Assembly: GCA_021769135.1 (NCBI GenBank)
Contig: JAETTM010000006.1
Location: 1 to 64,000 of the forward strand
Direction of reading: 5' to 3'
Source: Lachnospiraceae bacterium
GTDB lineage: Bacteria; Bacillota; Clostridia; Lachnospirales; Lachnospiraceae
Length of the DNA stretch: 64,000 nucleotides
Shown: piece after piece, positions 1 through 64,000 of the stretch
Position numbering within the stretch: position 1 is the first letter of the stretch
Layout of the letters: the number at the start of each line of letters is the position of its first letter
The notes under the pieces: generated by a model
The model's database searches: none
Told to the model about the DNA's origin: nothing
Seen by the model: only the letters and a program-made list of their open reading frames with translations
Position numbers and translations under genes: made by a program

Positions 1-307
1 GCTTCTTGTACCTCTGCACTCTTGCATAAATCCCCTCCCGGTCTATGACGGAGTGTGTGCGCTTAAACTGCGGCTTTTTACAGAGCATATCCAAGTCCAT
101 ATACACGTTGTTGATTATGGTCTTTTCCGCATACTGCCGGAAAGACTTGAGCCTTAACAGCCATGCAAGCGCTTCATCCAGCTTTTCCTCTGATGTGATC
201 GCCTGGAAAGGCTTGGTGCCAAACTCCAGCCTGTCAAACATGAGCGGGCAGCTCCCCCTTTTCACCTCACGCTCCATCGCCCTCTTTACATCCCGTAACG
301 ATTCCAT
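1..307 (-). CDS. Unidentified mobile-element protein, partial
   Basis: An open frame begins at ATG 307 behind a good AGGAG site and runs off the left edge, so only the first 102 residues are visible. The peptide starts MESLRDVKRAMERE and is rich in charged residues, with no membrane segment or motif that I recognise. It follows the plasmid-like replication genes in the same direction but lies beyond a terminator-like hairpin at 357-391, so it may have its own promoter. Its position suggests an accessory or mobilisation gene of the integrated element. That is an inference from context only. Confidence 0.6.
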   Translation of the reverse strand, partial: MESLRDVKRAMEREVKRGSCPLMFDRLEFGTKPFQAITSEEKLDEALAWLLRLKSFRQYAEKTIINNVYMDLDMLCKKPQFKRTHSVIDREGIYARVQRYKK

Positions 308-349
308 GTTTATCTCCTTTCCGCTCCCGGATACATTGACCGGAAGCAA

Positions 350-392
350 TAAAAAAGGGCGGCTACAAATCTGCTGATCCATAACCGCCCTT
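350..392 (-). terminator. Intrinsic terminator
   Basis: Read on the minus strand, AAGGGCGGT pairs with GCCGCCCTT around a loop of about 17 bases and is followed by TTTTTTATTG. This is a good intrinsic terminator between the 122-residue gene upstream and the partial gene downstream. Confidence 0.75.
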
Positions 393-453
393 ACGCTGTT
401 TCCGTATTTAGTTTTTTTAACACAGGGGTCTTCCACCCCCGTACCCCTGGAAA

Positions 454-499
454 CCTTGCCCAAAGTGTGATTGAAAAGATAATCACACTTCAGGCAAGG
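454..499. repeat. Long interrupted palindrome
   Basis: CCTTGCC and AAGTGTGATT on the left pair with AATCACACTT and GGCAAGG on the right around the 8-base loop GAAAAGAT. It lies just downstream of the 122-residue gene. No T-run follows on either strand, so it is either a weak terminator or a protein-binding or processing site of the mobile element. Confidence 0.6.
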
Positions 500-528
500 C
501 TAAAAAGTGCCACCCTCTGCGTTCTGGC

Positions 529-897
529 TTATCCGGTTTCTATTCCCGCCAGTTCTGCATAATGCTGTTTCCTGCCCCTGAGCTCATTCTGCTTTGCTTC
601 CGGCAGACACTTGAAAATATCATCATAGTCAACATCATCTATCTTCATTTCCTTTGCCAGCATGATAAGCTGCGTATGCAGCCATTCCTCCCACAGATCA
701 TCAAACAATTTTATGCTGTCCGTAAAAGTAAAATCATTCTCGAATCCTATCGGCGGTGTGTAATATTGCAGCTTTACAAAGCCATACCTGCCAGCATCGA
801 CTACCACAACGTCCACATCTTCAAGCTCTACAAAAACATCTGCCACCCTCCGGCATTTCTTCTGTTCTTCCTCCGTAATATATGCTTTCTTCTCCAT
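529..897 (-). CDS. Hypothetical acidic mobile-element protein
   Basis: A 122-residue protein starting at ATG 897 (MEKKAYITEEEQKKC). I chose this start because GGAGGG lies just upstream; an earlier in-frame ATG at 933 has no comparable site. It is acidic, has no membrane segment, and contains a conserved-looking stretch, VDAGRYGFVKLQYY, typical of small soluble accessory proteins of integrative elements. It lies downstream of the RepA_N gene in the same direction, 83 bases away, so the two are probably co-transcribed. I do not recognise a function. Confidence 0.7.
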   Translation of the reverse strand: MEKKAYITEEEQKKCRRVADVFVELEDVDVVVVDAGRYGFVKLQYYTPPIGFENDFTFTDSIKLFDDLWEEWLHTQLIMLAKEMKIDDVDYDDIFKCLPEAKQNELRGRKQHYAELAGIETG

Positions 898-980
898 GCG
901 CCCTCCATTTCCTGCCATAACAGTATCATACACGTCATCTTAAAATTTTTCCACCTCTGGACATTGTGTCCAGAAGTCTG

Positions 981-2072
981 TTAAGTAATCCCTTTTTCTG
1001 CCCATCCGCCGCCATACATATCATGCTGTACCTCCTGCTGGTAGTAATGGCTCATGGTTGAGGGGGCATTGTAAAGCGCCGTGATCAGATATGCCCTGAT
1101 ATTAGTGATCTTTGTGACAGTTTCCCGCATACAGTCCATAACATATCCCACATGGCTGCTGTTCAGCTTCAAAAAGCGGGATTTTACAAGCTCATAAGGG
1201 TACTCCTCCCCATTGATGCGGACTGCCTTGCGTTTTACACAGACCACATCGCAGATAGTTTCATAGATTTCCTCATACATCTCCCTGTCTCCATGCCTGT
1301 CATATTTCATGTGGTGTTCGTATTCCAGATTATCACGGATCAGTGCCATATATGCGTTTGTTTCATCTATCTCATCAATCCTATCGTCTTTTCCCTGCGT
1401 TCCTGCGCTGTCCATACTTCCCGCAGACTGATTGATAGGATTGGTATAACTTATATCAGTATAATTCTGGTTGTTATAGTTAGTATTGTTATAATTAGGG
1501 GCAAATTCTTTTACTTCTTGAAGTCCGGTTTCTTTACTTCCGGAAGTAAAATTATTTTCCCTCTTGAAGTCAGGTTCCCTTACCTGCTGAAGTTCAGTTT
1601 CTTTACTTCCAGAAGTAAAATTATTTTCCCTCTTGAAGTAAAGATTTTTTACTTCTGCGGAAACATCAGTGTCTGCCGGCTTTTCTTCACCCTCTTTTTC
1701 CGGCGTGGAAGTAAAATTTTTCACATAGATTATATCTGGTTTCCCAAGCCCCCTGCGCTTCTTCTCTATCAGCCCAATCCCATTATCTGTATCCAGTTCC
1801 CTGATGACCTTTATGCAGGTAGGCTTGGAGCATCCCAGATCTTCCATGATGTTCTCCACGGCATAGATAATATATGCCCTGTTTTCATCGTCCAGCCACC
1901 CGTTTTTCATAGACAGCGACATCCTGTCGAGCATCAGCCCATACAGGAGCTTGGCATCGCTGCTAAGCCCCTTGAAACGCTCGTCCTTAATCAGCAGGCG
2001 AGGAACACGGTAAAAAGAAAACTGGTCTGCCTGAATGCCATAATAATAATCAAATTTCAATGGCTCGCCCAT
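981..2072 (-). CDS. RepA_N-type replication initiator
   Basis: A 363-residue protein. Residues about 10-115 match the RepA_N winged-helix domain of Gram-positive plasmid initiators: FYRVPRLLIKDERFKGLS, then AKLLYGLMLDRMSLS, NGWLDDENRAYIIY and GLGKPDIIYVKNF. The start is ATG 2072, with GGAGG eight bases upstream; an upstream in-frame ATG at 2120 lies inside parB. The middle contains a duplicated peptide, FKRENNFTSGSKET, encoded by near-identical DNA. Family knowledge: several RepA_N plasmids carry their origin inside the rep gene, so these repeats are candidate iterons. The gene follows parA and parB in one operon and implies that the element replicates after excision. Confidence 0.9.
   Translation of the reverse strand: MGEPLKFDYYYGIQADQFSFYRVPRLLIKDERFKGLSSDAKLLYGLMLDRMSLSMKNGWLDDENRAYIIYAVENIMEDLGCSKPTCIKVIRELDTDNGIGLIEKKRRGLGKPDIIYVKNFTSTPEKEGEEKPADTDVSAEVKNLYFKRENNFTSGSKETELQQVREPDFKRENNFTSGSKETGLQEVKEFAPNYNNTNYNNQNYTDISYTNPINQSAGSMDSAGTQGKDDRIDEIDETNAYMALIRDNLEYEHHMKYDRHGDREMYEEIYETICDVVCVKRKAVRINGEEYPYELVKSRFLKLNSSHVGYVMDCMRETVTKITNIRAYLITALYNAPSTMSHYYQQEVQHDMYGGGWAEKGIT
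1505..1660. repeat. Direct repeats inside the initiator gene (possible origin)
   Basis: Two copies of a roughly 63-base unit, each with a CTTCCGGAAG- or CTTCCAGAAG-centred palindrome and AGTAAAATTATTTTCC, sit back to back. A third partial copy follows (CTTGAAGTAAAGATTTTTTA). The repeats lie in the linker of the RepA_N coding sequence, where related plasmids keep their origin. The origin role is inferred. Confidence 0.55.
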
Positions 2073-2085
2073 TTTACCGCCTCCT

Positions 2086-2961
2086 TCACTGTTTCCTCTG
2101 CCACTCCTCCAAAAGCTCAAGAATGATACCCTCTATATCGTCATTGGAATAATCCTCTGGAAAATACCTGCTGATCTTATCGCCTTTAATCGTCACTTTT
2201 CTTTCCTTCGGCTTTTCCTCTGTCAGTATCAGCCTGACCATTGGAAGCGTAAGCTCGCCGCTTTTGCCATATTCCTTCAGCTTTGCCGATTGGGAAGCGT
2301 TCACTCCCGCCCCTGTTTCCTTTAAGATAACAGCTACCCACTGCTGGGCTTCTTCGTCCAGGAAAGAAATGTCCACTCCCTGCGCTATCCCTATCTTTTT
2401 CCTATCCACCATGTCAAGCAGCTCATCCGAAAGCCTCGCAAGCCATACATACCTCTGTACCGTCTTTCCGCTCTCCCCGGCAGCTTCCCCCACTTCGTCA
2501 AGGGTGCTGCCGCCTTTGCTGCCCTGATGTTTCATCGCTTCGTACTTCATGGCATAAGCCCTTGCCTTTTCGCTCGGTAAAATATCCTCTCTCTGGATAT
2601 TGGAATCCACCATGATAATCGTGGCTTCATCGTCCGTATAATTCCTGACAATGACGGGCATCGTGTCCAGTCCTGCCCTTTCCGAACCCCGTTTCCTCCG
2701 GTGTCCGGCTATGATCTCATAGCCGCCCCCTTCCCTCGGTCTTGCAAGCCCCGGCACAAGCACACCGTATCTGCTGATACTCTCCGTGGTTTCCTCCATT
2801 TTTTCATCATCCAGGACACGGAAAGGGTGTCCTTTGAATGTATGTAAATCAGCCAGCTTCGCATGGATGATCTGCTCCCCTGCTGTATTTTCCGCACCGC
2901 CAAATAGATCGTCAAAGCTGCTCAGCCTGACTTTCGATGCGCTCCCCGTCTTACTGCCCAT
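2086..2961 (-). CDS. parB: ParB/Spo0J-family partition protein
   Basis: A 291-residue centromere-binding protein. The ParB N-terminal nuclease-like domain is visible as HPFRVLDDEKMEE, GVLVPGLARPR and IIAGHRRKRGSERAG. It is followed by a helix-turn-helix region (VGEAAGESGKTVQRYVWLARL). The start is taken as ATG 2961, which overlaps the parA stop and has GAGGAGG upstream. This is the usual translational coupling of parA and parB. The protein most likely binds parS-like sites on the excised element and stimulates ParA. It belongs to the mobile element and is not the chromosomal Spo0J, because it sits with a plasmid-type initiator. Confidence 0.9.
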   Translation of the reverse strand: MGSKTGSASKVRLSSFDDLFGGAENTAGEQIIHAKLADLHTFKGHPFRVLDDEKMEETTESISRYGVLVPGLARPREGGGYEIIAGHRRKRGSERAGLDTMPVIVRNYTDDEATIIMVDSNIQREDILPSEKARAYAMKYEAMKHQGSKGGSTLDEVGEAAGESGKTVQRYVWLARLSDELLDMVDRKKIGIAQGVDISFLDEEAQQWVAVILKETGAGVNASQSAKLKEYGKSGELTLPMVRLILTEEKPKERKVTIKGDKISRYFPEDYSNDDIEGIILELLEEWQRKQ

Positions 2962-3736
2962 TGCCAAGCACCTCCTCTGTCAAAGACTGGTATGCGCCCG
3001 CAACCCTGCCTTTCGGGTCATGCTGGTAGATGCTGACGCCTTCCGCAGAAGTTTCTGCAGCCCTTACCGACATCGGTATGCTGTTCTCAAATATCCGTAC
3101 CCTGCTCCCATACGTTTCAATAAGCAGCGCTGTAATATCCCTCGCATAATTGGTTCGGTTATCTACCATCGTCAGCAGAATACCCTCAATCTCCAGTTTG
3201 GGATTGATCTGCCGTTTTACCTTGCCTATGGTCTTAATAAGCTGTTCCAGACCTTTCACGGGCAGGTATGCGGCCTGCACGGGTATCAGAATGCTGTCCG
3301 CACATGCAAAGGCATTTATGGTAATCATTCCAAGTGAGGGCATACAGTCAATCAAAATGTAATCGTACTTATCCTTTATCATCTCCACATAAGAGCGCAT
3401 CATAATTTCCCTGCTCATCACATTTACAAGAGAAACCTCCAGACCGGACAGCTCAATGTTCCCCGGCATCAGGTCAATCCCTTCTTCATGCTTTAAGATA
3501 CCGTAATCTGGTTCCATTTCTTCATCGTTGATAACCTTTTCCATGACACTTGCAAGGGTGACTTCCAGCTTGTCAGGCTCCGTAAAGCCAAGGCTTGCAG
3601 TCAAACTTCCCTGTGCATCCGCATCAATAAGTAAAACTCTTTTTCCCTGTTTTGCCAGCCCGATCCCCAGGTTGCTCGTTGTGGTGGTCTTGCCGACACC
3701 GCCTTTCTGGTTTGCGATTGCTATAATTTTACACAT
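2951..3736 (-). CDS. parA: ParA/Soj-family partition ATPase
   Basis: A 261-residue cytoplasmic ATPase of the ParA/Soj type. The deviant Walker A motif is KGGVGKTTTT at residues 11-20, Walker A' is VLLIDADAQG and Walker B is YILIDCMPSLG. The length is normal and no DNA-binding N-terminal extension is present, so it is the small (Soj-like) form. It is the first partition gene, overlaps parB by a few bases, and precedes the RepA_N initiator. Together these form a plasmid-maintenance module inside an integrated element. Confidence 0.95.
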   Translation of the reverse strand: MCKIIAIANQKGGVGKTTTTSNLGIGLAKQGKRVLLIDADAQGSLTASLGFTEPDKLEVTLASVMEKVINDEEMEPDYGILKHEEGIDLMPGNIELSGLEVSLVNVMSREIMMRSYVEMIKDKYDYILIDCMPSLGMITINAFACADSILIPVQAAYLPVKGLEQLIKTIGKVKRQINPKLEIEGILLTMVDNRTNYARDITALLIETYGSRVRIFENSIPMSVRAAETSAEGVSIYQHDPKGRVAGAYQSLTEEVLGNGQ

Positions 3737-3753
3737 GGTCTTATTCCTCCGTA

Positions 3754-3918
3754 TCAGTCAGATTTTTCTTTAATGTTGGCCTTCTGCACTTCCACATAAG
3801 CCCGGTAATACCTGTTTGTACCTTTATTCCGGTACAGCTCCGAAACTTCCGTCACAGTCACTTTGGGCTGTCTTTTCAGAATCTTCTCGAACCACTTAAT
3901 ATCATTCTTCGTTCCCAT
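3754..3918 (-). CDS. Small hypothetical protein of the mobile element
   Basis: A 54-residue basic protein beginning MGTKNDIKWFEKIL. The start at 3918 overlaps the end of the preceding gene (stop at 3902), suggesting translational coupling. The visible sequence, KVTVTEVSELYRNKGTNRYYRAYVEV, looks like a short regulatory or DNA-binding peptide, but I cannot assign a family. It sits 17 bases upstream of parA in the same operon. Confidence 0.55.
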   Translation of the reverse strand: MGTKNDIKWFEKILKRQPKVTVTEVSELYRNKGTNRYYRAYVEVQKANIKEKSD

Positions 3919-4420
3919 CAGTCGAATTTTCAGCACGTTTCCTCTCCATTTCTGCAAGGATATCTTCCATGGACTTCTGCTTTTTGCAGTATTCCGGATA
4001 ACGGAGCTTAATGCCCTGCCAAAAGTACATTGCATAGCCGCAGCAGAAAATATCGCTTACCGAATACTCCCTGCACTCTTTGATCTGCTCATCCTTGCGC
4101 TTATAATCGTCAACACTCGGCGTTCCGTCTGTGTAAAGGTTAAAGGCAAGCCTTACCACCCGGACACTGCCGCTTGTCTGCCAGCCTTGATGCAGGCACT
4201 CCGGCTTGATAAATCCGGACTTCATATCGTAGATCTGGCTGAAATGATACCTTGTATCCTCTGAAATACCGAGAATGTAGATCAAAGCCTTGTGATAGCA
4301 GTCCTGATACCTTGCCTGTTCCAATTTCTCATAATAAAACTTCTCATGTTCCTCGTTTGCAAAAACCATGTGTGTGTTGTTGGTGCTTCGCACCTCTGCC
4401 CTTAACGCTGTGTTGTTCAT
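3902..4420 (-). CDS. Conserved hypothetical protein, first gene of the element operon
   Basis: A 172-residue soluble protein starting at ATG 4420 behind GGAGG. It contains FANEEHEKFYYEKL, YILGISEDTRYHF and KPECLHQGWQTSGS, and resembles a small family (possibly DUF6075) often seen beside replication genes of Firmicute conjugative elements. I am not sure of the family name. It is the first gene of the leftward operon that continues through parA, parB and the initiator, and it may regulate or assist these. No enzymatic motif is evident. Confidence 0.65.
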   Translation of the reverse strand: MNNTALRAEVRSTNNTHMVFANEEHEKFYYEKLEQARYQDCYHKALIYILGISEDTRYHFSQIYDMKSGFIKPECLHQGWQTSGSVRVVRLAFNLYTDGTPSVDDYKRKDEQIKECREYSVSDIFCCGYAMYFWQGIKLRYPEYCKKQKSMEDILAEMERKRAENSTDGNEE

Positions 4421-4450
4421 ACCTGAACCTCCTTCATTAAAGATATTGAA

Positions 4451-4491
4451 AAATAAAAAAAGGGAACAAACCCCAAATAGGGTCTATTCCC
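4451..4491 (-). terminator. Intrinsic terminator just upstream of the element operon
   Basis: On the minus strand GGGAA and TTCCC close a stem that also pairs internal CCC with GGG, followed by TTTTTTTATTTTT. It ends about 40 bases before the start at 4420, so it would stop transcripts entering from the ppdK side or attenuate the element operon. Confidence 0.8.
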
Positions 4492-4501
4492 AAACATTGA
4501 A

Positions 4502-4528
4502 CAAGGGAAAGCATCTCGCTTTCCCTTG
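4502..4528. repeat. Perfect hairpin near the element boundary
   Basis: CAAGGGAAAGC pairs with GCTTTCCCTTG around the 5-base loop ATCTC. It lacks a T-run, and it lies between the ppdK-proximal segment and the intrinsic terminator of the element operon. Confidence 0.6.
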
Positions 4529-4534
4529 CAGAAC

Positions 4535-4670
4535 TTATATATAGACTTTTACCACAATATCCTTAAATCTGTTAGCCTTCGTGTACTCCGGACGTTCAGC
4601 CATAAATGCCCTCACATCCTCTCTTGACACCGTTAAGGTACAGAAGTAAATATATGGTTGTCTAATTCCT
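4535..4670 (-). other. Junction segment between mobile element and ppdK
   Basis: An open frame crosses the ppdK stop and continues to 4535, encoding a tail that includes SREDVRAFMAERPEYTKANR. Its upstream part is merely the ppdK end in another frame. The tail could be a short element gene starting at an internal ATG (MAERPEYTKANRF, about 22 residues) or a remnant cut by integration. I could not identify the exact attachment site. The element most plausibly ends somewhere in this segment. Confidence 0.3.
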
Positions 4671-7289
4671 CTAGTTGTTAATAGCCGCCTGTGCCGCCGC
4701 CAACCTGGCAATCGGCACCCTGAACGGTGAGCAGGACACATAGTTCAATCCAACCTTATGGCAGAATTCAACGGATGAAGGATCTCCGCCATGCTCCCCG
4801 CAGATTCCCAGTTTCAAGTCCGGCCTTGTAGCCCTTCCTTTTTCTGCCGCCATCTTCACGAGCTGCCCTACGCCGTTCTGGTCCAGTTTGGCAAACGGGT
4901 CGGACTCATAAATTTTGCTCTTATAGTAGGATGCCAGGAACTTGCCCGCATCGTCACGTGAGAATCCAAAGGTCATCTGTGTCAGGTCATTGGTTCCGAA
5001 GGAGAAGAATTCCGCTTCTTCCGCTATTTCATCCGCTAACAGGGCGGCTCTCGGAATCTCAATCATCGTACCTACATGATAAACGATATCAGAATTCTTT
5101 TCTTTCTTCACTTCTTCCGCCACTGCTACCACTACTTCCTTCACATATTTCAGCTCTTTCTTATCGCCTACCAAAGGAATCATGATTTCAGGCTCTATAT
5201 TATAACCTTTTTCTTCTTTTACTTCAATAGCTGCTTCCATCACCGCCCTTGTCTGCATTCTTGCAATTTCAGGGTAAGTAACGGAGAGACGGCATCCCCT
5301 GTGGCCCATCATAGGGTTGAATTCATGCAGGGAATCGCATGTGCTCTTCACTTCCTCTACCGTAAGGTTCATATCCCTTGCCAAATCTTCAATATCTTTC
5401 TCTTCCGTAGGAACGAACTCATGAAGCGGGGGATCCAGGAAACGAATCGTTACCGGCCTTCCTTCCATTACTTCGTACAGTTCCTTGAAATCGCCCTTCT
5501 GGAAAGGAATCAGTTCTTCCAGAGCCTCTTCCCTTGCCTCTACCGTGGACGAAAGAATCATCTTACGGATTTTCGGGATTCTATCCGGCTCAAAGAACAT
5601 ATGCTCCGTACGGCAAAGTCCAATGCCCTCTGCCCCCAGCTTCACGGCGTTTGCCGCATCTGTTGGCGTATCCGCATTCGTACGCACTTTCAAAGTACGG
5701 AATTTATCCGCCCACGCCATGATTCTCTTGAAGTTGCCGGTGATTCCAGCTTCTACTGTCTTGATATCCCCTTTATAAATCTTGCCGGTGGAGCCATCCA
5801 GAGAAATATAATCCCCTTCCTTGAAACGGTATCCGCCCAGTTCGAACACTTTCGCTTGTTCATCGATAATAATATCGCCGCACCCGGATACGCAGCATGT
5901 TCCCATTCCGCGCGCAACAACCGCAGCATGGCTCGTCATACCGCCCCTGACTGTCAGGACGCCTTCCGCAGCATGCATACCTTCAATGTCTTCCGGCGAA
6001 GTCTCAAGGCGCACCAGAATAACCCTTTCCTCCCTTTCATGTGCCAGCACGGCATCTTCTGCATTGAAATAAACTCTTCCTGCCGCTGCCCCCGGGGATG
6101 CCGGAAGGGCCTGTCCGATAACTTCGCCCCTTTTAAGCGCATCCACATCGAAATTCGGATGGAGAAGCTGGTCCAAAGACTTCGCTTCAATCCTGCATAC
6201 CGCTTCTTCCGGGGTAATCATTCCTTCATCCACCAAATCGCAGGCAATCTGGATAGCCGCACCCGCTGTGCGCTTGCCGCTCCGCGTCTGCAGGAAGAAC
6301 AGTTTTCCGTCTTCAATGGTAAATTCCATATCCTGCATATCCCTGTAATGGGATTCCAGTTTATGGGCAATTTCTATAAATTGGGCATAGCATTCCGGCA
6401 AATCCTCCTGCAGTTTCGTAATCGGCTGAGGGGTGCGGATGCCTGCTACCACATCTTCACCCTGTGCATTGATTAAATATTCCCCGTAAATGCCCTTCGC
6501 CCCTGTGGACGGGTTTCTTGTAAATGCAACCCCCGTTCCGGAAGTATTGCCCATATTTCCGAATACCATAGCCTGTACATTAACGGCGGTTCCCCAATCG
6601 CCCGGGATATCGTTCATCCTCCGGTATACGATAGCCCTGTCGTTATCCCATGAACGGAATACCGCTTTCACGGCTTCCATCAACTGAACCTTCGGCTCCT
6701 GCGGGAAATCCGTTCCCATTTTATCCTTATATATCTGTTTAAATTTCTGAATTACTTCCTTCAAATCATCCGCTGTCAGTTCTGTATCAAAGTTCACTCC
6801 CTTGCTGTCCTTGATCTCGTCCAGAATCCTTTCAAAATAAGACTTTGGAATCTCCATTACCACATCGGAGAACATCTGGATAAATCTCCGGTAAGAATCA
6901 TAGGCAAACCTGGGATTTCCTGTTTTCCTTGCAAACCCCTCTACTGCCACATCTGTAAGGCCAAGGTTCAAAATCGTATCCATCATTCCCGGCATGGATG
7001 CCCTTGCACCCGAACGCACCGATACTAACAATGGATTTTCCGTATCCCCGAATTTCTTCCCCTGTTTTTTCTCCAATCCTTCCAATGCTTCAAAAATCTG
7101 CTTTTCGATTTCCTCGGAAATTTTCTTGCCCTGATTATAATAGTCCGTACATGCTTCCGTTGTTACCGTAAATCCCTGCGGTATCGGCAAACCCAGCCTT
7201 GTCATTTCCGCCAGATTTGCGCCTTTCCCCCCTAAAAGGTTTTTCATGTCTGCACTGCCTTCTTCAAATAAGTACACCCATTTTGCCAT
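4671..7289 (-). CDS. ppdK: Pyruvate, phosphate dikinase
   Basis: An 872-residue enzyme interconverting pyruvate, ATP and Pi with PEP, AMP and PPi in the cytoplasm. The length equals that of clostridial PPDK. The N-terminal ATP-grasp part starts MAKWVYLFEEGSADMKN. The phosphohistidine loop GGMTSHAAVVARG lies near residue 455, and the C-terminal PEP/pyruvate barrel has GICGEHGGDP with the catalytic cysteine near 830. The start is ATG 7289, behind GGAGAGGG; an upstream in-frame ATG at 7379 falls in the duplicated leader. In anaerobes this enzyme often works in the glycolytic direction with PPi. Its 3' end borders the mobile element. Confidence 0.97.
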   Translation of the reverse strand: MAKWVYLFEEGSADMKNLLGGKGANLAEMTRLGLPIPQGFTVTTEACTDYYNQGKKISEEIEKQIFEALEGLEKKQGKKFGDTENPLLVSVRSGARASMPGMMDTILNLGLTDVAVEGFARKTGNPRFAYDSYRRFIQMFSDVVMEIPKSYFERILDEIKDSKGVNFDTELTADDLKEVIQKFKQIYKDKMGTDFPQEPKVQLMEAVKAVFRSWDNDRAIVYRRMNDIPGDWGTAVNVQAMVFGNMGNTSGTGVAFTRNPSTGAKGIYGEYLINAQGEDVVAGIRTPQPITKLQEDLPECYAQFIEIAHKLESHYRDMQDMEFTIEDGKLFFLQTRSGKRTAGAAIQIACDLVDEGMITPEEAVCRIEAKSLDQLLHPNFDVDALKRGEVIGQALPASPGAAAGRVYFNAEDAVLAHEREERVILVRLETSPEDIEGMHAAEGVLTVRGGMTSHAAVVARGMGTCCVSGCGDIIIDEQAKVFELGGYRFKEGDYISLDGSTGKIYKGDIKTVEAGITGNFKRIMAWADKFRTLKVRTNADTPTDAANAVKLGAEGIGLCRTEHMFFEPDRIPKIRKMILSSTVEAREEALEELIPFQKGDFKELYEVMEGRPVTIRFLDPPLHEFVPTEEKDIEDLARDMNLTVEEVKSTCDSLHEFNPMMGHRGCRLSVTYPEIARMQTRAVMEAAIEVKEEKGYNIEPEIMIPLVGDKKELKYVKEVVVAVAEEVKKEKNSDIVYHVGTMIEIPRAALLADEIAEEAEFFSFGTNDLTQMTFGFSRDDAGKFLASYYKSKIYESDPFAKLDQNGVGQLVKMAAEKGRATRPDLKLGICGEHGGDPSSVEFCHKVGLNYVSCSPFRVPIARLAAAQAAINN

Positions 7290-7349
7290 GTTCTGCCCTC
7301 TCCTTACATAATTTTTTTCAACAGCGTTTCCCCTGTTCAGACTGAAATC

Positions 7350-7468
7350 CACCAACCTCTCGGTTGATGAACCACACACTTCAGTGCGCTTCCTTATTAT
7401 AACTTGTCACCAACCGTCAGGTTGATGACCTGCGCGCACTTCAGTGCGCTTCCTTATTATACCATATT
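7350..7468 (-). promoter_or_regulatory. Tandemly duplicated ppdK leader/promoter segment
   Basis: Two copies of a 58-60 base unit stand in tandem before ppdK. Read on the minus strand, each has TATAATAAGGAAGCGCACTGAAG followed by a small CAACC-loop-GGTTG hairpin. The upstream copy has an extended -10 (TGGTATAAT), so transcription probably starts there and the second copy lies in the leader. The copies differ at hairpin-loop bases but keep the stems. Confidence 0.6.
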
Positions 7469-7603
7469 ATTGTCAATTTGTACTACTAAATAAAAATTTT
7501 TTCCATTTTTTTGTTGATTTTCTGTAACAGTAAAGCCGAAGCAGGCTGAGCTGTTGTGATTTACTTCAACAATGAATATATCCAAACCCCATGCAAACCT
7601 CCC

Positions 7604-8674
7604 TTAAACCGTAAACCATTCTTTCAGCCTTTCGCTTTCCCCTCCTTCTATGGGTATCCGATAAAAATAGTCATTATTTCCCGTTTCTTCATCCGTTTCC
7701 GCAATCGCTTCATAATACAGATATCCGTCTCCCGGTATGAAGTGCATAATTCCCCAATACTCCCCGTCCTGCATGCTGCCGATTTTCCTAATACCCCCAT
7801 CTTCCAGGGAAATGGCTACGATATCCCCTTGCAGCACGGTATACGCTTCCCCCTCCCCAATCAGCAGGGAATAATTGGAAGAGCCGGTAAAATCCACCGG
7901 AAGCTCCTTTTCCACCTTTCCGTTTTCCCCATCCCTTATCTGTAAGCGGTACGTATAGGTGCGGTAATCATAGCCGTCCGGTTTTTCTGTCAAAGTAAGG
8001 CAATAAAACATCCCATCCGCAAAGGATACGCTTTCCACATAGCCTTCCTCGTCCACCTCTGCATAAGACGCCACGGTCTCATCCTTTCCATTCCTGATTC
8101 CCACACGGCCAAGTATGTTTCCTTCCGTTTCGTCCGCCCCTTTATAATAAATATAATTTCCGTCATAGCCTAAAATATCGTCTATGCGGTCTGTTTTTAC
8201 AATTGCCCGTTCCTTCGTATCCACATCCACACAGGCGTACTGCATACGGTAATTCTCGTCATAGCCATATCCGTAAAAAAATTTATCCCCCACTAATTTC
8301 TCATGCCCTGCCCCTGCCAGGAAAACATCGTCCGCCAGCACTTCTTCGTTCTCTCCATCCCTGTCGGAGCGCTTTATTTCCAGCAATTCGTCCGTCAGGC
8401 TCTCATAAGCCTCCTGCACCTTTTCCACATAATATACTTTATCCTCCCATATGGTGAAAATGCTGCTTTGCTGTACAATCTCCTCCCCATACGGGGCATT
8501 TACGCCGGCATATACCTTCCCTTCATAGGCGCACATATTGGAAAAGCCCCTGATTGGCCGATAGACCGGCTCCGGCAGCCGTTTCATCCCCATATACAGC
8601 CCTATGCCCGCTGCCAGCAGGACAACAGCCGCCACTATGATGTAAATTTTCTTCCTCCCCATACTTTTCACCAT
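7604..8674 (-). CDS. Membrane-anchored propeller-like protein (DUF5050-like)
   Basis: A 356-residue protein with an N-terminal membrane anchor (KKIYIIVAAVVLLAAGIGLYMG, residues about 7-28). The extracellular part is built from repeated strands with Tyr/Asp-rich turns, such as YDGNYIYYKG, ADGMFYCLTL and GDGYLYYEAI. This pattern is typical of DUF5050-like beta-propellers in Lachnospiraceae. The start is ATG 8674, with GAGGAG upstream. No catalytic motif is visible; a role as an envelope-attached sensor or binding protein is a guess. It stands alone between ppdK and an HdeD-like gene. Confidence 0.7.
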   Translation of the reverse strand: MVKSMGRKKIYIIVAAVVLLAAGIGLYMGMKRLPEPVYRPIRGFSNMCAYEGKVYAGVNAPYGEEIVQQSSIFTIWEDKVYYVEKVQEAYESLTDELLEIKRSDRDGENEEVLADDVFLAGAGHEKLVGDKFFYGYGYDENYRMQYACVDVDTKERAIVKTDRIDDILGYDGNYIYYKGADETEGNILGRVGIRNGKDETVASYAEVDEEGYVESVSFADGMFYCLTLTEKPDGYDYRTYTYRLQIRDGENGKVEKELPVDFTGSSNYSLLIGEGEAYTVLQGDIVAISLEDGGIRKIGSMQDGEYWGIMHFIPGDGYLYYEAIAETDEETGNNDYFYRIPIEGGESERLKEWFTV

Positions 8675-8809
8675 ATCATTCTCCTCATGTATCCGCCATA
8701 GACAATAAGCCCACCCTCTCTGCAAGCAACGGAACAAAATCTCATCTTCCATAAAAAGCAGATAAGCCTCCCGGCATCCGCCGGAATGCTCACCCCAGCC
8801 AACCTATTA

Positions 8810-9391
8810 TCATTTATCCGTTACATCCAATGCTTCCATCGTCTCCCGGATTTCCTTTGCCGTCTTCGAAACTCTCGATATAATCCACAAATCGGAAATA
8901 CCGTCATAAATAAGGAAAATACCGATAAGCATAATCGCCGTGTTCACCGCCTCAAAAGGATTGCAAATCAGCAGGATGCCCAGCCCTACGGTCACCGCGC
9001 CCAGCAGCAGCGCCACCCACCATTTGCTGTATTCGCCCTTGAACAGTTCCAACGCCTGTATTAAATTATGGACGCCATGCACCACTACAATCACGCCGAT
9101 TACCACTGGGATAATCATAATCAAAATTCCGGGGTTTAAAATAATCCATCCTCCCAGCACGGCCAAAACAATGCCCACCAGAAGGTTAATCTGGGATATC
9201 AGCCCCCTGTCTTTCTCCGCAAAATAAGTAATCAGGCTGGAAGCCCCACTCAATAAAAGGACAATGCCCACGCCAATGCATACAACCCTGGATGAAATAT
9301 CCGGCCAGATAGCCAGCGTCAGCCCAAAAACAATGCACAAAACTGCTGAAACCACATAATTCATTTTTATGCCCTTCAAAAACTGATACAT
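8810..9391 (-). CDS. HdeD-family (DUF308) membrane protein
   Basis: A 193-residue protein of six predicted membrane segments arranged as three hairpin pairs, as in the HdeD/DUF308 family. Examples are VSAVLCIVFGLTLAIW, GIVLLLSGASSLITYF and IVLAVLGGWIILNPGILI. The family's NPG/NPF turns are visible. The start at ATG 9391 has AGGAGAG upstream. In enterobacteria HdeD is linked to acid resistance; in Clostridia the function is unknown. It is not obviously in an operon with its neighbours. Confidence 0.85.
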   Translation of the reverse strand: MYQFLKGIKMNYVVSAVLCIVFGLTLAIWPDISSRVVCIGVGIVLLLSGASSLITYFAEKDRGLISQINLLVGIVLAVLGGWIILNPGILIMIIPVVIGVIVVVHGVHNLIQALELFKGEYSKWWVALLLGAVTVGLGILLICNPFEAVNTAIMLIGIFLIYDGISDLWIISRVSKTAKEIRETMEALDVTDK

Positions 9392-9481
9392 ATCCCTCTC
9401 TCCTTTTACCTTTCCTTATTTCAACTATGGAATCGGCCAAATTCCCGCCGAAGACCGAACATTTCCTCACTCCAAAGTTCC

Positions 9482-10534
9482 TCACACATCCAAAGCTTCG
9501 ATATCCTCCATCAGCTGCTCCACATCTTCCTCCCTGGTTGCCCAGCTGGTACAGAATCTGACGGCGCTATGTCTCTCGTCCATCCTTTGCTGATAGGAAA
9601 AGCTATATTTTTCCTTCCATGCGTCCAATATGCAGTCCGGCAGTATGGGGAAAAGCTGGTTGGTATTGCTTTCCACCAAAAAGGGGATTTGGGCCCGGCG
9701 AAACGCCCCCCTTATCCGCTCCATCTGCCAATTGGCATAGCGGGAAATTTCCATATACAAACCATCCTCCAGCAAAGCCAGGAACTGTAAACCGAGAAGC
9801 CTTCCTTTTGCCAGCATCCCGCCTTTTTGCTTTATCAGATAGCGGAAATCTTCTTTTAATTGGGGGTTAGTAATGACTACGGCTTCGCCGAACAAAGCCC
9901 CCACTTTCGTTCCTCCGATATAAAATACATCGCATAAACGCGCCAAATCCTCCAGGGTTAACGTATTGTCCAAAGCCGCAAGGGCATACCCCAGCCTCGC
10001 CCCGTCCATAAACAAAAAAAGCCCGTTTTTCCTACAGATTTCCGAAAGCTGCTCCAGTTCCTTTTTACTGTAAACCGTTCCCAGTTCCGTGGATTGGGAA
10101 ATATAGACCATTTTAGGCATAACCATATGTTCGCGGTCATTATCCTGCATATGCGCCCTATAGCAGTCTTCCACCTGGGCGGCCGTTATTTTCCCTTCCC
10201 GGGAAGGGAGCGCCAGGATTTTATGGCCGCATGCTTCGATAGCCCCCGTTTCATGCACGTTAATATGTCCGGTATTGGCTGCCATCACACCCTGATAGGG
10301 CCGCAGCGCTGCCGCTATCACCGTCAGGTTCGTCTGCGTGCCCCCTACAAGGAAATGCACATCCGCATCCTCCCTGCCGCAAAGCTGCCGAATCAATCCC
10401 TTCGCCTGCCGGGAATAGGCATCCGTTCCATAGCCTTCCGTCTGCTCCATATTCGTGGCCATTAATTTTTCCATCACCTTCTCATGGGTGCCTTCGCTGT
10501 AATCGCAGTTAAAGCGTATGATTCTCTTCTCCAT
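9482..10534 (-). CDS. ltaE: Low-specificity threonine aldolase / beta-eliminating lyase
   Basis: A roughly 350-residue PLP enzyme of the threonine aldolase family, cleaving L-threonine or allo-threonine to glycine and acetaldehyde. Visible features are FLVGGTQTNLTV near residue 65, HINVHETGAIEACGHK, LFMDGARLGYAL (the PLP-binding Asp) and YIGGTKVGALFGEA with the Schiff-base lysine near 200. Two in-frame starts are possible: ATG 10546, one base after GGAG, and ATG 10534. I prefer the second on spacing. It lies just downstream of the fru operon but has a different role. Confidence 0.9.
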   Translation of the reverse strand: MEKRIIRFNCDYSEGTHEKVMEKLMATNMEQTEGYGTDAYSRQAKGLIRQLCGREDADVHFLVGGTQTNLTVIAAALRPYQGVMAANTGHINVHETGAIEACGHKILALPSREGKITAAQVEDCYRAHMQDNDREHMVMPKMVYISQSTELGTVYSKKELEQLSEICRKNGLFLFMDGARLGYALAALDNTLTLEDLARLCDVFYIGGTKVGALFGEAVVITNPQLKEDFRYLIKQKGGMLAKGRLLGLQFLALLEDGLYMEISRYANWQMERIRGAFRRAQIPFLVESNTNQLFPILPDCILDAWKEKYSFSYQQRMDERHSAVRFCTSWATREEDVEQLMEDIEALDV

Positions 10535-10625
10535 ATCTATTGCCATGCTCCTTTCAAAGTCCGCCTATTTTAATACCCAATTTAGTATTGCCGGTTCCTC
10601 CCAACATCCAACGGGCCAATCACTT

Positions 10626-11405
10626 TTATGGATGCCGCCGCCCCGTTTCTGCCCCATCGGTTCCCACCTCAATGATATTTTCGCAATCCTCGTATCCGGC
10701 ATGAACCCGGTCCGTGATAATAGTTGTTCCATGAAAAGGGGCAAAAGTCACTGAGCTCACATGGCCGAACTTGGATTCATCGCAAAGTACGTAGCAGCTC
10801 GCGCATTGTTCCATCGCCGTCTGCTTCACCATGGCCTCGCTGGCATCCGGCGTGGTGCACCCGCTTTTTCTCGCCACCCCGTTGGAGCCGAAAAACCCTT
10901 TGGTGAAATGATATCCCTGAATCGTCCGTATAGCCTGGCTGCCCACCACCGCCTCCGTAGTCGCTTTTAATTCCCCGCCTATCAGCAGAACTTTCTTTTT
11001 CATCGACACAAGCCGTTGCGCATGGGCAACGGCATTAGTCACAAATGTTACATTTTTCTCTCCAATATAATCCAGCATATAGGCAGTTGTAGTTCCCGCA
11101 TCCAGATATATGAAATCTTCCGGTTCTATTAAGGATGCCGCATACCTGGCAATCCTTTTTTTCTCCTCCATGTTCAGATCCTGCTTCTGGGCTACCGTAT
11201 ATTCATATGCCATCACTGCGCTCTGTGCAAGGGCAACCGCCCCGCCGAACACTTTTACCAGCTTCCCCTCCCGGTCCAGCACCGTAATATCCCGCCGCAC
11301 GGTGGATTCCGAGGCGCCCAGTATATCCTTGGCCTCCGTTACGGTAATGCTTCCCCTTTCCTCCAACAGTTTCAGTATCTGTTCATGACGTTTTTCTGTT
11401 AACAT
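10626..11405 (-). CDS. fruR: DeoR-family regulator of the fructose operon
   Basis: A 259-residue DeoR-type repressor. The winged helix-turn-helix is residues 1-57 (RHEQILKLLEERGSITVTEA, then ASESTVRRDI). The effector domain follows, with IYLDAGTTTAYML and FVTNAVAHAQ, the phosphosugar-binding signature. It is the last gene of fruK-fruA-fruR, 16 bases after fruA, so it most likely senses fructose-1-phosphate and represses its own operon. Repeated TGATTGATTTTGA sites at the fruK promoter are the probable targets. Confidence 0.9.
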   Translation of the reverse strand: MLTEKRHEQILKLLEERGSITVTEAKDILGASESTVRRDITVLDREGKLVKVFGGAVALAQSAVMAYEYTVAQKQDLNMEEKKRIARYAASLIEPEDFIYLDAGTTTAYMLDYIGEKNVTFVTNAVAHAQRLVSMKKKVLLIGGELKATTEAVVGSQAIRTIQGYHFTKGFFGSNGVARKSGCTTPDASEAMVKQTAMEQCASCYVLCDESKFGHVSSVTFAPFHGTTIITDRVHAGYEDCENIIEVGTDGAETGRRHP

Positions 11406-11421
11406 CTGTTTCCCTGCCTAT

Positions 11422-13224
11422 TTATACATTCACGTTCTTTTTCAGTATTCCAAGAAGAAGGGTGGATATCACCGTTCCGACCACAAGGGCTGCCAGATAC
11501 AGCAATGCGTTTCCCATTACCGGCACTACGAAGATTCCTCCGTGGGGTGCCATCAGCGTACAGCCAAACAGCATGGAAAGCGCCCCTGCCGCCGCCGAAC
11601 CGATGATACAGGACGGCAGCACATGAAGCGGGTCCGCTGCCGCAAAAGGAATCGCACCTTCCGTGATAAAGGCCAGGCCCATGATAAAGTTCGTGGGGCC
11701 GGATTCCCGTTCTTCTTTTGTAAATTTATTTTTAAACAAGAGGCTGGCAAGTGCGATAGCGCAAGGATGAGTCATGCCGCCCAAAATCATTCCTAAAATC
11801 AGTTTACTTGAACCGCCCATACTTGTCAATCCGTTATTCAGCGCCGTATTTAAGCCTCCCATAACCGGTTCCACTACAAATGCCATCAAAAGGCCCATAA
11901 TCAATATGCCCAATACGGGATACAGCAGCACCGGCGCAATTTTTTCTATGGCCTGGGGCAGCTTATCGCATACTTTGCGCAGCGCTAGGATAATATAGCC
12001 CGCTGCAAACCCGGCGGCCAAAGCCCCTAAAAACCCGGAAGTTCCGCCCGCAGCCAGCATGCCGCCCACAAAGCCTACCGCCAACGCCGGCCGGTCGCCG
12101 ATTGCCATGGCGATAAAGCCTGCCAGAACCGGGAGCATAAAGCCAAAAGCAGTATCGCCAATCCACTTAAACATGGCCGCTGCCGGAGTAATGGTACCGA
12201 AGTTTGCCCTTTCCGCGGCGGAGAGCACGTTCATATCCACGCACAGCCCGTCAATCAAAAAGGAAATTGCAATCAAGATTCCACCGCCGACAACAAAGGG
12301 AAGCATATGGGAAACACCGTTCATCAGCTGGGTATAAATCTTATGGCCAACCCCGCCGCCCGACTTGGCGGAAGAAGAAGCCGCCTGCGCACTGCCGCTT
12401 TTAAATACCGGCACATTCCCGGAAACTGCCAGTTCTACCAGTTCATCGGCTTTATTGATGCCGTCCGACACCTGCCTTACAATCACTTTCTTCCCATCGA
12501 AGCGGTCCATGGGAACCTGGGCATCCGCAGCTACGATAATGCAGTCCGCTTCCATGATTTCCTTTTCCGTCAGCACATTTTTGGCGCCGCCGGAGCCCCT
12601 TGTTTCCACTTTGATAAAGCAGCCCTTGGTTTTTGCCGCTTTTTCAATCCCTTCCGCCGCCATATAAGTATGGGCGATTCCCGTAGGGCAGGAAGTCACC
12701 GCCAGAATCTTCACCTGGCCGTCCTGCGCTTCCCCCATATCCGCCAGCCTTTCATCCACACTCTTTTTCTCATCGTCCGCTTTATCGATAATGGCCAGGA
12801 ACTCCTCCAGGGATGCCGCCTGCCGTAAGCTGGCTGTGAATTCTTCATCCATCAGCATCATGGACAGTTTGCTAAGCACATCCAGATGCACGTTATCTTT
12901 TGTATTCGGCGCTGCAATGAGGAAAATAAGAGTCACCGGTTCATCGTCCAGGGAATCGAAATCCACCCCGTCCTTAATCAGCATCGCCGCCAGCCCCGGG
13001 CGGTCTACCGATTCCCCTCTTCCATGGGGAATGGCAATCCCTTCCCCAATGCCCGTTGTGCTTTCTTCTTCCCTGGCATATACTTGTTTGCGGTATTCCT
13101 CCGCATCGTTAATCTTCCCGCTTTTCACCATAAGGGCAACCATTTCGTCCAACGCTTCCTGCTTTGTTTTCGGTGCCCCGTCCAGACTGACGCTTCTTAT
13201 ATCCAATAAATCCGTTATCCTCAT
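11422..13224 (-). CDS. fruA: PTS fructose transporter subunit IIABC
   Basis: A 600-residue fused fructose permease. Residues 1-145 are IIA (phosphohistidine in GEGIAIPHGRGES). Residues about 165-265 are IIB (phosphocysteine in VTSCPTGIAHTYMAAEG). Residues about 285-600 are the membrane IIC domain with eight or more hydrophobic segments. The start ATG 13224 follows GGCGGG at normal spacing; the ATG ten codons upstream is less well placed. It imports fructose as fructose-1-phosphate for FruK, encoded upstream in the same operon. Confidence 0.95.
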   Translation of the reverse strand: MRITDLLDIRSVSLDGAPKTKQEALDEMVALMVKSGKINDAEEYRKQVYAREEESTTGIGEGIAIPHGRGESVDRPGLAAMLIKDGVDFDSLDDEPVTLIFLIAAPNTKDNVHLDVLSKLSMMLMDEEFTASLRQAASLEEFLAIIDKADDEKKSVDERLADMGEAQDGQVKILAVTSCPTGIAHTYMAAEGIEKAAKTKGCFIKVETRGSGGAKNVLTEKEIMEADCIIVAADAQVPMDRFDGKKVIVRQVSDGINKADELVELAVSGNVPVFKSGSAQAASSSAKSGGGVGHKIYTQLMNGVSHMLPFVVGGGILIAISFLIDGLCVDMNVLSAAERANFGTITPAAAMFKWIGDTAFGFMLPVLAGFIAMAIGDRPALAVGFVGGMLAAGGTSGFLGALAAGFAAGYIILALRKVCDKLPQAIEKIAPVLLYPVLGILIMGLLMAFVVEPVMGGLNTALNNGLTSMGGSSKLILGMILGGMTHPCAIALASLLFKNKFTKEERESGPTNFIMGLAFITEGAIPFAAADPLHVLPSCIIGSAAAGALSMLFGCTLMAPHGGIFVVPVMGNALLYLAALVVGTVISTLLLGILKKNVNV

Positions 13225-13332
13225 TTTCTTTCCCGCCTTTCTTTTTATTCCCATTTTCGTTTTATCATTTCACAGCTTCCTGGGTATACTTTGTATCCTG
13301 TTGCCGCCTGCGCTTCCCGGCGCATAGCAACT

Positions 13333-14247
13333 CTATTTTCCAGAAGCCACTTTTTTATATACCGCTTCTATTTCCTGCCTGGTGGCCAGGTTTTCCGAAA
13401 AAGCGCTGGCGCTTCCTGCGGCTACCCCCATCCTGAAGGCGTGCCCGTAATCATGCTTTTCCATATAGCCTGCCATAAAGCCCGCTACCATGGAATCTCC
13501 TGCCCCTACCCCGTTCACCAGCTTTCCTTCCGGTGCAGCGGCTTCATAGACCTGGCCGTCCGCCCCAATCAGCACAGCGCCTTCCCCTGCCATGGAGACG
13601 AGCACGTTCTGCGCTCCCATCTCCTGCAGTTTCCTGCCATAAGGGATGACGGATTCCCTTGTCTTTAACTTTGTATTAAATATTTCGCCCAGCTCGTGGT
13701 TATTTGGTTTTATTAAAAACGGCCGATATTCAAGCACATTCATAAGAAGAAATCCCGTGGCATCCACCGCTGTCAATACGCCCTTGCCGTCCAGCATCTC
13801 CATAATCTTCCGGTATATATCGTCCGGCATGGAAGCCGGTATGCTTCCCGACAAAAAGAGCACATCCCCTTCGCCCAGCGTATTCAGCTTTTCCATCAGC
13901 AAATTCAACTGTTCTTCCCCAACGGCCGGCCCCTGCCCGTTAATCTCCGTTCCATCGATGGTTTTCAGCTTCAGGTTAATCCGGGTAAATCCTTCTTCCA
14001 GCCGAATAAAACCGTTTTTAACCCCCATCTTCTCCAAACGCCTTACTACTTCTTCTCCTGTAAACCCGGCCACAAACCCCAGCGCCGTACTCTCAATCCC
14101 CAGGTTCATAAGAACCGTGGATACATTGATTCCCTTTCCTCCCGGAAGCAGAAGTTCCGAATCCGTGCGGTTTGTAAGGCCCAGCTTAAAATCCTTTACC
14201 GATACGATGTAATCCAGCGACGGATTAAATGTCACCGTATAAATCAT
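13333..14247 (-). CDS. fruK: 1-phosphofructokinase
   Basis: A 304-residue PfkB-family kinase converting fructose-1-phosphate to fructose-1,6-bisphosphate. It starts MIYTVTFNPSLDYIV, shows the N-terminal glycine-rich signature LLPGGKGINVSTVLMNLG near residue 35, and has the C-terminal anion hole VNGVGAGDSMVAGF with the catalytic Asp near 252. The length is normal and GGAGG precedes ATG 14247. It is the first gene of the fructose operon, read from the promoter at 14302-14330. Confidence 0.95.
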   Translation of the reverse strand: MIYTVTFNPSLDYIVSVKDFKLGLTNRTDSELLLPGGKGINVSTVLMNLGIESTALGFVAGFTGEEVVRRLEKMGVKNGFIRLEEGFTRINLKLKTIDGTEINGQGPAVGEEQLNLLMEKLNTLGEGDVLFLSGSIPASMPDDIYRKIMEMLDGKGVLTAVDATGFLLMNVLEYRPFLIKPNNHELGEIFNTKLKTRESVIPYGRKLQEMGAQNVLVSMAGEGAVLIGADGQVYEAAAPEGKLVNGVGAGDSMVAGFMAGYMEKHDYGHAFRMGVAAGSASAFSENLATRQEIEAVYKKVASGK

Positions 14248-14301
14248 TGCGCCACCTCCTGAACTTTTCGCTTTTTTGCTCGTTTTTGACTTTCTATGGG
14301 T

Positions 14302-14395
14302 ATTATATAGTCATATTCATTCAAAATCAATCAAACTTTTTCACAAATATGGTGGTTGAATTTGATATATTTTGCACAATTATGATTGATTTTGA
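14302..14395 (-). promoter_or_regulatory. fru operon promoter with three operator-like sites
   Basis: On the minus strand TTGATT (14330-14325), a 17-base spacer and TATAAT (14307-14302) form the promoter. The same 13-mer TGATTGATTTTGA occurs on the minus strand at 14333-14321, covering the -35, and on the plus strand at 14383-14395. A weaker copy (TGGTTGAATTTGA) is at 14353-14365. These are good candidates for FruR binding, inferred from position and repetition. Confidence 0.7.
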
Positions 14396-14484
14396 ATATT
14401 TTATTTCATAGCCAGGGCTTTTGGCACCCGAACCTTCACAGGAATATGTTTGCCCATAAGCAAGCTCCCGTTTTCAGAAATCAT

Positions 14485-14513
14485 TTGCTTATCCGCCTGC
14501 CTTGCGTTATAAT
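14485..14513 (+). promoter_or_regulatory. Promoter of the HD-hydrolase operon
   Basis: TTGCTT at 14485-14490 and TATAAT at 14508-14513 are separated by 17 bases, 46 bases before the ATG at 14559. Confidence 0.7.
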
Positions 14514-14558
14514 CAGGGTGGTTAATTGCCAATGGGCAAAGAAATGGAGGAATACAGG

Positions 14559-15143
14559 ATGACTACTGCTATTACACGAGAGGAAGCCCTCGCACTGCTG
14601 AAAAAATATAATAAGGAGCCTTTCCATCTTCTCCATGCGTTTACGGTGGAAGGCGTAATGCGCTGGTATGCCAAAGAATTGGGGTATGGCGATGAAGAAG
14701 AATACTGGGCTTTGACGGGCCTGCTGCACGATGTGGATTTTGAATTGTACCCCGAAGAGCATTGCAAAAAAGCGCCCGAGCTTCTGGCAGAAATCAATGC
14801 GGGCGAAGATTTGACCCATTCCGTTTGCAGCCATGGATATGGCCTTTGCAGCGATATAGAGCCGGAACACGTTATGGAAAAAGTGCTTTTCGCCGCAGAT
14901 GAACTGACCGGGCTTATCGGCGCCGCAGTCCGCATGCGCCCTTCTAAAAGCGTTATGGATTTGGAGGTTTCCAGCCTGAAAAAGAAATTTAAAGACAAAC
15001 GGTTTGCGGCAGGCTGTTCCCGGGATGTGATTCGCCAGGGCGCGGAACGCCTCGGCTGGGAATTGGACGAGCTTTTTGCCAAAACGATTGAAGCGATGAA
15101 ATCCTGCGAGGCCGATGTGGCGCGGCAAATGGAGGAAGTATAA
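14559..15143 (+). CDS. HD-domain hydrolase
   Basis: A 194-residue HD-superfamily protein. Metal-binding motif residues are visible as LLHAFTVEGVMRWYA (first His), LTGLLHDVDFE (the HD pair near residue 54) and HSVCSHGYG. This layout matches small uncharacterised HDIG-type hydrolases of Clostridia that may act on nucleotides or phosphoesters. The start ATG 14559 has GGAGG upstream; an earlier in-frame ATG at 14526 is less likely. It is followed three bases later by a small membrane protein gene and is divergent from fruK. Confidence 0.85.
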   Translation: MTTAITREEALALLKKYNKEPFHLLHAFTVEGVMRWYAKELGYGDEEEYWALTGLLHDVDFELYPEEHCKKAPELLAEINAGEDLTHSVCSHGYGLCSDIEPEHVMEKVLFAADELTGLIGAAVRMRPSKSVMDLEVSSLKKKFKDKRFAAGCSRDVIRQGAERLGWELDELFAKTIEAMKSCEADVARQMEEV

Positions 15144-15146
15144 AAA

Positions 15147-15431
15147 ATGGACGAAAAGAAACGGGAGGAACGAAATGACCCATCCGGCGGCGAAAAGCGC
15201 TCCGCACCCGCTGCCAGAGCCAAACGAATCGCTGCCTGGATTTGCATTTTGTCGCTCATTGCATTATATATTGCCACTTTTCTCACCGCCATCCTGGACA
15301 CCCCCGGCTCCGGCCGGATGTTCCGGACCTGTTTAGGGGCTACAATCGTCCTTCCCGTCCTGTTATGGATGTATCTGTGGCTCTATGGCCGGTTACGGGA
15401 ACGGGATAAAAAGGCAGGGGATGAACAATAA
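15147..15431 (+). CDS. Small two-helix membrane protein
   Basis: A 94-residue protein with a charged N-terminus and two membrane segments (IAAWICILSLIALYIATFL and LGATIVLPVLLWMYLWLYG), followed by a charged tail. It is three bases after the HD hydrolase stop and uses a GGAGG inside that gene's end, so the two are co-translated. The stop codon lies in the loop of a terminator hairpin. I do not recognise a function. Confidence 0.8.
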   Translation: MDEKKREERNDPSGGEKRSAPAARAKRIAAWICILSLIALYIATFLTAILDTPGSGRMFRTCLGATIVLPVLLWMYLWLYGRLRERDKKAGDEQ

Positions 15432-15442
15432 ATCCCCTGCCT
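15412..15442. terminator. Bidirectional terminator
   Basis: AGGCAGGGGA pairs with TCCCCTGCCT around a loop that contains the stop codon of the small membrane protein gene. It separates that gene from the convergent HAD hydrolase gene. Confidence 0.7.
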
Positions 15443-15488
15443 AATCTTAATGGCCAATCCATCCCCCTCATTGAATCCAGTTTCTCCT

Positions 15489-16091
15489 TCAAACCACCCC
15501 AAGCTTCCCCAATTCTTCCACCGCCTGATCCTTATTTTCAAAAAGAACGGTATGCATTCCAAATTCCCTCGCCGCAGCAAGGTTCTTTTCCGTATCGTCC
15601 AAAAATACGCACTCTTCCGGCTTCAGCTCATATCTGTCAATCAGGAGCCTGTAAATTTCCGGTTCCGGTTTCACTACCTTATCTTCATAAGAAAGAATGC
15701 CCCCGTCCACATAATCCAGGAAGTCCAGCACTTCACGGCAATCGGTATAAGCCTTTTTGGCAAAATTGGAAAGGACAAGAACCCGATACCCCTTCCCTTT
15801 CAATTCCTCTATCCAGGGGATAGCATAATCAAACCTTGTAAGCATCCCGTTGATATTCCTCAAAGTTTCCCGTATTTCTTTCTCAATCCCCGGATCGTTT
15901 TCCACAAACAGTTCCAGGATTTCGTCATCCGTCAAAGCGCCCCTGTCATGCTCCTGCCAAGAGCTGCTTCCCACCGTTGCCTTCGCCAGACGGCGGTAAA
16001 TTTCCTCCGGGTAGCCGAAGCTCCTGTAATATTCCTGCCACTTAAAACCGGCCAGCACATTGCCGATATCGAATATAATTGTCCTTATCAT
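15489..16091 (-). CDS. HAD-family hydrolase (HAD-IA type)
   Basis: A 200-residue haloacid-dehalogenase-type phosphatase. Motif I is IIFDIGNVLAG, motif II VLVLSNF, motif III lysine in DKVVKPEPEIY, and motif IV CVFLDDTEKNLAAA. The helical cap lies between residues about 15 and 80. The second aspartate of the usual DxD is a glycine here, as in several GNVL-type HAD proteins. The start ATG 16091 is behind CGGAG. The substrate is unknown. An inverted repeat (GGCCTTGC/GCAAGGCC, 16173-16229) separates it from the LysR gene upstream. Confidence 0.85.
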   Translation of the reverse strand: MIRTIIFDIGNVLAGFKWQEYYRSFGYPEEIYRRLAKATVGSSSWQEHDRGALTDDEILELFVENDPGIEKEIRETLRNINGMLTRFDYAIPWIEELKGKGYRVLVLSNFAKKAYTDCREVLDFLDYVDGGILSYEDKVVKPEPEIYRLLIDRYELKPEECVFLDDTEKNLAAAREFGMHTVLFENKDQAVEELGKLGVV

Positions 16092-16172
16092 ATTAACTCC
16101 GTTTCTGCTCAATTGTTGCGCCAGTGCCGCATTGTCGTCAGTCAACGATGCCACCGCATCGCCTCTTTCCTC

Positions 16173-16229
16173 GGCCTTGCCCTGACACAAATATCAGGCA
16201 CTGATATTCATCGTTATTTCAGCAAGGCC
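16173..16229. repeat. Inverted repeat between LysR and HAD genes
   Basis: GGCCTTGC and GCAAGGCC form a perfect 8-base stem around a 41-base loop just after the LysR stop. No T-run follows, so this is a weak terminator at most. Confidence 0.4.
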
Positions 16230-16239
16230 TGATTGAGTA

Positions 16240-17133
16240 CTAGTTATCCGCGGAAATCAGCTCCAGCAGCCTTCTCCCTGCCGCGGTGAGCGGATTTTTT
16301 TCGTCCGTCACAATGCAAAAATGCCTTTTGGGGATAATTTTGTTGAACCGCAGGGCAAAAAGCCTGCCGTTTTCCAGATACTCTGCCGCGAACTCCTTCA
16401 TTATACTCCCTACCCCCATATTCCGCAAGGTAAACTGTACAATCATATCGCTGGTGGCCAGCTCAAATTCCGGGTTCATCGCCACGCCGTTTTCTTCCAG
16501 GAAAGAGTCCATAAATCTTCTCGTGCTTGTGTTTTTTTCCAGAGAAATGATGGGCAGTTTTTCCAGTTCCTGCAAATCCAGCGTCTTGTTTTTATATGGG
16601 ATAAATTTTAACCCGCCGATAAAAATATCTTCTATTTCCTTTACATTGACCGATTTAAGACCGGGGATTTTATCGAAGGGCGTGCTGACCACGCCGAAGT
16701 CAATTTTCCCTTCCTGCAGAAAATTTAAGATTTCCGGCGTAGGGGCATTGGATACGATTACCTTGATTCCCGGATATTTTTCATGGAACTGTTCCAAAAA
16801 GGGCAGCAAATAAAAGCGTAGCGTCATATCGCTGGCGCCTATCCGCAGTTCCCCCAATTCCAGGTTCAGCATCTGCGCCAGCTTCTTTTCCCCAAGCTCT
16901 ATTTGCTCATACCCTTTGGACACATACCCCGCCAGCAGCTCCCCCTCCGCCGTCAGCCGCACTCCTTTCGAAGTACGGACGAACAGCTTCGTTCCAAGGG
17001 CATTTTCCAGCTGTTTCACCGACTGGCTCACCGCGGGCTGGGAAATGGACAAGTATTGTGCGGCGGCTGTCAGGCTCCGATATTTCGCCACATAATAAAA
17101 GGCTTTATATGATTCCCAATGTTTTATCATAGA
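16240..17133 (-). CDS. LysR-family transcriptional regulator
   Basis: A 297-residue LysR regulator. The winged helix-turn-helix spans residues 1-60 (YYVAKYRSLTAAAQYLSISQ, then AVSQSVKQLENALG). The periplasmic-binding-like effector domain follows from about 90 (LGELRIGASDMTLRFYLLPF). The start ATG 17133 lies after three tandem 15-base repeats that each carry an AGGAAGG site. A longer in-frame start at 17199 would translate those repeats and overlap purA. It is downstream of purA in the same direction; its target is unknown. Confidence 0.9.
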   Translation of the reverse strand, partial: SMIKHWESYKAFYYVAKYRSLTAAAQYLSISQPAVSQSVKQLENALGTKLFVRTSKGVRLTAEGELLAGYVSKGYEQIELGEKKLAQMLNLELGELRIGASDMTLRFYLLPFLEQFHEKYPGIKVIVSNAPTPEILNFLQEGKIDFGVVSTPFDKIPGLKSVNVKEIEDIFIGGLKFIPYKNKTLDLQELEKLPIISLEKNTSTRRFMDSFLEENGVAMNPEFELATSDMIVQFTLRNMGVGSIMKEFAAEYLENGRLFALRFNKIIPKRHFCIVTDEKNPLTAAGRRLLELISADN

Positions 17134-17175
17134 AGACTCCTTCCTCGAAGACTCCTTCCTTGAAAATTCCTTTCC
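17131..17175 (-). repeat. Three tandem 15-base repeats carrying ribosome-binding sites
   Basis: Two nearly identical units, AGGAAGGAGTCTTC plus one base, and one degenerate unit, GGAAAGGAATTTTC, lie directly before the LysR start. Each offers a possible Shine-Dalgarno sequence. Confidence 0.7.
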
Positions 17176-17179
17176 AATA

Positions 17180-18454
17180 CTATCTGTATATGATGTCATC
17201 CCTTCCCGGCCCGTTGCTCACCATGGTAATGGGATAGCCAATCTGGCCTTCGATAAATTCTATATAGTTCCGGCAGTTCTCCGGCAGTTCCCCATACTTT
17301 TTGATTCCCCTGATATCGCATTTCCATCCCGGCAGTTTCTTAAGGACCGGCTTCGCCTTTTCCAGTTTTGCGGTAACCGGAAAATCCGTTGTCACTTCCC
17401 CGTCGATTTCGTATCCTACGCAGACCGGAATCTCGTCCAGATAGCCAAGCACATCCAAAACCGTGAATGCCACATCCGTTGTGCCCTGCAGCCTGCACCC
17501 ATATTTGGAAGCCACGCAGTCGAACCATCCCATGCGGCGGGGCCGCCCTGTCGTCGCCCCGTATTCTCCGCCGTCGCCGCCCCGGTTTCTCAATTCTTCC
17601 GCCTCTTTGCCGAAAATTTCAGACACGAAAGCGCCTGCGCCCACCGCAGAAGAATATGCCTTGCACACCGTAATAATCTGCTTGATTTCATAGGGCGGAA
17701 TCCCTGCCCCGATTGCGCCATAGGCGGCCAGCGTGGACGAAGAAGTCACCATAGGGTAAATGCCGTGGTCCGGGTCCTTCAATGTGCCCAACTGCCCTTC
17801 CAGCAGGATGGTCTTATTTTCCTTTATCGCCTTGTCCAGAAATGCGGATACATCCCCTACATAAGGCGCTATCATTTCCTTATATTCATGAAGGGAATCC
17901 AGCAGCTCCCCTTCGCCGATCAATGGCTTGCGGTACAGATGCTCCAAAATCACATTTTTCATTTCCACGATTTTTGCCACTTTTTCCTTTAACAAATCCT
18001 CGTCAAACAATTCGCTCACCTGGAAGCCGATTTTCGCATATTTGTCCGAGTAAAAAGGCGCAATCCCCGACTTGGTGGAGCCGAAAGATTTCCCTGCCAG
18101 CCTTTCCTCCTCGTATTGGTCGAACAGAATATGATAAGGCATCACCATCTGTGCCCTGTCGGATACGAGCAGCTTCGGCATAGGAACACCCCTGTCCGTC
18201 AGCGATTTTATTTCCTGAAACAGCACCGGAATATTTAAAGCCACCCCATTGCCGATGACGCTGGTCGTATGGCCGTAAAATACGCCGGAGGGCAATGTAT
18301 GGAGCGCAAATTTGCCGTAATCGTTCACAATCGTATGGCCCGCGTTCGCCCCTCCCTGAAAACGGATAATAATATCCGCATTCCGGGCAAGCATGTCCGT
18401 AATCTTTCCTTTTCCTTCGTCTCCCCAGTTAGCTCCTACCACTGCTTTTACCAT
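17180..18454 (-). CDS. purA: Adenylosuccinate synthetase
   Basis: A 424-residue enzyme that joins IMP and aspartate with GTP to make adenylosuccinate, the first committed step to AMP. The signature is VGANWGDEGKGKITD at residues 6-20 with the catalytic Asp, followed by QGGANAGHTIV with the catalytic His near 40. The IMP and GTP loops (RGGDGGEYGATTGRPRR) are intact. The start ATG 18454 follows AGGAGG. Its leader is a folded repeat shared with folA. The gene is upstream of, and close to, the LysR gene. Confidence 0.96.
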   Translation of the reverse strand: MVKAVVGANWGDEGKGKITDMLARNADIIIRFQGGANAGHTIVNDYGKFALHTLPSGVFYGHTTSVIGNGVALNIPVLFQEIKSLTDRGVPMPKLLVSDRAQMVMPYHILFDQYEEERLAGKSFGSTKSGIAPFYSDKYAKIGFQVSELFDEDLLKEKVAKIVEMKNVILEHLYRKPLIGEGELLDSLHEYKEMIAPYVGDVSAFLDKAIKENKTILLEGQLGTLKDPDHGIYPMVTSSSTLAAYGAIGAGIPPYEIKQIITVCKAYSSAVGAGAFVSEIFGKEAEELRNRGGDGGEYGATTGRPRRMGWFDCVASKYGCRLQGTTDVAFTVLDVLGYLDEIPVCVGYEIDGEVTTDFPVTAKLEKAKPVLKKLPGWKCDIRGIKKYGELPENCRNYIEFIEGQIGYPITMVSNGPGRDDIIYR

Positions 18455-18466
18455 AATAAATCCTCC

Positions 18467-18600
18467 TATTCCAGTTCCGCAAACCCCCTCAAAGAGCCCT
18501 TTCTCGCAGAGGATTTCCTGTCTGCTTCGCAGCCATGAAATTCTCTGGGGCGCTTTTCGGGAATTTGCTGTTTTCCAGTCCCGCAAATTTCCTCATTTAG
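18467..18600 (-). repeat. Structured leader repeat (family B) of purA
   Basis: Read on the minus strand, this repeat ends GGAACTGGAATAGGAGG, so its last bases are the purA ribosome-binding site. The outer arms GCAAA/TTTGC and the inner arms CAGAG/CTCTG around AATTTC make nested stems. A second copy, with compensating changes, forms the folA leader at 50467-50577. Confidence 0.65.
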
Positions 18601-18683
18601 ATGAAAAGTTTTTACGAAATGATTATACAGGCTAATTTATTATAAGTAAAATCAATATATTTTATGTATGACATAAGAAATAA

Positions 18684-19058
18684 TTATGTTTTTCCGGTCT
18701 TTATAAATGCAATCAGCTTTTCCACATCATCGAAGTCATCATAATCCCCATTTATGCCTTCGCGATGATATACAATCCCCTTCTTCTCATTTTCTTCCAG
18801 GCAGTCCAAAAGCATGTCTATGCCATATCTTTTGATAAATAAAGTAAATCCATATGGCTTTATCTTGCCCAATAATCCCTTTTGGCACTCTTCCCCGCAT
18901 GCATAGCAGGACAGGACGCCTTTTTCTATCGTACATTTCCTGTTTACACACCAGTCCTTATCGGGGCAGGTATCGGACATGCAGCCATTGCATTTCGTAT
19001 TTTCCGAGCACAGGCAGCAGGCCAGCCCGCATCTGGCAATTCCCAATTCTCTTTTCAT
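18684..19058 (-). CDS. Cysteine-rich DUF3795 protein
   Basis: A 124-residue protein with the cysteine pattern of DUF3795 proteins: ARCGLACCLCSE, CNGCMSDTCPDKDWC, RKCTIEKG and CYACGEEC. This implies metal (probably zinc) binding. The C-terminal half is acidic and helical. I place the start at ATG 19058; an in-frame ATG at 19070 is only one base from GGAG. The function of the family is unknown. It lies between purA and a glycosyltransferase gene. Confidence 0.8.
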   Translation of the reverse strand: MKRELGIARCGLACCLCSENTKCNGCMSDTCPDKDWCVNRKCTIEKGVLSCYACGEECQKGLLGKIKPYGFTLFIKRYGIDMLLDCLEENEKKGIVYHREGINGDYDDFDDVEKLIAFIKTGKT

Positions 19059-19130
19059 GATTATGACCATACTCCTTTCAAAGTCCAAAATCTTTAGCGC
19101 GTAACCCAAATCCATATGAGCAATCGCGCC

Positions 19131-20060
19131 TTACCTGGAAGCCTCGGCGGCAAAGGAAGAAATGCGGACCGCCGCTGCCATGCCGCCATCGCCGTAGGAG
19201 GGATGCTTCATAAAATCTTCCGATGCCGGGCTTAAGCCTTCTTTCCTGTCCATGGCGCAGCATATTTGGCCCTCCCATCCGTAAAGCCTTTCCATGGAAA
19301 TGGATTCCAGCCCCAATATGGCCTCCTTTACATGCTCCTGATAGCTGCTCCTGTGTTTTTCGATAATATAGCCCATAAGTTCCAGCCGCTTCGACATGCT
19401 TTTCACATTCGACGAAGCAGACGCTGTACGATAATCGATAAGAGGCTCCTCCACAATCCCAATCCGTGCGCCCGGCGCGGTTTCCAATATGCTTAAAAAG
19501 AAATCCCAATCCTCAAAGCCGGAGCGCATGGATTCGTCATATCCGCCGCACCGCTCCCACCTTTTCCTCCGCAGGATATGGGTGGCCGGGCAGCAATTCC
19601 GCACCAGAAAAGAATCTACGCCGCCTCCGCCAGGGCGAATTTCCGCATCCAATGCGCCAAAGGCATGCATCCAGGATGATGCGGCCACCATGGACGCATC
19701 TTTGCGCAATAACGTGCTGACCTGTTCGATATAGGAGGGTTCCAGCCGGTCATCCCCATCCATTATCAATGCCATAGGCGTTTTTACCCTGCCGATACCG
19801 GCATTTCTCGCCGAAGATACGCCGCCGTTTGGCTGGCGCACCACAGTTACCGGAACGAATATCTTTCCGTCCGTTTCTATATCCCTTAATATGCCTATCG
19901 ATTCTTCATCCGTGGAGCCGTCGTCCACAATGATAATCCGTGCCGGCTGCATAGTCTGTCCGCACAGGGAATCCACCGCCTCCCGAATCATCGGGCCCTG
20001 ATTAAAGCTGGTAACTACCGCTTCCACATCTTCGGCTACATAGCATTTTTCACAGTTCAT
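19131..20060 (-). CDS. Family 2 glycosyltransferase
   Basis: A 309-residue GT-A fold glycosyltransferase. Visible are VEAVVTSFNQGPMIREAV, the nucleotide-sugar motif IIIVDDGSTDEES near residue 44, GVSSARNAGIG, and the metal-binding ALIMDGDDRL near 98. GFEDWDFFLSIL, near 180, is the likely catalytic base region. No membrane segments are present. It probably decorates a cell-surface polymer. It has its own strong promoter followed directly by a terminator hairpin (20098-20186). Confidence 0.9.
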   Translation of the reverse strand: MNCEKCYVAEDVEAVVTSFNQGPMIREAVDSLCGQTMQPARIIIVDDGSTDEESIGILRDIETDGKIFVPVTVVRQPNGGVSSARNAGIGRVKTPMALIMDGDDRLEPSYIEQVSTLLRKDASMVAASSWMHAFGALDAEIRPGGGGVDSFLVRNCCPATHILRRKRWERCGGYDESMRSGFEDWDFFLSILETAPGARIGIVEEPLIDYRTASASSNVKSMSKRLELMGYIIEKHRSSYQEHVKEAILGLESISMERLYGWEGQICCAMDRKEGLSPASEDFMKHPSYGDGGMAAAVRISSFAAEASR

Positions 20061-20097
20061 AGCAAAATACCTCCTTTTCCATTAATGCACATGCATC

Positions 20098-20186
20098 GAA
20101 AAAACAGCTGGTACATACACTTAAGATGTTCCAGCCGTTTTTTTACTTTCTATGGATAGTATAGGAAAATTTTTTTTAAAAGTCAA
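20098..20186 (-). promoter_or_regulatory. Promoter immediately followed by a terminator (attenuator-like leader)
   Basis: On the minus strand TTGACT (20186-20181), 17 bases and TATACT (20163-20158) predict a start near 20151. The transcript would at once enter a hairpin, CGGCTGG/CCAGCTG with A-U extension and an inner ACAT/ATGT stem, followed by TTTTTT (20146-20099). The glycosyltransferase ATG is at 20060. It may also terminate the sigma/anti-sigma operon. Confidence 0.7.
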
Positions 20187-20205
20187 CGATTTTTTTGTAT
20201 CCTGC

Positions 20206-21468
20206 TTACTCCACCGGCACAATATACAGGTTTTCTTCCGATAGTTCCACATCCTCTTCCGGATAAGATTTCACAAACAGCAATGCGTCCACCTCATCCG
20301 TATTAATAATTCGGCTCAGACTAAACACTGCATGGTAAATCCCTTCTTCTAAATCCACCCATCCAAACCTTCCGGCACCCATAATCCCGGTAAGATATGT
20401 GCCGTCCTTTAAGCGCACGCCGCTTATCATCGGCGGCTCGGCATAGTCTTTTGCCATATACTCATTCCCATCCTGGTCAACGGCCGGCACCTCTATTTCC
20501 TCCGCGCCGAACTGATATATCACTTCTATGGAAACCGGTGAAAGCTCCGCATGGGTAACCGTTGCCCCGCTGTCCCCCAACGCTTCCGAAAGCGCAAAGT
20601 TCTTCTTTTTATCCGAACCCTTTAACTCCACATCGAACTCCCAGACACCTTCCATTTTGGGCGTAAACCCAGCCTTTTTTGTCGTACCCAGATTGGTGAA
20701 GCATACATGCAGCGTTTTTCCAATAAACTCCACCTCTTCATCGGAGAACAAATCCGCCATAAATTCCATATTCCCGTTTTCGTCCGCGAACCGTTCCACA
20801 ATAGCCCCGTCCGGGGTTTCTTTTGCCTCGGAGCCATCGTCATAATAGAATTTCCCGTCCTCCCCTAACTGCAGCCCATTATAAAACCTTCCATTCCAGG
20901 AAAAAGTATGGCCGTCTATATCAAAGGATATCCATTCGAAGGCCGGTTCCTCCCCTTCATCCAAGTCAAACCCTTCCACCCGGAAGGACAAATGGGCAAA
21001 TTCTTTATCCACAATGCTTTGCTGTGCCGACACTGTCACATCTCCTACCGTGGCACTTCCCCCCGCCGGCGCCGCAATCTGCTGTTCTTCCAAAAACTCT
21101 TTATCCTCCTCCGTCGCCTCAAACTGCCTCTCCAGCCCTTTGCTCCAGCGCAGATATGCCGCACATACCGTTGTTCCCAGTATGAGGACCGCGGCGGCCA
21201 CCAAAACCCACACCATTTTCCATTTCCGTTTCCCCTGGCCTCCCGCTTTTCCATCCTTCCCTTTCATATTAACCCTTTTCGCCTTTCCCCTTTCCATACC
21301 GGTTTTCCCCCTTCTCATTTCCTCCGCCTTTCTTTTCCCTTTGTTTTCTTTCTCCGTTGTTCCGCTCTCCTCCCGTATTTTATCGAAAGCCATATCCGCC
21401 TTCCGCTGCACTATATCCGGTATCCTGATATCCTTCCCCATCGCATCAATTACATTTTTTTCTGTCAT
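20206..21468 (-). CDS. Anti-sigma factor (DUF4179-like)
   Basis: A 420-residue single-pass membrane protein. Residues 1-85 are cytoplasmic, basic and Lys/Arg-rich. The membrane helix is VWVLVAAAVLILGTTVCAAY near residue 90. The extracellular part has the DUF4179 layout: TVGDVTVSAQQSIVDKEFAHLSFRVEG followed by beta-rich sequence. The start ATG 21468 has GGAGG at good spacing, and the gene overlaps the upstream ECF sigma gene by 23 bases. It probably sequesters that sigma factor until an envelope signal arrives. Confidence 0.8.
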   Translation of the reverse strand: MTEKNVIDAMGKDIRIPDIVQRKADMAFDKIREESGTTEKENKGKRKAEEMRRGKTGMERGKAKRVNMKGKDGKAGGQGKRKWKMVWVLVAAAVLILGTTVCAAYLRWSKGLERQFEATEEDKEFLEEQQIAAPAGGSATVGDVTVSAQQSIVDKEFAHLSFRVEGFDLDEGEEPAFEWISFDIDGHTFSWNGRFYNGLQLGEDGKFYYDDGSEAKETPDGAIVERFADENGNMEFMADLFSDEEVEFIGKTLHVCFTNLGTTKKAGFTPKMEGVWEFDVELKGSDKKKNFALSEALGDSGATVTHAELSPVSIEVIYQFGAEEIEVPAVDQDGNEYMAKDYAEPPMISGVRLKDGTYLTGIMGAGRFGWVDLEEGIYHAVFSLSRIINTDEVDALLFVKSYPEEDVELSEENLYIVPVE

Positions 21469-21985
21469 AACCGCCATCCTCCTTCCCTGTGCCCATATGA
21501 TACGCCAATGCTATCTGTTTCCGGCCTCTGGACAGACGCGTCCGCACCGTACTGTCCGGTATATGCAAAATAGAACTGATATCCGCCGTTGCAAGCCCGT
21601 TCACATAATATAAAATCATTACCAAACGGTATTTTTCATCCAGGCTTTTCATCATTTCCATCCATTCTATGTTGTCATATTCCGGCAACTCCACAAAAGC
21701 CTCCCTCACTTCCTCCATGGGATATTCCCTTTTCTTCCGCCTTAAGATATCGTTGCACTTGTTAATCAGAATCCTCGTCATCCATGTCCGGAAAAATTCG
21801 GCCTTTTTTAGCTGCCCTATCTTTTCCCAGCATGTGAGAATCGTGTCCGATATAGCATCCGCCGCATCCTCATCGTTCCAAAGAATGGCATGTGCCGTCT
21901 TATACATATTCTGCATCTGCGACTGCATCAGCTCCGTAAACGCGTCCGCATCCCGCCGCTGTGCCCGTTTGATTAAACTGTCCAC
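21446..21985 (-). CDS. ECF-type RNA polymerase sigma factor
   Basis: A 179-residue sigma-70 family factor of the ECF class. Region 2 is AFTELMQSQMQNMYKTAHAI through DAADAISDTILTCWEKIG with FFRTWMTRILINKCND. Region 4 is LDEKYRLVMILYYVNGLATA, then ISSILHIPDSTVRTRLSRGRK. No region 3 is present. It is translationally coupled to the membrane anti-sigma gene downstream. It probably reads an envelope-stress regulon and its own promoter. Confidence 0.92.
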   Translation of the reverse strand: MDSLIKRAQRRDADAFTELMQSQMQNMYKTAHAILWNDEDAADAISDTILTCWEKIGQLKKAEFFRTWMTRILINKCNDILRRKKREYPMEEVREAFVELPEYDNIEWMEMMKSLDEKYRLVMILYYVNGLATADISSILHIPDSTVRTRLSRGRKQIALAYHMGTGKEDGGYDRKKCN

Positions 21986-22080
21986 CCTTGCACCCTTCTC
22001 CTTTCATCCGGCAAGCCTTTATGCTCCATCTTTGCCTTATTCTATATATTAGACGGAGGAATTGCAAAAAATGTCTCAAA

Positions 22081-22210
22081 GTCAACAACCCCGCTGCAAG
22101 CAACGGGGCATCAAATTTGCAGCGCTGCAGAGCAGCGGGGTATTGACCCTCGCGGCATTCGCCAAATTCTCGTGCAAGCACGGCACTTGGCTCATTGCTC
22201 GCGGGAATAA
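22081..22210 (+). repeat. Palindromic intergenic repeat, family C, full copy
   Basis: Begins GTCAACAACCCCGCTGCAAG and ends CTCATTGCTCGCGGGAATAA. It shares blocks (TTGACCCTCGCGGCA, CACTTGGCTCATTGCTCGCG) with 35312-35405 and, inverted, with 38766-38789. The segment is rich in short inverted repeats and carries no gene. Confidence 0.7.
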
Positions 22211-22278
22211 AAAAACTCTGAAAAAAATAGAACCCGCCCCGCCGGCAGGCCCTATTTCACCCCTTTTATATAATCCCG

Positions 22279-23682
22279 TTATTCCCTTCCATCCCAGCAA
22301 TAAGTGCAAAGCTTGCATCTGTCAATCCCCACCGACTCTATCATATCATCCAGCCTGTGATACCGCAGCGAAGTAAAGTTCAGCTGTTCCCCGATTCTCT
22401 TCACCATTTCCTGATATTCTTCCGTTTCCGGGTCGGAATATGCCTCCAGGCGGGTAAACCTCCCTTCCCTCTCCAAGTCCTTCAGAATCCGGCGGCCAAT
22501 CAAATCCATTTCCGAAGTGGAGCGGGAAAAGTTCAGATATTTGCACCCATACAATAGCGGCGGACAGGCCGGGCGGATATGCACTTCCTTCGCCCCGCTC
22601 TGATAAAGGAATTCCGTTGTCTCCCGCAGCTGGGTTCCCCGCACGATGGAATCGTCGATTAAAAGCAGGCTCTTCCCATGAATCAAATCGTGGACCGGTA
22701 TCAGCTTCATTTTGGCAATCAGATTCCTTTTGCTCTGTATCGTAGGCATAAAGGAGCGCGGCCAGGTAGGCGTGTACTTAATAAAGGGTCTCGAAAAGGG
22801 AATGCCCGATTCGTTGGAATACCCGATGGCATGCGCCGTTCCCGAATCCGGCACCCCGGCCACAATATCGGGCTCCACATTATCCCGTTTTGCCAGCAGG
22901 GCGCCGCACCGGTAGCGCATCTCTTCCACGCTGATGCCCTCATAAGAGGAAGAAGGATACCCGTAATAAACCCAAAGGAAGGTGCAGATCTTCATATCCG
23001 TACCCGGCGCCGCCAGCGTATGCACGCCCTCCGGCGTCACAATCACTACTTCCCCAGGCCCCAGCTCCTTCTCCTCCACATACCCCAGATTCAAATAAGC
23101 GAAGCTTTCAAAAGAAATGCAATAGGAATCCTCCTTTTTCCCAATGGAAACCGGCGTCCGCCCCATTCTGTCCCGGGCTGCGTAAATCCCCTTGGGCGTC
23201 ATCACAAGAATCGTCATCGAGCCCTCTATCAGTTCCTGGGCATAGGAAATCCCTTCCACCAGATTTTCCTTCTGGTTAATCATGGATGCCACCAGTTCCG
23301 TAGCGTTGATATCCCCGCCGCTCATTTCCAGGAAATGGGCATTCCCCGACCGGAATATCTTCTCCACAATCTTATCCGTATTATTAATTTTCCCCACCGT
23401 CTCTATGGCATAAGTGCCGTGATGGGAACGCACAATAAGGGGCTGGGGCTCATAATCCGAGATACACCCAATCCCCATATACCCCTCCATTTCATTCACA
23501 TCCTTATCGAATTTCGTCCGAAAAGGCGCATTCTCAATATTATGTATGGCGCGGTCAAACCCCTTCTTCCCATAAACCGCCATTCCGGCCCTCCTCGTTC
23601 CCAGATGGGAATGATAATCCGTTCCAAAAAACAGGTCAAATAAACAATCGTTTTTAGATGCTACACCAAAAAATCCACCCAT
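22279..23682 (-). CDS. PurF-like amidophosphoribosyltransferase paralogue without the N-terminal cysteine
   Basis: A 467-residue protein with both PurF domains: an Ntn-type glutamine amidotransferase fold (GTDYHSHLGTRRAG, then RDRMGRTPVSIG) and a phosphoribosyltransferase domain with the PRPP loop LLLIDDSIVRGTQLR near residue 345. The N-terminus is MGGFFGVASKNDC where PurF has Cys after the initiator or a propeptide. The glutaminase nucleophile therefore appears to be missing. The C-terminus has CKLCTYC, possibly a metal site. ATG 23682 has AAGGAG upstream. It could be ammonia-dependent, regulatory, or use another acceptor. Confidence 0.85.
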   Translation of the reverse strand: MGGFFGVASKNDCLFDLFFGTDYHSHLGTRRAGMAVYGKKGFDRAIHNIENAPFRTKFDKDVNEMEGYMGIGCISDYEPQPLIVRSHHGTYAIETVGKINNTDKIVEKIFRSGNAHFLEMSGGDINATELVASMINQKENLVEGISYAQELIEGSMTILVMTPKGIYAARDRMGRTPVSIGKKEDSYCISFESFAYLNLGYVEEKELGPGEVVIVTPEGVHTLAAPGTDMKICTFLWVYYGYPSSSYEGISVEEMRYRCGALLAKRDNVEPDIVAGVPDSGTAHAIGYSNESGIPFSRPFIKYTPTWPRSFMPTIQSKRNLIAKMKLIPVHDLIHGKSLLLIDDSIVRGTQLRETTEFLYQSGAKEVHIRPACPPLLYGCKYLNFSRSTSEMDLIGRRILKDLEREGRFTRLEAYSDPETEEYQEMVKRIGEQLNFTSLRYHRLDDMIESVGIDRCKLCTYCWDGRE

Positions 23683-23739
23683 GAATACTGCATTCTCCTT
23701 TCAAAAATCAAACCGGTATAATTGTGGGATTGGGGGGTG

Positions 23740-23925
23740 GGGTTGTGAGAATATTCTGACGATATAGTCTGTTCAAATCCCATTGTGCCGAACATTCCAT
23801 CAAGCCCTAAAACAGAAAACAGGAGGGCCTCTGCCCGAGTGTTTTCTGTCCTACTGGGTTCCGTGCAGCGTTTGGCATAACAGGTTTTGAACAGCATATA
23901 TTGCCGGAATATTCTCTCAACCTAC
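23740..23925. repeat. Long imperfect palindrome, family D, upstream of the purF-like gene
   Basis: The outer arm GAGAATATTCTGACGATATA is matched by an imperfect inverted copy (TATATTGCCGGAATATTCTC). A nested core pairs AGAAAACA with TGTTTTCT. The core AGAAAACAGGAGG...CCGAGTGTTTTCTG is shared with the copy at 51748-51905. No gene is present. Confidence 0.7.
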
Positions 23926-23936
23926 CTCTTCTCAAC

Positions 23937-25130
23937 CTATCTTTTCTCCACCATCCCCTTAATCTCCTGCGCATACTGCGGATAGTTCTCCTCCAGTTCC
24001 CTTATCTCCGCCTGTGCCCGTTCTATAATCATTTCCCTGTTATAGTCCATCCTCTTCCTGAGGGACTGGCGGCGTATAATAAGCCCATGGCGGATTTCCA
24101 CCATTTCCTTGCTGTCCAACAGCGCCGCCGTCTGATGCAGCCAGATGGCAGGGTCTTTCACCTGATAGCATTTTAATATGCCGAGGAACTCCTGCTGGCT
24201 CTCGTCCAGCTCCAATTCCGCTTCCCTGTAACGCCTTCTTTCCTCCTTTTCCACCTTGAATTTCTCCCACCATGAGGCAAACTCCTTGGCAGAGGAAACA
24301 TGGTATTTTATATATAAATAGTCCATCAGGTTCGTATTGTTCACATACCGGATTTTCACCCTGTTCTGCAGCATTATAATCCGGTTAATCCCCTTTTCCA
24401 CCCGCTTTAACTCTTTTACCGAATCCGTATATTTAAAATAAAGGAAAATAATCGCTAAGGCCGCCAGCCCTGTAGTCAGCAAAAATCCCACCTGGGTATC
24501 CATCCCCAACGCATAGCGCAGCGTAAAAAGTACCACAAAACAGACTATCAGCGCCACCGAGCATACCACCGCCATCCCTTTCGCATCGGCAATCATCCTT
24601 TTTAACTCATCCTTGCGGTAATGGTACGCATGCTTTTCCCCATCCAGCCGGGATAAATCCTTTCGAATCAACGCCTGATATTCCTCCGCTTCCCGCAGTT
24701 TGCGGCAGCCCTCTTCCGCATCTTCCTCCATGCGCTCCATCTGATGGTATTTCTCGTCGCTCATACGGTTTTTCTTTTCCAGATATACGCCCCTGCGGTT
24801 TTCCAGCTCCTGGATTTTCTGTGCGCTTGTATTGAGTTCCTCCCGCTCCGCCTCGGGCAGGGCCTCTATTTCTTCGATATCCTTCAGGTAGGAAGTGACT
24901 TTTCCATACTCGAAATTCAGCCTTTCCAGTTCCCCGGTGGCCTCCTGTATCTGTTCCATGCAGCTTTGCACATATTCCTTCCGCTGCTCCCTGTCATGGA
25001 CATTGAATTCCTTCCTGTCGTAATCAATCCTTTTCCAATCCTCCTCGTCATACTCCGTTTCCTCCGGCATCTCGTCATAATCCGGCCGGAAAAATTTTTT
25101 CCAGAACTTCAACTTTTCAAATAATTTCAT
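23937..25130 (-). CDS. Coiled-coil protein with two membrane segments
   Basis: A 397-residue protein. Residues about 45-185 are a charged coiled coil (REQRKEYVQSCMEQIQEA and onwards). Two adjacent membrane helices follow at about 190-240 (AVVCSVALIVCFVVLFTL and GFLLTTGLAALAIIFLYF), and then a second helical region. The start is ATG 25130 rather than the in-frame ATG at 25142, which is too close to AAAGG. It is the last gene of the DUF5717-DUF5716-TPR cluster and could anchor the cluster's products at the membrane. The function is unknown. Confidence 0.75.
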   Translation of the reverse strand: MKLFEKLKFWKKFFRPDYDEMPEETEYDEEDWKRIDYDRKEFNVHDREQRKEYVQSCMEQIQEATGELERLNFEYGKVTSYLKDIEEIEALPEAEREELNTSAQKIQELENRRGVYLEKKNRMSDEKYHQMERMEEDAEEGCRKLREAEEYQALIRKDLSRLDGEKHAYHYRKDELKRMIADAKGMAVVCSVALIVCFVVLFTLRYALGMDTQVGFLLTTGLAALAIIFLYFKYTDSVKELKRVEKGINRIIMLQNRVKIRYVNNTNLMDYLYIKYHVSSAKEFASWWEKFKVEKEERRRYREAELELDESQQEFLGILKCYQVKDPAIWLHQTAALLDSKEMVEIRHGLIIRRQSLRKRMDYNREMIIERAQAEIRELEENYPQYAQEIKGMVEKR

Positions 25131-25204
25131 TCTAATAACCATGCCCTTTCCATAGCTTGCAAACTTTCATACATGCAAAACATGTATTGCACAGACACCG
25201 CCTT

Positions 25205-26038
25205 TCATTTTTCCGCCATTTGCCGGTACTGTTCCTTTAATTCATCCGTAATCCGCTCCACTTCCTCATAATAAGACACTGAGTTGTTCTCATCTTTGCA
25301 TACTTTCAGGGTAAAAAGCATCCGGCTTTCCTCGGTGCCCTCGAACTCCCCTGCGGCATCCTCCATCCGCTTTTCCACCTTCATCGTCTGGTCATAGCCT
25401 CTGGGCTGGGCCGCGATAAAATTCACATATTCCCTTTCCTCCATAAACATCCGGTTTGCCGTCAGGAAGCTGACGTATGACTCTTCGTTTTTCCCGCACT
25501 CATAAGCCTGGCGGAAGCTGTCCGCCGCATTCCTGAACCGGTAAAGCCCCGCATAGGCCACCCCCCGGTTATGCAATACTCTTCCCCTCAGCGCCCGCTC
25601 CCCGTCGGGCAGTTCTTCCAGCAGGCTGTCATAGCACTTTATGGCGGACATATATTTTCCGCTTTCCATCAAATAATCCGCTTTCGCCATCCTCTTTTCA
25701 TGTACGCTTAAATCCGCTTCCTTTTCCAGGTCATTCTTCGCCTTTTCGATTTCCTCCCTGCTGCCGTAGCCCGTATAGTCCAGAATCCTCCCCGCAAACT
25801 CCGCAGCGCTGCACCCGGCCCCCGTCATTTCCCGCAGTTCATCCGCCAGTTCCTTCAGCCCGCACTCCCCTTCCAGCCACTGCGTCAGCCTTTCATCCAC
25901 GATTTCCTTCCCGATGAGGTAAGAATTCTGCATCAGGCAATAGCACAATTCCTCCACCGAATATACATTCACATAAAGCCTTTCCAAAAAATAAGGCTTA
26001 TCCGCATATTTTCCTAAACAAAGCAGCACCCTGCCCAT
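25205..26038 (-). CDS. TPR-repeat protein of the DUF5716/5717 cluster
   Basis: A 277-residue soluble protein. The N-terminal part (VLLCLGKYADKPYFLERLYV, then SVEELCYCLMQNSYLIG) is a conserved helical domain. Two to three TPR-like repeats follow at about 120-200 (KADYLMESGKYMSAIKCYDSL and HNRGVAYAGLYRFRNAADSF). The start ATG 26038 has AAGGAGAC upstream. It lies 74 bases before the coiled-coil membrane gene and probably serves as a protein-interaction module with it and the Hsp70-like protein. Confidence 0.8.
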   Translation of the reverse strand: MGRVLLCLGKYADKPYFLERLYVNVYSVEELCYCLMQNSYLIGKEIVDERLTQWLEGECGLKELADELREMTGAGCSAAEFAGRILDYTGYGSREEIEKAKNDLEKEADLSVHEKRMAKADYLMESGKYMSAIKCYDSLLEELPDGERALRGRVLHNRGVAYAGLYRFRNAADSFRQAYECGKNEESYVSFLTANRMFMEEREYVNFIAAQPRGYDQTMKVEKRMEDAAGEFEGTEESRMLFTLKVCKDENNSVSYYEEVERITDELKEQYRQMAEK

Positions 26039-26170
26039 TCCTGTCTCCTTTCCCAAAGAACAGCTGCCTCCCAAAACCCTGTTACGGAATCCGTCTATTT
26101 TTGTCAAAAGCCGCGACACATCGCAACTTTTTAAAGGGAAGCCAAATTTACATTTACTTTTACATCAAAA

Positions 26171-26640
26171 CTACACCATAGCCATTTCGGTCATGATATA
26201 GCCTTGTTCATCATCCTGTTCACCTTGAACAGGATGTATTTCTTCGTGCAACAATTCCAAATACTTATAGCACGCCTTACAAAGCACCATAACCCCTGAC
26301 GCGCTAATATTGTATTCCGGCAGATGTCCATCGTATTTTGCGCAGGCCTCCTTGATTTTGTCAAATCCTCTTCCCCATGCCTCTATCATACCGCTCTTAA
26401 AGAAAACATTTGCCAACTTAGGATTATACGGCTTGGAAGAGTGCTTTTCAAATAATTTCTCCGTTGAGTTAAGTTCAGAAGGCATCTCACCATCATTCCA
26501 GATATATATTTTATCCTCATATACGCTAATCTGAATCGGATTGCAAGCACTGTAGTCCTTATGAACCACCGCATTCAGCAATATTTCACGGAACGCTTCC
26601 TGTGGAAACATAAACTGCTCAATCCTCTAAATCCCGGCTC
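26171..26640 (-). pseudogene. Remnant of an AlbA/RecG-like ATP-binding protein
   Basis: Only the C-terminal ATPase-like third survives: FPQEAFREILLNAVVHKDYS, IQISVYEDKIYIWNDGEMP and MIEAWGRGFDKIKEAC are hallmarks of the proteins annotated as RecG-like or AlbA_2-domain regulators. Upstream, EPGFRG is followed by a one-base shift into IEQFMFPQ, and the N-terminal domain is absent. The open frame from ATG 26611 could still give 146 residues, but it lacks a good ribosome site. It sits inside the DUF5716/5717 cluster as foreign debris. Confidence 0.75.
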
Positions 26641-26718
26641 AAATTCCCCTAAAATGCTTTTAATGTGCTAAGCTTCTTTAATTCACCGGATAACAGCAAG
26701 CCTGAATGAATCCCTCTC

Positions 26719-28104
26719 TTATACCTCAAACACTTTATTCCATTCTCCCCCTGATGCTGGGAAAAACTCCCCGAACCCCATATCTTTTACCATAACCCGG
26801 AGCCGCTGCTCCGAAACCATCTCCGCCGTCACCTTAAGCCTGGTAGTCCATCCAGGCCGCGCCTTTAGCCCCTCCATCACCATATTCACTTCCCTGGGGG
26901 GCTTTCCGTCCAAAGGCGTAAACAGCAGGGAAATCCCATCCCCCTCTTCCAATATAATATCGAATTCCTTTTTCGTCTCAAACCAATTGGTTCCCGCATC
27001 CATCATGGCAAAATAGGATTCCTTCCCCTGGCGCAGAACATGCATGCCTACATTTGCTTTCAGCCTATCCAGTCCCAAAAAGACATATTCCCCGCCCCCA
27101 GAGTCCAGCCCTATTTTTTCCCTTATCCCATAGCAGGCCCCTTTGCTGTACAGATTATTCCCCTGAAATGCCCTCCTGCCCCTGCAAAGGTAGCGCAGGG
27201 AGCGGGAGGCCCAGCCATCCTTGTAGCCATCCCCAATCAAGTATACGCAGGAAACTTCCCGGTCGGCGCACTTCCGTTCCGCAATTTCCAGAAACATTTC
27301 ATCCAGCCGTTTCCGTTCCTCCTCATTTCCTGCGCCTGTTCCGGTTTCCGTACCCGTTCTAATCCCCGAACCTTCCGTTCCCCTTCCGGCTCCTATTCCT
27401 CCCTCTGCTCCCGGCCCTATCCCTTTCCGTTCCATTTCCCCATACTCGTCGATGGAAATCATGGCCACCATAGGGGTCGTCCTTTTATTCACCCCAAACC
27501 CGTAAATTTTCATCCGCCGATTGTCATAATCGCACAACAGCACTTCCCGGCTCCACAATTCTTCCGGCTGATGCAGCATATAATGATAATAGCTTTCCAC
27601 GTGGCTCTGGAAAAAAATCCTGTCCGTTTTCAGATTCAGGTTAACCGCTATCCGGGCCAGCACCTCCACCATTCTCCCGTCCAGGCAGTCCACAGTAAGC
27701 ATCATTCCCTCCAGCCATTCCACCGGGGCAATCAAGTTTAACAATGACAGGCTCCTCCGGATAAAAAGGGCGAGAAGCGCCACCGGGTCAAAGCTTTCCC
27801 CGTCCACATCCACCGGCTCCCCATTCCTGGCCAGGCTCACCAGTTTCTCCACCGGAAAGCCCTCTCCTTCTTTGGCGCACTTCACCGCTTCCTTGCCGAA
27901 CAGCCATTGCTTCGTTTCCCTTTTTCGGCAGAGTGCCATGGGAATGCCGTACTGCTCCGTACCGGCCACCACCGCCAGCGTCTCTATCTCATCTTTATCC
28001 GAAAAGCTGTAGCTAATCTGGGCGTATTCGTCATTCATATCATATCCGACTACAATTCCGCCCTTTTTCCTTTTTCTCATCCCATCCTTTTTGTCCAGCA
28101 GCAT
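26719..28104 (-). CDS. Hsp70/actin-like protein, DUF5716 family
   Basis: A 461-residue protein. The order of motifs suggests an actin/Hsp70 ATPase fold: GGIVVGYDMNDEYAQISYSF (phosphate-1-like), PMALCRKRETKQWLFGKEA, VLLCDYDNRRMKIYGFG (phosphate-2-like) and CVYLIGDGYKDGW with GACYGI (adenosine-like). The last 110 residues resemble an Hsp70 substrate-binding sandwich. A Gly/Thr-rich, low-complexity stretch near 225-265 interrupts the ATPase part. I believe the family is DUF5716, known mainly from Lachnospiraceae. It follows the DUF5717 gene. Confidence 0.7.
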   Translation of the reverse strand: MLLDKKDGMRKRKKGGIVVGYDMNDEYAQISYSFSDKDEIETLAVVAGTEQYGIPMALCRKRETKQWLFGKEAVKCAKEGEGFPVEKLVSLARNGEPVDVDGESFDPVALLALFIRRSLSLLNLIAPVEWLEGMMLTVDCLDGRMVEVLARIAVNLNLKTDRIFFQSHVESYYHYMLHQPEELWSREVLLCDYDNRRMKIYGFGVNKRTTPMVAMISIDEYGEMERKGIGPGAEGGIGAGRGTEGSGIRTGTETGTGAGNEEERKRLDEMFLEIAERKCADREVSCVYLIGDGYKDGWASRSLRYLCRGRRAFQGNNLYSKGACYGIREKIGLDSGGGEYVFLGLDRLKANVGMHVLRQGKESYFAMMDAGTNWFETKKEFDIILEEGDGISLLFTPLDGKPPREVNMVMEGLKARPGWTTRLKVTAEMVSEQRLRVMVKDMGFGEFFPASGGEWNKVFEV

Positions 28105-28169
28105 CTCCCATACTCCATATCCAAAATCTTTTCCTTACAGCCGTTCCCACATATCACATATCCCATACA

Positions 28170-28250
28170 TCCGGCGCCGGCCGTTCCTGGGCTTGACGCG
28201 GCGTCCGGTGCGGCAGGATTTGAACGGAACATATTTCCGGAATATTCTCA
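28170..28250. repeat. Truncated family D repeat
   Basis: GGCTTGACGCGGCGTCCGG, then CAGGATTTGAAC and TTTCCGGAATATTCTCA, match the right half of the longer family D palindromes at 23740 and 51748. It lies between the DUF5717 and DUF5716 genes. Confidence 0.55.
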
Positions 28251-28276
28251 TGGCCCTATTATCATCCCATCGCCCC

Positions 28277-31200
28277 TCACTCCTTCAAAAGCCGGAACAT
28301 CCTGGAAACCATATATTCCTTTTTATAATAATTCTCCAGAAGCCGGTCCAGAGTATCATAATCATGGAGTACCCCGGCCGCCGCAATATCGTTAATCAGC
28401 TCGAAACGGTTTTCCTCTTCCCCGTATAAGACATCCCCCCGGGTTACGGAAGCGCTCTGGGTGAACGATTTTTCCCCATCCATTTCTTCCGTAATATAAT
28501 ACTGGAGTTTTTCCCCAAAGAAAAGGATAAAGGCTTTCACGTAAATGCCCCCGTACATATCCCTCATTTCTTCTTCCCGGTAATCGCTTTCCGTATATTT
28601 TCCCCTCTCGATTATATAGTGGATGACTACCCGGCTGCCCGGCTTCGTCCGGTATTCTATAATGGTTTTATCCGCCAGGGGCTCCACCGCAGGAGCTTTC
28701 CCTGCATATTCCTTGAAAAAGGAAAAGCAAATGCCATCCTCCATCAAATCCGTCAAAAAAAGCCTGGCCGCCCCTTCCACCCTGGGCGTCATTTCTTCCT
28801 TATGCCCGGAAAAATATTTCAAAAAGGCCAGCTTACAAACCCGGTGCAGCCTTTCCCCCCTCTCATACACCCTCATCGCGTCCATAAGAAGAAAAACGTC
28901 CATAGGCTTTTCCTTTATGAAATAGTCATAGGAGCACTGGGTCAGGAAAGCCGTCTCCACTTCGGGCTTTGCCCCTCCCGAAACATAATTTTTAAAAATC
29001 TCCGCGCGTTCCCCGATATAGGCGCCGGAAAACATCGTCTGCACCAAAATCCGTTCACAGATTTCATAGGTATCCACTTCAAAGGAAATGGCCGCTTTCC
29101 ATATCTCTTCCAGCTGCCAAAGCATCCCCTTGTAAAAGTATACAAGATAAGTTATCAGGTTGCTGTCATATTTGCCTTTATGGAAAGCATAGTATACCAT
29201 GTATGTCATATATTTATTTTCGATGAACCCATCCCTGGACAGCAAACGGCTGCACATCCGCATAATGGTTTTCACATCCGTTCCGGGAACGCCGAAACGC
29301 TTTAGCCATCCGAAGGCCTTATCGTGCATCCCCCTGATAACCATAAAACGAATGGCCTCCCCCCGTTCCTTGCAGGTCATCCCTTCCGGCTCCAGCTTTT
29401 TTAAATAGTCTTCCAGTTCCTCCAAGTCGTCCTGCTCATAATAATAGTGAATCAGCTTCAGTGCAACCTCGTTTTTCCTTTTCCTGTCCATGGAAGGCGA
29501 TGCAGCAATCCGGCGGAATTTCTCCACATTTGCATAAGTGATTTCCAAAAAGGACTTGTTGCTTTCACATAAGTAGATGTCCAGCCCCTCATGCTCCGTC
29601 ACAAAGGGCATGGCCATCTGAAGCATCTTTTCCGGCTTCATCAGCCTTTCCAGCCGGAAAACTACGCTGGTGCTGTAACGGTTCCCTTCCCCGTCCTCCA
29701 GAAAAATCTTATAATCGTTCCCATACAAAGGTACGGTCCCCTGCCCGCTGCTCATGGGATATTTGTGCTCCTGGCCGCCGAAAGCATATTCCACCACCAC
29801 TTGGCGCATCTTCTTATTATCCGTATACACCATATGGGTAAACAATAGCGTCACAAGCATGCCTGCCCTTTCCTCGTTCAGAAGTTCAGGCGTTATGATA
29901 TGCCGGTATAAATAAGCCAAGTCCTTATTTATCCTGCCCTTGGACAGCTGCCTTAGCACAAATTCCTCCATCTGGCTGCAGAATTTTATATAATATTCCG
30001 GGGATACCTCCCTCTTTCCATATATATAGGCATAAAGAAATGCCGTTTTCCGGTAGTCCATCCCGCTCTGATAGGCAAAGTACATCAGCACCGCTTTTGG
30101 GATTTCACCCGTATAGCCCTCCGGCAATGCCATCATATAATACTCGTAAAGCTTTGTAATGCGCAATTCCTGTTCCACCCCTAAGCTGTACCAGGGGAAA
30201 TAGGCGCTGTCCGATTTATTCCCCTTTATCAAAAGGGCACAAATAGCCTGCAGCGTCTCATTGTCGGGATATTCTTCATAATATTCCTTTAAAATGAAAA
30301 ACACCCTCTCCGAATACCCCTTCATCCTCTGGGCCTGGTATCTTATCTGGTCAAAAAGCTCCTGGGAAATCAGCTTCCTCCTGGCTGCAAAATTCAGCAC
30401 CTGTATTTCAAATCTATTAAGCCCCATCAGCAAAGTGGGGTTCATTTCCAGCAAATGCCAGGCTTCCATATATAGAATCGGGCTGAAACAGCCCTTTCCG
30501 AAATGTTCCTTCAAAAGTTCCAAACGCTTGACAGGGCTGTTTGTATATTCTTCCGATAAATGCAGCATCAGCCATGCAATTCTCCAATTATCCCTGTTCG
30601 CGCTGTATATCTGGCATATCCTTTCCGACACCCCGTCCACATAATCCTCATCCTCGTTATAAAGAGTAGTCAGGTACAGGTAATAGCACCATATCTCAGG
30701 CCTGAATTCCCCTTCGTCTATGGCCGTTTTCAACCGCTCCATCTGCCACTTCACTTCATTGAAACGCCCTTGGGTAATCAAAAGCTGCGCCCTGAACAGG
30801 CTCGTCTGTATATCCCTGGTATCCAGCAGCGTCAGCCTTTCCACCAGCTTTTCCGTTTCACCCATCCATACCCTGCTGCTAATCTTCCGGCCCCTGAAAG
30901 CGCAGTAGCATTCCATCAGTTCCAAAAGAAGCCTATTTTTCTCCTTGCGGGCAGCGCGCAAACGCTGCCGCTGCATGCCGCAGGCTACCGTTACGGGAAT
31001 CGTTATATCCAGATATGAATTTGTCATATGGATGCTGCCATAGTTCTTCCCCCCGTGAAGCCTGTCCCCATCCACATAAAACACAAGCCGTAACTGGTTT
31101 CCAAGGAAATCATATTCCGTCACCCTTTCCTTGTCCAGCCTTAGGAAATCGCCTTCCGCTTCCAGTTCCAGAAACGTATAGCCCCATCCGCTTCTGCCGA

Positions 31201-31867
31201 TGCCTATGCTGTACTCGGACACCCCTGCCGGCTCTTCTATATATATTTCCGTCTTTTCGGGAACGAATTCCACCCGCTGCTTCTTATTTGTCTCCAACAG
31301 GAATTCTTCCATGTTCTGCTCATTCCCATGGATGGCGGACAGGCCTTTATACGCGTTATAATATTGCTTATCCGAGCTCCCGGAAAAAATCTTTTGAAAC
31401 TGGGGGGAATAAAACACCTTCACCGCCTCTTCCCAATTGGCTTTGGCCAGATTGGCAAAATGGAACATATTCTTAATCGTTCCCAGGCTGGATTCCACCT
31501 TGTCGTCCTCAATCTCTATCCTGTATGGAAGTTCATATTCCCCGCAGTTGGAAATAATATAAAAACATCCTTCCAACGCTTCCCCCGCTTCCATCTCCCG
31601 GGCCAAAAAACGATAGGACACTTCCGCTTCCGCGCCTATGAACTCTTCGGTCAGGCATTCCATCTCCAGCCGGGAAGATGCCATCCATCCCTCGGCTATT
31701 ACTCCTTCAGGCGCAAAAATAGTAAAAGAGCCTTCCGTTCCTTCCCCCGGTTTCAAAGAAAAATTCACGCTTTCCTGGGAAAATGCCAGTTCCCCATAAT
31801 CCATCCCCGCCCGGCCATTATTCTCTTTTCCTCTATTCCTCCCGGTCGCTTCCGCTTTTCCTTCCAT
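28277..31867 (-). CDS. Large helical-repeat protein, DUF5717 family
   Basis: A protein of about 1196 residues. Residues 25-310 look like two beta-sandwich segments (SVNFSLKPGEGTEGSFTIF and SYLDITIPVTVACG). From about 320 the protein is a long series of helical, TPR-like units (LLITQGRFNEVKWQMERL, LLELMECYCAFRGRKISS). There is no signal peptide or membrane segment. The C-terminal 130 residues are again beta-rich. I recognise it as the DUF5717 type, which travels with DUF5716. The start is ATG 31867 rather than ATG 31879. It is the first gene of the cluster. Confidence 0.75.
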   Translation of the reverse strand: MEGKAEATGRNRGKENNGRAGMDYGELAFSQESVNFSLKPGEGTEGSFTIFAPEGVIAEGWMASSRLEMECLTEEFIGAEAEVSYRFLAREMEAGEALEGCFYIISNCGEYELPYRIEIEDDKVESSLGTIKNMFHFANLAKANWEEAVKVFYSPQFQKIFSGSSDKQYYNAYKGLSAIHGNEQNMEEFLLETNKKQRVEFVPEKTEIYIEEPAGVSEYSIGIGRSGWGYTFLELEAEGDFLRLDKERVTEYDFLGNQLRLVFYVDGDRLHGGKNYGSIHMTNSYLDITIPVTVACGMQRQRLRAARKEKNRLLLELMECYCAFRGRKISSRVWMGETEKLVERLTLLDTRDIQTSLFRAQLLITQGRFNEVKWQMERLKTAIDEGEFRPEIWCYYLYLTTLYNEDEDYVDGVSERICQIYSANRDNWRIAWLMLHLSEEYTNSPVKRLELLKEHFGKGCFSPILYMEAWHLLEMNPTLLMGLNRFEIQVLNFAARRKLISQELFDQIRYQAQRMKGYSERVFFILKEYYEEYPDNETLQAICALLIKGNKSDSAYFPWYSLGVEQELRITKLYEYYMMALPEGYTGEIPKAVLMYFAYQSGMDYRKTAFLYAYIYGKREVSPEYYIKFCSQMEEFVLRQLSKGRINKDLAYLYRHIITPELLNEERAGMLVTLLFTHMVYTDNKKMRQVVVEYAFGGQEHKYPMSSGQGTVPLYGNDYKIFLEDGEGNRYSTSVVFRLERLMKPEKMLQMAMPFVTEHEGLDIYLCESNKSFLEITYANVEKFRRIAASPSMDRKRKNEVALKLIHYYYEQDDLEELEDYLKKLEPEGMTCKERGEAIRFMVIRGMHDKAFGWLKRFGVPGTDVKTIMRMCSRLLSRDGFIENKYMTYMVYYAFHKGKYDSNLITYLVYFYKGMLWQLEEIWKAAISFEVDTYEICERILVQTMFSGAYIGERAEIFKNYVSGGAKPEVETAFLTQCSYDYFIKEKPMDVFLLMDAMRVYERGERLHRVCKLAFLKYFSGHKEEMTPRVEGAARLFLTDLMEDGICFSFFKEYAGKAPAVEPLADKTIIEYRTKPGSRVVIHYIIERGKYTESDYREEEMRDMYGGIYVKAFILFFGEKLQYYITEEMDGEKSFTQSASVTRGDVLYGEEENRFELINDIAAAGVLHDYDTLDRLLENYYKKEYMVSRMFRLLKE

Positions 31868-32072
31868 ACTGATAACCATACCTTTTCTATATCCTGCAGG
31901 CCTTCATGCCCGCCCTGTATCCATTCCATTTCACAGACGCATTTCACAGACGCAGCCCTGCGAAACGGACAAATCCGTCCAGACAAATTTTCTTCCGCCA
32001 TACGATACCTTTGAATTATACCATCAATAATCCGTTCTCTGCAACTATTGTAAATATTCTTTCCAATTCCCC

Positions 32073-32117
32073 TTGACAAAACTTTTCCAATGGTATATTG
32101 TATTAATTAAATAATAC
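32073..32117 (+). promoter_or_regulatory. Promoter and probable operator of the GntR-ABC operon
   Basis: TTGACA at 32073-32078 is followed 17 bases later by TATTGT, with an alternative TATATT two bases upstream. The palindrome GTATTAATTAAATAATAC at 32100-32117 covers the expected start and is a candidate GntR site. Confidence 0.6.
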
Positions 32118-32155
32118 AGTAGTACAATTTGCTGTCCATAGAAAGGAAGGATGAT

Positions 32156-32566
32156 ATGGCGTGGAATTTAAATGCAGATAAACCCATATATTCCCAGCTG
32201 GTAGAAATAATACAAATCCAGATTATTTCCGGCCGATACAAAGCCGGGGATCGTCTCCCCAGCGTCAGGGAACTAGCCGCGGAAGCGAGCGTAAACCCAA
32301 ACACTATGCAGAAGGCCCTTGCGGAATTAGAGCGAAACTGTTTAATTATCACCCAGCGGACCAGCGGGCGCATCGTAACGGAGGATACAGAATTGATTCA
32401 TAGAACACAAAAACATCTGGCAGAAGAACATATTCAGAATTTTTTCCGTACAATGAACGGTTTAGGATATTCTGCGGAAGAAATTTTGTCACTTGTAAAG
32501 GAAGCTGCGGAGAAATTATCCAATAGCGGCTTTTCCCACACCGATTTACCGAAAGGAGCAGAATAA
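32156..32566 (+). CDS. GntR-family (YtrA-type) repressor
   Basis: A 136-residue regulator with the N-terminal GntR winged helix (PIYSQLVEIIQIQIISGRYK, then GDRLPSVRELAAEASVNPNT) and a short helical dimerisation tail, the YtrA layout. The start ATG 32156 follows AGGAAGG. The stop shares a base with the next start, so it is coupled to the ABC ATPase gene. By analogy with ytr operons it represses its own operon and is released by an envelope signal such as a cell-wall antibiotic; the ligand is not known here. Confidence 0.92.
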   Translation: MAWNLNADKPIYSQLVEIIQIQIISGRYKAGDRLPSVRELAAEASVNPNTMQKALAELERNCLIITQRTSGRIVTEDTELIHRTQKHLAEEHIQNFFRTMNGLGYSAEEILSLVKEAAEKLSNSGFSHTDLPKGAE

Positions 32567-33264
32567 TGGAAGCATTGGCAGAAATAAGAGGGCTCACAAA
32601 GGCGTACGGCAACACTATAGCCGTGAACAATTTGAATCTAATCATTCCCCGCGGCCGGATTATCGGGCTTCTCGGCCCTAACGGCAGCGGAAAAACCACA
32701 TTAATCAAAATGATAAACGGGCTGCTCACCCCTACAGCCGGGAGCATTCTAATCAACGGCTTCCCGCCCGGTCCTGAAACGAAAGCGCGGATTGCCTATC
32801 TTCCGGAACGGACATATCTGCAAAGCGGGATGAAGGTATGCGACCTTGTGGATTTTTTCCAGGACTTCTATGAGGATTTTAACAGGGACAGGGCATTTTC
32901 CATGTTGAGTTCCTTGAATATCCCCTTTACCGCACAGCTGAAAACCCTTTCCAAAGGAACAAAGGAAAAAGTCCAGCTCATTCTTGTGATGAGCCGGAAT
33001 GCCGACCTCTTCATTCTGGATGAACCCATTGCAGGGGTTGACCCGGCGGCCAGAGATTACATTTTAAAGACTATTATTAACAATTACAATGAAAATGCCA
33101 GCATCATGCTGTCCACCCACCTGATTTCCGACATCGAGAATATACTGGATGAAGTTATTTTTATCCGTGACGGGCAATTATTGACCCATATGCCGGTAGA
33201 TCAAATCAGGGAACAGTATGGACAGTCCGTAGACGCTTATTTTAGGGGGGTATTCGCATGTTAA
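32566..33264 (+). CDS. ABC transporter ATP-binding protein
   Basis: A 232-residue ATPase. Walker A is GPNGSGKTTLIK near residue 40, the signature is LSKGTKEKVQLILVM (a Ser-Lys-Gly variant of LSGGQ), Walker B is LFILDEPIAGVD, and the switch His is in STHLISDIE. It is coupled to the GntR gene upstream and overlaps the permease gene by 7 bases. This is the usual three-gene GntR-ABC cassette of Firmicutes, likely an exporter or resistance and stress transporter. Confidence 0.95.
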   Translation: MEALAEIRGLTKAYGNTIAVNNLNLIIPRGRIIGLLGPNGSGKTTLIKMINGLLTPTAGSILINGFPPGPETKARIAYLPERTYLQSGMKVCDLVDFFQDFYEDFNRDRAFSMLSSLNIPFTAQLKTLSKGTKEKVQLILVMSRNADLFILDEPIAGVDPAARDYILKTIINNYNENASIMLSTHLISDIENILDEVIFIRDGQLLTHMPVDQIREQYGQSVDAYFRGVFAC

Positions 33265-34100
33265 AGAAATTATTTAAATATGAATGGGTCTTCTTTTGGA
33301 AGGTTCCCGCCGCCATCAATATATTCCTTGTCATAGTAACGATTATAGGGATTATTTCACTGGCTTCCCCGTTCTGGGAGCTGGACATTTGGGGGATAGA
33401 TATTTTGCTGGGTCTGGCTATCTTTTTTTACATTCTGGCCATCGCAGCCTGCTCCATTGGGGTTACCATTTATGTGGCAGTCCGCTATTATAAGAATATT
33501 TACACCGATGAAGGCTATTTGACCAACACCCTGCCCGTAACCGCAAGGCAGATTGTGCTGTCCAAACTTTTTACCAGCCTGATTTGGACCTTGCTGACCG
33601 GATTTGTGGTCAGCGTCAGCGTGCTGTCTTTGGTATATACTGCGTTCTATTCCTCCGACCTAAAATTTTGGTATGACTTTATGCGGGATTTCCCGGATTT
33701 CCTGCAGATGTTCCGGGAAGAAATGGGAATCAGCTTCTCTTTGTTCCTGATGCTGCTTTTCATACAGACCGTGTTGTCCTCCGCCTTTGCCATCCTGAAA
33801 ATATATACCGCCATCGCATTGGGCCAGCTTTTTGCCAAACATAAAGTGGCCGGCGCTTTCCTCTGGTATATTGGGGAATATGTGGTCTTCCAGATTATCA
33901 ACTCCATTATCAGCAATGCCTCCCCCCTTTCCGGCGGAATGTTCGGATACCTTTTCGGGGTCAGCTACTACAGTTACAACAGTATAGGGGAAATCATCCT
34001 CCCTTCCACGCTGATATCCATCTTTACCTCTTTGATTTTCAGCGCCGCTCTCTACTTCATTGCAGAGCATATGCTGAAGAATCAGCTGAATTTGGATTGA
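33258..34100 (+). CDS. ABC transporter permease
   Basis: A 280-residue membrane protein with about six hydrophobic helices (INIFLVIVTIIGIISLASPF, IFFYILAIAACSIGVTIYVA, LIWTLLTGFVVSVSVLSLVY and others). Its gene overlaps the end of the ATPase gene and is followed by a strong terminator. It is the membrane partner of the preceding ATPase. The substrate cannot be told from the sequence. Confidence 0.9.
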   Translation: MLKKLFKYEWVFFWKVPAAINIFLVIVTIIGIISLASPFWELDIWGIDILLGLAIFFYILAIAACSIGVTIYVAVRYYKNIYTDEGYLTNTLPVTARQIVLSKLFTSLIWTLLTGFVVSVSVLSLVYTAFYSSDLKFWYDFMRDFPDFLQMFREEMGISFSLFLMLLFIQTVLSSAFAILKIYTAIALGQLFAKHKVAGAFLWYIGEYVVFQIINSIISNASPLSGGMFGYLFGVSYYSYNSIGEIILPSTLISIFTSLIFSAALYFIAEHMLKNQLNLD

Positions 34101-34116
34101 TGCAGAACGGCAGAAC

Positions 34117-34165
34117 AAATTGGGAGGAACGGCAGCCTGCGCTGTCATTCCTCCCAATTTATTTC
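34117..34165. terminator. Terminator after the ABC operon
   Basis: AAATTGGGAGGAA and TTCCTCCCAATTT form a perfect 13-base stem around an 18-base loop, followed by ATTTCT. The A/T flanks would let it work on both strands. Confidence 0.85.
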
Positions 34166-34249
34166 TATCCTCGCATATACGGGCTTCCAATCCCTACAAA
34201 ATAGTTTGAATAACTACCCGGAAATTTTGTCCAATGCCCGCCATACGTA

Positions 34250-34483
34250 TCATCCATCCCTCTTCGCCTCCCAAAATGCCGCCGCCAGGCATACCAAAAA
34301 ACAGCCTCCGGTAAGCAGTGCATTTACTCTTTTTTCTATCTTTTTACCGCGTTTCCTGGCCGCTTTTCGATGTATTTTCTCCATCGCTTTAGCTGTTTTT
34401 TGCTTTTCCTTTATTATTTTTATTAATGGTTTCGTTAACTCTTTCTGTAACTTTGGCCACTTCTTTTTCTTCTTATTTTTCAT
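34250..34483 (-). CDS. Small lysine-rich membrane protein
   Basis: A 77-residue protein starting MKNKKKKKWPKLQKEL. The first 50 residues are extremely basic, followed by one membrane segment (VNALLTGGCFLVCLAAAFW) and a short charged tail. AGGGGTGG precedes ATG 34483. The layout suggests a small envelope or nucleic-acid-binding membrane peptide; I know no family. It lies downstream of the terminator of the SpoIID-like gene and is convergent with the ABC operon. Confidence 0.55.
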   Translation of the reverse strand: MKNKKKKKWPKLQKELTKPLIKIIKEKQKTAKAMEKIHRKAARKRGKKIEKRVNALLTGGCFLVCLAAAFWEAKRDG

Positions 34484-34591
34484 TTTCCGTCCACCCCTTT
34501 CTCTTTGCGCTGTTTATCCCAATCAAAAGTACCTTATTATTGGCTTTAATGTTTATAATAATAGTTTTTCACGGCATAAAAGTCAATATGC

Positions 34592-34642
34592 AAAAATAGC
34601 GCGTCATGGAAATCAATTATCATGATTTCCCGACGCGCTGAC
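34592..34642 (-). terminator. Terminator of the interrupted SpoIID-like gene
   Basis: AGCGCGTC with ATGGAAATCA pairs with TGATTTCCC and GACGCGCT; on the minus strand the stem is followed by TATTTTTGC. It lies 45 bases beyond the end of the SpoIID-like C-terminal half. Confidence 0.8.
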
Positions 34643-34686
34643 TGCAGCATCGGAAGTTCCCTTTTCAGAAGATGACGAAAAAACTT

Positions 34687-35274
34687 TTACACCGGTTCCG
34701 CAATCCTGCTGACCCCCACATAGATATTTGAAATCTGATACCACGTAGGATAGTCCACTATCCCGGACTGGGGAAGGTTGAATATCCTCTGAAATGCCCT
34801 TACTGCCTCCGCCGTCCTGTTCCCATAAATCCCATCCGCCGCGATTACCGGAATCGCCGGATAATTTTGGGCAATCCGGTTCAGCTGCTGCTGCATCTGG
34901 CGCACCTTTTCCCCTCTGGAACCGATATTCAGGTCATACCCCGGCCAGGAGGACGGCACCCCCGCGATGCTTTCCGCAGAATTGATATACATATCGTTCC
35001 CAAAATAGTAACGGATAATCTCAATCGCCGAATACCCTTCATCCCCCAGATATTTGGAGCCCCATTGGCTCAAGCCGCTGCATGTAGCCCGGTTGCCATC
35101 ACAGTAGGAAGTAAAAATTGGCTGCCGCACCCCTGGGCGGGATAAATAATTGGCAAAAATCGTATCCACCAGATAGTCGATATTCTCGAAAATATTCCTT
35201 CCCCGCATCCATTTCTGGTCATAGGCAGTGGAAGAAGTAATGGTAAAATTAAATCCCTGATTTCTGTACCCCAT
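34687..35274 (-). pseudogene. C-terminal half of a split SpoIID-like, peptidoglycan-binding protein
   Basis: Homology-like sequence begins at YRNQGFNFTITSSTAYDQ (about 35268) and continues with CSGLSQWGSKYLGDEGYSAI, which resembles the end of a SpoIID/LytB domain. A peptidoglycan-binding domain follows (NIGSRGEKVRQMQQQLNRI, then DGIYGNRTAEAVRAFQR). The ATG at 35274 is fortuitous: the natural N-terminal half is at 37973-38671, beyond the recombinase element. Joining both at AAT gives an uninterrupted frame, WYRN-QGFNF. The whole protein probably acts on spore or cell-wall peptidoglycan; which of these is not shown. Confidence 0.85.
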
Positions 35275-35311
35275 AACCCATACTCATTCGGGATTGAAAC
35301 AACTCGTTCAA

Positions 35312-35405
35312 GTCAACAACTCTGCTGCAAGCAGCGGGGTTGTTGACCCTCGCGGCAGTCGCCAAATGTCTGCAAGCAGCCACTTGGCTCATTGCTCGCG
35401 GGAAT
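35312..35405 (+). repeat. Family C repeat at the end of the recombinase gene
   Basis: A shortened copy of the repeat at 22081-22210 (GTCAACAACTCTGCTGCAAG at the start, CTCATTGCTCGCGGGAATCA at the end). The last codons and stop of the serine recombinase lie in this repeat. Confidence 0.75.
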
Positions 35406-37056
35406 CAATTTTGAAGCGGATGTTTATATTGTCTTTTCTAATGTCAATGCGCTCTATCAGTTTGTTTGCCAGAACTCTCTTTCGCGAAACATCTGCATTC
35501 AAGAAGATTTTTTTCCATGTGAGGAGTTTCTGTTGGCTTTCCACCCATTCATTCATAGATACAGATGATTGCTCTATTTCTGACTTTATCTGATTTACTT
35601 TATCCTGCTGTACCTGTTCCCTTTTTTCGTGTTCTTCAATCATTGACATTAATCTTTTTAGGCTCATATCATAACTGCCTGTCATAGCTTCCGGTATTTT
35701 GCTGTTCATGAAATCAATTTCATTCCTGATTTTTTCAAGCTTCTTTTTCTCTTTTGACAATTCTGATTCTTTTTTTCTTTGTTCCTCACCCTGTTTTTGT
35801 TTGATTAGCTGAAAAATATCTTCGTTTTCCTGCAGCTTATCGATATATCCGGATAAAATGTTGAATACAACCCCGTCCACCTTATCGGCTCTGAATTGTT
35901 TTGTCTTATCATGGGGAACGCCTTGCCATGCCTGATTGCATTTATAGATTGGAATTTTGCTTGTACGTCTTTCGCCTGTATCTTTAATCGTCCAGTAATT
36001 ATATTTGCTTCCATTCACCATTTTACAGCCGCAATACCCACAATGCAGTATATCTATCAAAGGAAGCATGCCATTATTTCTGCTGATTACCGTTACATTT
36101 TGGTTTTCGAGTTTCTTTGTATATCTACTTGCCCGTAATGCACGCTTTTCCTGGACTCTGTTCCATGTATTATCATCAATAATCCTAATTGCTTCGTTTG
36201 GTTCATCCGCTATAATCCAGTCTTTACTTTTCAAAGAATGATATTTTCCGTTTATTCTTTCCCTGCGTTTATATGCAACACGGCCGGAATAAATAGGATT
36301 TGTCAAGATGCTTGTAATGGTTCCGCCTTGCCAGTTTTCCTTCTTTGGAGAGAGCTGTCTGTACTTCTCATTCTCATTTAACACTTTCGCGATTTTTACA
36401 GAACCAAACTCCATATTCAGAGACAGGCTGTAGATATGCTTTACAATTTCAGCTTCATCAGAACATATCACCAATTTTTTCAATAGCCGTCCATGATTAC
36501 TCAATTTACCTGAATCTTCCAATCTATAACCATAAGGTGCTTTACCTCCCATAAACTTGCCCCCGGCCACCAGTTTTTGGGCAGTATCTTTTACCCTCAT
36601 GCCTGTATCAGAACTGCTTTTTTGCGCGTTCCCGTATCTTAAAGCTAATACCATCTGCCCCATTATGTCATTGGTTTCAGGGGAAATACAGCCGTCTTTC
36701 ACCGTGTATATGTCAACTCCTAAACTTTTCAGAGCCATAACATAATACCCTATTTCCCACATTCTCCGTCCGATGCGGTCATCTTTATAAACAACTAATA
36801 TATCATACTCTTTGTTTTGGGCATCTTTATAGGCTTCTTGCAAAGCCTCCCTGTCCTCGACAGAATTTTTGTATCCGCTGATACCGCCTTCAAAATATTC
36901 CTTTTCATCAAGTTTCCAATCTTTATGTTGATAGACATAATCTGATACAAGCTGCCGCTGTACATCTAAATCTCCATCAGCATCAAGCTGCTGTTCAGAG
37001 CTTACTCTTAATAACATTCTTGCCCGTTTTATAGCTTCTGTTTCTTTTTTAACCAT
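35389..37056 (-). CDS. Large serine recombinase
   Basis: A 555-residue site-specific recombinase. The resolvase catalytic domain is at residues 10-150, with the nucleophile in MLLRVSSEQQ and ILVVYKDDRIGRRMWEIGYY following. A Recombinase domain follows (GGKAPYGYRLE, then SILTNPIYSGRVAYKRRE). Next come a zinc ribbon starting CGYCGCKMVNG and a long coiled coil near 410-500 (KKESELSKEKKKLEKIRNEI). The length is typical of integrases that act alone. It probably integrated the surrounding element and could excise it. Its last residues are encoded by repeat C. Confidence 0.95.
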   Translation of the reverse strand: MVKKETEAIKRARMLLRVSSEQQLDADGDLDVQRQLVSDYVYQHKDWKLDEKEYFEGGISGYKNSVEDREALQEAYKDAQNKEYDILVVYKDDRIGRRMWEIGYYVMALKSLGVDIYTVKDGCISPETNDIMGQMVLALRYGNAQKSSSDTGMRVKDTAQKLVAGGKFMGGKAPYGYRLEDSGKLSNHGRLLKKLVICSDEAEIVKHIYSLSLNMEFGSVKIAKVLNENEKYRQLSPKKENWQGGTITSILTNPIYSGRVAYKRRERINGKYHSLKSKDWIIADEPNEAIRIIDDNTWNRVQEKRALRASRYTKKLENQNVTVISRNNGMLPLIDILHCGYCGCKMVNGSKYNYWTIKDTGERRTSKIPIYKCNQAWQGVPHDKTKQFRADKVDGVVFNILSGYIDKLQENEDIFQLIKQKQGEEQRKKESELSKEKKKLEKIRNEIDFMNSKIPEAMTGSYDMSLKRLMSMIEEHEKREQVQQDKVNQIKSEIEQSSVSMNEWVESQQKLLTWKKIFLNADVSRKRVLANKLIERIDIRKDNINIRFKIDSREQ

Positions 37057-37090
37057 GAATTTTCCCCTTTCCGGTGCATGACCTATAATG

Positions 37091-37285
37091 CTACATTTTT
37101 AATACTTTTTCAAGATACTCATTTAGCATTCCGGCCAAAATACTTTTTGCTTCTGATATAATAAAGCCCTCCTGAGAATTGCACGGAAATTCTAAAGTAA
37201 TTTCCATACCGTTATCCTCTGTTGTAATGCATTGAAATACCTGACTATCCACAGATTTCTCCAAGGTTCTTCTCTTTACCCTCAT
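37091..37285 (-). CDS. Small protein upstream of the recombinase
   Basis: A peptide of about 64 residues from ATG 37285 (MRVKRRTLEKSVDSQVFQC), ending SILAGMLNEYLEKVLKM. An ATG at 37312 would lengthen it into a terminator. No clear ribosome site is seen. Its place and C-terminal helix recall the small TnpW-like proteins found beside clostridial serine recombinases, where they may help excision; this is a positional argument only. Confidence 0.5.
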   Translation of the reverse strand: MRVKRRTLEKSVDSQVFQCITTEDNGMEITLEFPCNSQEGFIISEAKSILAGMLNEYLEKVLKM

Positions 37286-37301
37286 TTTATGAATAGAAAC
37301 A

Positions 37302-37352
37302 AAAAAAATCACTCTAATAGCCTTTTTGAACAGCTATAAAGTGATTTTTTGC
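37302..37352 (-). terminator. Terminator after the DUF4160 gene
   Basis: On the minus strand AAAAATCACT and ATAGC pair with GCTAT and AGTGATTTTT, followed by further T residues. It separates the two-gene pair from the recombinase genes. Confidence 0.8.
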
Positions 37353-37364
37353 CCTTTCAATTTT

Positions 37365-37643
37365 TTAACAATAGAATTTAATTTCATCTGTTACAAAAAA
37401 TTTCTTCCACTCGGCGCAGATAAGGAAAAACTGTGCTGATATAAATGTCATTAATGTATTTAATTCCTTTTTCGAAATCTGACTTCCATTGCTGGCCAGG
37501 ATACACCCTCCCTTTTTTGTCAGCCATATCTTGGTGCTGTTTGGAAAAGGCTTCCCTTTCGATATGTGTACATGAATCGGTTCTCCGTTCTCATTAGCCC
37601 AGAAATAAATTTTATAGCCGCTTACTGTGAATAAATTAGGCAA
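37365..37643 (-). CDS. DUF4160 protein
   Basis: A 92-residue protein beginning at TTG 37643 (LPNLFTVSGYKIYFWANENG) with EPIHVHISKGKP, the DUF4160 signature, and WLTKKGGCILASNGS. I chose the TTG start because it overlaps the end of the 89-residue gene, follows GAGGGGGG, and matches where family members begin; no ATG lies nearby in frame. DUF4160 proteins usually come paired with a small partner gene and have been suggested to be toxin-antitoxin-like. That has not been shown here. Confidence 0.8.
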   Translation of the reverse strand: MPNLFTVSGYKIYFWANENGEPIHVHISKGKPFPNSTKIWLTKKGGCILASNGSQISKKELNTLMTFISAQFFLICAEWKKFFVTDEIKFYC

Positions 37644-37905
37644 TCTGGATTCCCCCCTCTGCCGCATATTTGTACAGCAAATGTGCATTACTTTGAAGCA
37701 ATTGCTCAAATAAGGCAATTTCTTCATCAGAATATCCCTCTTTTTGAATCCACCTATACTCTGGAAGTTCACATCTTGCAGAATCAAAGCCATCTTCTGT
37801 CGGACGTTCAAAATGGACAATTACTTTTTGCACATTATTTTCTTCTATAATCTGTGAGTGGACAATCTCTGTTTCATCATATAAAGTCATATACGGATAC
37901 ATCAT
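37636..37905 (-). CDS. Partner protein of the DUF4160 gene
   Basis: An 89-residue acidic protein (MMYPYMTLYDETEIVHSQII, VIVHFERPTEDGFDSARCEL, LLQSNAHLLYKYAAEGG). The start follows AAGGAG. It overlaps the DUF4160 gene by 8 bases, so the two proteins are made together, as is common for this pair in Lachnospiraceae. It has no known activity. It is the first gene inside the recombinase element, read from near the host junction. Confidence 0.75.
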   Translation of the reverse strand: MMYPYMTLYDETEIVHSQIIEENNVQKVIVHFERPTEDGFDSARCELPEYRWIQKEGYSDEEIALFEQLLQSNAHLLYKYAAEGGIQIA

Positions 37906-37972
37906 GTCTTTCCTCTCCTTTCCTTACTTTTCATTATACCCTTGCCTATTGTAAAAAACAATCCCTGAACCA

Positions 37973-38671
37973 CTATATATTCCGATACCACTCCGTATAC
38001 ACCCTGTTCAAAGTCACTGACATAATAGCCAGAATATTGGCATAAATGGAATTTTCCGGCCATGTGGCATAAATCTCCGAGGAAGCTACATTTTTAATAT
38101 AATCTTTGTATTTTACATAATAGTTAGGGGCAGTGGAATCCGAAGGCACACCGTCATGCACCACTACGTATTCCGGGATTACTACCCTGCTAAGTACGAT
38201 TTCCCCGGTTTCATCCATGGGCTTGATTTCGTCCTCCGGAATTTTAGGCGGATATTCCCCATACAACGTATGATCCGGGATAACGATGGTTTCCTCTTTT
38301 CCACGCTCCACCTCTATAGGGTTCATCTCAATGGGCTGCAATGCCAGAGAGTCCGGCAGGATTTCCGTTCCGGATACCATGACCGGCTCATACCCGGGCG
38401 CTTCCACTTCGATATTGTATTCCGAATAAGGCTGGTCTGCCCCCGGCTCCATGCTGTATTCCAACGGCGGGGAGGGCAGCGCGATTTCCTCCGTTTGTCC
38501 TGATATATCGGTGTTCAATGTTTCGATGATGGAATCGGGCATTCCCTTATAGGAAATTTTAATCGTGGCGTCCGTGACCGGAAGCAATCCGATGGAAGAG
38601 GTCACGCTGATTTTCAGCCTCCCGGTATCAGGGCCGGCATTCTGCATAGCATGTATCATATTTACAGGCAT
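37973..38671 (-). pseudogene. N-terminal half of the split SpoIID-like protein
   Basis: A fragment of 232 residues. Residues 18-115 form a beta-sandwich, like carboxypeptidase-regulatory domains (LKISVTSSIGLLPVTDATIK, YNIEVEAPGYEPVMVSG). The first part of the SpoIID-like domain follows from about 165 (YVVVHDGVPSDSTAPNYYV, NVASSEIYATWPENSIYANI, NRVYTEWYRN). It ends at an artificial Ile-stop inside the element. The missing part lies at 34687-35268. A short cytosolic start without a signal peptide is seen, as in spore-coat-associated relatives. Confidence 0.85.
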
Positions 38672-38677
38672 AACAAA

Positions 38678-38715
38678 ACCTCTGCATATTTGTTTAAAAC
38701 ATTATATGCAGAGGT
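38678..38715 (-). terminator. htpG terminator overlapping the ribosome site of the next gene
   Basis: ACCTCTGCATAT and ATATGCAGAGGT form a perfect 12-base stem around a 14-base loop. On the minus strand TTTTGTT follows. The 3' arm holds AGAGG, the only ribosome-binding site for the SpoIID-like gene at 38671. Confidence 0.8.
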
Positions 38716-38765
38716 CTCTTAGCCCGTGATTCTTTACTTACACATATGCCGCTGGCGCTGTCCTT

Positions 38766-38789
38766 TATTCCCGCGGGCAATGAGCCTGC
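38766..38789 (-). repeat. Fragment of repeat family C
   Basis: On the minus strand GGCTCATTGCCCGCGGGAAT matches the right end of the copies at 22081 and 35312 with one change. It lies between the htpG stop and its terminator. Confidence 0.55.
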
Positions 38790-38807
38790 GGCTTTTAAAC
38801 AGCCACA

Positions 38808-40892
38808 TTATTTGGTCAGCGTCATCATAATTTCGTTGCTCCTGGCAATAAACTTGGTCATCGCTTCCGGAGATAACGGGGCATTTTGCAAAAGCGCAAG
38901 GTCATAAAGCTGCTCGCAAATCATAGTTACATTGCCGCCTTCTTTATGCTCCAATATATACTTCACCAACGGATGGTTTGCATTGAGGACAAGGGTCTCC
39001 CCTTCTTTGCCGAAGCCCATGTCCATCCCGTTCATGGCATACATTTTCATCATATCCTGCATGCGCCTGCTTTCCTCCGAAACCGTAATCATGGAGGATA
39101 TCTTCTCATCTTTGAGATTTTCCACCTTCACAACCAAGTTTTCCTTCTTCAAGGCATCCTTCATAACCTTTGCAATTTCTTCCGACTGCTTCTCCAGTTC
39201 TTTTGCCGCCTCTTCTGAAGTCTCCGATTTGAAGGAGTCCGTCAAATCCGCATCGATGCGCTGGAATTTAATTCCCTCGTTCTTTGCTTCCAGCTGGGAA
39301 ATAAAGGGCTGGTCAATATTATGTGTCAGGATAACCGCATCCATGCCCGCCGCCTTAAACATATTGATGTACTGGCTCTGCTGCTGTTCGTCCGTCACAT
39401 AATATATAATTTTTTCTTTCTTTTCCTCTTCGGAAGCGCCTTCTCCGCTTTCTCCCTCTTCTCCGGAAGCATCGCTTTCCTTCGAGCCCTCATCCGGGGT
39501 TACCACTTCCGCTTCCACCTTGTTCCCGTTTTCATCCACTACATCCGCTTCTTCGCCATCCGTCTTCTTCACTTCCAGACATTCCGGCAGCGTCAGATAT
39601 TTCCCATCCAAATTCTTAAAGAGAATATAATCCGTCATTTTCTCGCAGAATTTATCATCTTTCAAGCAGCCGAATTTGATGAATGGGCTGATATCGTCCC
39701 AATATTTATCGTATTCCTCTTTTTCCGTCTTGCACATGCCGGAAAGCTTATCCGCTACTTTTTTGGAAATATAGTCGGAAATCTTTTTCACAAAGCCATC
39801 GTTCTGCAATGCGCTCCTAGAAACGTTCAACGGCAAATCCGGGCAGTCGATGACACCCTTTAACAATAACAGGAATTCGGGAATCACTTCTTTAATATTG
39901 TCAGCAATAAACACCTGATTGTTGTACAGCTTTATAGTGCCCTCAATGGATTCGTATTCCATATTAATCTTAGGGAAATAGAGGATTCCTTTCAGGTTAA
40001 AAGGATAATCCATATTCAGGTGAATCCAGAAAAGGGGCTCCTTGTAATCCATAAATACCTTGCGGTAAAATTCCAGGTATTCTTCCTTGGTGCATTCGTT
40101 GGGGTGTTTTGTCCAAAGGGGCGTCGTCTCGTTCAAAAGCTCCGGCCTCTTTATGATTTTCAGCTTCTGCTCGTCCTCTTCCTTTTCCTTTGCAATCTCC
40201 TCTACCACGGTATCCGTATCCAGCTTTTCCTCCGCCTTGATGGTCTGGGTATCCGTCGTATTCGCTTTGGAAAGATAAATCTCCGTAGGCATAAAGGAAC
40301 AGTACTTTTTGATTACTTCCCTGGCCTTATATTCGTTGCAGAACTCCAAACAATCCTCATTGATGAAAAGGGTAATCTCCGTACCCACTTCCGTCCGGCT
40401 CCCCTCCGTCATATCGAATTCCGTGCCGCCGTCGCACTCCCAATGTACAGGCTGCGCCCCTTCTTTATAGGAAAGGGTATCGATATGCACCTGATCCGCC
40501 ACCATGAATGCGGAATAGAATCCTAAGCCGAAATGGCCGATAATCTGGTCTTCGTTCGTCTTATCCTTATATTTTTCAAAGAAATCCGTAGCCCCCGAAA
40601 AAGCTATCTGGTTAATGTACTCTTCTACCTCGTCCGCCGTCATGCCGATACCGTTGTCAATAAACTTCAGCGTCTTTTCTTCCGGGTTTACCACTACCTG
40701 GATTTTCGCCTTATAATCATCCTTCAGGGTACACTCTCCCATCATTTCCAGCTTCTTCAGCTTTGTAATCGCATCACACCCATTGGAAATCATTTCCCTC
40801 ATAAAAATGTCATGGTCGGAATAGAGCCATTTCTTAATAATGGGAAAAATATTATCGCTGTTTATTGATAGATTGCCATGTTTTGCTGCCAT
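38808..40892 (-). CDS. htpG: Chaperone HtpG (Hsp90)
   Basis: A 694-residue Hsp90-family ATP-dependent chaperone. The N-terminal GHKL ATPase has REMISNGCDAITKL, KFIDNGIGMTADEV and GHFGLGFYSAFMVAD. The middle domain is intact (LPLNVSRSALQNDGFVKKIS), and the C-terminal dimerisation part ends the protein. An acidic linker near 480-510, EGSKESDASGEEGESGEGAS, is longer than in many homologues. A perfect CIRCE element lies upstream, so HrcA should repress it. Confidence 0.97.
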   Translation of the reverse strand: MAAKHGNLSINSDNIFPIIKKWLYSDHDIFMREMISNGCDAITKLKKLEMMGECTLKDDYKAKIQVVVNPEEKTLKFIDNGIGMTADEVEEYINQIAFSGATDFFEKYKDKTNEDQIIGHFGLGFYSAFMVADQVHIDTLSYKEGAQPVHWECDGGTEFDMTEGSRTEVGTEITLFINEDCLEFCNEYKAREVIKKYCSFMPTEIYLSKANTTDTQTIKAEEKLDTDTVVEEIAKEKEEDEQKLKIIKRPELLNETTPLWTKHPNECTKEEYLEFYRKVFMDYKEPLFWIHLNMDYPFNLKGILYFPKINMEYESIEGTIKLYNNQVFIADNIKEVIPEFLLLLKGVIDCPDLPLNVSRSALQNDGFVKKISDYISKKVADKLSGMCKTEKEEYDKYWDDISPFIKFGCLKDDKFCEKMTDYILFKNLDGKYLTLPECLEVKKTDGEEADVVDENGNKVEAEVVTPDEGSKESDASGEEGESGEGASEEEKKEKIIYYVTDEQQQSQYINMFKAAGMDAVILTHNIDQPFISQLEAKNEGIKFQRIDADLTDSFKSETSEEAAKELEKQSEEIAKVMKDALKKENLVVKVENLKDEKISSMITVSEESRRMQDMMKMYAMNGMDMGFGKEGETLVLNANHPLVKYILEHKEGGNVTMICEQLYDLALLQNAPLSPEAMTKFIARSNEIMMTLTK

Positions 40893-40955
40893 AATGCGCC
40901 ACTTCCTTTTCTTTATTTTCTTAAATCCGGCATCAAAAGCCTTGCTCTGCTTTTT

Positions 40956-40984
40956 AGTTTAATTCCAAAGAAAATAAAAGTCAA
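40956..40984 (-). promoter_or_regulatory. htpG promoter
   Basis: On the minus strand TTGACT (40984-40979), a 17-base spacer and TAAACT (40961-40956) form a housekeeping-type promoter 64 bases before the htpG start. The CIRCE element ends eight bases upstream of the -35. Confidence 0.7.
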
Positions 40985-40991
40985 GACAAAA

Positions 40992-41018
40992 TTAGCACTC
41001 ATTTTAAACGAGTGCTAA
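40992..41018. promoter_or_regulatory. CIRCE operator
   Basis: TTAGCACTC, nine bases, GAGTGCTAA: a perfect match to the HrcA-binding CIRCE consensus, placed just upstream of the htpG promoter. Confidence 0.95.
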
Positions 41019-41091
41019 TAATTTCGCTTTTCCCCAGTATTTACGCCATTTTTCGTATTTCTAAAATTTTTGTAAACATTCTTTTTATTCG

Positions 41092-42159
41092 TCATTCCGT
41101 AAAATATTTTCCGTAAATATCGAAGAAATCCGACGTTACCACTCTTTCGTCATCCAAAAAAGCAACGCTGTTCCATAATTCTTCGTTCAAATTCCTCATC
41201 AACGATTTCACAAAAGTATCATACTCCTGGCCGAATACCTCCTTTTTCCGTTCCTCCACAATCTTCACCTTATTGGCATCCGTTTCCGCCCTGTCGAATG
41301 TTGTGATACATTTAATAATGTGATATCCGTATTTCGTTTCCACAATATCGCTGATTTCCCCCGTTCCCAGATTAAATGCCGCCTCTTCGAAGCTCTCTTC
41401 CATATCCCCTTTTCCAAAAGAATAGGTTCCCTTATTATCTTCGCTGTACCGCGCAATCAGTTCTTCAAAATCCGTATCTTCCTCCCTGGCCAGCTGCAGC
41501 ACTTCCTGGGCCGTTTCGTAGGCTTTGGCTTTCGCCCCTTCCGTATACTCTATCCTCTTTCCCGTGCCGTCCAGCGCATAAGTTTTAATCAATACATGCT
41601 GCACAGTAATCGTACGCGCTTCGTCATCGCTGATTTCCGGATTGATATCCCTAATGATAAACTGGTACACCTTGTTCGCCAACGCATACTCCGAATACAA
41701 CCCGGTTACCGTTTCCTCCGTCAGGCCCATCAATTCCTTTTCCGTATCGTTTAAAGAGGCATAATACTCCTTGGCGGCAGCCTGGGCCCACTCCGTTTCC
41801 TGCTCAGACAACTCCACCGCATGTTCTTTCGCAAGCAGATTCATTGTTTTTATCTGTGCAATCCTCGCCAGCGCCGTATCCTTGATATTCTGTTCCAGCG
41901 TAACCCCTTCCGCGCTGGCCTTCCATATTTCCGGTCCATAAACGCTCTCATACTGGTTCTGCGCATTGGTAAGGTATACCATAATCTCTGGCAAACGGCA
42001 GGAAATCCCTTCAATCCGGAAAACTTCGTCCTTATCGAAGCCAGTAGTCAGCACCACCTTCGTGTTATTGTCCGTATTTATCCCACAGCCTGCAAAAATA
42101 CATGCTGACAGAAAAATAACCGCCATTCGTGCCAAATATTTTTTCCCGCATTCAAACAC
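41092..42159 (-). CDS. PrsA/SurA-like peptidyl-prolyl isomerase lipoprotein
   Basis: A 355-residue exported foldase. The signal peptide ends in a lipobox (FLSACIFAGC, lipidated Cys at 25). Residues about 185-295 form a parvulin-type PpiC domain: TVQHVLIKTYALDG, FEELIARYSEDN, GDMEESFEEAAFNLGTGE and TKYGYHIIKC. A SurA-like helical N-terminal part precedes it. The start appears to be GTG 42159; the ATG eleven codons later would lose the positive signal-peptide head. It probably folds secreted proteins outside the membrane. Confidence 0.9.
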   Translation of the reverse strand: MFECGKKYLARMAVIFLSACIFAGCGINTDNNTKVVLTTGFDKDEVFRIEGISCRLPEIMVYLTNAQNQYESVYGPEIWKASAEGVTLEQNIKDTALARIAQIKTMNLLAKEHAVELSEQETEWAQAAAKEYYASLNDTEKELMGLTEETVTGLYSEYALANKVYQFIIRDINPEISDDEARTITVQHVLIKTYALDGTGKRIEYTEGAKAKAYETAQEVLQLAREEDTDFEELIARYSEDNKGTYSFGKGDMEESFEEAAFNLGTGEISDIVETKYGYHIIKCITTFDRAETDANKVKIVEERKKEVFGQEYDTFVKSLMRNLNEELWNSVAFLDDERVVTSDFFDIYGKYFTE

Positions 42160-42222
42160 TGCTCCTTAATCCACTCCTTTCCAAAATTGTATCCGGCAAT
42201 TCAACCCCGCTTTGGCACCTCC

Positions 42223-43562
42223 TTAGTTTAAAATGCTTCTCGCTACGCTGAGGCCGTTGGCGGAAGCCTGCTGCAGCCCTCTTGTCACTCCGGCGCCGTC
42301 GCCGATGGCGCGCAGGCCTTTTATGCTTGTCTCAAAATTCTTGTCCACAACTACCCGGTTGGAGTAGAATTTCACTTCCACCCCATAAAGGAGGGTCTCA
42401 TCCGAAGCGATGCCCGGCGTTACCTTGTCCAATGCTTCCAGCATTTCCTGAATATCCACCATAATCCTGTGGGGGAATACCAGGGATAAATCTCCCGGCA
42501 CTGCGTCCTTTAACGTGGGGATAATATTATTCCTGCAAAGCCTTTCTTCCAAAGCATGTTGGACAGCTGGGCTATCTGCTTGCCGTACTCAATGGGCGTT
42601 TTAAAAGGCTTGGTAAAGTTTTTCGAAACCAAAATAGCAAAATTCGTATTGTTGGTCTTATATTCCTTCGATTTATAGGCATGCCCGTTAACCACTGCCA
42701 GGCCGCCCTCATAATACTCCGTCGCCACTTCCCCAGAGGGGTTCGTACAAAATGTCCTCACCTTGTCGTCAAAGGTCGGCGTATAAAGCACCAGCTTCGC
42801 CTCATACAGATTTTCATTCAAAAACTGCATAATCTCATCCCGCACTTCCACCCGGACGCCGATATCCACCGTACCCGGCTTCGTCTCGATGCCGATTTCC
42901 GCACATTTTTCCTTAAACCAGTCAGCGCCTTCCCGCCCCACAGCGGATACGATTTCCCGGCCATAATAAGTTTCCCCTTTTTCCGTCATAATGCCCACGG
43001 CTTTCCCATCTTCTACCAGAATCTTGTCCACCATCGTGCCAAACAGCAGCGTTACCCCCTCTTTCTCCAAATGATGCTGCAGCTTGGAATAAATCTTATA
43101 CCCCTCTTCCGTACCCAGATGGCGAATCGGGCACTCAATCAGCTTCAAATTGGCATTGATCGCCTTCCTGCGTATCTCCCGTATCTCCTTCTCCCTGTCA
43201 ACGCCATACACTGCCGTATCCGCCCCGAACTTCAAGTAAATGCTATCCGATTCCCGAATCAGCTTTAACGTTTCCTCATACCCAAGAATAGCCGGCAAAT
43301 TGCCGCCCACATCCGGCGAAAGGGACAGCTTCCCGTCCGAAAAAGCCCCTGCCCCCGCAAATCCCGTAGTAATGGAACAAGGCTTGCATCCCACACACTG
43401 TTTCGTTGTCCTCTTCGGGCAATTCCTCTTCTCAATCGAACGCCCCTTTTCCACCACCAGCACCTTCAAATCCTTCTTCAGCCGCATCAACTCATAAGCA
43501 CAAAAAATCCCTCCCGGCCCCGCGCCGATAATAATCACATCAAATTTATTTTCCATATCCAT
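42223..43562 (-). pseudogene. Broken FAD-dependent oxidoreductase
   Basis: Two frames together make one NAD(P)/FAD-dependent dehydrogenase-like protein. The first part (42510-43562) has the dinucleotide motif VIIIGAGPGGIFCAYEL and FAGAGAFSDGKLSL. The second (42223-42552) has PGDLSLVFPHRIMVDIQEML and AIGDGAGVTRGLQQASANG. Between QIAQLSNM and EERLCRNNIIPTL about 25 residues expected from relatives are absent and the frame changes. I infer a short out-of-frame deletion, leaving the gene inactive unless the sequence is in error. Confidence 0.8.
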
Positions 43563-43679
43563 CCTTCTCCTTCCTTTCTCAATGCATCAGTTCAGCTTCA
43601 GCATCTATTCTTACGCCAGCGCCGCCATGCCGTCAATCAACGATTCACCGCACCGCCCTCCATCTACTTCCCCCACTAG

Positions 43680-43740
43680 GCAATTGTGAGCCAACGCCAA
43701 TACCCTTGCCGGAATATTCTCACAACCCCACCCCACTCCT
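43680..43740. repeat. Fragment resembling family D
   Basis: TTGCCGGAATATTCTCACAACC matches the outer end of the family D palindrome near 23740 and 23925. The rest of the element is missing. The segment lies between sbcC and the broken oxidoreductase gene. Confidence 0.4.
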
Positions 43741-43758
43741 CACAATTCCCACCTACCA

Positions 43759-46419
43759 CTATACCACAACTTCCACTTCGCTGCCTACATTTGTTTTCTT
43801 AACCACAATCTGCTTCTCGATTTTTTCCGACAATTCCGGCACATGGGATATAATCCCTATCAACCTGTCCTTTTCCGTCAAGGACATCAGCGTCTGGCAG
43901 GCCTGCTCCAAAGATTCGCCGTCCAATGCGCCAAACCCTTCGTCAATAAAAAGGGTGTCCGCCCGGATTCCTCCGCTGTAGCCCTGTATCACATCGCTCA
44001 TTCCCAAGGCCAGCGCCAAAGAAGCCTTAAAGCATTCTCCCCCCGAAAGAGTTTTCACCGGGCGCATTTTTCCGGTGTAATAATCCAGCACCTGCATCTC
44101 CAGATTGTCCTTCACGCGCCCGTCGCCCACTTCCTCTATCCGTGATAATTCATAGCGCCCGCCTGTCATCTTTTCCAGCCTTAAGTTAGCCGCCCTTAAA
44201 ATTTCCTCGAAATACCCTGCCAATACATATTGCTCGAAAACAAGCCTTCTGGCATTGTTTCCCGAAGCCATATTGTCCAAATCCTTTACAATGCCGTACT
44301 CCTTTTCCAATCCTTCCAGCCGCTTTGCTTTTTCCTTTAATGATTTTCTGATTTTCACCGTTTCCTGCAGGTTGTGGTTTTGTACGTTCAGCACTTCGAG
44401 CTGCTGCTGCCTGCATGCCCGTTTCTCCTCATACATGGCTTTCAGCCCTGCGGTATCCTCTTTTTCCTTCCCTTTCGTTTCCTCTTCCAGAGACGCTATC
44501 CGGCCGTCAACGGCCTGCAGCCTGGCGTAATATTCTTTTATCTCCTTTTCCGCCTTTTCCATTTCCCCTGATGGGCGCAGCGCCCTTTCATACTCTTCCC
44601 TTGAAGCAAATCCCGCCGCTTCATAGCCGGAAATAAATATCCCTTCCAGCCGCTGCAGTTTTTCCTTCTGGCTGCTTTGCTCTTCCCTGTCTTTGGCAAT
44701 CTGCTTTTCCTTTTCCCCGATTTGCACACGATAAGTATGGTATTTGTTCAAAATTTCCTCATATTCCTTGCCGGACATGGTTTCCGTTATCCTTTTTATT
44801 TCCTCCGGCAGGCGGCTTCTCTCCTCTTCCAGCCCTTTTATCTGTTCCTCCCATTCCGTTTCCTGCGCCCTGCGGCTTTCCGCTTCCCCTTTGCAGGCCG
44901 CCGCTTTCCCGTGCAGCTCCATCAGCCGCTCCCTCTCCTTCTCATAGGACTTTTGCAGACGCTGCAGCCCCTCTTCATCCGGCACTTCCTCCGCCGTCTT
45001 TGCCACATGGGGATGGCTTAAGGAGCCGCACACCGGGCAGGGCATCCCTTCCTTTATTTGGCGGGCCACGATTCCCACTACCGCCCTTTTATAGGCCAAA
45101 TCCGCCGTTTCAAAAGCCCTCTTTTTCCTCCCTGCCTCTTCCTCCTGATCCATATACTGCCGCTGCAGCCTTTCCAGCTCCGCTTTCTTTTTCTTCATCC
45201 ACCGCCCGGATTCTTCCAGCTGTTTCTTCATTTCCTCGTATGAGACCAAAAGTTCATAAGAAGCCTTTATGGCATCCCTTTTTTCATAAAATTCTTTCAG
45301 TTCCTCCTGCTTTCTGCCATAGGCCTCCAATTCTTTTCTGTGCTGTTCCACCTTCCGTTCCATGGCCTGAAGCAAATCGCCCGCATTTTTACAATTCACA
45401 TATTCTTCCCTGAGGGAGGATGCTTTCCGGGCCATTTTCAATTCCGCCTCCGCCTCATCCATTTTCCCTTTTCCCTCAAGGAGGGCCTCCTTCTGGCCCC
45501 TCAGTTCTTCCAGTTTTTTCAAATTCTCATTGTTCCGCTCCGCCCGGCTGATTCTTTCCGCCAAGGCTGACAGTTCCTTTTCATAGGCGGAATACTCCTT
45601 TTCCGCCTTCGCCAGCATAGCCTTATACCGCCCTTCTTCCTCTTCCAGGGCTTCAATAACTACCACGACATTAGAATTTCCTCCGGCATTGGAATCCCCC
45701 CCTGGACAAGGCGGCACTCCTTTTTCCGTCAGTCCGGCAATTCTTTCTTTCCTTCCCTCTTCCCCCATTTGCAGCATATGGATATCTTCATCCATTTTAT
45801 TTCTGCATTCCATAATGCGTTTATAAAGTTCCCCGGAACGGCCCTTTAACACCCCCGCAAAACTGTCATATATGGATGTGGAAAAAATTTCCCTGAAAAT
45901 TCTGGTTTTTTCCGCAGGAGAAGCCACCAGGAGCTTGGCGAATTCCCCCTGGGCAATCATGGAAATCTGTTTGAACTGTCTGTAGTCCAGCACAAGGATT
46001 TCCTGCATTTTCCGGTTTACCTCGCTGCTGCCTTCCACCGTTTTCCCTTCGGGAAGATAGAGCACCGCATTCTCTTTTTCCTTCGTATAGGCACTTTTGC
46101 CGCCCTTTTTCTTCTTCGGGCGCATATACTCCGGATTTCTTACCACACGGTATTCCTTCCCCCCATGCTGCATCACCAGTTCCACAAAAGTTGCCGTATC
46201 CCCATCCGCGAAATCGCTGCGCACGCTGTTCTTTTCCCGCATGCCCCCGCTCATATTCCCATAAAGGGCATAGGCAATCGCATCGAAAATCGTTGTTTTC
46301 CCCGCCCCCGTAGGCCCTGTAATCAGGAAAAGCCCTCTGTCCTCTAATTTTGTAAAGTCCACTTCCACCTGCCCTTTGTAGGGCCCCCAGCCGGAAAGCT
46401 TCAAATTCTTAGGCTTCAT
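43759..46419 (-). CDS. sbcC: Exonuclease subunit SbcC
   Basis: An 886-residue SMC-like ATPase of the SbcCD (Rad50-Mre11) nuclease. Walker A is ITGPTGAGKTTIFDAIAYAL near residue 38. Long coiled coils flank a zinc hook, MPCPVCGSLSHPHV, near the middle, and the C-terminal signature is TLSGGECFKASLALALG with Walker B DTLFIDEGFGALD. The length is typical of Firmicute SbcC, and its gene overlaps sbcD by 4 bases. The complex trims hairpins and protein-blocked DNA ends, relevant in a region full of palindromes. Confidence 0.95.
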   Translation of the reverse strand: MKPKNLKLSGWGPYKGQVEVDFTKLEDRGLFLITGPTGAGKTTIFDAIAYALYGNMSGGMREKNSVRSDFADGDTATFVELVMQHGGKEYRVVRNPEYMRPKKKKGGKSAYTKEKENAVLYLPEGKTVEGSSEVNRKMQEILVLDYRQFKQISMIAQGEFAKLLVASPAEKTRIFREIFSTSIYDSFAGVLKGRSGELYKRIMECRNKMDEDIHMLQMGEEGRKERIAGLTEKGVPPCPGGDSNAGGNSNVVVVIEALEEEEGRYKAMLAKAEKEYSAYEKELSALAERISRAERNNENLKKLEELRGQKEALLEGKGKMDEAEAELKMARKASSLREEYVNCKNAGDLLQAMERKVEQHRKELEAYGRKQEELKEFYEKRDAIKASYELLVSYEEMKKQLEESGRWMKKKKAELERLQRQYMDQEEEAGRKKRAFETADLAYKRAVVGIVARQIKEGMPCPVCGSLSHPHVAKTAEEVPDEEGLQRLQKSYEKERERLMELHGKAAACKGEAESRRAQETEWEEQIKGLEEERSRLPEEIKRITETMSGKEYEEILNKYHTYRVQIGEKEKQIAKDREEQSSQKEKLQRLEGIFISGYEAAGFASREEYERALRPSGEMEKAEKEIKEYYARLQAVDGRIASLEEETKGKEKEDTAGLKAMYEEKRACRQQQLEVLNVQNHNLQETVKIRKSLKEKAKRLEGLEKEYGIVKDLDNMASGNNARRLVFEQYVLAGYFEEILRAANLRLEKMTGGRYELSRIEEVGDGRVKDNLEMQVLDYYTGKMRPVKTLSGGECFKASLALALGMSDVIQGYSGGIRADTLFIDEGFGALDGESLEQACQTLMSLTEKDRLIGIISHVPELSEKIEKQIVVKKTNVGSEVEVVV

Positions 46420-47546
46420 ACGCGCTCCTCCGCTTCCTTCGCCGCTTCCTCCACTACCTTCATCCGCTCTTCGTCCGGCTCCTCGCCTCGTATCATAGTA
46501 TAAAAATCTTTGAAAAGCTCCGGAATGCTTTTTTCCCGTTCCTCCATCCGCCCTGTGCCGTCCGCACTGGCCTTCTTCTCATTTTTCAGAAGCGATATTT
46601 GCATAATATTGGGATATACGCTTCTAAGAGTACCGATGGGGTCAATCAGCTCCGCTTCGTCCGTCAGCTCTGCCCGGATATAATCCCATGCGTCCGCCCC
46701 TTCCACGATTTCCGGGCGCATCAGTTCCTCCAATTTCCCTCTTATCCTCCGCATCCCGTGCAATGGGCTTAAGGGAATCCGACGCACCAAAGCCGCCCCC
46801 TTTTCGTCCAGTTCCACTAAATTGACCGACTTTTCCTGCCCTGCTTCCGAAAAGGAATAGGCTAACGGCGCCCCCGCATAATAAATATCCTTTTGCCCTA
46901 TCCTCTGGGGCTTATGGATATGCCCTAAGGCCACATAATCAAACCCGGACAGCAAAGCTGACTCAACATTATCCAGGCCGCCTACATGGATTGTTGTTTC
47001 CCCTTCCGACAGTTCCGGCTCTTTCCCGTTGTCCGTCACAAAATAATGGGTAATCAGCACCTTTCGCTCCCCTTCCCCATGATTGACTTCTCCGGACAAC
47101 ATCTTCTCCACCGCTTCCCCATTGTTTTTCGCCCCTGCAACTGCAGGCTTCACAAAGGGCAGCAAAACAAAGGTGACCGCTCCGTAATCATCCCCCAGCT
47201 CCACCTTTTTTACTTCTTCCCTGTATATGCCGGCAATATGAATCCCCTTATCCTCCAATATTGCATCCGCAAATCCAATCCGTTCCGGCGAATCATGGTT
47301 TCCGCTTATCATCAAAACGGGAATCCCGGCCCTGACCATATCCGTCAGGAAATCATTCAACACCACAACCGCCTCTGCCGGCGGAATCGCCCTGTCATAA
47401 ATATCCCCGGCCAAAATCAGCGCATCCGCCTTTTCTTTGCAGCAGATTTCATAAATCTGCCCTAATATATGCTTCTGGTCTTCTATCATGGAGAAGCCAT
47501 TCACAATTTTTCCGATATGCAAATCACCCGTATGCACAAATTTCAC
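46416..47546 (-). CDS. sbcD: Exonuclease subunit SbcD
   Basis: A 376-residue Mre11-type nuclease. The metallophosphoesterase motifs are in order: HTGDLHIGK at residue 5, LAGDIYDRAIPP near 47, ISGNHDSPERIG near 80, ITHYF and ALGHIHKPQ near 210. The start is GTG 47546 behind TGGGG, since no ATG is available at the family's usual beginning. The stop overlaps the SbcC start, so both subunits are co-translated. Confidence 0.95.
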   Translation of the reverse strand: MKFVHTGDLHIGKIVNGFSMIEDQKHILGQIYEICCKEKADALILAGDIYDRAIPPAEAVVVLNDFLTDMVRAGIPVLMISGNHDSPERIGFADAILEDKGIHIAGIYREEVKKVELGDDYGAVTFVLLPFVKPAVAGAKNNGEAVEKMLSGEVNHGEGERKVLITHYFVTDNGKEPELSEGETTIHVGGLDNVESALLSGFDYVALGHIHKPQRIGQKDIYYAGAPLAYSFSEAGQEKSVNLVELDEKGAALVRRIPLSPLHGMRRIRGKLEELMRPEIVEGADAWDYIRAELTDEAELIDPIGTLRSVYPNIMQISLLKNEKKASADGTGRMEEREKSIPELFKDFYTMIRGEEPDEERMKVVEEAAKEAEERV

Positions 47547-47591
47547 ATTTTACCCCATTTCTTGTAATGGTTCAGCCTTCAATGTTATTTA

Positions 47592-47656
47592 GTTAACGCC
47601 TTATGTGTCCGCTGCGTTTTTCGCAGAGCGGGAGCGTGGCGACGGAGGATTTTATC
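47592..47656. repeat. Deleted copy of repeat family A
   Basis: GTTAACGCCTTATGTGTCCG through GACGGAGGATTTTATCA matches the right half of the copies at 50628 and 57064. The left half is missing, apparently lost between two short CCTTA repeats. It covers the stop of the PHP-domain gene. Confidence 0.7.
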
Positions 47657-48431
47657 AGTCCAGCACGGAATCCGGCTGGATTTCCTCCCCTTCCTTCGTA
47701 AACCATTTCTCCCCATTGGTAAGAAGGTAATCCTCGCCCTCTAAAACCGCCCTGACAAAGTCATCCATGGAGGATAATCTTCTCCGGAATGCCATACCGC
47801 CGCCAAGCAAATCCGTCCGATGAATATCCGACCCCGCTGTCATCGGAAAATTGTATTGTCTTGCATAGTCAATCGCCCGCTCATCGAATATTTTTTCATT
47901 ATGGGCTTTGCTCCTGCTGTTGGAATGGGTCGCATTAATCCCTTCCACTCCGTCCACGCATTCCGGGAACAGCCGGATTTCCGGTATATAATATTCTTCC
48001 CGGAAAGGATGGGCATGAATCACCATTCCCCCCGCCCCGTGAATCAGAAAATACTGCTCTTCCACCGATGCCGTCCTAAGTTCTTCATGGGCCAACATAA
48101 AATCTTTATCTACCCCGTAAATCAAAAACTCGGTTCCCTGATATCCCGCTTCATATCCAAAGAAAACATCCAGCCCTATTTCATCCCCAGCCCTTTTAGC
48201 GTCTTCATAGCCCTTTACGAAACCATTCACCCACTCCTTCCAGGGCAGCCCTTTGTCCACCGCCGTATTTCCTCCCCAGTTATGGTCGGTTACAATAATC
48301 CCCGCATATCCTGCCGCTTTACACGCTTTTGCCATCCCTCTGCCTGTATCCACCCCGCAGGCGCTTCCCTGGGAGGTATGCAAATGGGTTTCATAAATAT
48401 ATGGATAATCTTTTGGTAATTTCATTTTCAT
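47655..48431 (-). CDS. PHP-domain metal-dependent hydrolase
   Basis: A 258-residue PHP-superfamily protein. Metal ligands are visible in YIYETHLHTSQGSAC, VTDHNWGG, FFGYEAGYQG, GMVIHAHPFREE, NATHSNSRSK and TAGSDIHRTD. These proteins act as phosphoesterases (for example on histidinol phosphate or nucleotides); the substrate here is unclear. ATG 48431 lies 12 bases after GGAAAGG, and a four-codon reading frame (ATG at 48443) overlaps it. The stop lies in a fragment of repeat A. Confidence 0.85.
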   Translation of the reverse strand: MKMKLPKDYPYIYETHLHTSQGSACGVDTGRGMAKACKAAGYAGIIVTDHNWGGNTAVDKGLPWKEWVNGFVKGYEDAKRAGDEIGLDVFFGYEAGYQGTEFLIYGVDKDFMLAHEELRTASVEEQYFLIHGAGGMVIHAHPFREEYYIPEIRLFPECVDGVEGINATHSNSRSKAHNEKIFDERAIDYARQYNFPMTAGSDIHRTDLLGGGMAFRRRLSSMDDFVRAVLEGEDYLLTNGEKWFTKEGEEIQPDSVLD

Positions 48432-48775
48432 TTGAACGCCATGCCTTTCCTATAACTTAAAACTAAAGCCGCTTCTTAATTACATATTTTCTTTCCACCA
48501 TGCTTCATTTTTTTAATAACGCTCCACCTTTAGAGTATGCACCATTGCCCGTTCCGCCTGTTTCGCTATATCCGCTATACGCACCTGCCTTTAAATAGCA
48601 ACCACACATTTTTTAATATCCGATATATCTTTAAAAACTATCAGCTATCATTTATTGGAGTATAGCATATCCATCCAAATCCGTAAACATGGCTGTTTAC
48701 AGGTTTTCCAATGGGCTAGATGCCCGCAACCGCTATTTTACCGGCCCGCTTCCTGCAGGAGTCAGCCAAAACAAA
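48432..48775. other. Long intergenic segment
   Basis: Apart from AT-rich stretches that could hold the promoter of the PHP gene, I see no gene or clear repeat here. Confidence 0.4.
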
Positions 48776-48834
48776 AGGGCTGTCACATCAAGCCAAACCA
48801 AAATAGTTCCGGCTTTTCATGCGGCAGCCCTGCA
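48776..48834 (-). terminator. Terminator of ilvE
   Basis: On the minus strand AGGGCTG pairs with CAGCCCT across a 40-base internal loop with a second partial stem (AAAGCC/GGCTT), followed by TTTTG. It lies 27 bases after the ilvE stop. Confidence 0.65.
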
Positions 48835-48860
48835 ATAATTTACAGACCTTCACTTTACCT

Positions 48861-49886
48861 CTATGGAATCTCCACAATCCATCCTTCCGGCGCATCTATC
48901 CTGCCCATCTGGATTCCTGTGAGAGTATCATACAGCTTCTGTGTAATCGGCCCCATACCATCCATACCGCTGGGCAGACAAATTTCTTTGCCATGATCCA
49001 CAATTTTCCCCACCGGAGAGATAACAGCTGCCGTTCCGCAAAGGCCGCATTCCGCAAAATCTTTCACTTCTTCAAAGAACACTTCCCTCTCTTCCACTTC
49101 CAGGCCCAGATACTCCTTCGCCACGTGCATCAAAGAACGCCTTGTAATGGAAGGAAGGATACTTCCCGACTTGGGCGTAACTACTTTATTGTCCTTTGTC
49201 ACAAACAGGAAATTAGCGCCTCCTGTTTCTTCCACCTTCGTCCTCGTTCCTGCATCCAAATACATATTTTCATCAAATCCGGCCCTGTGCGCCGTCTGAA
49301 TTGCATGCAGGCTCATGGCATAATTCAGCCCGGCCTTGATATGCCCTGTTCCATGGGGAGCCGCACGGTCGAAATCGCTGACGCAAATCGTAAGAGGCTT
49401 TACCCCTCCCTTAAAGTATGGGCCCACAGGCGTTACAAACACACGGAACTGATACTCGTCCGCAGGCTTCACCCCGATAACCGGATTCGAACCAAACATA
49501 TAGGGCCTTACATAAAGCGTTGCCCCGGAGCCAAAGGGCGGAACATACTCCTTATTCGCCGCCACCGTCTTTATCACCGCATCGATAAAACGCGCTTCCG
49601 GGAACACCGGCATTTCCAGCCTTCTGGCCGAATCCGCCATACGCGCCGCATTCAAATCCGGGCGGAACGTTACAATACGCCCGTCTTCCGTAGTATATGC
49701 CTTCATCCCTTCAAAAACGGTCTGTGCATATTGCAATACCCCTGCACATTCATTGATAGTTACCGTCGAGTCCTCCGTCATCACGCCTTCATCCCAGGCG
49801 CCGTTTTTATAGTTCGAAACATAACGCTCTTTCGTCTCTATGTAAGTAAAACCAATATTTGCCCAGTCCAAGTTTTTCTTTTCCAT
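48861..49886 (-). CDS. ilvE: Branched-chain amino acid aminotransferase
   Basis: A 341-residue PLP enzyme of the class IV aminotransferase family, making valine, leucine and isoleucine from their keto acids. Visible are MKAYTTEDGRIVTFRPDLN near 66, VRPYMFGSNPVIGVKP, LDAGTRTKVEETGGANFLFV with the PLP-linked lysine near 198, and LPSITRRSLM near 225. The ATG at 49886 matches the usual beginning (MEKKNLDWANIGF); an in-frame TTG exists ten codons earlier. It lies 38 bases after folA and may share its transcript. Confidence 0.95.
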   Translation of the reverse strand: MEKKNLDWANIGFTYIETKERYVSNYKNGAWDEGVMTEDSTVTINECAGVLQYAQTVFEGMKAYTTEDGRIVTFRPDLNAARMADSARRLEMPVFPEARFIDAVIKTVAANKEYVPPFGSGATLYVRPYMFGSNPVIGVKPADEYQFRVFVTPVGPYFKGGVKPLTICVSDFDRAAPHGTGHIKAGLNYAMSLHAIQTAHRAGFDENMYLDAGTRTKVEETGGANFLFVTKDNKVVTPKSGSILPSITRRSLMHVAKEYLGLEVEEREVFFEEVKDFAECGLCGTAAVISPVGKIVDHGKEICLPSGMDGMGPITQKLYDTLTGIQMGRIDAPEGWIVEIP

Positions 49887-49924
49887 GCTTATGTCCGCCC
49901 TTTCCAAACTTTTCAAATTTTTCC

Positions 49925-50458
49925 TTACTTATTATCATACTTTTTTTCGTAAAAGTCAATAGCGGCGGATTTCACCCTTTCATATTTCAAGAACTGATAA
50001 GCGATGTCAAAATAAGTCTGTTCATCGCTGTCCGCCGTTATCTTCCAATCTTCCATTTCATCCAAATTGGGAAAGTACGCATCCGCCTCATACCTATGGT
50101 CTATTTTCGTCACATGGGCCACATTGCAGTAAGGCAGCATCTGCCGATAAACGCTGTCGCCGCCAATAATATAAATATCCTCACTGTTATATTTTCCCAG
50201 TTCCTCCATCAGTTCTTCCGTGCTATGTACCACAATGGCATCTTTTACCTTATAATCCGGATTGGAGGATAATATAATATTCGTCCTGTTTTTCAAAGGC
50301 ATTCCCTGTGGAAAAGTCTCCAAGGTTTTCCTCCCCAACACCACTACCTTCCCAGTTGTCTCCTCCCGGAAAAATTTATGGTCATTAGGAATCCTGATAA
50401 GCAAATTCCCCTTATTTCCTATTGCCCAATGATTATCTACTGCAACTATCAGATTCAT
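49925..50458 (-). CDS. folA: Dihydrofolate reductase
   Basis: A 177-residue DHFR: MNLIVAVDNHWAIGNKGNLL, IPNDHKFFREETTGKVVVLG, RKTLETFP, then ILSSNP and IYIIGGDSVYRQMLPYC. It reduces dihydrofolate, which thymidylate synthase (encoded just upstream) produces. The site LIRIPNDHKFF replaces the common LPWHLPEDLKFF, keeping the catalytic Asp. The ribosome site GGAATAGGAG belongs to repeat B, shared with purA. ilvE follows in the same direction. Confidence 0.95.
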   Translation of the reverse strand: MNLIVAVDNHWAIGNKGNLLIRIPNDHKFFREETTGKVVVLGRKTLETFPQGMPLKNRTNIILSSNPDYKVKDAIVVHSTEELMEELGKYNSEDIYIIGGDSVYRQMLPYCNVAHVTKIDHRYEADAYFPNLDEMEDWKITADSDEQTYFDIAYQFLKYERVKSAAIDFYEKKYDNK

Positions 50459-50466
50459 TTTTTTCT

Positions 50467-50577
50467 CCTATTCCAGTTCCGCAAGAGCCCTACCTGCGCA
50501 CTTTTCTCGCGGAGCAATTTCCGGCCGCCTTCTGCGTCCGTAAATTCTCCGGGTGCGCTGTCCGGGCTCTTGCTGTT
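50467..50577 (-). repeat. Structured leader repeat (family B) of folA
   Basis: On the minus strand it runs from CAGCAAGAGCCC to GGGCTCTTGCGGAACTGG, ending in AATAGGAG before the folA ATG. The inner stem CGGAG/CTCCG replaces CAGAG/CTCTG of the purA copy, a compensatory difference. A third partial arm follows at 50583-50615. Confidence 0.65.
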
Positions 50578-50582
50578 TTTTT

Positions 50583-50615
50583 ATTCCAGTTCCGCAAGAG
50601 CCCTACCTGTACCTG
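50583..50615 (-). repeat. Partial arm of repeat family B
   Basis: TATTCCAGTTCCGCAAGAGC with CCTACCTG repeats the folA-proximal arm exactly, as a direct duplicate beyond the main copy. Confidence 0.65.
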
Positions 50616-50627
50616 TCAATCAATATC

Positions 50628-50808
50628 GTTTAGTTAACACCTAAGCCAGCTGGGAGAATGATAAAATCCTCAAGGAGCCCTTTGAAAAACGCCGGCACTT
50701 AGGCGCTGTGTTTTAGCGCCTTATGTGTCCGCTGCGTTTTTCCCAGAGCGAGAGCGTGGCGACGGAGGATTTTATCATTCTCCCAGCGTCCGACACCATT
50801 AACTAAAA
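50628..50808. repeat. Family A inverted-repeat element, copy 1
   Basis: The ends GCTGGGAGAATGATAAAATC and GATTTTATCATTCTCCCAGC are perfect inverted repeats, flanked by TTAGTTAA-type termini. Inside lies the hairpin AGGCGCT...AGCGCC and a further CGTTTTTC.. stem. There is no gene. A close copy is at 57064-57240. Confidence 0.8.
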
Positions 50809-50836
50809 TGACATTAACCTGTTAAGACCTGCCCTT

Positions 50837-51685
50837 TTAAATAGCAATTGGTATATTTTCAATTTGAGGCCCGGTGATGTAGTTCTCCAATTTTACATCA
50901 TTGCGGGTAAATTGATAAAAATCATGAATTTCGGGATTCAGCCAAAACGTTGGCGCATCCAGAGGCTCCCTGCTAATCAGCTCCTCTATAATCGGGATAT
51001 GCCTGTCATAAATATGGGCGTCCGCAATCACATGCACCAATTCCCCCACTTTCATATCGCATACCTGGGCCATCATATGCAGCAGCACCGCATATTGCAC
51101 CACATTCCAGTTATTCGCCGCCAGCACATCCTGGGAACGCTGGTTTAGCACCGCATTCAAAGTCAGCTTTTCATCCCCTTTGGCCTGGGTCACATTGAAG
51201 GTCATGCTATAAGCGCAGGGATAGAGATTCATTTCATGTAAGTCCTGATGCACATAAAGGTTGGTCATAATCCGGCGGCTGAAAGGGTTATTCTTCAAAT
51301 CATAAATCACCCTGTCCACCTGATCCATCATCCCTTCCTTATACTGATGCTTTATCCCCATCTGATAGCCGTAGGCCTTCCCGATACTCCCGTCCGCGTC
51401 CGCCCATTCATCCCAGATATGGCTATGCAAATCATGGATATTATTGGACTTCTTCTGCCATATCCAAAGCATTTCATCCGTAGCGCTCTTAAGCGCCGTC
51501 TTGCGCAGCGTCAATACTGGAAACTCCTTAGACAAATCATAGCGGTTCACCACGCCAAATTTTTTCACCGTATACGCCGGTGTTCCGTCTTCCCAATGGG
51601 GCCGCACCTTCTCCCCCTCCGTGCTCGTCCCGTTTTCCAGGATATCCCTGCACATATCTATAAAAATCCTATCCGCCAGACTCAT
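50837..51685 (-). CDS. thyA: Thymidylate synthase
   Basis: A 282-residue folate-dependent thymidylate synthase, converting dUMP to dTMP. The catalytic cysteine is in LYPCAYSMTF near residue 151. LNQRSQDVLAANNWNVVQYA keeps the Arg, Asp and Asn used for dUMP, and ADAHIYDRH corresponds to the usual DxHxY site. Compared with E. coli-type enzymes the cysteine is followed by Ala instead of His and the LGLPFN segment is replaced. This looks like the divergent clostridial form. folA follows. Confidence 0.93.
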   Translation of the reverse strand: MSLADRIFIDMCRDILENGTSTEGEKVRPHWEDGTPAYTVKKFGVVNRYDLSKEFPVLTLRKTALKSATDEMLWIWQKKSNNIHDLHSHIWDEWADADGSIGKAYGYQMGIKHQYKEGMMDQVDRVIYDLKNNPFSRRIMTNLYVHQDLHEMNLYPCAYSMTFNVTQAKGDEKLTLNAVLNQRSQDVLAANNWNVVQYAVLLHMMAQVCDMKVGELVHVIADAHIYDRHIPIIEELISREPLDAPTFWLNPEIHDFYQFTRNDVKLENYITGPQIENIPIAI

Positions 51686-51747
51686 CCCAGCCCTCCTTAT
51701 CAGTACAGCATTACACTATTTCTTTCGTAAATCATATCCTTGGCTGA

Positions 51748-51905
51748 ATCTACCGGCCATAGCTTCTGTTTCAGTCCTTCTGTGCCATGGAGTCAAGACT
51801 ATAGAAAACAGGAGGACCTATGTCCGAGTGTTTTCTGCTTTACTAGGCTTGACGGAATGCCCGGCACAACAGGACTGAAACAGAAGCTATGGCCGGTAGA
51901 TTCTC
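51748..51905. repeat. Perfect long inverted repeat, family D
   Basis: A 33-base arm (GAATCTACCGGCCATAGCTT and onwards, 51748-51780) has an exact inverted copy at 51873-51905. The inner 92 bases are a second imperfect palindrome with AGAAAACA/TGTTTTCT at its centre. The same core lies at 23740-23925, so this is a repeated mobile-type element of 150-190 bases without a gene. Confidence 0.85.
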
Positions 51906-51923
51906 ACAACCTCTGTTCCCCCA

Positions 51924-53522
51924 CTACCTATCCCACTTATCGCAAAGTGAATTCACCTGATCCGCAAACTTTGCCAAATCCTTATTGGCCGTGCCTTCAT
52001 TCTTGCGTATAACGGCCAGCAGCCTCTGCCCGGCAGCCAGCAGGCGGGTAAATACATCCGATACCGCATGCCCTTTCTTCTTGGCAAGCTTAGGCGCCGC
52101 CGCATATTCGATTTCCCCGGTCAGCAGATTAAAGCGCGTTCCGCTGTATGGGGCATAAGCGCTAATCTTATGTTCGTGCTCCAGGCATGCGGCAAAGGTC
52201 TCGCATACGCTTCCTTCCCCATGCACGACAAATATCTTATCCGGTTTCTTTTTAAAACCTTCTACCCAGCGGATGAGTCCGTCTTTATCCGCATGGCCGC
52301 TAATCCCCGGCAATGCCCTGATAGCCGCTCGGACTTCAATAACTTCCCCGAACAGCTTTACTTCCTTCGCCCCTTCTATCAAGGCCCTTCCCAATGTACC
52401 GTTGGCCTGATAGCCTACAAACAAAACCGTACATTCCGGCCTCCAAAGGTTATGCTTTAAATGATGCCGGATTCTGCCTGCCTCGCACATGCCGGAAGCG
52501 GAAATAATCACCTTCGGCTCATAATCGAAGTTAATCGCTTTTGACTCTTCGCCGGTAATCGCCAAATGCAGACCAGGAAAGCGAATAGGATTAATCCCAT
52601 TATGAATCAGTTCCATCGCTTCCTCGTCGAAGCATTCCGTCACATTCCTCTGAAAAATATCCGTAGCCTCCACTGCCAGCGGGCTGTCCACATAAACCGG
52701 GAAATCCGGGAAACCCTCCACCCTTCTTTCCGCTTTAATCTGCCGCAGGAAATACAGCATTTCCTGTGTCCTCCCCACCGCAAAAGACGGGATTACCACA
52801 TTCCCCCCCGCTTCAAAAGTCTCCTGCAGTATCCGGGCCAAATCCGCCACATAATCCGGCTTTACCTCGGAATGTATCCTGTCGCCATAGGTAGACTCTA
52901 TCACTACATAATCCGCTTCTTCCGTCATAATGGGGTCTTTAATCAAAGGCTGGTCTATATTCCCCAAATCGCCAGAAAAGACTATTTTCTTTTTCTGCCC
53001 ATCCTCATTAATCCAAACCTCAATGCTGGCCGAGCCGAGCAAATGCCCCACATCCGTAAAACGTATTTCTATCCCCTCGCAAAGCTCCACCATATGGTTA
53101 TACTTACATGGAACGAGCCTCTTGATTACGCCGTCCGCATCTTCCATGGTGTAAAGGGGGTCATGGGGCTGTATGTCCGAATGACGCTTTGCTTTCCTGT
53201 TCTTCCATTCTGATTCCTGCATCTGGATATGCGCACAGTCTCTCAGCATTATGCTGCACAAATCCGCCGTGGCAATCGTCGTCAATATCTGCCCCCGGAA
53301 TCCTTTGGCATATAAAGCCGGCAGCATACCGGAATGATCCACATGGGCATGGGTTAAAAGCACATAGTCAATCATGGCGTCCTCTATGGGCAGTTCCGCC
53401 ATTTCATACTTTCTAACCCCCTGCTCCATCCCGCAGTCTATCAGGATATGTTTGCCGGCAGCTTCCAAATAATGACAGCTTCCCGTCACTTCATGGGCAG
53501 CTCCAATAAAAGTTAATTTCAT
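51924..53522 (-). CDS. Beta-CASP metallo-beta-lactamase, RNA nuclease-like
   Basis: A 532-residue MBL-fold protein of the CPSF/Ysh1 type. Metal ligands are in YVLLTHAHVDHSGMLPAL near residue 58, IRFTDVGHLLGSASIEVW and VFSGDLGN. The beta-CASP domain has VVIESTYGDR, NVVIPSFAVGRTQEMLYFL, ISASGMCEAGRIRHHL and LPGISGHADKDGLIRW. These enzymes cut or process RNA. The start ATG 53522 follows AAAGG. A roughly 85-residue tail after the catalytic core is helical. Its target is unknown. Confidence 0.92.
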   Translation of the reverse strand: MKLTFIGAAHEVTGSCHYLEAAGKHILIDCGMEQGVRKYEMAELPIEDAMIDYVLLTHAHVDHSGMLPALYAKGFRGQILTTIATADLCSIMLRDCAHIQMQESEWKNRKAKRHSDIQPHDPLYTMEDADGVIKRLVPCKYNHMVELCEGIEIRFTDVGHLLGSASIEVWINEDGQKKKIVFSGDLGNIDQPLIKDPIMTEEADYVVIESTYGDRIHSEVKPDYVADLARILQETFEAGGNVVIPSFAVGRTQEMLYFLRQIKAERRVEGFPDFPVYVDSPLAVEATDIFQRNVTECFDEEAMELIHNGINPIRFPGLHLAITGEESKAINFDYEPKVIISASGMCEAGRIRHHLKHNLWRPECTVLFVGYQANGTLGRALIEGAKEVKLFGEVIEVRAAIRALPGISGHADKDGLIRWVEGFKKKPDKIFVVHGEGSVCETFAACLEHEHKISAYAPYSGTRFNLLTGEIEYAAAPKLAKKKGHAVSDVFTRLLAAGQRLLAVIRKNEGTANKDLAKFADQVNSLCDKWDR

Positions 53523-53647
53523 AAATACGCCTTTCCGCCTGCTCAACAGGCATAGTTCCATACAGTTTTGTCCGGTACACGGTTTTCAAAACAATCAGAC
53601 TTTATTATCCCGTACCCAACTGCAGCCAATGTTCCATCTACACGTTC

Positions 53648-53690
53648 GTACGGACTTTGCAGCAAATGCAAAGTCCTGGGCTGAAATGTT
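53648..53690. repeat. Family E hairpin repeat
   Basis: GGACTTTGC and GCAAAGTCC form a 9-base stem around AGCAAAT, followed by TGGGCTGAA. The same unit occurs at 56149-56187 with two changes. Confidence 0.7.
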
Positions 53691-53761
53691 CCATTTCCCC
53701 CATTTCAATACTAAGCGTTTACTCCGGCAATCTCTGCGGAAAGGCGAACCGCAACATAAAA

Positions 53762-54115
53762 TCAGCAAATAATCTCTACTTTACCGTTGTTTTTCACATG
53801 GCGTTTCAGCAGTTCTTCGATTTCCCCCGCCCTCCCGGCAATATCGGTCCGGTAATACAGGCAGTCCACTTTCCGGTACTGGCCAATCACTGCTCCCGCA
53901 AACAGCTCCAAATCTTCCTCGCTGTCCGCATCCCCATGAAAGAAAAACACCTTTCTTCCGTATCTTTTTTCCATCTTCTCTTTCAGTAATTTACCGCGTT
54001 CCTTGTCCTTATCCATAAAGGCAATATAATAGCTGCGTTCTGCATACTCTTCCACAAGGCAGCTCCCCTTGCCCTTTGCCCCGCCGACAATAACGCATAT
54101 CTTTTTCTTCCACAT
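53762..54115 (-). CDS. Short Rossmann-fold (SDR-like) protein
   Basis: A 117-residue protein starting MWKKKICVIVGGAKGKGSC, like the nucleotide-binding start of a short-chain dehydrogenase (GGAxGxG). FMDKDKERGKLLKEKMEKRY and GDADSEEDLELFAGAV follow, and then VDCLYYRTDIAGRAGE where the SDR motif NNAG would be. The catalytic Tyr-Lys half is missing, so it is either a truncated SDR or a free-standing binding domain. The start ATG 54115 follows AAGGAG. It stands alone. Confidence 0.7.
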   Translation of the reverse strand: MWKKKICVIVGGAKGKGSCLVEEYAERSYYIAFMDKDKERGKLLKEKMEKRYGRKVFFFHGDADSEEDLELFAGAVIGQYRKVDCLYYRTDIAGRAGEIEELLKRHVKNNGKVEIIC

Positions 54116-54266
54116 GTTCCGTTCTCCTTGCATTGTAACTATTTTTGTATTTATTCAAACGCGCCTTGCCTAATCATTATACAAAAATCGACACCCATTA
54201 GCAAGAAAGAAAGGCCATTACGCGATGCCTTACATTTGGATTAACGGTAAAACAATCAATTTTATG

Positions 54267-56027
54267 TCATTTCAGTTCGTTTGCCATCGTATAGAATTGG
54301 TAATAAATCCCTCTCTTTTTCAATAATTCCTCGTGGTTTCCCTCTTCCGCGATGCCTTTTTCCGTCAAGACAAGAATTCTATCGGAATTACGTATGCTTG
54401 ACAGCCTATGCGCTATCGTAAGCGTGGTCCTTCCTTCCGACAGCCTTGCCAGCGACTTTGCCACTGCAAATTCGCTTTCATTATCCAGCGCCGATGTCGC
54501 TTCGTCCAGGATAATGACCGGAGGATTTTTTAAAAATACCCGGGCGATGCTAATCCTCTGCTTCTGCCCGCCGGACAGCTTGACTCCCCTTTCCCCCACA
54601 TAGGTATCATAGCCGTCCTTCAAATTCATAATAAACTCATGTGCCCCTGCCCTCTTTGCCGCTTCCATCACCTCTTCCTTTGACGCATCCTTCCTCCCGT
54701 ATATTATATTTTCGTAAATCGTACCGGAAAAAAGATAAACATCCTGCTGGACAATCCCCACATTCATCCGTAAGCTTTTTAATGTAAAATGCCTGATATC
54801 CTCACCGTCAATCAGTATTCTCCCTTCCGTCACGTCATAAAATCTCGGAATCAGATTGCAAAGGGTAGTCTTCCCGCCGCCGGAAGGCCCTACAATCGCC
54901 ACCTTCTCCCCATGGCGAATGCTTAAGTTCAGGCCGGTAAATACAATATTGTGGTCATCCGGATATTCAAAGCTCACATTATCAAAAACAATATTTCCCT
55001 CCGTCCCTTTCATTTCCTTTGCGCCGGGCTCGTCGAAAATCTCAATATCCGCATCCATAATCTGCAAAAAGCGTTCAATCCCCGTCATCCCGCGCTGGAA
55101 CTGCTCCGCAAACTCGATAATCCGCCGGATTGTGGCAATCATCGTCGTCACATAAAGCATATATGCCACCAAATCTCCTGGCACAATCATCCCCTTTACC
55201 ATGAAAATCCCTCCGGCCACAAGCACAGCCAGATACATGATGCCGTCGAATATTTTCGTAGTGGTCTGGAAAGCCGCCATATAGCGGTAAGTTTCCTTCT
55301 TTATATCCAGAAACTGCCCGTTATCCCTTTCGAATTTCCGGTTTTCCTCCTCCTCGTTGGTAAAAGCCTTCACCACCTTCTGTCCTAAAAGGCTGTCCTC
55401 TATCCTGGCGTTCAGTTCTCCAATCTGGTTCCTCTGTTTGCCAAAGGCGCCCCGCATCTTAAAATTCAGCGACATGCATACGCCAATCATCACCGGTACT
55501 ACGAGAAAAATAATGAGCGTCAGCGGAAGGTGAATCCCCGCCAATATAATAAAAGATATGATAATCTTTATCCCCGCAATAAAGAATTCCTCCGGGCAAT
55601 GATGGGCAAATTCCGTCACGTCAAACAAATCGTTGGTAATCCGGCCCATAATCTGCCCAACCTTCGTATTGTTATAGTATGTGTTGGAAAGCTTCTGCAG
55701 ATGGGAATAAGCATCCCTGCGCATATCCGTCTCAATCTTCGCCCCCATGACATGCCCCATATCCGCCATATAATAACTGGCCAGCGTATCCACAACGCGC
55801 AGCCCCAGGTAAAGCAGCCCCAAACCGCCTATAGTGCCCACGGAAAGGGATGCCAGATGGTAGAGCCCTTCATTGGTAATATAGCGCATAATAAGCGGCA
55901 GCACTAACTCGCATACCGTAGTCAGCGCCGCGCAAAACAAATCGGCAAACAATGTCTTCCTGTATGGCTTAAAATACGGAGCAAATCTTTTCAGCAGTTC
56001 TTTTGTTTTATATTGTCTGTTGTCCAT
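54267..56027 (-). CDS. ABC exporter (fused membrane and ATPase)
   Basis: A 586-residue half-transporter. Residues about 20-310 hold six membrane helices. The ATPase part has Walker A IVGPSGGGKTTLCNLIPRFY near 385, signature VKLSGGQKQRISIARVFL, Walker B VIILDEATSALDNES, and IAHRLSSI with the switch His. It should work as a homodimer exporting lipid, drug or peptide. It stands alone, divergent from the YtaF-like gene across an array of hairpins. Confidence 0.93.
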   Translation of the reverse strand: MDNRQYKTKELLKRFAPYFKPYRKTLFADLFCAALTTVCELVLPLIMRYITNEGLYHLASLSVGTIGGLGLLYLGLRVVDTLASYYMADMGHVMGAKIETDMRRDAYSHLQKLSNTYYNNTKVGQIMGRITNDLFDVTEFAHHCPEEFFIAGIKIIISFIILAGIHLPLTLIIFLVVPVMIGVCMSLNFKMRGAFGKQRNQIGELNARIEDSLLGQKVVKAFTNEEEENRKFERDNGQFLDIKKETYRYMAAFQTTTKIFDGIMYLAVLVAGGIFMVKGMIVPGDLVAYMLYVTTMIATIRRIIEFAEQFQRGMTGIERFLQIMDADIEIFDEPGAKEMKGTEGNIVFDNVSFEYPDDHNIVFTGLNLSIRHGEKVAIVGPSGGGKTTLCNLIPRFYDVTEGRILIDGEDIRHFTLKSLRMNVGIVQQDVYLFSGTIYENIIYGRKDASKEEVMEAAKRAGAHEFIMNLKDGYDTYVGERGVKLSGGQKQRISIARVFLKNPPVIILDEATSALDNESEFAVAKSLARLSEGRTTLTIAHRLSSIRNSDRILVLTEKGIAEEGNHEELLKKRGIYYQFYTMANELK

Positions 56028-56057
56028 AAAGCTTTACCTGTTTCCCCGGCAACTAAT

Positions 56058-56190
56058 TTCCGTAACAGCTTGCCCTGTTACGGAATCCGGCCATTTTGAG
56101 TTTTGCCTGCGGCAAAAGGGCCGGATTCATTGCTGCATCTGCACATTGGCACGGACTTGGCAGCAAGTGCAAAGTCCTGGGCTGAACTAT
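56058..56190. repeat. Array of three perfect hairpins (includes family E)
   Basis: TTCCGTAACAG/CTGTTACGGAA, TCCGGCC/GGCCGGA with inner TTTTGCC/GGCAAAA, and GGACTTGGC/GCAAAGTCC follow one another between the ABC exporter and YtaF-like genes. The first shares CCCTGTTACGGAATCCG with 26078-26094, and the third is a family E unit. Confidence 0.75.
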
Positions 56191-56268
56191 TACTAATTTT
56201 CCATTATTAAAGTCAATTATATCATATCCACATACAATAAATCAAACATGAATGGCAGGTGAACACAC

Positions 56269-56823
56269 TTGTTTTTTTCAATCTCCAAACTCATACTGCT
56301 TATCATAGCCCTTTCTGCCGACGCCTTCACCGCCGGCTTTGCATATGGTGCAGATAAAGTAAAAATCCCTCCGGTATCCGCCGTCATCGTGGCTGCGCTT
56401 TCCGATTTGCTCCTCGTTTCTTCCCTTATCATCGGGGCGCTCTTCAAAGCGTACATCCCCCCTGCGGTTACATCTTTCCTGTCTTTTGCCATATTATTCG
56501 TACTGGCCCTCGTAAAAATTTTTGACAGTTCCCTCAAAAAGACTATTAAAGAAGCTAACTGCGACGATGTGGAAATCCTCTCCCCTGCCGAGGCCCTCTC
56601 CCTGGGCTTCGCCCTTTCGGCCGACAGCGCCGCCGCCGGCATCGGAGCGGCATCCGCCGAATTTCCCCTCCCGCTCACTGCCCTGCTCACTTTCCTTATC
56701 AGCCTGCTGGCTATCTACGGAGGCTGCCGTCTGGGAAGGCTTTTATCTTCCAAATCGGACATGAATTTCTCCATCATCGGCGGCCTCCTCCTCCTCATCC
56801 TGGCCATTTCGAAAGTACTTTAA
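56269..56823 (+). CDS. YtaF-like sporulation membrane protein (MntP superfamily)
   Basis: A 184-residue membrane protein with six helices in two homologous halves, each with an intramembrane Asp: LILLIIALSADAFTAGFAYG and EALSLGFALSADSAAAGIGA. This is the layout of YtaF and the MntP manganese exporters. The start appears to be TTG 56269, with AGGTGA upstream. B. subtilis YtaF is linked to sporulation; the ion carried here is unknown. It is followed by tandem 25-base repeats and a hairpin. Confidence 0.85.
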   Translation: MFFSISKLILLIIALSADAFTAGFAYGADKVKIPPVSAVIVAALSDLLLVSSLIIGALFKAYIPPAVTSFLSFAILFVLALVKIFDSSLKKTIKEANCDDVEILSPAEALSLGFALSADSAAAGIGAASAEFPLPLTALLTFLISLLAIYGGCRLGRLLSSKSDMNFSIIGGLLLLILAISKVL

Positions 56824-56865
56824 CAAGCAGCTGCGGTTCCCATATGTGCCTGTTTAGGCAGTTCC

Positions 56866-56965
56866 ACAATGCACTCCTTCGGGCTGCCCCTCAATGCGCT
56901 CCTTCAGGCTGCCCCTCAATGCGCTTCTTCAGACTGTCCCTCAATGCGCTTCTCCGGACAGTTCC
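56866..56965 (+). repeat. Tandem 25-base repeats
   Basis: Four head-to-tail units of the form TCAATGCGCTCCTTCAGGCT plus GCCCC, increasingly diverged to the right. They are followed by CCGTGC/GCACGG, a hairpin that may end the YtaF-like transcript. The segment is non-coding. Confidence 0.85.
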
Positions 56966-56968
56966 TCA

Positions 56969-56996
56969 TCCGTGCAGAAATAATTTTCCGCACGGA
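56969..56996 (+). terminator. Weak terminator-like hairpin after the tandem repeats
   Basis: CCGTGC pairs with GCACGG around a 14-base loop (56970-56995). GGCATTTTAAGG follows after a gap, so termination would be weak. Confidence 0.4.
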
Positions 56997-57063
56997 TGAC
57001 AGGCATTTTAAGGAATATCCTCCCCATCTCCTAATAAGTAACAGTCCATTCTTCAAGGTCATT

Positions 57064-57240
57064 CAATTAACACCTTAGCCAGCTGCGAGAATGATAAAAT
57101 CCTCAAGGAGCCCTTTGAAAAACGCCGGCACTTAGGCGCTGTTTTTTAGCGCCTTATGTGTCCGCTGCGTTTTTCGTAGAGCGAGAGCGTGGCGACGGAG
57201 GATTTTATCATTCTCGCAGCGTCCGCCACCATTAACCTAA
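57064..57240. repeat. Family A inverted-repeat element, copy 2
   Basis: GCTGCGAGAATGATAAAATC and its inverted copy GATTTTATCATTCTCGCAGC bound the element. Relative to copy 1 the stem bases GGGAG/CTCCC are changed to GCGAG/CTCGC on both sides, keeping the pairing. It lies between the tandem repeats and the Ca2+ ATPase gene. Confidence 0.8.
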
Positions 57241-57277
57241 TAACACTGATTCAGCCCTTCGGCCAACACTGTTCCCC

Positions 57278-60004
57278 TCATAGTTCCCTCCTCTCCGCCG
57301 CATAGACCTCCATCCGTTCCCCTTCATCCTCTTCCCTTATCTTCCTCCTTCCCCCCTGCTCCGCAATCCCTCCGATGACCAGCAGTTCATGCACCACCAG
57401 AGGCATTGCCGACAATGCCGCTAACAGGCCCCACTCCCTAAGGGAAAGCTGTACTGTTCCGAAAAGCCCGATAAAATATGGGATTTCCGTCACCAGCGCC
57501 TGCAAAACGACCCCCGCCGTACAGGCAAATATCATATAGTGGTTGGCCAGATGGTTCATACGGAATACCGATTTATTCACATCCCGCATACCCACCGCAT
57601 GTACCAGCTGGCTCATGCCCAATACGGTAAACGCGTGGGTCTGTGCCTTATTCAGCAATTCCGGTATGATGAGCATCGCTTTCAGATTGTACAAATTCAC
57701 CGGCAGGGCCTGAGCCTTTAATGCCCCATAGGGCACCTGTAAAAAGGCTGTAATGCTAATGGCCGCAATCACCGCCCCGTAGCAAAGCGTGCAGGCCAGC
57801 CCGCCGTGGGCAAAAAGATTCTCTCCGCTCTTTCTTGGCTTTTGCCGCATCAATTCCTTTCCATCGTTTTCATCCACCCCTAAGGCCAACGCCGGAAAAG
57901 AATCCGTAATCAGATTAATCCACAAAATATGGCTGGCCTTTAACGGGGAAGGAAATCCGGCGAGAATCGCCGCCAGCATCGTAATAATTTCCCCAAAATT
58001 GGAAGACAGCAGAAACAGGATTGCCTTCCTGATATTTTCGTAAATCCCTCTCCCCTCTTCGATCGCCTTTTTTATCGTTGCGAAATTATCGTCCGTAAGT
58101 ATCATATCCGATGCATTTTTGGCCACGTCCGTGCCGTTCATCCCCATTGCAATGCCGATATCCGCCGCCTTTAAGGATGGGGCATCGTTCACCCCGTCTC
58201 CTGTCATGGCCACCATTTTCCCCTTCTTTTTCAGGGCCTTCACAATTTTTACCTTATGTTCCGGCGACACTCTGGCATAAATGCGGATACGCTCCGCCTT
58301 TTCCTCGAACTCCCCATCCCCCATCTTATCCAGTTCGCTGCCGGTGATGCATTCCTCTCTGCTTTCCGCAATGCCCAGTTCCTTGCCGATGGCATAAGCC
58401 GTGTCCACATGATCCCCCGTAATCATCACGGTATCCACGCCGGCCTCCCGGAATGCCCGCACCGCATCTGCCGCCTCCGGCCGCGCCGGGTCCATCATTC
58501 CTACCAGGCCCACAAAAGTCAACTCCCTCTCATCCGCTTCCGGCGCATCCTCACGCATCGCTACCGCCAGGACCCGAAGCGCTTCCCCTGACATCTGCCC
58601 TGCCGCATGTTCTATCTCCCTTTTCGCCGACTCGGTCAGAGGCGCCTTTTTGCCCTTGGATAACAAATATCTGGAATTCCTTAAAACCTCCTCCGTGCTC
58701 CCTTTTGTATAAGATACTCTACCCCCCTTGCCTTTATGCAAAGTCGTCATCATTTTTCTGTCGGAATCAAAAGCTTTTTCTCCGATACGGGGATAGTTCT
58801 TCTCCATATCTTCCCTGTACAATCCATACTTTTCCGCCAAATCCAGCAAAGCCAGTTCCGTAGGATCCCCGATACGGCTTCCTCCCCCAATCACGCCGTC
58901 ATTGCAAAGCACGCATCCTGACAGCAGTTCCCTGTTCCTTCCCATATCCAGCTTATCCGCAGGGAGCATCCTGCCCTCCACATAGCATTTTTTTACCGTC
59001 ATCCGGTTCTGGGTCAGCGTGCCCGTCTTGTCCGAACAAACCACGTTTACAGCCCCCAGCGTCTCCACCGACGGAAGCTTACGGATAATGGTATTCACCT
59101 TTACCATCCTGGACACGCTTAAAGCCAGCACAATCGTCACAATCGCCGGAAGCCCTTCCGGCACCGCCGCTACCGCCAGGGAAATTGCCGTCAGCAGCAT
59201 ATCTCCCACATCCCGCTTTTGCATCACTGCCACAAAGAACAGAAAAACGCAAATAAAAACGGCCAGACCGCTCAGCACTTTCCCCAAATCCGCCAGCCTC
59301 TTCTGCAGCGGCGTCATTTCCTCTTTTGCCTCGCTAATCATGCCCGCAATATGCCCAATCTGGGTATCCATCCCAGTGGCGACCACGATTCCTTCCCCCC
59401 GGCCATAAGTGACATTGGTGGACATATAGGCCATATTGGGGCAATCCCCGATATCTTCCTTTTCCCTCGCCACATACCCGGCATTTTTCTCCACCGGCAC
59501 CGATTCCCCCGTCAGGGCCGATTCCTCGATTTTCAAATTCATCGTTTTGGAAAGGCGCAAATCCGCCGGCACCTGGCGGCCCGCTTCCAGGCAGACAATA
59601 TCCCCCGGTACCAGTTCCCCCGCCGGAATCTCCATCTGCCTCCCTTCCCGCCTCACGATGGCATGGGGGCTTGTCAGCTTCTTCAGCGCTTCAATGGCCT
59701 TTCTCGCCTTCCCCTCCTGTATCACCCCCACACAGGCGTTCACCCCGATAACCGCCACAATAATCATGGCGTCCTCCGTCTCCCCCAGGAACAGGGATAT
59801 GGCGGTGGCCACAAACAGGATGAAAATAAGGGGGTCGTTAAGCTGCTCCATGAACAGGGCCAGTTTCGTCTTTTGCTTCTGCCCTTTCAGCGCATTTCTC
59901 CCGTACTGCTTCAGCCTTCCCGCCGCTTCCCCATGGCTTAGGCCTTTCTCCGTATCGCATTTCAAAAGTTGTCCGACCTCACGGACCTGCCTATTCTCAT
60001 ACAT
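57278..60004 (-). CDS. P-type calcium-transporting ATPase
   Basis: A 908-residue P2-type ATPase of the SERCA/PMCA kind. It has an N-terminal cation-ATPase domain ([20 protein letters not shown]), the actuator motif [28 protein letters not shown] in helix 4, the phosphorylation site [15 protein letters not shown] near residue 327, [18 protein letters not shown] and [18 protein letters not shown]. It expels Ca2+ from the cytoplasm. The start ATG 60004 follows CGGAGG. It stands alone, convergent with the YtaF-like gene. Confidence 0.95.
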
Positions 60005-60077
60005 AATCATTCCTCCGCTTGTACTTTGTCCTATGCTTTTATATGCTTGTACGGAGTAGAATATGTATGATTATCCC

Positions 60078-61433
60078 CTACGAAAATAAATCATCCCTCG
60101 TAATGTTGTTCAACCATTTGCCGCTTTTGTAATGCCCAATCACCCATGGCCATTTTACGAATTCATCGGTGCACAGCAGGAAGTAAACCCACATGACGGG
60201 CAGCCGCAGGACGAATGCGGCGATAAAGCCAAGAGGCACCGCATAGCACCACATATCGATGGTATCGCAGATAAACCCAAAACGGCTGTCGCCCCCTGCC
60301 CGGAAGACTCCGGCAATCAGCGTGGTATTCACAGCCGCCCCCATGACATAATATGTATTGATAAGCAACATATATTTCAGATAGTGCATGGCCTGTTGGG
60401 ACAAAGAAGCGTAGTTTAGCACCAAAGGCATAGAAGCCAGGATAATCAAACCGCCAATGGCCCCTGTGATTACGGTCAGCTTCATCAGCTTTTTCGCCCC
60501 ATCCCTGGCCTCTTCCAGTTTATTCTCCCCGATAATATTCCCCAGCAGGATGCCGCCCGCGCTTGCCATTCCGAAGCAAAGTATGGTGCCGAAATTCCGC
60601 ACTACGATTACGAAGGAATTGGCAGCCACCGCATCCGTTCCCAGATGCCCGATAATCACGGAATACATGGAAAATGCCACGCTCCAGGATATGTCGTTCC
60701 CCAATGCGGGCAAAGACAGCCTGACAAAATCGTTGAAAAGTATTTTATTTTTCACAAACAGATACCTGAAGTCCAGCTTAATATCCTTGCTTAAATAGGA
60801 TACGATAAAGCAGGCCAACAGTTCAATCAGCCTGGACATGGATGTGGCAATCGCCACCCCCATAGCCCCCAGCTTCGGGGCTCCGAACAGGCCGAAGATA
60901 AACACTCCGTTCAAAAGTATATTCAGGGAAAAAGCCAGCACGTTCATCGCCGTACTGATTACCACCCGCCCCACACTCCTTAAAGAGGCCAGATAAACCT
61001 CCGTGATTCCCCAGCACAGATAGCTTACGCTCATAAACCGCAAATAACCCGCTCCAATGGCAATCAGTTCCCCGTCATTGGTGAAAATATGCATCATCGT
61101 TTCCGGAATGAACACGGCCGCCCCGGCAAACACCAAGGAAATCGCCAGGGAAAAACGAAGCGCAATCCCTTCCACTACCTGAATCGCCCGCATATCCCCT
61201 TTCCCGTAATACTGCGCCGAAAGCATGGTCACGCCTGTACCCAGACCATAAAATACCATAAAAAGCACACTGGCATACTGGGATGCCAACGATACTGCAG
61301 AAATGGACGACTGGCCCACATAATTGAGCATAATCACATCCGCAGAACTGACAGCCGCACTCAATAGGTTTTGAACAATAATCGGCAGTACCAGCCTGAA
61401 TATTTTACTGTAAAATGCATCTTCTTTTTTCAT
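60078..61433 (-). CDS. MATE-family efflux transporter
   Basis: A 451-residue exporter with twelve helices in two MATE halves (LVLPIIVQNLLSAAVSSADVI and GTVTGAIG-like LTVITGAIGGLIILASMPLV). It should expel cationic compounds using an ion gradient. The start is taken as ATG 61433; a five-codon reading frame behind AAAGG (ATG at 61446) ends by overlapping it. It is divergent from the AraC regulator, which may control it. Confidence 0.93.
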   Translation of the reverse strand: MKKEDAFYSKIFRLVLPIIVQNLLSAAVSSADVIMLNYVGQSSISAVSLASQYASVLFMVFYGLGTGVTMLSAQYYGKGDMRAIQVVEGIALRFSLAISLVFAGAAVFIPETMMHIFTNDGELIAIGAGYLRFMSVSYLCWGITEVYLASLRSVGRVVISTAMNVLAFSLNILLNGVFIFGLFGAPKLGAMGVAIATSMSRLIELLACFIVSYLSKDIKLDFRYLFVKNKILFNDFVRLSLPALGNDISWSVAFSMYSVIIGHLGTDAVAANSFVIVVRNFGTILCFGMASAGGILLGNIIGENKLEEARDGAKKLMKLTVITGAIGGLIILASMPLVLNYASLSQQAMHYLKYMLLINTYYVMGAAVNTTLIAGVFRAGGDSRFGFICDTIDMWCYAVPLGFIAAFVLRLPVMWVYFLLCTDEFVKWPWVIGHYKSGKWLNNITRDDLFS

Positions 61434-61563
61434 CTCCAAACCACCATGCCTTTCTTCCGTCCGCATTACACTATGAGAGAGAGTATAACATATATTTTAA
61501 CAATTTCCAGACCCATTTCACATTTTCTTAAAATATTTTTAAGCAATTCTCCTTTTCATCCTT

Positions 61564-61569
61564 TATAAT
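61564..61569 (+). promoter_or_regulatory. Probable -10 box of the AraC-family gene
   Basis: TATAAT at 61564-61569, 50 bases before the AraC ATG; no convincing -35 is seen, as expected of an activated promoter. Confidence 0.45.
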
Positions 61570-61618
61570 AAGAGTAATCCTCCAAAAAGGAACGTTTTGA
61601 AAGGACAGGTATTTTGCC

Positions 61619-62536
61619 ATGGAAAAAAGTATTGCATTTTGCTCCGCATTTAATCTGGATTCTTCCGAAACAGTCGCCTATAATAACCCTCTGTTTCCCG
61701 CCTATGTGCGATATGGGATTTTATCCACTTATCCTGATTACTCCGCTGTCAGCCATTGGCATAAAGATTTGGAATTCATTTTTATAAAGAAAGGCAGGAT
61801 GACGTACAATGTAAACGGGAAACTGATTTCTTTAACCGAAGGCCGTGGGATTATGGTAAACAGCAGGCAGCTGCATTACGGCTTTTCCAGGGAGCATAAC
61901 GAATGCGAATTCATATGCATCCTCCTCTCCCCGGAACTGCTTCAGGGAAGCGAATGGTTTTATCAAAATTGTGTGGAACACATCATCGAAAACCCATCCT
62001 GCCCTTACTTATATCTGGAAAATAACGGATGGAAAGCGGGGATTTTAAAAGAATTGGAGGAAATCTATCAATGTTTTCCCGGCGACGCGGAGGATGCCCT
62101 GCCTTATTTTGAACTGATGGAACATTTCATTTCCATAATGAAAATATTATGCCAGAACCTTACCGCCCAAAACCAGGCCCCGGCCAGGGAGTCATCCGAA
62201 CTCGCTTCTTTGAGAAATATGATGACTTATATCGAAGAGCATTTCGCGGAACATATTTCCCTGGAAAACATTGCCCTGTCCGGCGCCTGCTGCAAAAGCA
62301 GATGCTCCCTGCTTTTTAAAAAATACCTCCGCGAAACCCCCATCACATATATGACGAAGCTTAAGCTCCGCAAAAGCCTTACCGCATTGCTTAACTCCGA
62401 CAAAAGCATTACGGACATCGCCTACGCCTACGGTTTTTGCGGGGCCAGCTATTACTGCGAAACCTTCAAAAAGTATTACGGGGCATCCCCTTCCGTTTAC
62501 CGGAAAGAAAACCATTATACGAAGCCAATCCCTTAA
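61619..62536 (+). CDS. AraC-family transcriptional regulator
   Basis: A 305-residue regulator. The N-terminal cupin-like sensor has HWHKDLEFIFIKKGRMTYNV near residue 43 and GRGIMVNSRQLHYGF. The C-terminal double helix-turn-helix (about 205-300) has EHISLENIALSGACCKSRCS and KSITDIAYAYGFCGASYYCE, ending in the family signature FKKYYGASPSVYRKE. The start ATG 61619 lies after AAAGGACAGG. It is divergent from the MATE gene, a common arrangement for a regulator and its target. Confidence 0.93.
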   Translation: MEKSIAFCSAFNLDSSETVAYNNPLFPAYVRYGILSTYPDYSAVSHWHKDLEFIFIKKGRMTYNVNGKLISLTEGRGIMVNSRQLHYGFSREHNECEFICILLSPELLQGSEWFYQNCVEHIIENPSCPYLYLENNGWKAGILKELEEIYQCFPGDAEDALPYFELMEHFISIMKILCQNLTAQNQAPARESSELASLRNMMTYIEEHFAEHISLENIALSGACCKSRCSLLFKKYLRETPITYMTKLKLRKSLTALLNSDKSITDIAYAYGFCGASYYCETFKKYYGASPSVYRKENHYTKPIP

Positions 62537-62644
62537 GCAGCGCAGCGGACTGCCCGATGCGGGGCTGCCCTACTCCCTTACTCATGTTTATAATGGCTGG
62601 AGAGACCCTTGCATTCATTTTTAATCTCATGTAAAATATAAAAA

Positions 62645-62660
62645 AGTGTCTTCGACACTT
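62645..62660 (-). terminator. Small tetraloop hairpin
   Basis: AAGTGT and ACACTT enclose a tetraloop-type turn. On the minus strand it is followed by TTTTTATATTTT, and on the plus strand it is preceded by the matching A-run, so it may end either transcript. Confidence 0.5.
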
Positions 62661-62775
62661 CATTCTACCTAATAACGGACTTTCCTATAAGGTAAAAAAT
62701 TTGCTTCGGCAGGATTCCCAAGAATCTACGAAAAAGAAGAGGAGGTTAGCGCTGCAAAATGCGGCGGCAAAAGAG

Positions 62776-64000
62776 ATGAAAAAGATTCAAACAAAAATCA
62801 TGATACTGGTTATTTTAGCAACAATGGGCGTTTCATTCATTAATGTGGCGTTGAGTACGGCGATTTCCCGAAATTCCACACTGACAGCCTTGGAACAAAC
62901 CTTGATTGAAACCACGGACCTGGCTGCTCTGGCTGCCCAGAACATGATATCAACCTACACTTTAACTATAGCAGAAATTGCTTCTTCCCCTATCCTTACT
63001 TCCCAAGAAAAGACGCCGTCTGAGAAGCAGGCATTTTTACAGGAGAAAGTGGATGCATATTACATGCGGTTCGGCGGGATGGCGGATGCCAAAGGGTACG
63101 ATGCAATCCACGATACAGATATATCCGGCGAACCATTTTTCCAGGCTGCTATTGAGGGGAAAAGTTTCATCTCAACTCCGTATAGGCAGGGAAATGATGC
63201 ATATCTGGTGGTATCCGCCCCTATAATGGAGGATAATACTGTTCAGGGCGTAGTATATTTCCAATGCGATACTAACCTTCTCCAATCCATTATCAGCGAA
63301 ATACAGATTGGTGAGGAAGGGGATGCCTACATTCTGGATAAAGAAGGAACCACCATCGCCGCATTGGAGACAGAGGAAGCGGAAAGCCAGGAGAATCTTA
63401 TCCGGGAATTGGCCAATAACCCCAATGATAAATACTTGCAGGAACTAGGCTCTATTGAACAGAAAATGGTCAATGGCGAAAGCGGGGTTGGAACATACAC
63501 TTATCCGGAAGATAATGCGGTTTACATCCAGGGCTATGCCCCTATCTCCGGCACGGACGGCTGGAGCGTTGGCGTAACTATAAGTGAAGATGAATTTTTG
63601 CATTACGCATACATAGGGAACAACATTCAGCTAGTGGTAGGCGTAGCGCTCTGCATCCTCGTCATTCTGATTTCCGCCTTGGTGTGCCGGTCTATTACAG
63701 GTCCGATTGTTAAATGCGCCAAACGTCTGCATGCCCTTTCGGAAGGAGATCTCAACAGCCCCCTCCCTCAAGTGGCAGCTCGTGACGAGACCCGTATACT
63801 TTCCGATTCCACTGCACATCTGGTGGAAAACTTCAGGGTCATGATGCAGGAAATCGGTGTTATACTCAGCAGCATAGCCAACGGAGACCTAACTACAGAC
63901 AGCACGCCGGAACATTATCCCGGGGATTTCCGTTCCCTTCAGGAAGATTTGCAAACTATAAACAGTAAACTGAACCAGACTCTGGGGGGCATCGCCGAGG
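62776..64000 (+). CDS. Methyl-accepting chemotaxis protein, partial
   Basis: The frame is open from ATG 62776 to the right edge (408 codons). A first membrane helix (IMILVILATMGVSFINVAL) is followed by an extracellular cache-type sensor domain (residues about 40-275, with DISGEPFFQAAIEG and DAYILDKEGTTIA). A second helix lies near 285 (LVVGVALCILVILISALVC), followed by a HAMP domain (RSITGPIVKCAKRLHALSEG). The signalling domain lies beyond the window. Upstream, GGAGG sits 31 bases from this ATG and serves better a six-codon frame (62758) or an in-frame CTG (62752), so the start is uncertain. Confidence 0.9.
   Translation, partial: MKKIQTKIMILVILATMGVSFINVALSTAISRNSTLTALEQTLIETTDLAALAAQNMISTYTLTIAEIASSPILTSQEKTPSEKQAFLQEKVDAYYMRFGGMADAKGYDAIHDTDISGEPFFQAAIEGKSFISTPYRQGNDAYLVVSAPIMEDNTVQGVVYFQCDTNLLQSIISEIQIGEEGDAYILDKEGTTIAALETEEAESQENLIRELANNPNDKYLQELGSIEQKMVNGESGVGTYTYPEDNAVYIQGYAPISGTDGWSVGVTISEDEFLHYAYIGNNIQLVVGVALCILVILISALVCRSITGPIVKCAKRLHALSEGDLNSPLPQVAARDETRILSDSTAHLVENFRVMMQEIGVILSSIANGDLTTDSTPEHYPGDFRSLQEDLQTINSKLNQTLGGIAE

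Follow-up and report, generated by a model that had tools for sequence, protein, structure and literature searches.

A skin-like serine-recombinase element dividing the cortex-lytic enzyme gene sleC in Lachnospiraceae, predicted to be excised at sporulation

Results

An interrupted sleC gene

In a 64,000-nucleotide stretch of a Lachnospiraceae genome (hereafter the window), two open reading frames on the minus strand, 37973-38671 (the N half) and 34687-35274 (the C half), flank an insert that carries a recombinase gene. Residues 17-231/232 of the N half aligned with positions 61-285 of the solved SleC chain 9h68_A in the PDB (E 8e-61), and residues 3-192/195 of the C half with positions 283-474 (E 2e-65). 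Both halves are colinear with this single chain and so make up one SleC protein, with no residues lost at the join. Judged by this colinearity and by the C-terminal peptidoglycan-binding domain (PF01471), the interrupted gene is sleC, which encodes a spore cortex-lytic enzyme. A previous sequence-only reading had already treated the halves as one protein, and the adjoining matches on 9h68_A bear this out. The coordinates that it gave for the halves and the insert were confirmed as well. Its description of the gene as SpoIID-like was dropped, since the C half scored only 22.5 bits against SpoIID/LytB (cut-off 83.3). The 5′ part of sleC begins at the start codon and reaches to the crossover (37987-38671, minus strand), with its reading frame extending into the element as far as 37973, and the 3′ part covers everything between the crossover and the end of the stop codon (34687-35269, minus strand), containing the rest of the catalytic region and the PG_binding_1 domain.

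As in elements of the skin kind, the interrupted spore gene has a known intact form. An uninterrupted orthologue of 421 aa in the same genus (G006, L072:6988-8250) shares 95% and 96% identity with the two halves. Six of the 16 genus members have the gene (sleC1, as distinct from its paralogue sleC2) as a single full-length frame, and in G008 it is unbroken across the site; strains with an intact gene thus exist, and homologues show no natural ends at the break. Sister species carry intact genes of 428-440 codons in a single frame, which also argues against the two halves acting as separate proteins and being retained as such. The C half in the window does happen to receive an ATG from the element, but the stretch preceding the C half is element DNA that varies among elements and often reads ...TTTCGGGGTAC, with no start codon there, and we consider two independent products highly improbable.

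Attachment sites and crossover

With the GT crossover dinucleotides as bounds, the intervening element measures 2,719 bp (35269-37987, minus strand), its limits being deduced from symmetry and comparison. The attL site, AGTGGTATCGGAATATATAGTGGTTCAGGG (37963-37992, minus strand), joins the 5′ part of sleC to an element arm, and attR, CCCGAATGAGTATGGGTTATGGGGTACAGAAATCAGGG (35255-35292, minus strand), joins an element arm to the 3′ part. Crossover most likely takes place at the GT within TGG|TAC (window positions 35268-35269 and 37987-37988). All junction rows compared, 32 left and 52 right, contain this GT (L052 and L095 being one locus), and the symmetry of the deduced attP peaks about it in 22 of 27 loci. 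The AAT proposed earlier as the crossover gives limits that lie 6 nt from this GT. The choice between them changes neither the 2,719-bp length of the insert nor the W-Y-R-N-Q-G read through the join. The two ends in many relatives match only around TGG|TA, and in L085 and L087 only at the GT, and AAT was accordingly rejected. As far as can be read from the sequence, joining attL to attR would restore the sleC frame exactly, as expected for an element of the skin kind.

Recombinase, small upstream gene and cargo

The element encodes an intact large serine recombinase of 555 aa (35389-37056, minus strand; PHROG 95 integrase, E 3e-75); a serine recombinase of this length had been noted in the sequence-only reading. 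Its Resolvase (PF00239) and Recombinase (PF07508) domains exceeded the cut-offs and place it among the large serine recombinases and phage integrases, while a zinc ribbon (PF13408) and a resemblance to XisF (NF041201, 80 bits against a family cut-off of 375) scored below theirs. Three small genes had also been noted in the insert. All three are present, and one of them belongs to a recombinase-associated family: it occupies 37091-37252 (minus strand), the core of a 73-aa ORF at 37091-37312, and its profile hits in 43 loci, in 42 of which the small gene lies upstream of the recombinase. Members of this family were counted by profile search, an initial pattern having caught only 10 of 52. In Pfam and PHROGs, the window copy matched nothing at E below 1. 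The family, for which no significant match emerged there either, is a candidate for a new recombination directionality factor, which would complete the pairing of recombinase and directionality factor known from skin. The two other ORFs are cargo, one of 89 aa with no assigned function (37636-37905, minus strand), whose counterparts in the L031 and L034 elements are 93% and 97% identical, and one with a DUF4160 domain at residues 68-139 (37365-37820, minus strand). In agreement with the earlier remark that no phage genes accompany the recombinase, the Pfam and PHROGs searches recognized no structural genes in the element, and the recombinase was alone among the window proteins searched in having a PHROGs match below E 0.1. 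The content of the element is a recombinase, a small gene and two cargo ORFs, with none of the structural and replication genes of a prophage, and the prophage reading was rejected.

The att sites and the intact recombinase would allow recombination in both directions, and reversible phase variation, with exit and re-entry during vegetative growth setting the fraction of germinable spores, has a parallel in the yin element of C. botulinum yabG, for which the passages cited describe both states, integrated and excised, in a single culture (PMC10747680). Large serine recombinases, however, usually need a separate excision factor, and a conserved partner gene is present here. Phase variation is therefore very unlikely in our estimate.

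Recurrence at sleC in the genus and its relatives

Relatives of the recombinase in other genomes lie with sleC or its paralogue in 39 of 40 cases, the exception (L070) lying at the end of a contig, where the 8 kb upstream contain no part of sleC. Across the 16 genomes of the genus, the recombinase (E<=1e-30) was found in nine, exactly those with a split sleC, and the remaining seven all have a continuous sleC. Nine of the ten genus recombinase matches sit at sleC1 or sleC2, and one (G012:C10, 30% identity) lies away from sleC. With one and the same codon interrupted in many genomes, a chance origin is untenable. The sleC2 elements can be about 1.9-2.1 kb long and contain one recombinase and one small ORF. 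A 145-kb phage contig (L143) encodes a 58%-identical recombinase and the small gene, and its attP, which has the same form, is uninterrupted. Named carriers among the loci include Eubacterium plexicaudatum ASF492, whose recombinase (L034) is spread over two frames, Eubacterium sp. 14-2, Lachnospiraceae bacterium A2 and Hespellia stercorisuis DSM 15480. Two contigs of G015 (C59 and C39) share a 127-bp identical overlap and were considered as a trace of excision; the branch lies away from the att site, and this candidate was discarded. Our search of open-licence PMC papers found no report of sleC as the target of an excision element.

Selection on the split genes and age of the insertions

The main competing explanation holds that sleC merely serves as attB, that the sleC1 of the window is dead by plain insertional inactivation, and that sleC2 suffices. 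The window genome indeed carries an intact sleC2, so that loss of sleC1 might be tolerated. No substitute SleB exceeded the cut-off in this genome (ten matches fell below it, some of them sleC itself). Horizontal movement fits inactivation as well: recombinases 98% (L036/L037) and 92% (L064/L067) identical lie beside strongly diverged sleC genes, which indicates horizontal spread. Other observations speak against inactivation. The 32 N parts and 45 C parts are all free of in-frame stops, and both paralogues are split in G003, G004, G009 and G015. For sleC2, a single 6.8-kb alignment spans the element and its flanks, and the recombinase dS (0.66) is close to those of the gene (0.74 and 0.76), by which measures the sleC2 split is old and vertically inherited. 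At dS of 0.7 and more, dN/dS of split sleC2 pairs stays within the range of intact sleC2 pairs, namely 0.035-0.099 (6 split pairs) against 0.035-0.119 (15 intact pairs) for the N part, and 0.061-0.093 (3 split pairs) against 0.050-0.094 (12 of 15 intact pairs with finite dS) for the C part. Purifying selection on both halves of split sleC2 matches in strength that on intact copies.

The insertion in the window itself may be young. The nearest relatives by sleC identity are G006, with an intact gene, and G005, with a different recombinase (57%), while the closest relatives of the element (L031-L034) lie in species whose sleC N parts are only 58-63% identical to that of the window. The argument from selection during the split period thus appears to apply to the anciently split copies and not to the window copy, whose possible youth and missing promoter box (see below) are among the points in favor of inactivation. 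On balance, we regard insertional inactivation as unlikely.

Promoters and sigma factors

A sigma-K-type promoter, AC-N17-CATATAAT, precedes sleC at 38701-38727 (minus strand) and is present in all 9 genus members examined (of 16), with the consensus taken from PMC3789822, where the passages used place C. difficile sleC in the sigma-K regulon. This promoter is consistent with a mother-cell timing of excision; the best sigma-K match in the genome scores below the family cut-off. More widely, the pattern occurred ahead of sleC in 27 of 49 upstream regions, compared with 11% of random windows, and since 9 of these 27 are genus members it was not accepted as a feature of sleC outside the genus.

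For the small gene and the recombinase, a weak motif match, CATAAAAT (37284-37291, minus strand), may represent the −10 element of a mother-cell-type promoter. As a general feature of the small gene, CATAnnWT (the sigma-E/K −10) was rejected as weak, since 13 of 44 loci had it, with background rates of 17% in random windows and 18% in shuffles. A box near CGAATGYGACAAGCT upstream of the small gene is clearly non-random: it occurred with at most 2 mismatches in 17 of 43 loci and with at most 3 in 22 of 43, compared with 0.02% and 0.4% of single-base shuffles, figures to be read with a consensus that was picked after viewing the same sequences and with loci that are related. In 18 of the 22 loci with at most 3 mismatches, the box sits 60-64 nt upstream of where the profile match begins. 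Its GACAA core may resemble SpoIIID sites. The GAATxxGACAA box, present upstream of the −10 in many relatives, is missing in the window (best match, 6 mismatches), apparently lost through a small deletion.

Discussion

We propose, with a probability of roughly three in four, that the insert is a reduced, phage-derived, skin-like element that is excised in the mother cell and thereby rebuilds sleC; carriers would probably remove the element and restore the gene at sporulation. The skin-like interpretation offered by the sequence-only reading is well supported for the element family as a whole by the shared codon, the intact sister genes, the symmetric deduced attP sites, the phage attP and the undiminished purifying selection on both halves of anciently split copies. 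Under the proposed mechanism, the large serine recombinase would have its attB in a conserved sleC sequence, the W-Y codons with GT as the crossover. The element would stay in place, with sleC in two parts, throughout growth and in the chromosome of the forespore. At sporulation, the mother cell would lose the element through excision by the recombinase, assisted by the small upstream protein as putative directionality factor, and sleC, rejoined in frame, would be transcribed from its sigma-K-type promoter, the cortex-lytic enzyme then being packed into the spore for germination. Since the mother-cell chromosome is discarded, the element would still be inherited through the spore.

The closest parallels are elements that divide spore genes. 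Skin in sigK of B. subtilis and C. difficile likewise places a serine recombinase within a mother-cell spore gene, and in C. difficile the directionality factor CD1234 limits excision to the mother cell, as stated in the passages cited (PMC5025042). Skin, however, is prophage-like and interrupts a regulator gene, whereas the window element is 2.7 kb long, has no recognized phage structural genes and lies in a germination enzyme gene, and sleC elements recur in two paralogues and at several gene positions. The gin element in gerE of B. cereus ATCC10987 also lacks phage genes, and GirC and GirX rebuild a late mother-cell gene; the account cited gives gin 28.6 kb and three recombinase genes (PMC5595907), whereas sleC2 elements can measure about 1.9-2.1 kb, with a single recombinase gene and a single small ORF, and the recurrence of sleC elements extends over a family. 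SPbeta in spsM of B. subtilis is a temperate phage whose excision at sporulation rebuilds a spore gene, according to the passages cited (PMC4191935), but it is a full phage, whereas the window element is reduced, with a related module on the single phage contig L143. The yin element shares with the sleC elements its place in a clostridial spore gene, and both the integrated form and the excised circle were seen; it differs in its target gene and in coming from a single isolate, the passages cited reporting no other strain or species (PMC10747680).

The fdxN element of heterocyst-forming cyanobacteria offers a more distant comparison. It is excised during development, and the window recombinase resembles its XisF, at the sub-threshold score given above, although gene, lineage and cell type all differ.

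A broader scheme is possible, at somewhat short of even odds, in which DNA splicing of sleC extends across Lachnospiraceae: varied elements would repeatedly divide the gene, in some strains into three pieces. In some species, the recombinase and partner of the small sleC2 element would have to act on sleC1 too, freeing it of an element that has no recombinase, and one switch would then rebuild two germination enzymes at once.

If the proposed excision takes place, gene assembly that depends on it would extend beyond the few genes known and would recur in a germination-enzyme gene of gut Lachnospiraceae, with sleC2 elements far smaller than gin. The spores of these bacteria would then owe their cortex-lytic enzyme to a mobile element. 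The strain-named carriers make the system open to direct testing.

The interrupted gene is sleC

Two minus-strand ORFs in the window, 37973-38671 and 34687-35274, are pieces of a single gene. In a sequence search of solved structures, the N part (ORF 37973-38671) matched residues 61-285 of chain 9h68_A, "Spore cortex-lytic enzyme pre-pro-form", and the C part (ORF 34687-35274), which carries a PG_binding_1 domain, matched residues 283-474 of the same chain. The sister-species genome G006 has an uninterrupted sleC frame of 421 residues, with 95% and 96% identity to the window's two parts. Because both parts match the SleC chain and the sister-species frame is intact, the window gene is sleC. 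The sequence-only reading had correctly taken the halves for one protein, here consecutive ranges of one chain, and the continuous gene that it proposed to look for in relatives was found in sister species such as G006, but its SpoIID-like assignment gives way to sleC.

Element content and crossover

Between the sleC parts lie a large serine recombinase of 555 residues with Resolvase and Recombinase domains, a small ORF upstream of it, and two cargo ORFs, one with a DUF4160 domain and one of 89 residues, both of which have close copies in the elements of loci L031 and L034. As previously noted for this insert, no phage structural gene was recognised among its ORFs.

Junctions were placed by protein motif, only where the sleC part ending or starting at the site could be aligned. 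The sequence common to both ends was GT, within TGG/TAC (32 junction rows on the left and 52 on the right, with L052 and L095 representing one stretch of DNA, and with the W and Y codons partly fixed by the protein anchors). When the two element arms were put together, the symmetry of the deduced attP peaked at this GT in 22 of 27 loci and 3 to 6 nt away in the remaining 5. Shared junction sequence and attP symmetry thus favour GT over AAT, the crossover originally suggested. In the window, the GT crossover falls at 35268-35269 and 37987-37988 and bounds an insert at 35269-37987 (2,719 bp). The rejoined codons still give W-Y-R-N-Q-G; the insert length and rejoined residues first described therefore stand, whereas its position shifts by 6 nt.

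A small gene accompanies the recombinase

Starting from eight small proteins, a profile was searched iteratively against 24,093 six-frame segments and matched 43 loci. Forty-two of these have the gene upstream of the recombinase and on its strand, with the end of the gene's frame falling anywhere from 239 nt short of the start of the recombinase match to 19 nt beyond it; at the remaining locus, L105, no recombinase match was present. E-values are inflated for members used in building, and three matches are weak (L077, L096 and L075); L143, L122 and L142 were left out of building and were matched. The profile found nothing in 10 of the 52 recombinase-bearing loci: L052 and L095, which are a single truncated locus; L103 and L108, whose recombinase matches are distant (22-24%); L049, L061 and L063; and L085-L087, elements in the sleC paralogue sleC2 in which a similar ORF occupies that position. 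No significant match to the small protein came from Pfam or PHROGs (best E 0.12). Its location, its size and its association with the recombinase suggest that the gene is a candidate directionality factor, to be likened to CD1234 of the C. difficile skin element (PMC5025042) and GirX of gin (PMC5595907), both reported as directionality factors.

sleC1, sleC2 and recombinase-less inserts in the genus

Among the 16 genomes of the window's genus, sleC1, the copy split in the window, is full-length and uninterrupted in six (G001, G002, G006, G007, G010 and G011) and split in nine, with G004 known from its N part only and G013 from its C part only; in G008, contig ends truncate the copy, which runs unbroken through the site. 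A recombinase at E<=1e-30 occurs in exactly the nine split-sleC1 genomes and in 0 of the 7 others. Nine of the ten recombinase matches in the genus lie at sleC1 or sleC2, the exception being on contig G012:C10 (30% identity). At L123 (G012:C10:80000-87000), an M23-peptidase gene looks split, at 1508-6640, by a 567-aa serine recombinase 30% identical to the window's, with a methyl-accepting-type ORF within the insert. The C part of the peptidase gene (6083-6640, PF01551) lies within a longer frame of 364-400 aa in 12 of the 14 other genus genomes with a match; the remaining two matches are at a contig end (G010) and broken (G004).

The paralogue sleC2 shares about 49% identity with sleC1 over the C part; six genomes have it intact (G000, G005, G006, G012, G013 and G014) and four have it split (G003, G004, G009 and G015). 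Its elements in G003, G009 and G015 measure just 1.9-2.1 kb and contain the recombinase with one small ORF. All four genomes with split sleC2 also have split sleC1, yet the search found only one such recombinase in each, located in sleC2 (genome completeness is 65% for G004). The sleC1 insert of G003 (1.35 kb) encodes a 397-residue secreted-looking repeat protein and carries no recombinase, and that of G009 retains a 29-residue recombinase remnant. Cargo proteins 58-87% identical to that of G003 occur in the sleC1 elements of G004, G009, G012, G014 and G015; in G012 and G014 they adjoin a recombinase that shares 58-62% identity with those of sleC2. Most simply, the recombinase would have been lost from the sleC1 insert where a copy in sleC2 could act in trans. 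In G015, the sleC1 element is interrupted by the ends of contigs C59 and C39 (L125 and L076), which overlap by 127 identical bp at an unresolved assembly branch.

Recurrence across the family

Scanning a single genome from each species with a pattern-based search gave 40 recombinase loci; the fetched DNA of 39 includes one or more parts of sleC or its paralogue, broken at the same codon wherever the junction was readable. At the fortieth, L070, the contig ends 165 bases into the recombinase, with no sleC part in the 8 kb upstream. Five loci (L036, L037, L042, L057 and L069) have the recombinase in the opposite orientation.

sleC matched at E<=1e-20 in 131 of 200 family genomes drawn, with a full-length frame in most of the 131. 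Among the matches listed, at least six of the 200 genomes are broken at the window's site (G000, G064, G127, G197 and, known from the C part only, G073 and G162) and at least ten at a second site, residues 291-293 of query P0001 (G057, G061, G077, G083, G086, G088, G118, G180, G222 and G231); both counts are lower bounds, with contig-end cases left out. By reading, other recombinase-like genes occupy the second site (ORFs of 511 residues in L099 and 521 in L090). A third break position, residue 304, occurs in L031, L032 and L034. In G016 (L031) and G019 (L034, E. plexicaudatum), sleC lies in three pieces on one contig in the same order and strand, the second and third about 58 kb and 66 kb apart, respectively, and the third piece open to its end. 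The C part stops early, at residues 291-304, in L031, L032, L034, L037, L051, L058, L068 and L142, where sleC appears to be in three pieces.

Several individual loci showed further features. On the viral contig of L146, the flanking sleC is otherwise continuous and its alignment ends at query residue 406, next to a distant recombinase, which may mark yet another insertion position towards the sleC 3′ end. The second-site insert of L101 (G118) holds an amidase-like ORF adjoining a small membrane-type ORF, labelled by reading the sequence; judging from it, some sleC inserts may be prophages. A site-1 element (L033:7540-14690) carries, again by reading, a cargo of two long ABC-exporter-like ORFs (646 and 760 aa) and a MarR-like ORF. 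The recombinase of the E. plexicaudatum element is in two frames (L034:8001-9651), an apparent frameshift or sequencing error.

Mobility and a phage link

Recombinases 98% (L036/L037) and 92% (L064/L067) identical stand beside strongly diverged sleC genes; the elements therefore also move between species. The link to phages is direct, through L143, from an IMG/VR contig of 145,752 bases with a recombinase 58% identical. By eye, neighbouring ORFs resemble phage genes of dUTPase and tail type; the small gene lies upstream of the recombinase (E 5e-10 with the profile trained without L143), and downstream is an uninterrupted site, accACGAATaagtgaatacaatgggGTAcaggaacagctactcATTCGTggtt, of the same form as the attP deduced from split genes. 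No sleC part was found within the 13.6 kb fetched. Annotated phages offer no close homologue of the recombinase: 358 INPHARED records matched, none at >=60% identity and the top-ranked at 26%.

Selection on split copies

Up to the crossover, the 32 N parts and 45 C parts are all free of in-frame stops; the TAG or TAA right after TGG in several loci belongs to element DNA. The critical test used sleC2, because its split state is old: the G003 and G009 loci form one 6.8-kb alignment at 85% spanning flanks and element, and at synonymous sites the recombinase (0.66) has diverged nearly as far as the gene (0.74 and 0.76). N-part dN/dS was 0.035-0.099 for split (6 pairs) and 0.035-0.119 for intact copies (15 pairs), with upper medians of 0.079 and 0.086; C-part values were 0.061-0.093 (3 pairs) and 0.050-0.094 (12 of 15 pairs with finite dS), with upper medians of 0.080 and 0.075. 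These are Nei-Gojobori estimates, which saturate at high dS, from pairs that share branches and hence are not independent. Purifying selection is not relaxed in the split sleC2 copies.

Regulation

The motif AC-N16/17-CATATAAT lies 54-56 nt before the sleC1 start in the window and eight other genus members examined (in L077 the spacer can be read as 16 or 18). This is the form of a sigma-K promoter described for C. difficile sigK in PMC3789822, which also places C. difficile sleC in the sigma-K regulon. The best sigma-K model match in the window's genome scores 281 bits against a cut-off of 298.65, in one 213-residue frame that is probably sigma-K. In many elements (e.g., L038, L044, L045 and L046) a conserved box near CGAATGYGACAAGCT precedes the small gene, in most cases 60-64 nt ahead of where its conserved core begins. 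The window copy lacks this box, the region looking deleted, and CATAAAAT is still present.

Implications for the window and for sporulation elements

By sequence, the window's gene parts, join, recombinase and partner are all intact, and with these the element should be able to leave. The insertion may be recent, since its nearest relatives by sleC identity are G006, which is empty, and G005, whose recombinase differs (57%), and the elements nearest to the window's are in more distant species; selection during the split period is accordingly shown for relatives and not for the window copy. An intact sleC2 is also present in the window's genome. For these reasons we place the reading of a phage-derived, skin-like element excised in the mother cell to rebuild sleC at about three in four and no higher.

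Sporulation elements are established in sigK (PMC5025042), spsM (PMC4191935), gerE (PMC5595907) and yabG (PMC10747680), and no report of sleC as a target was found in the open-licence literature searched. The sleC elements are likewise gene-intervening and differ in target gene. What sets them apart from the four is sleC as an apparently new target, repeated insertion into it at several positions across a family, and the occurrence of very small and recombinase-less forms.
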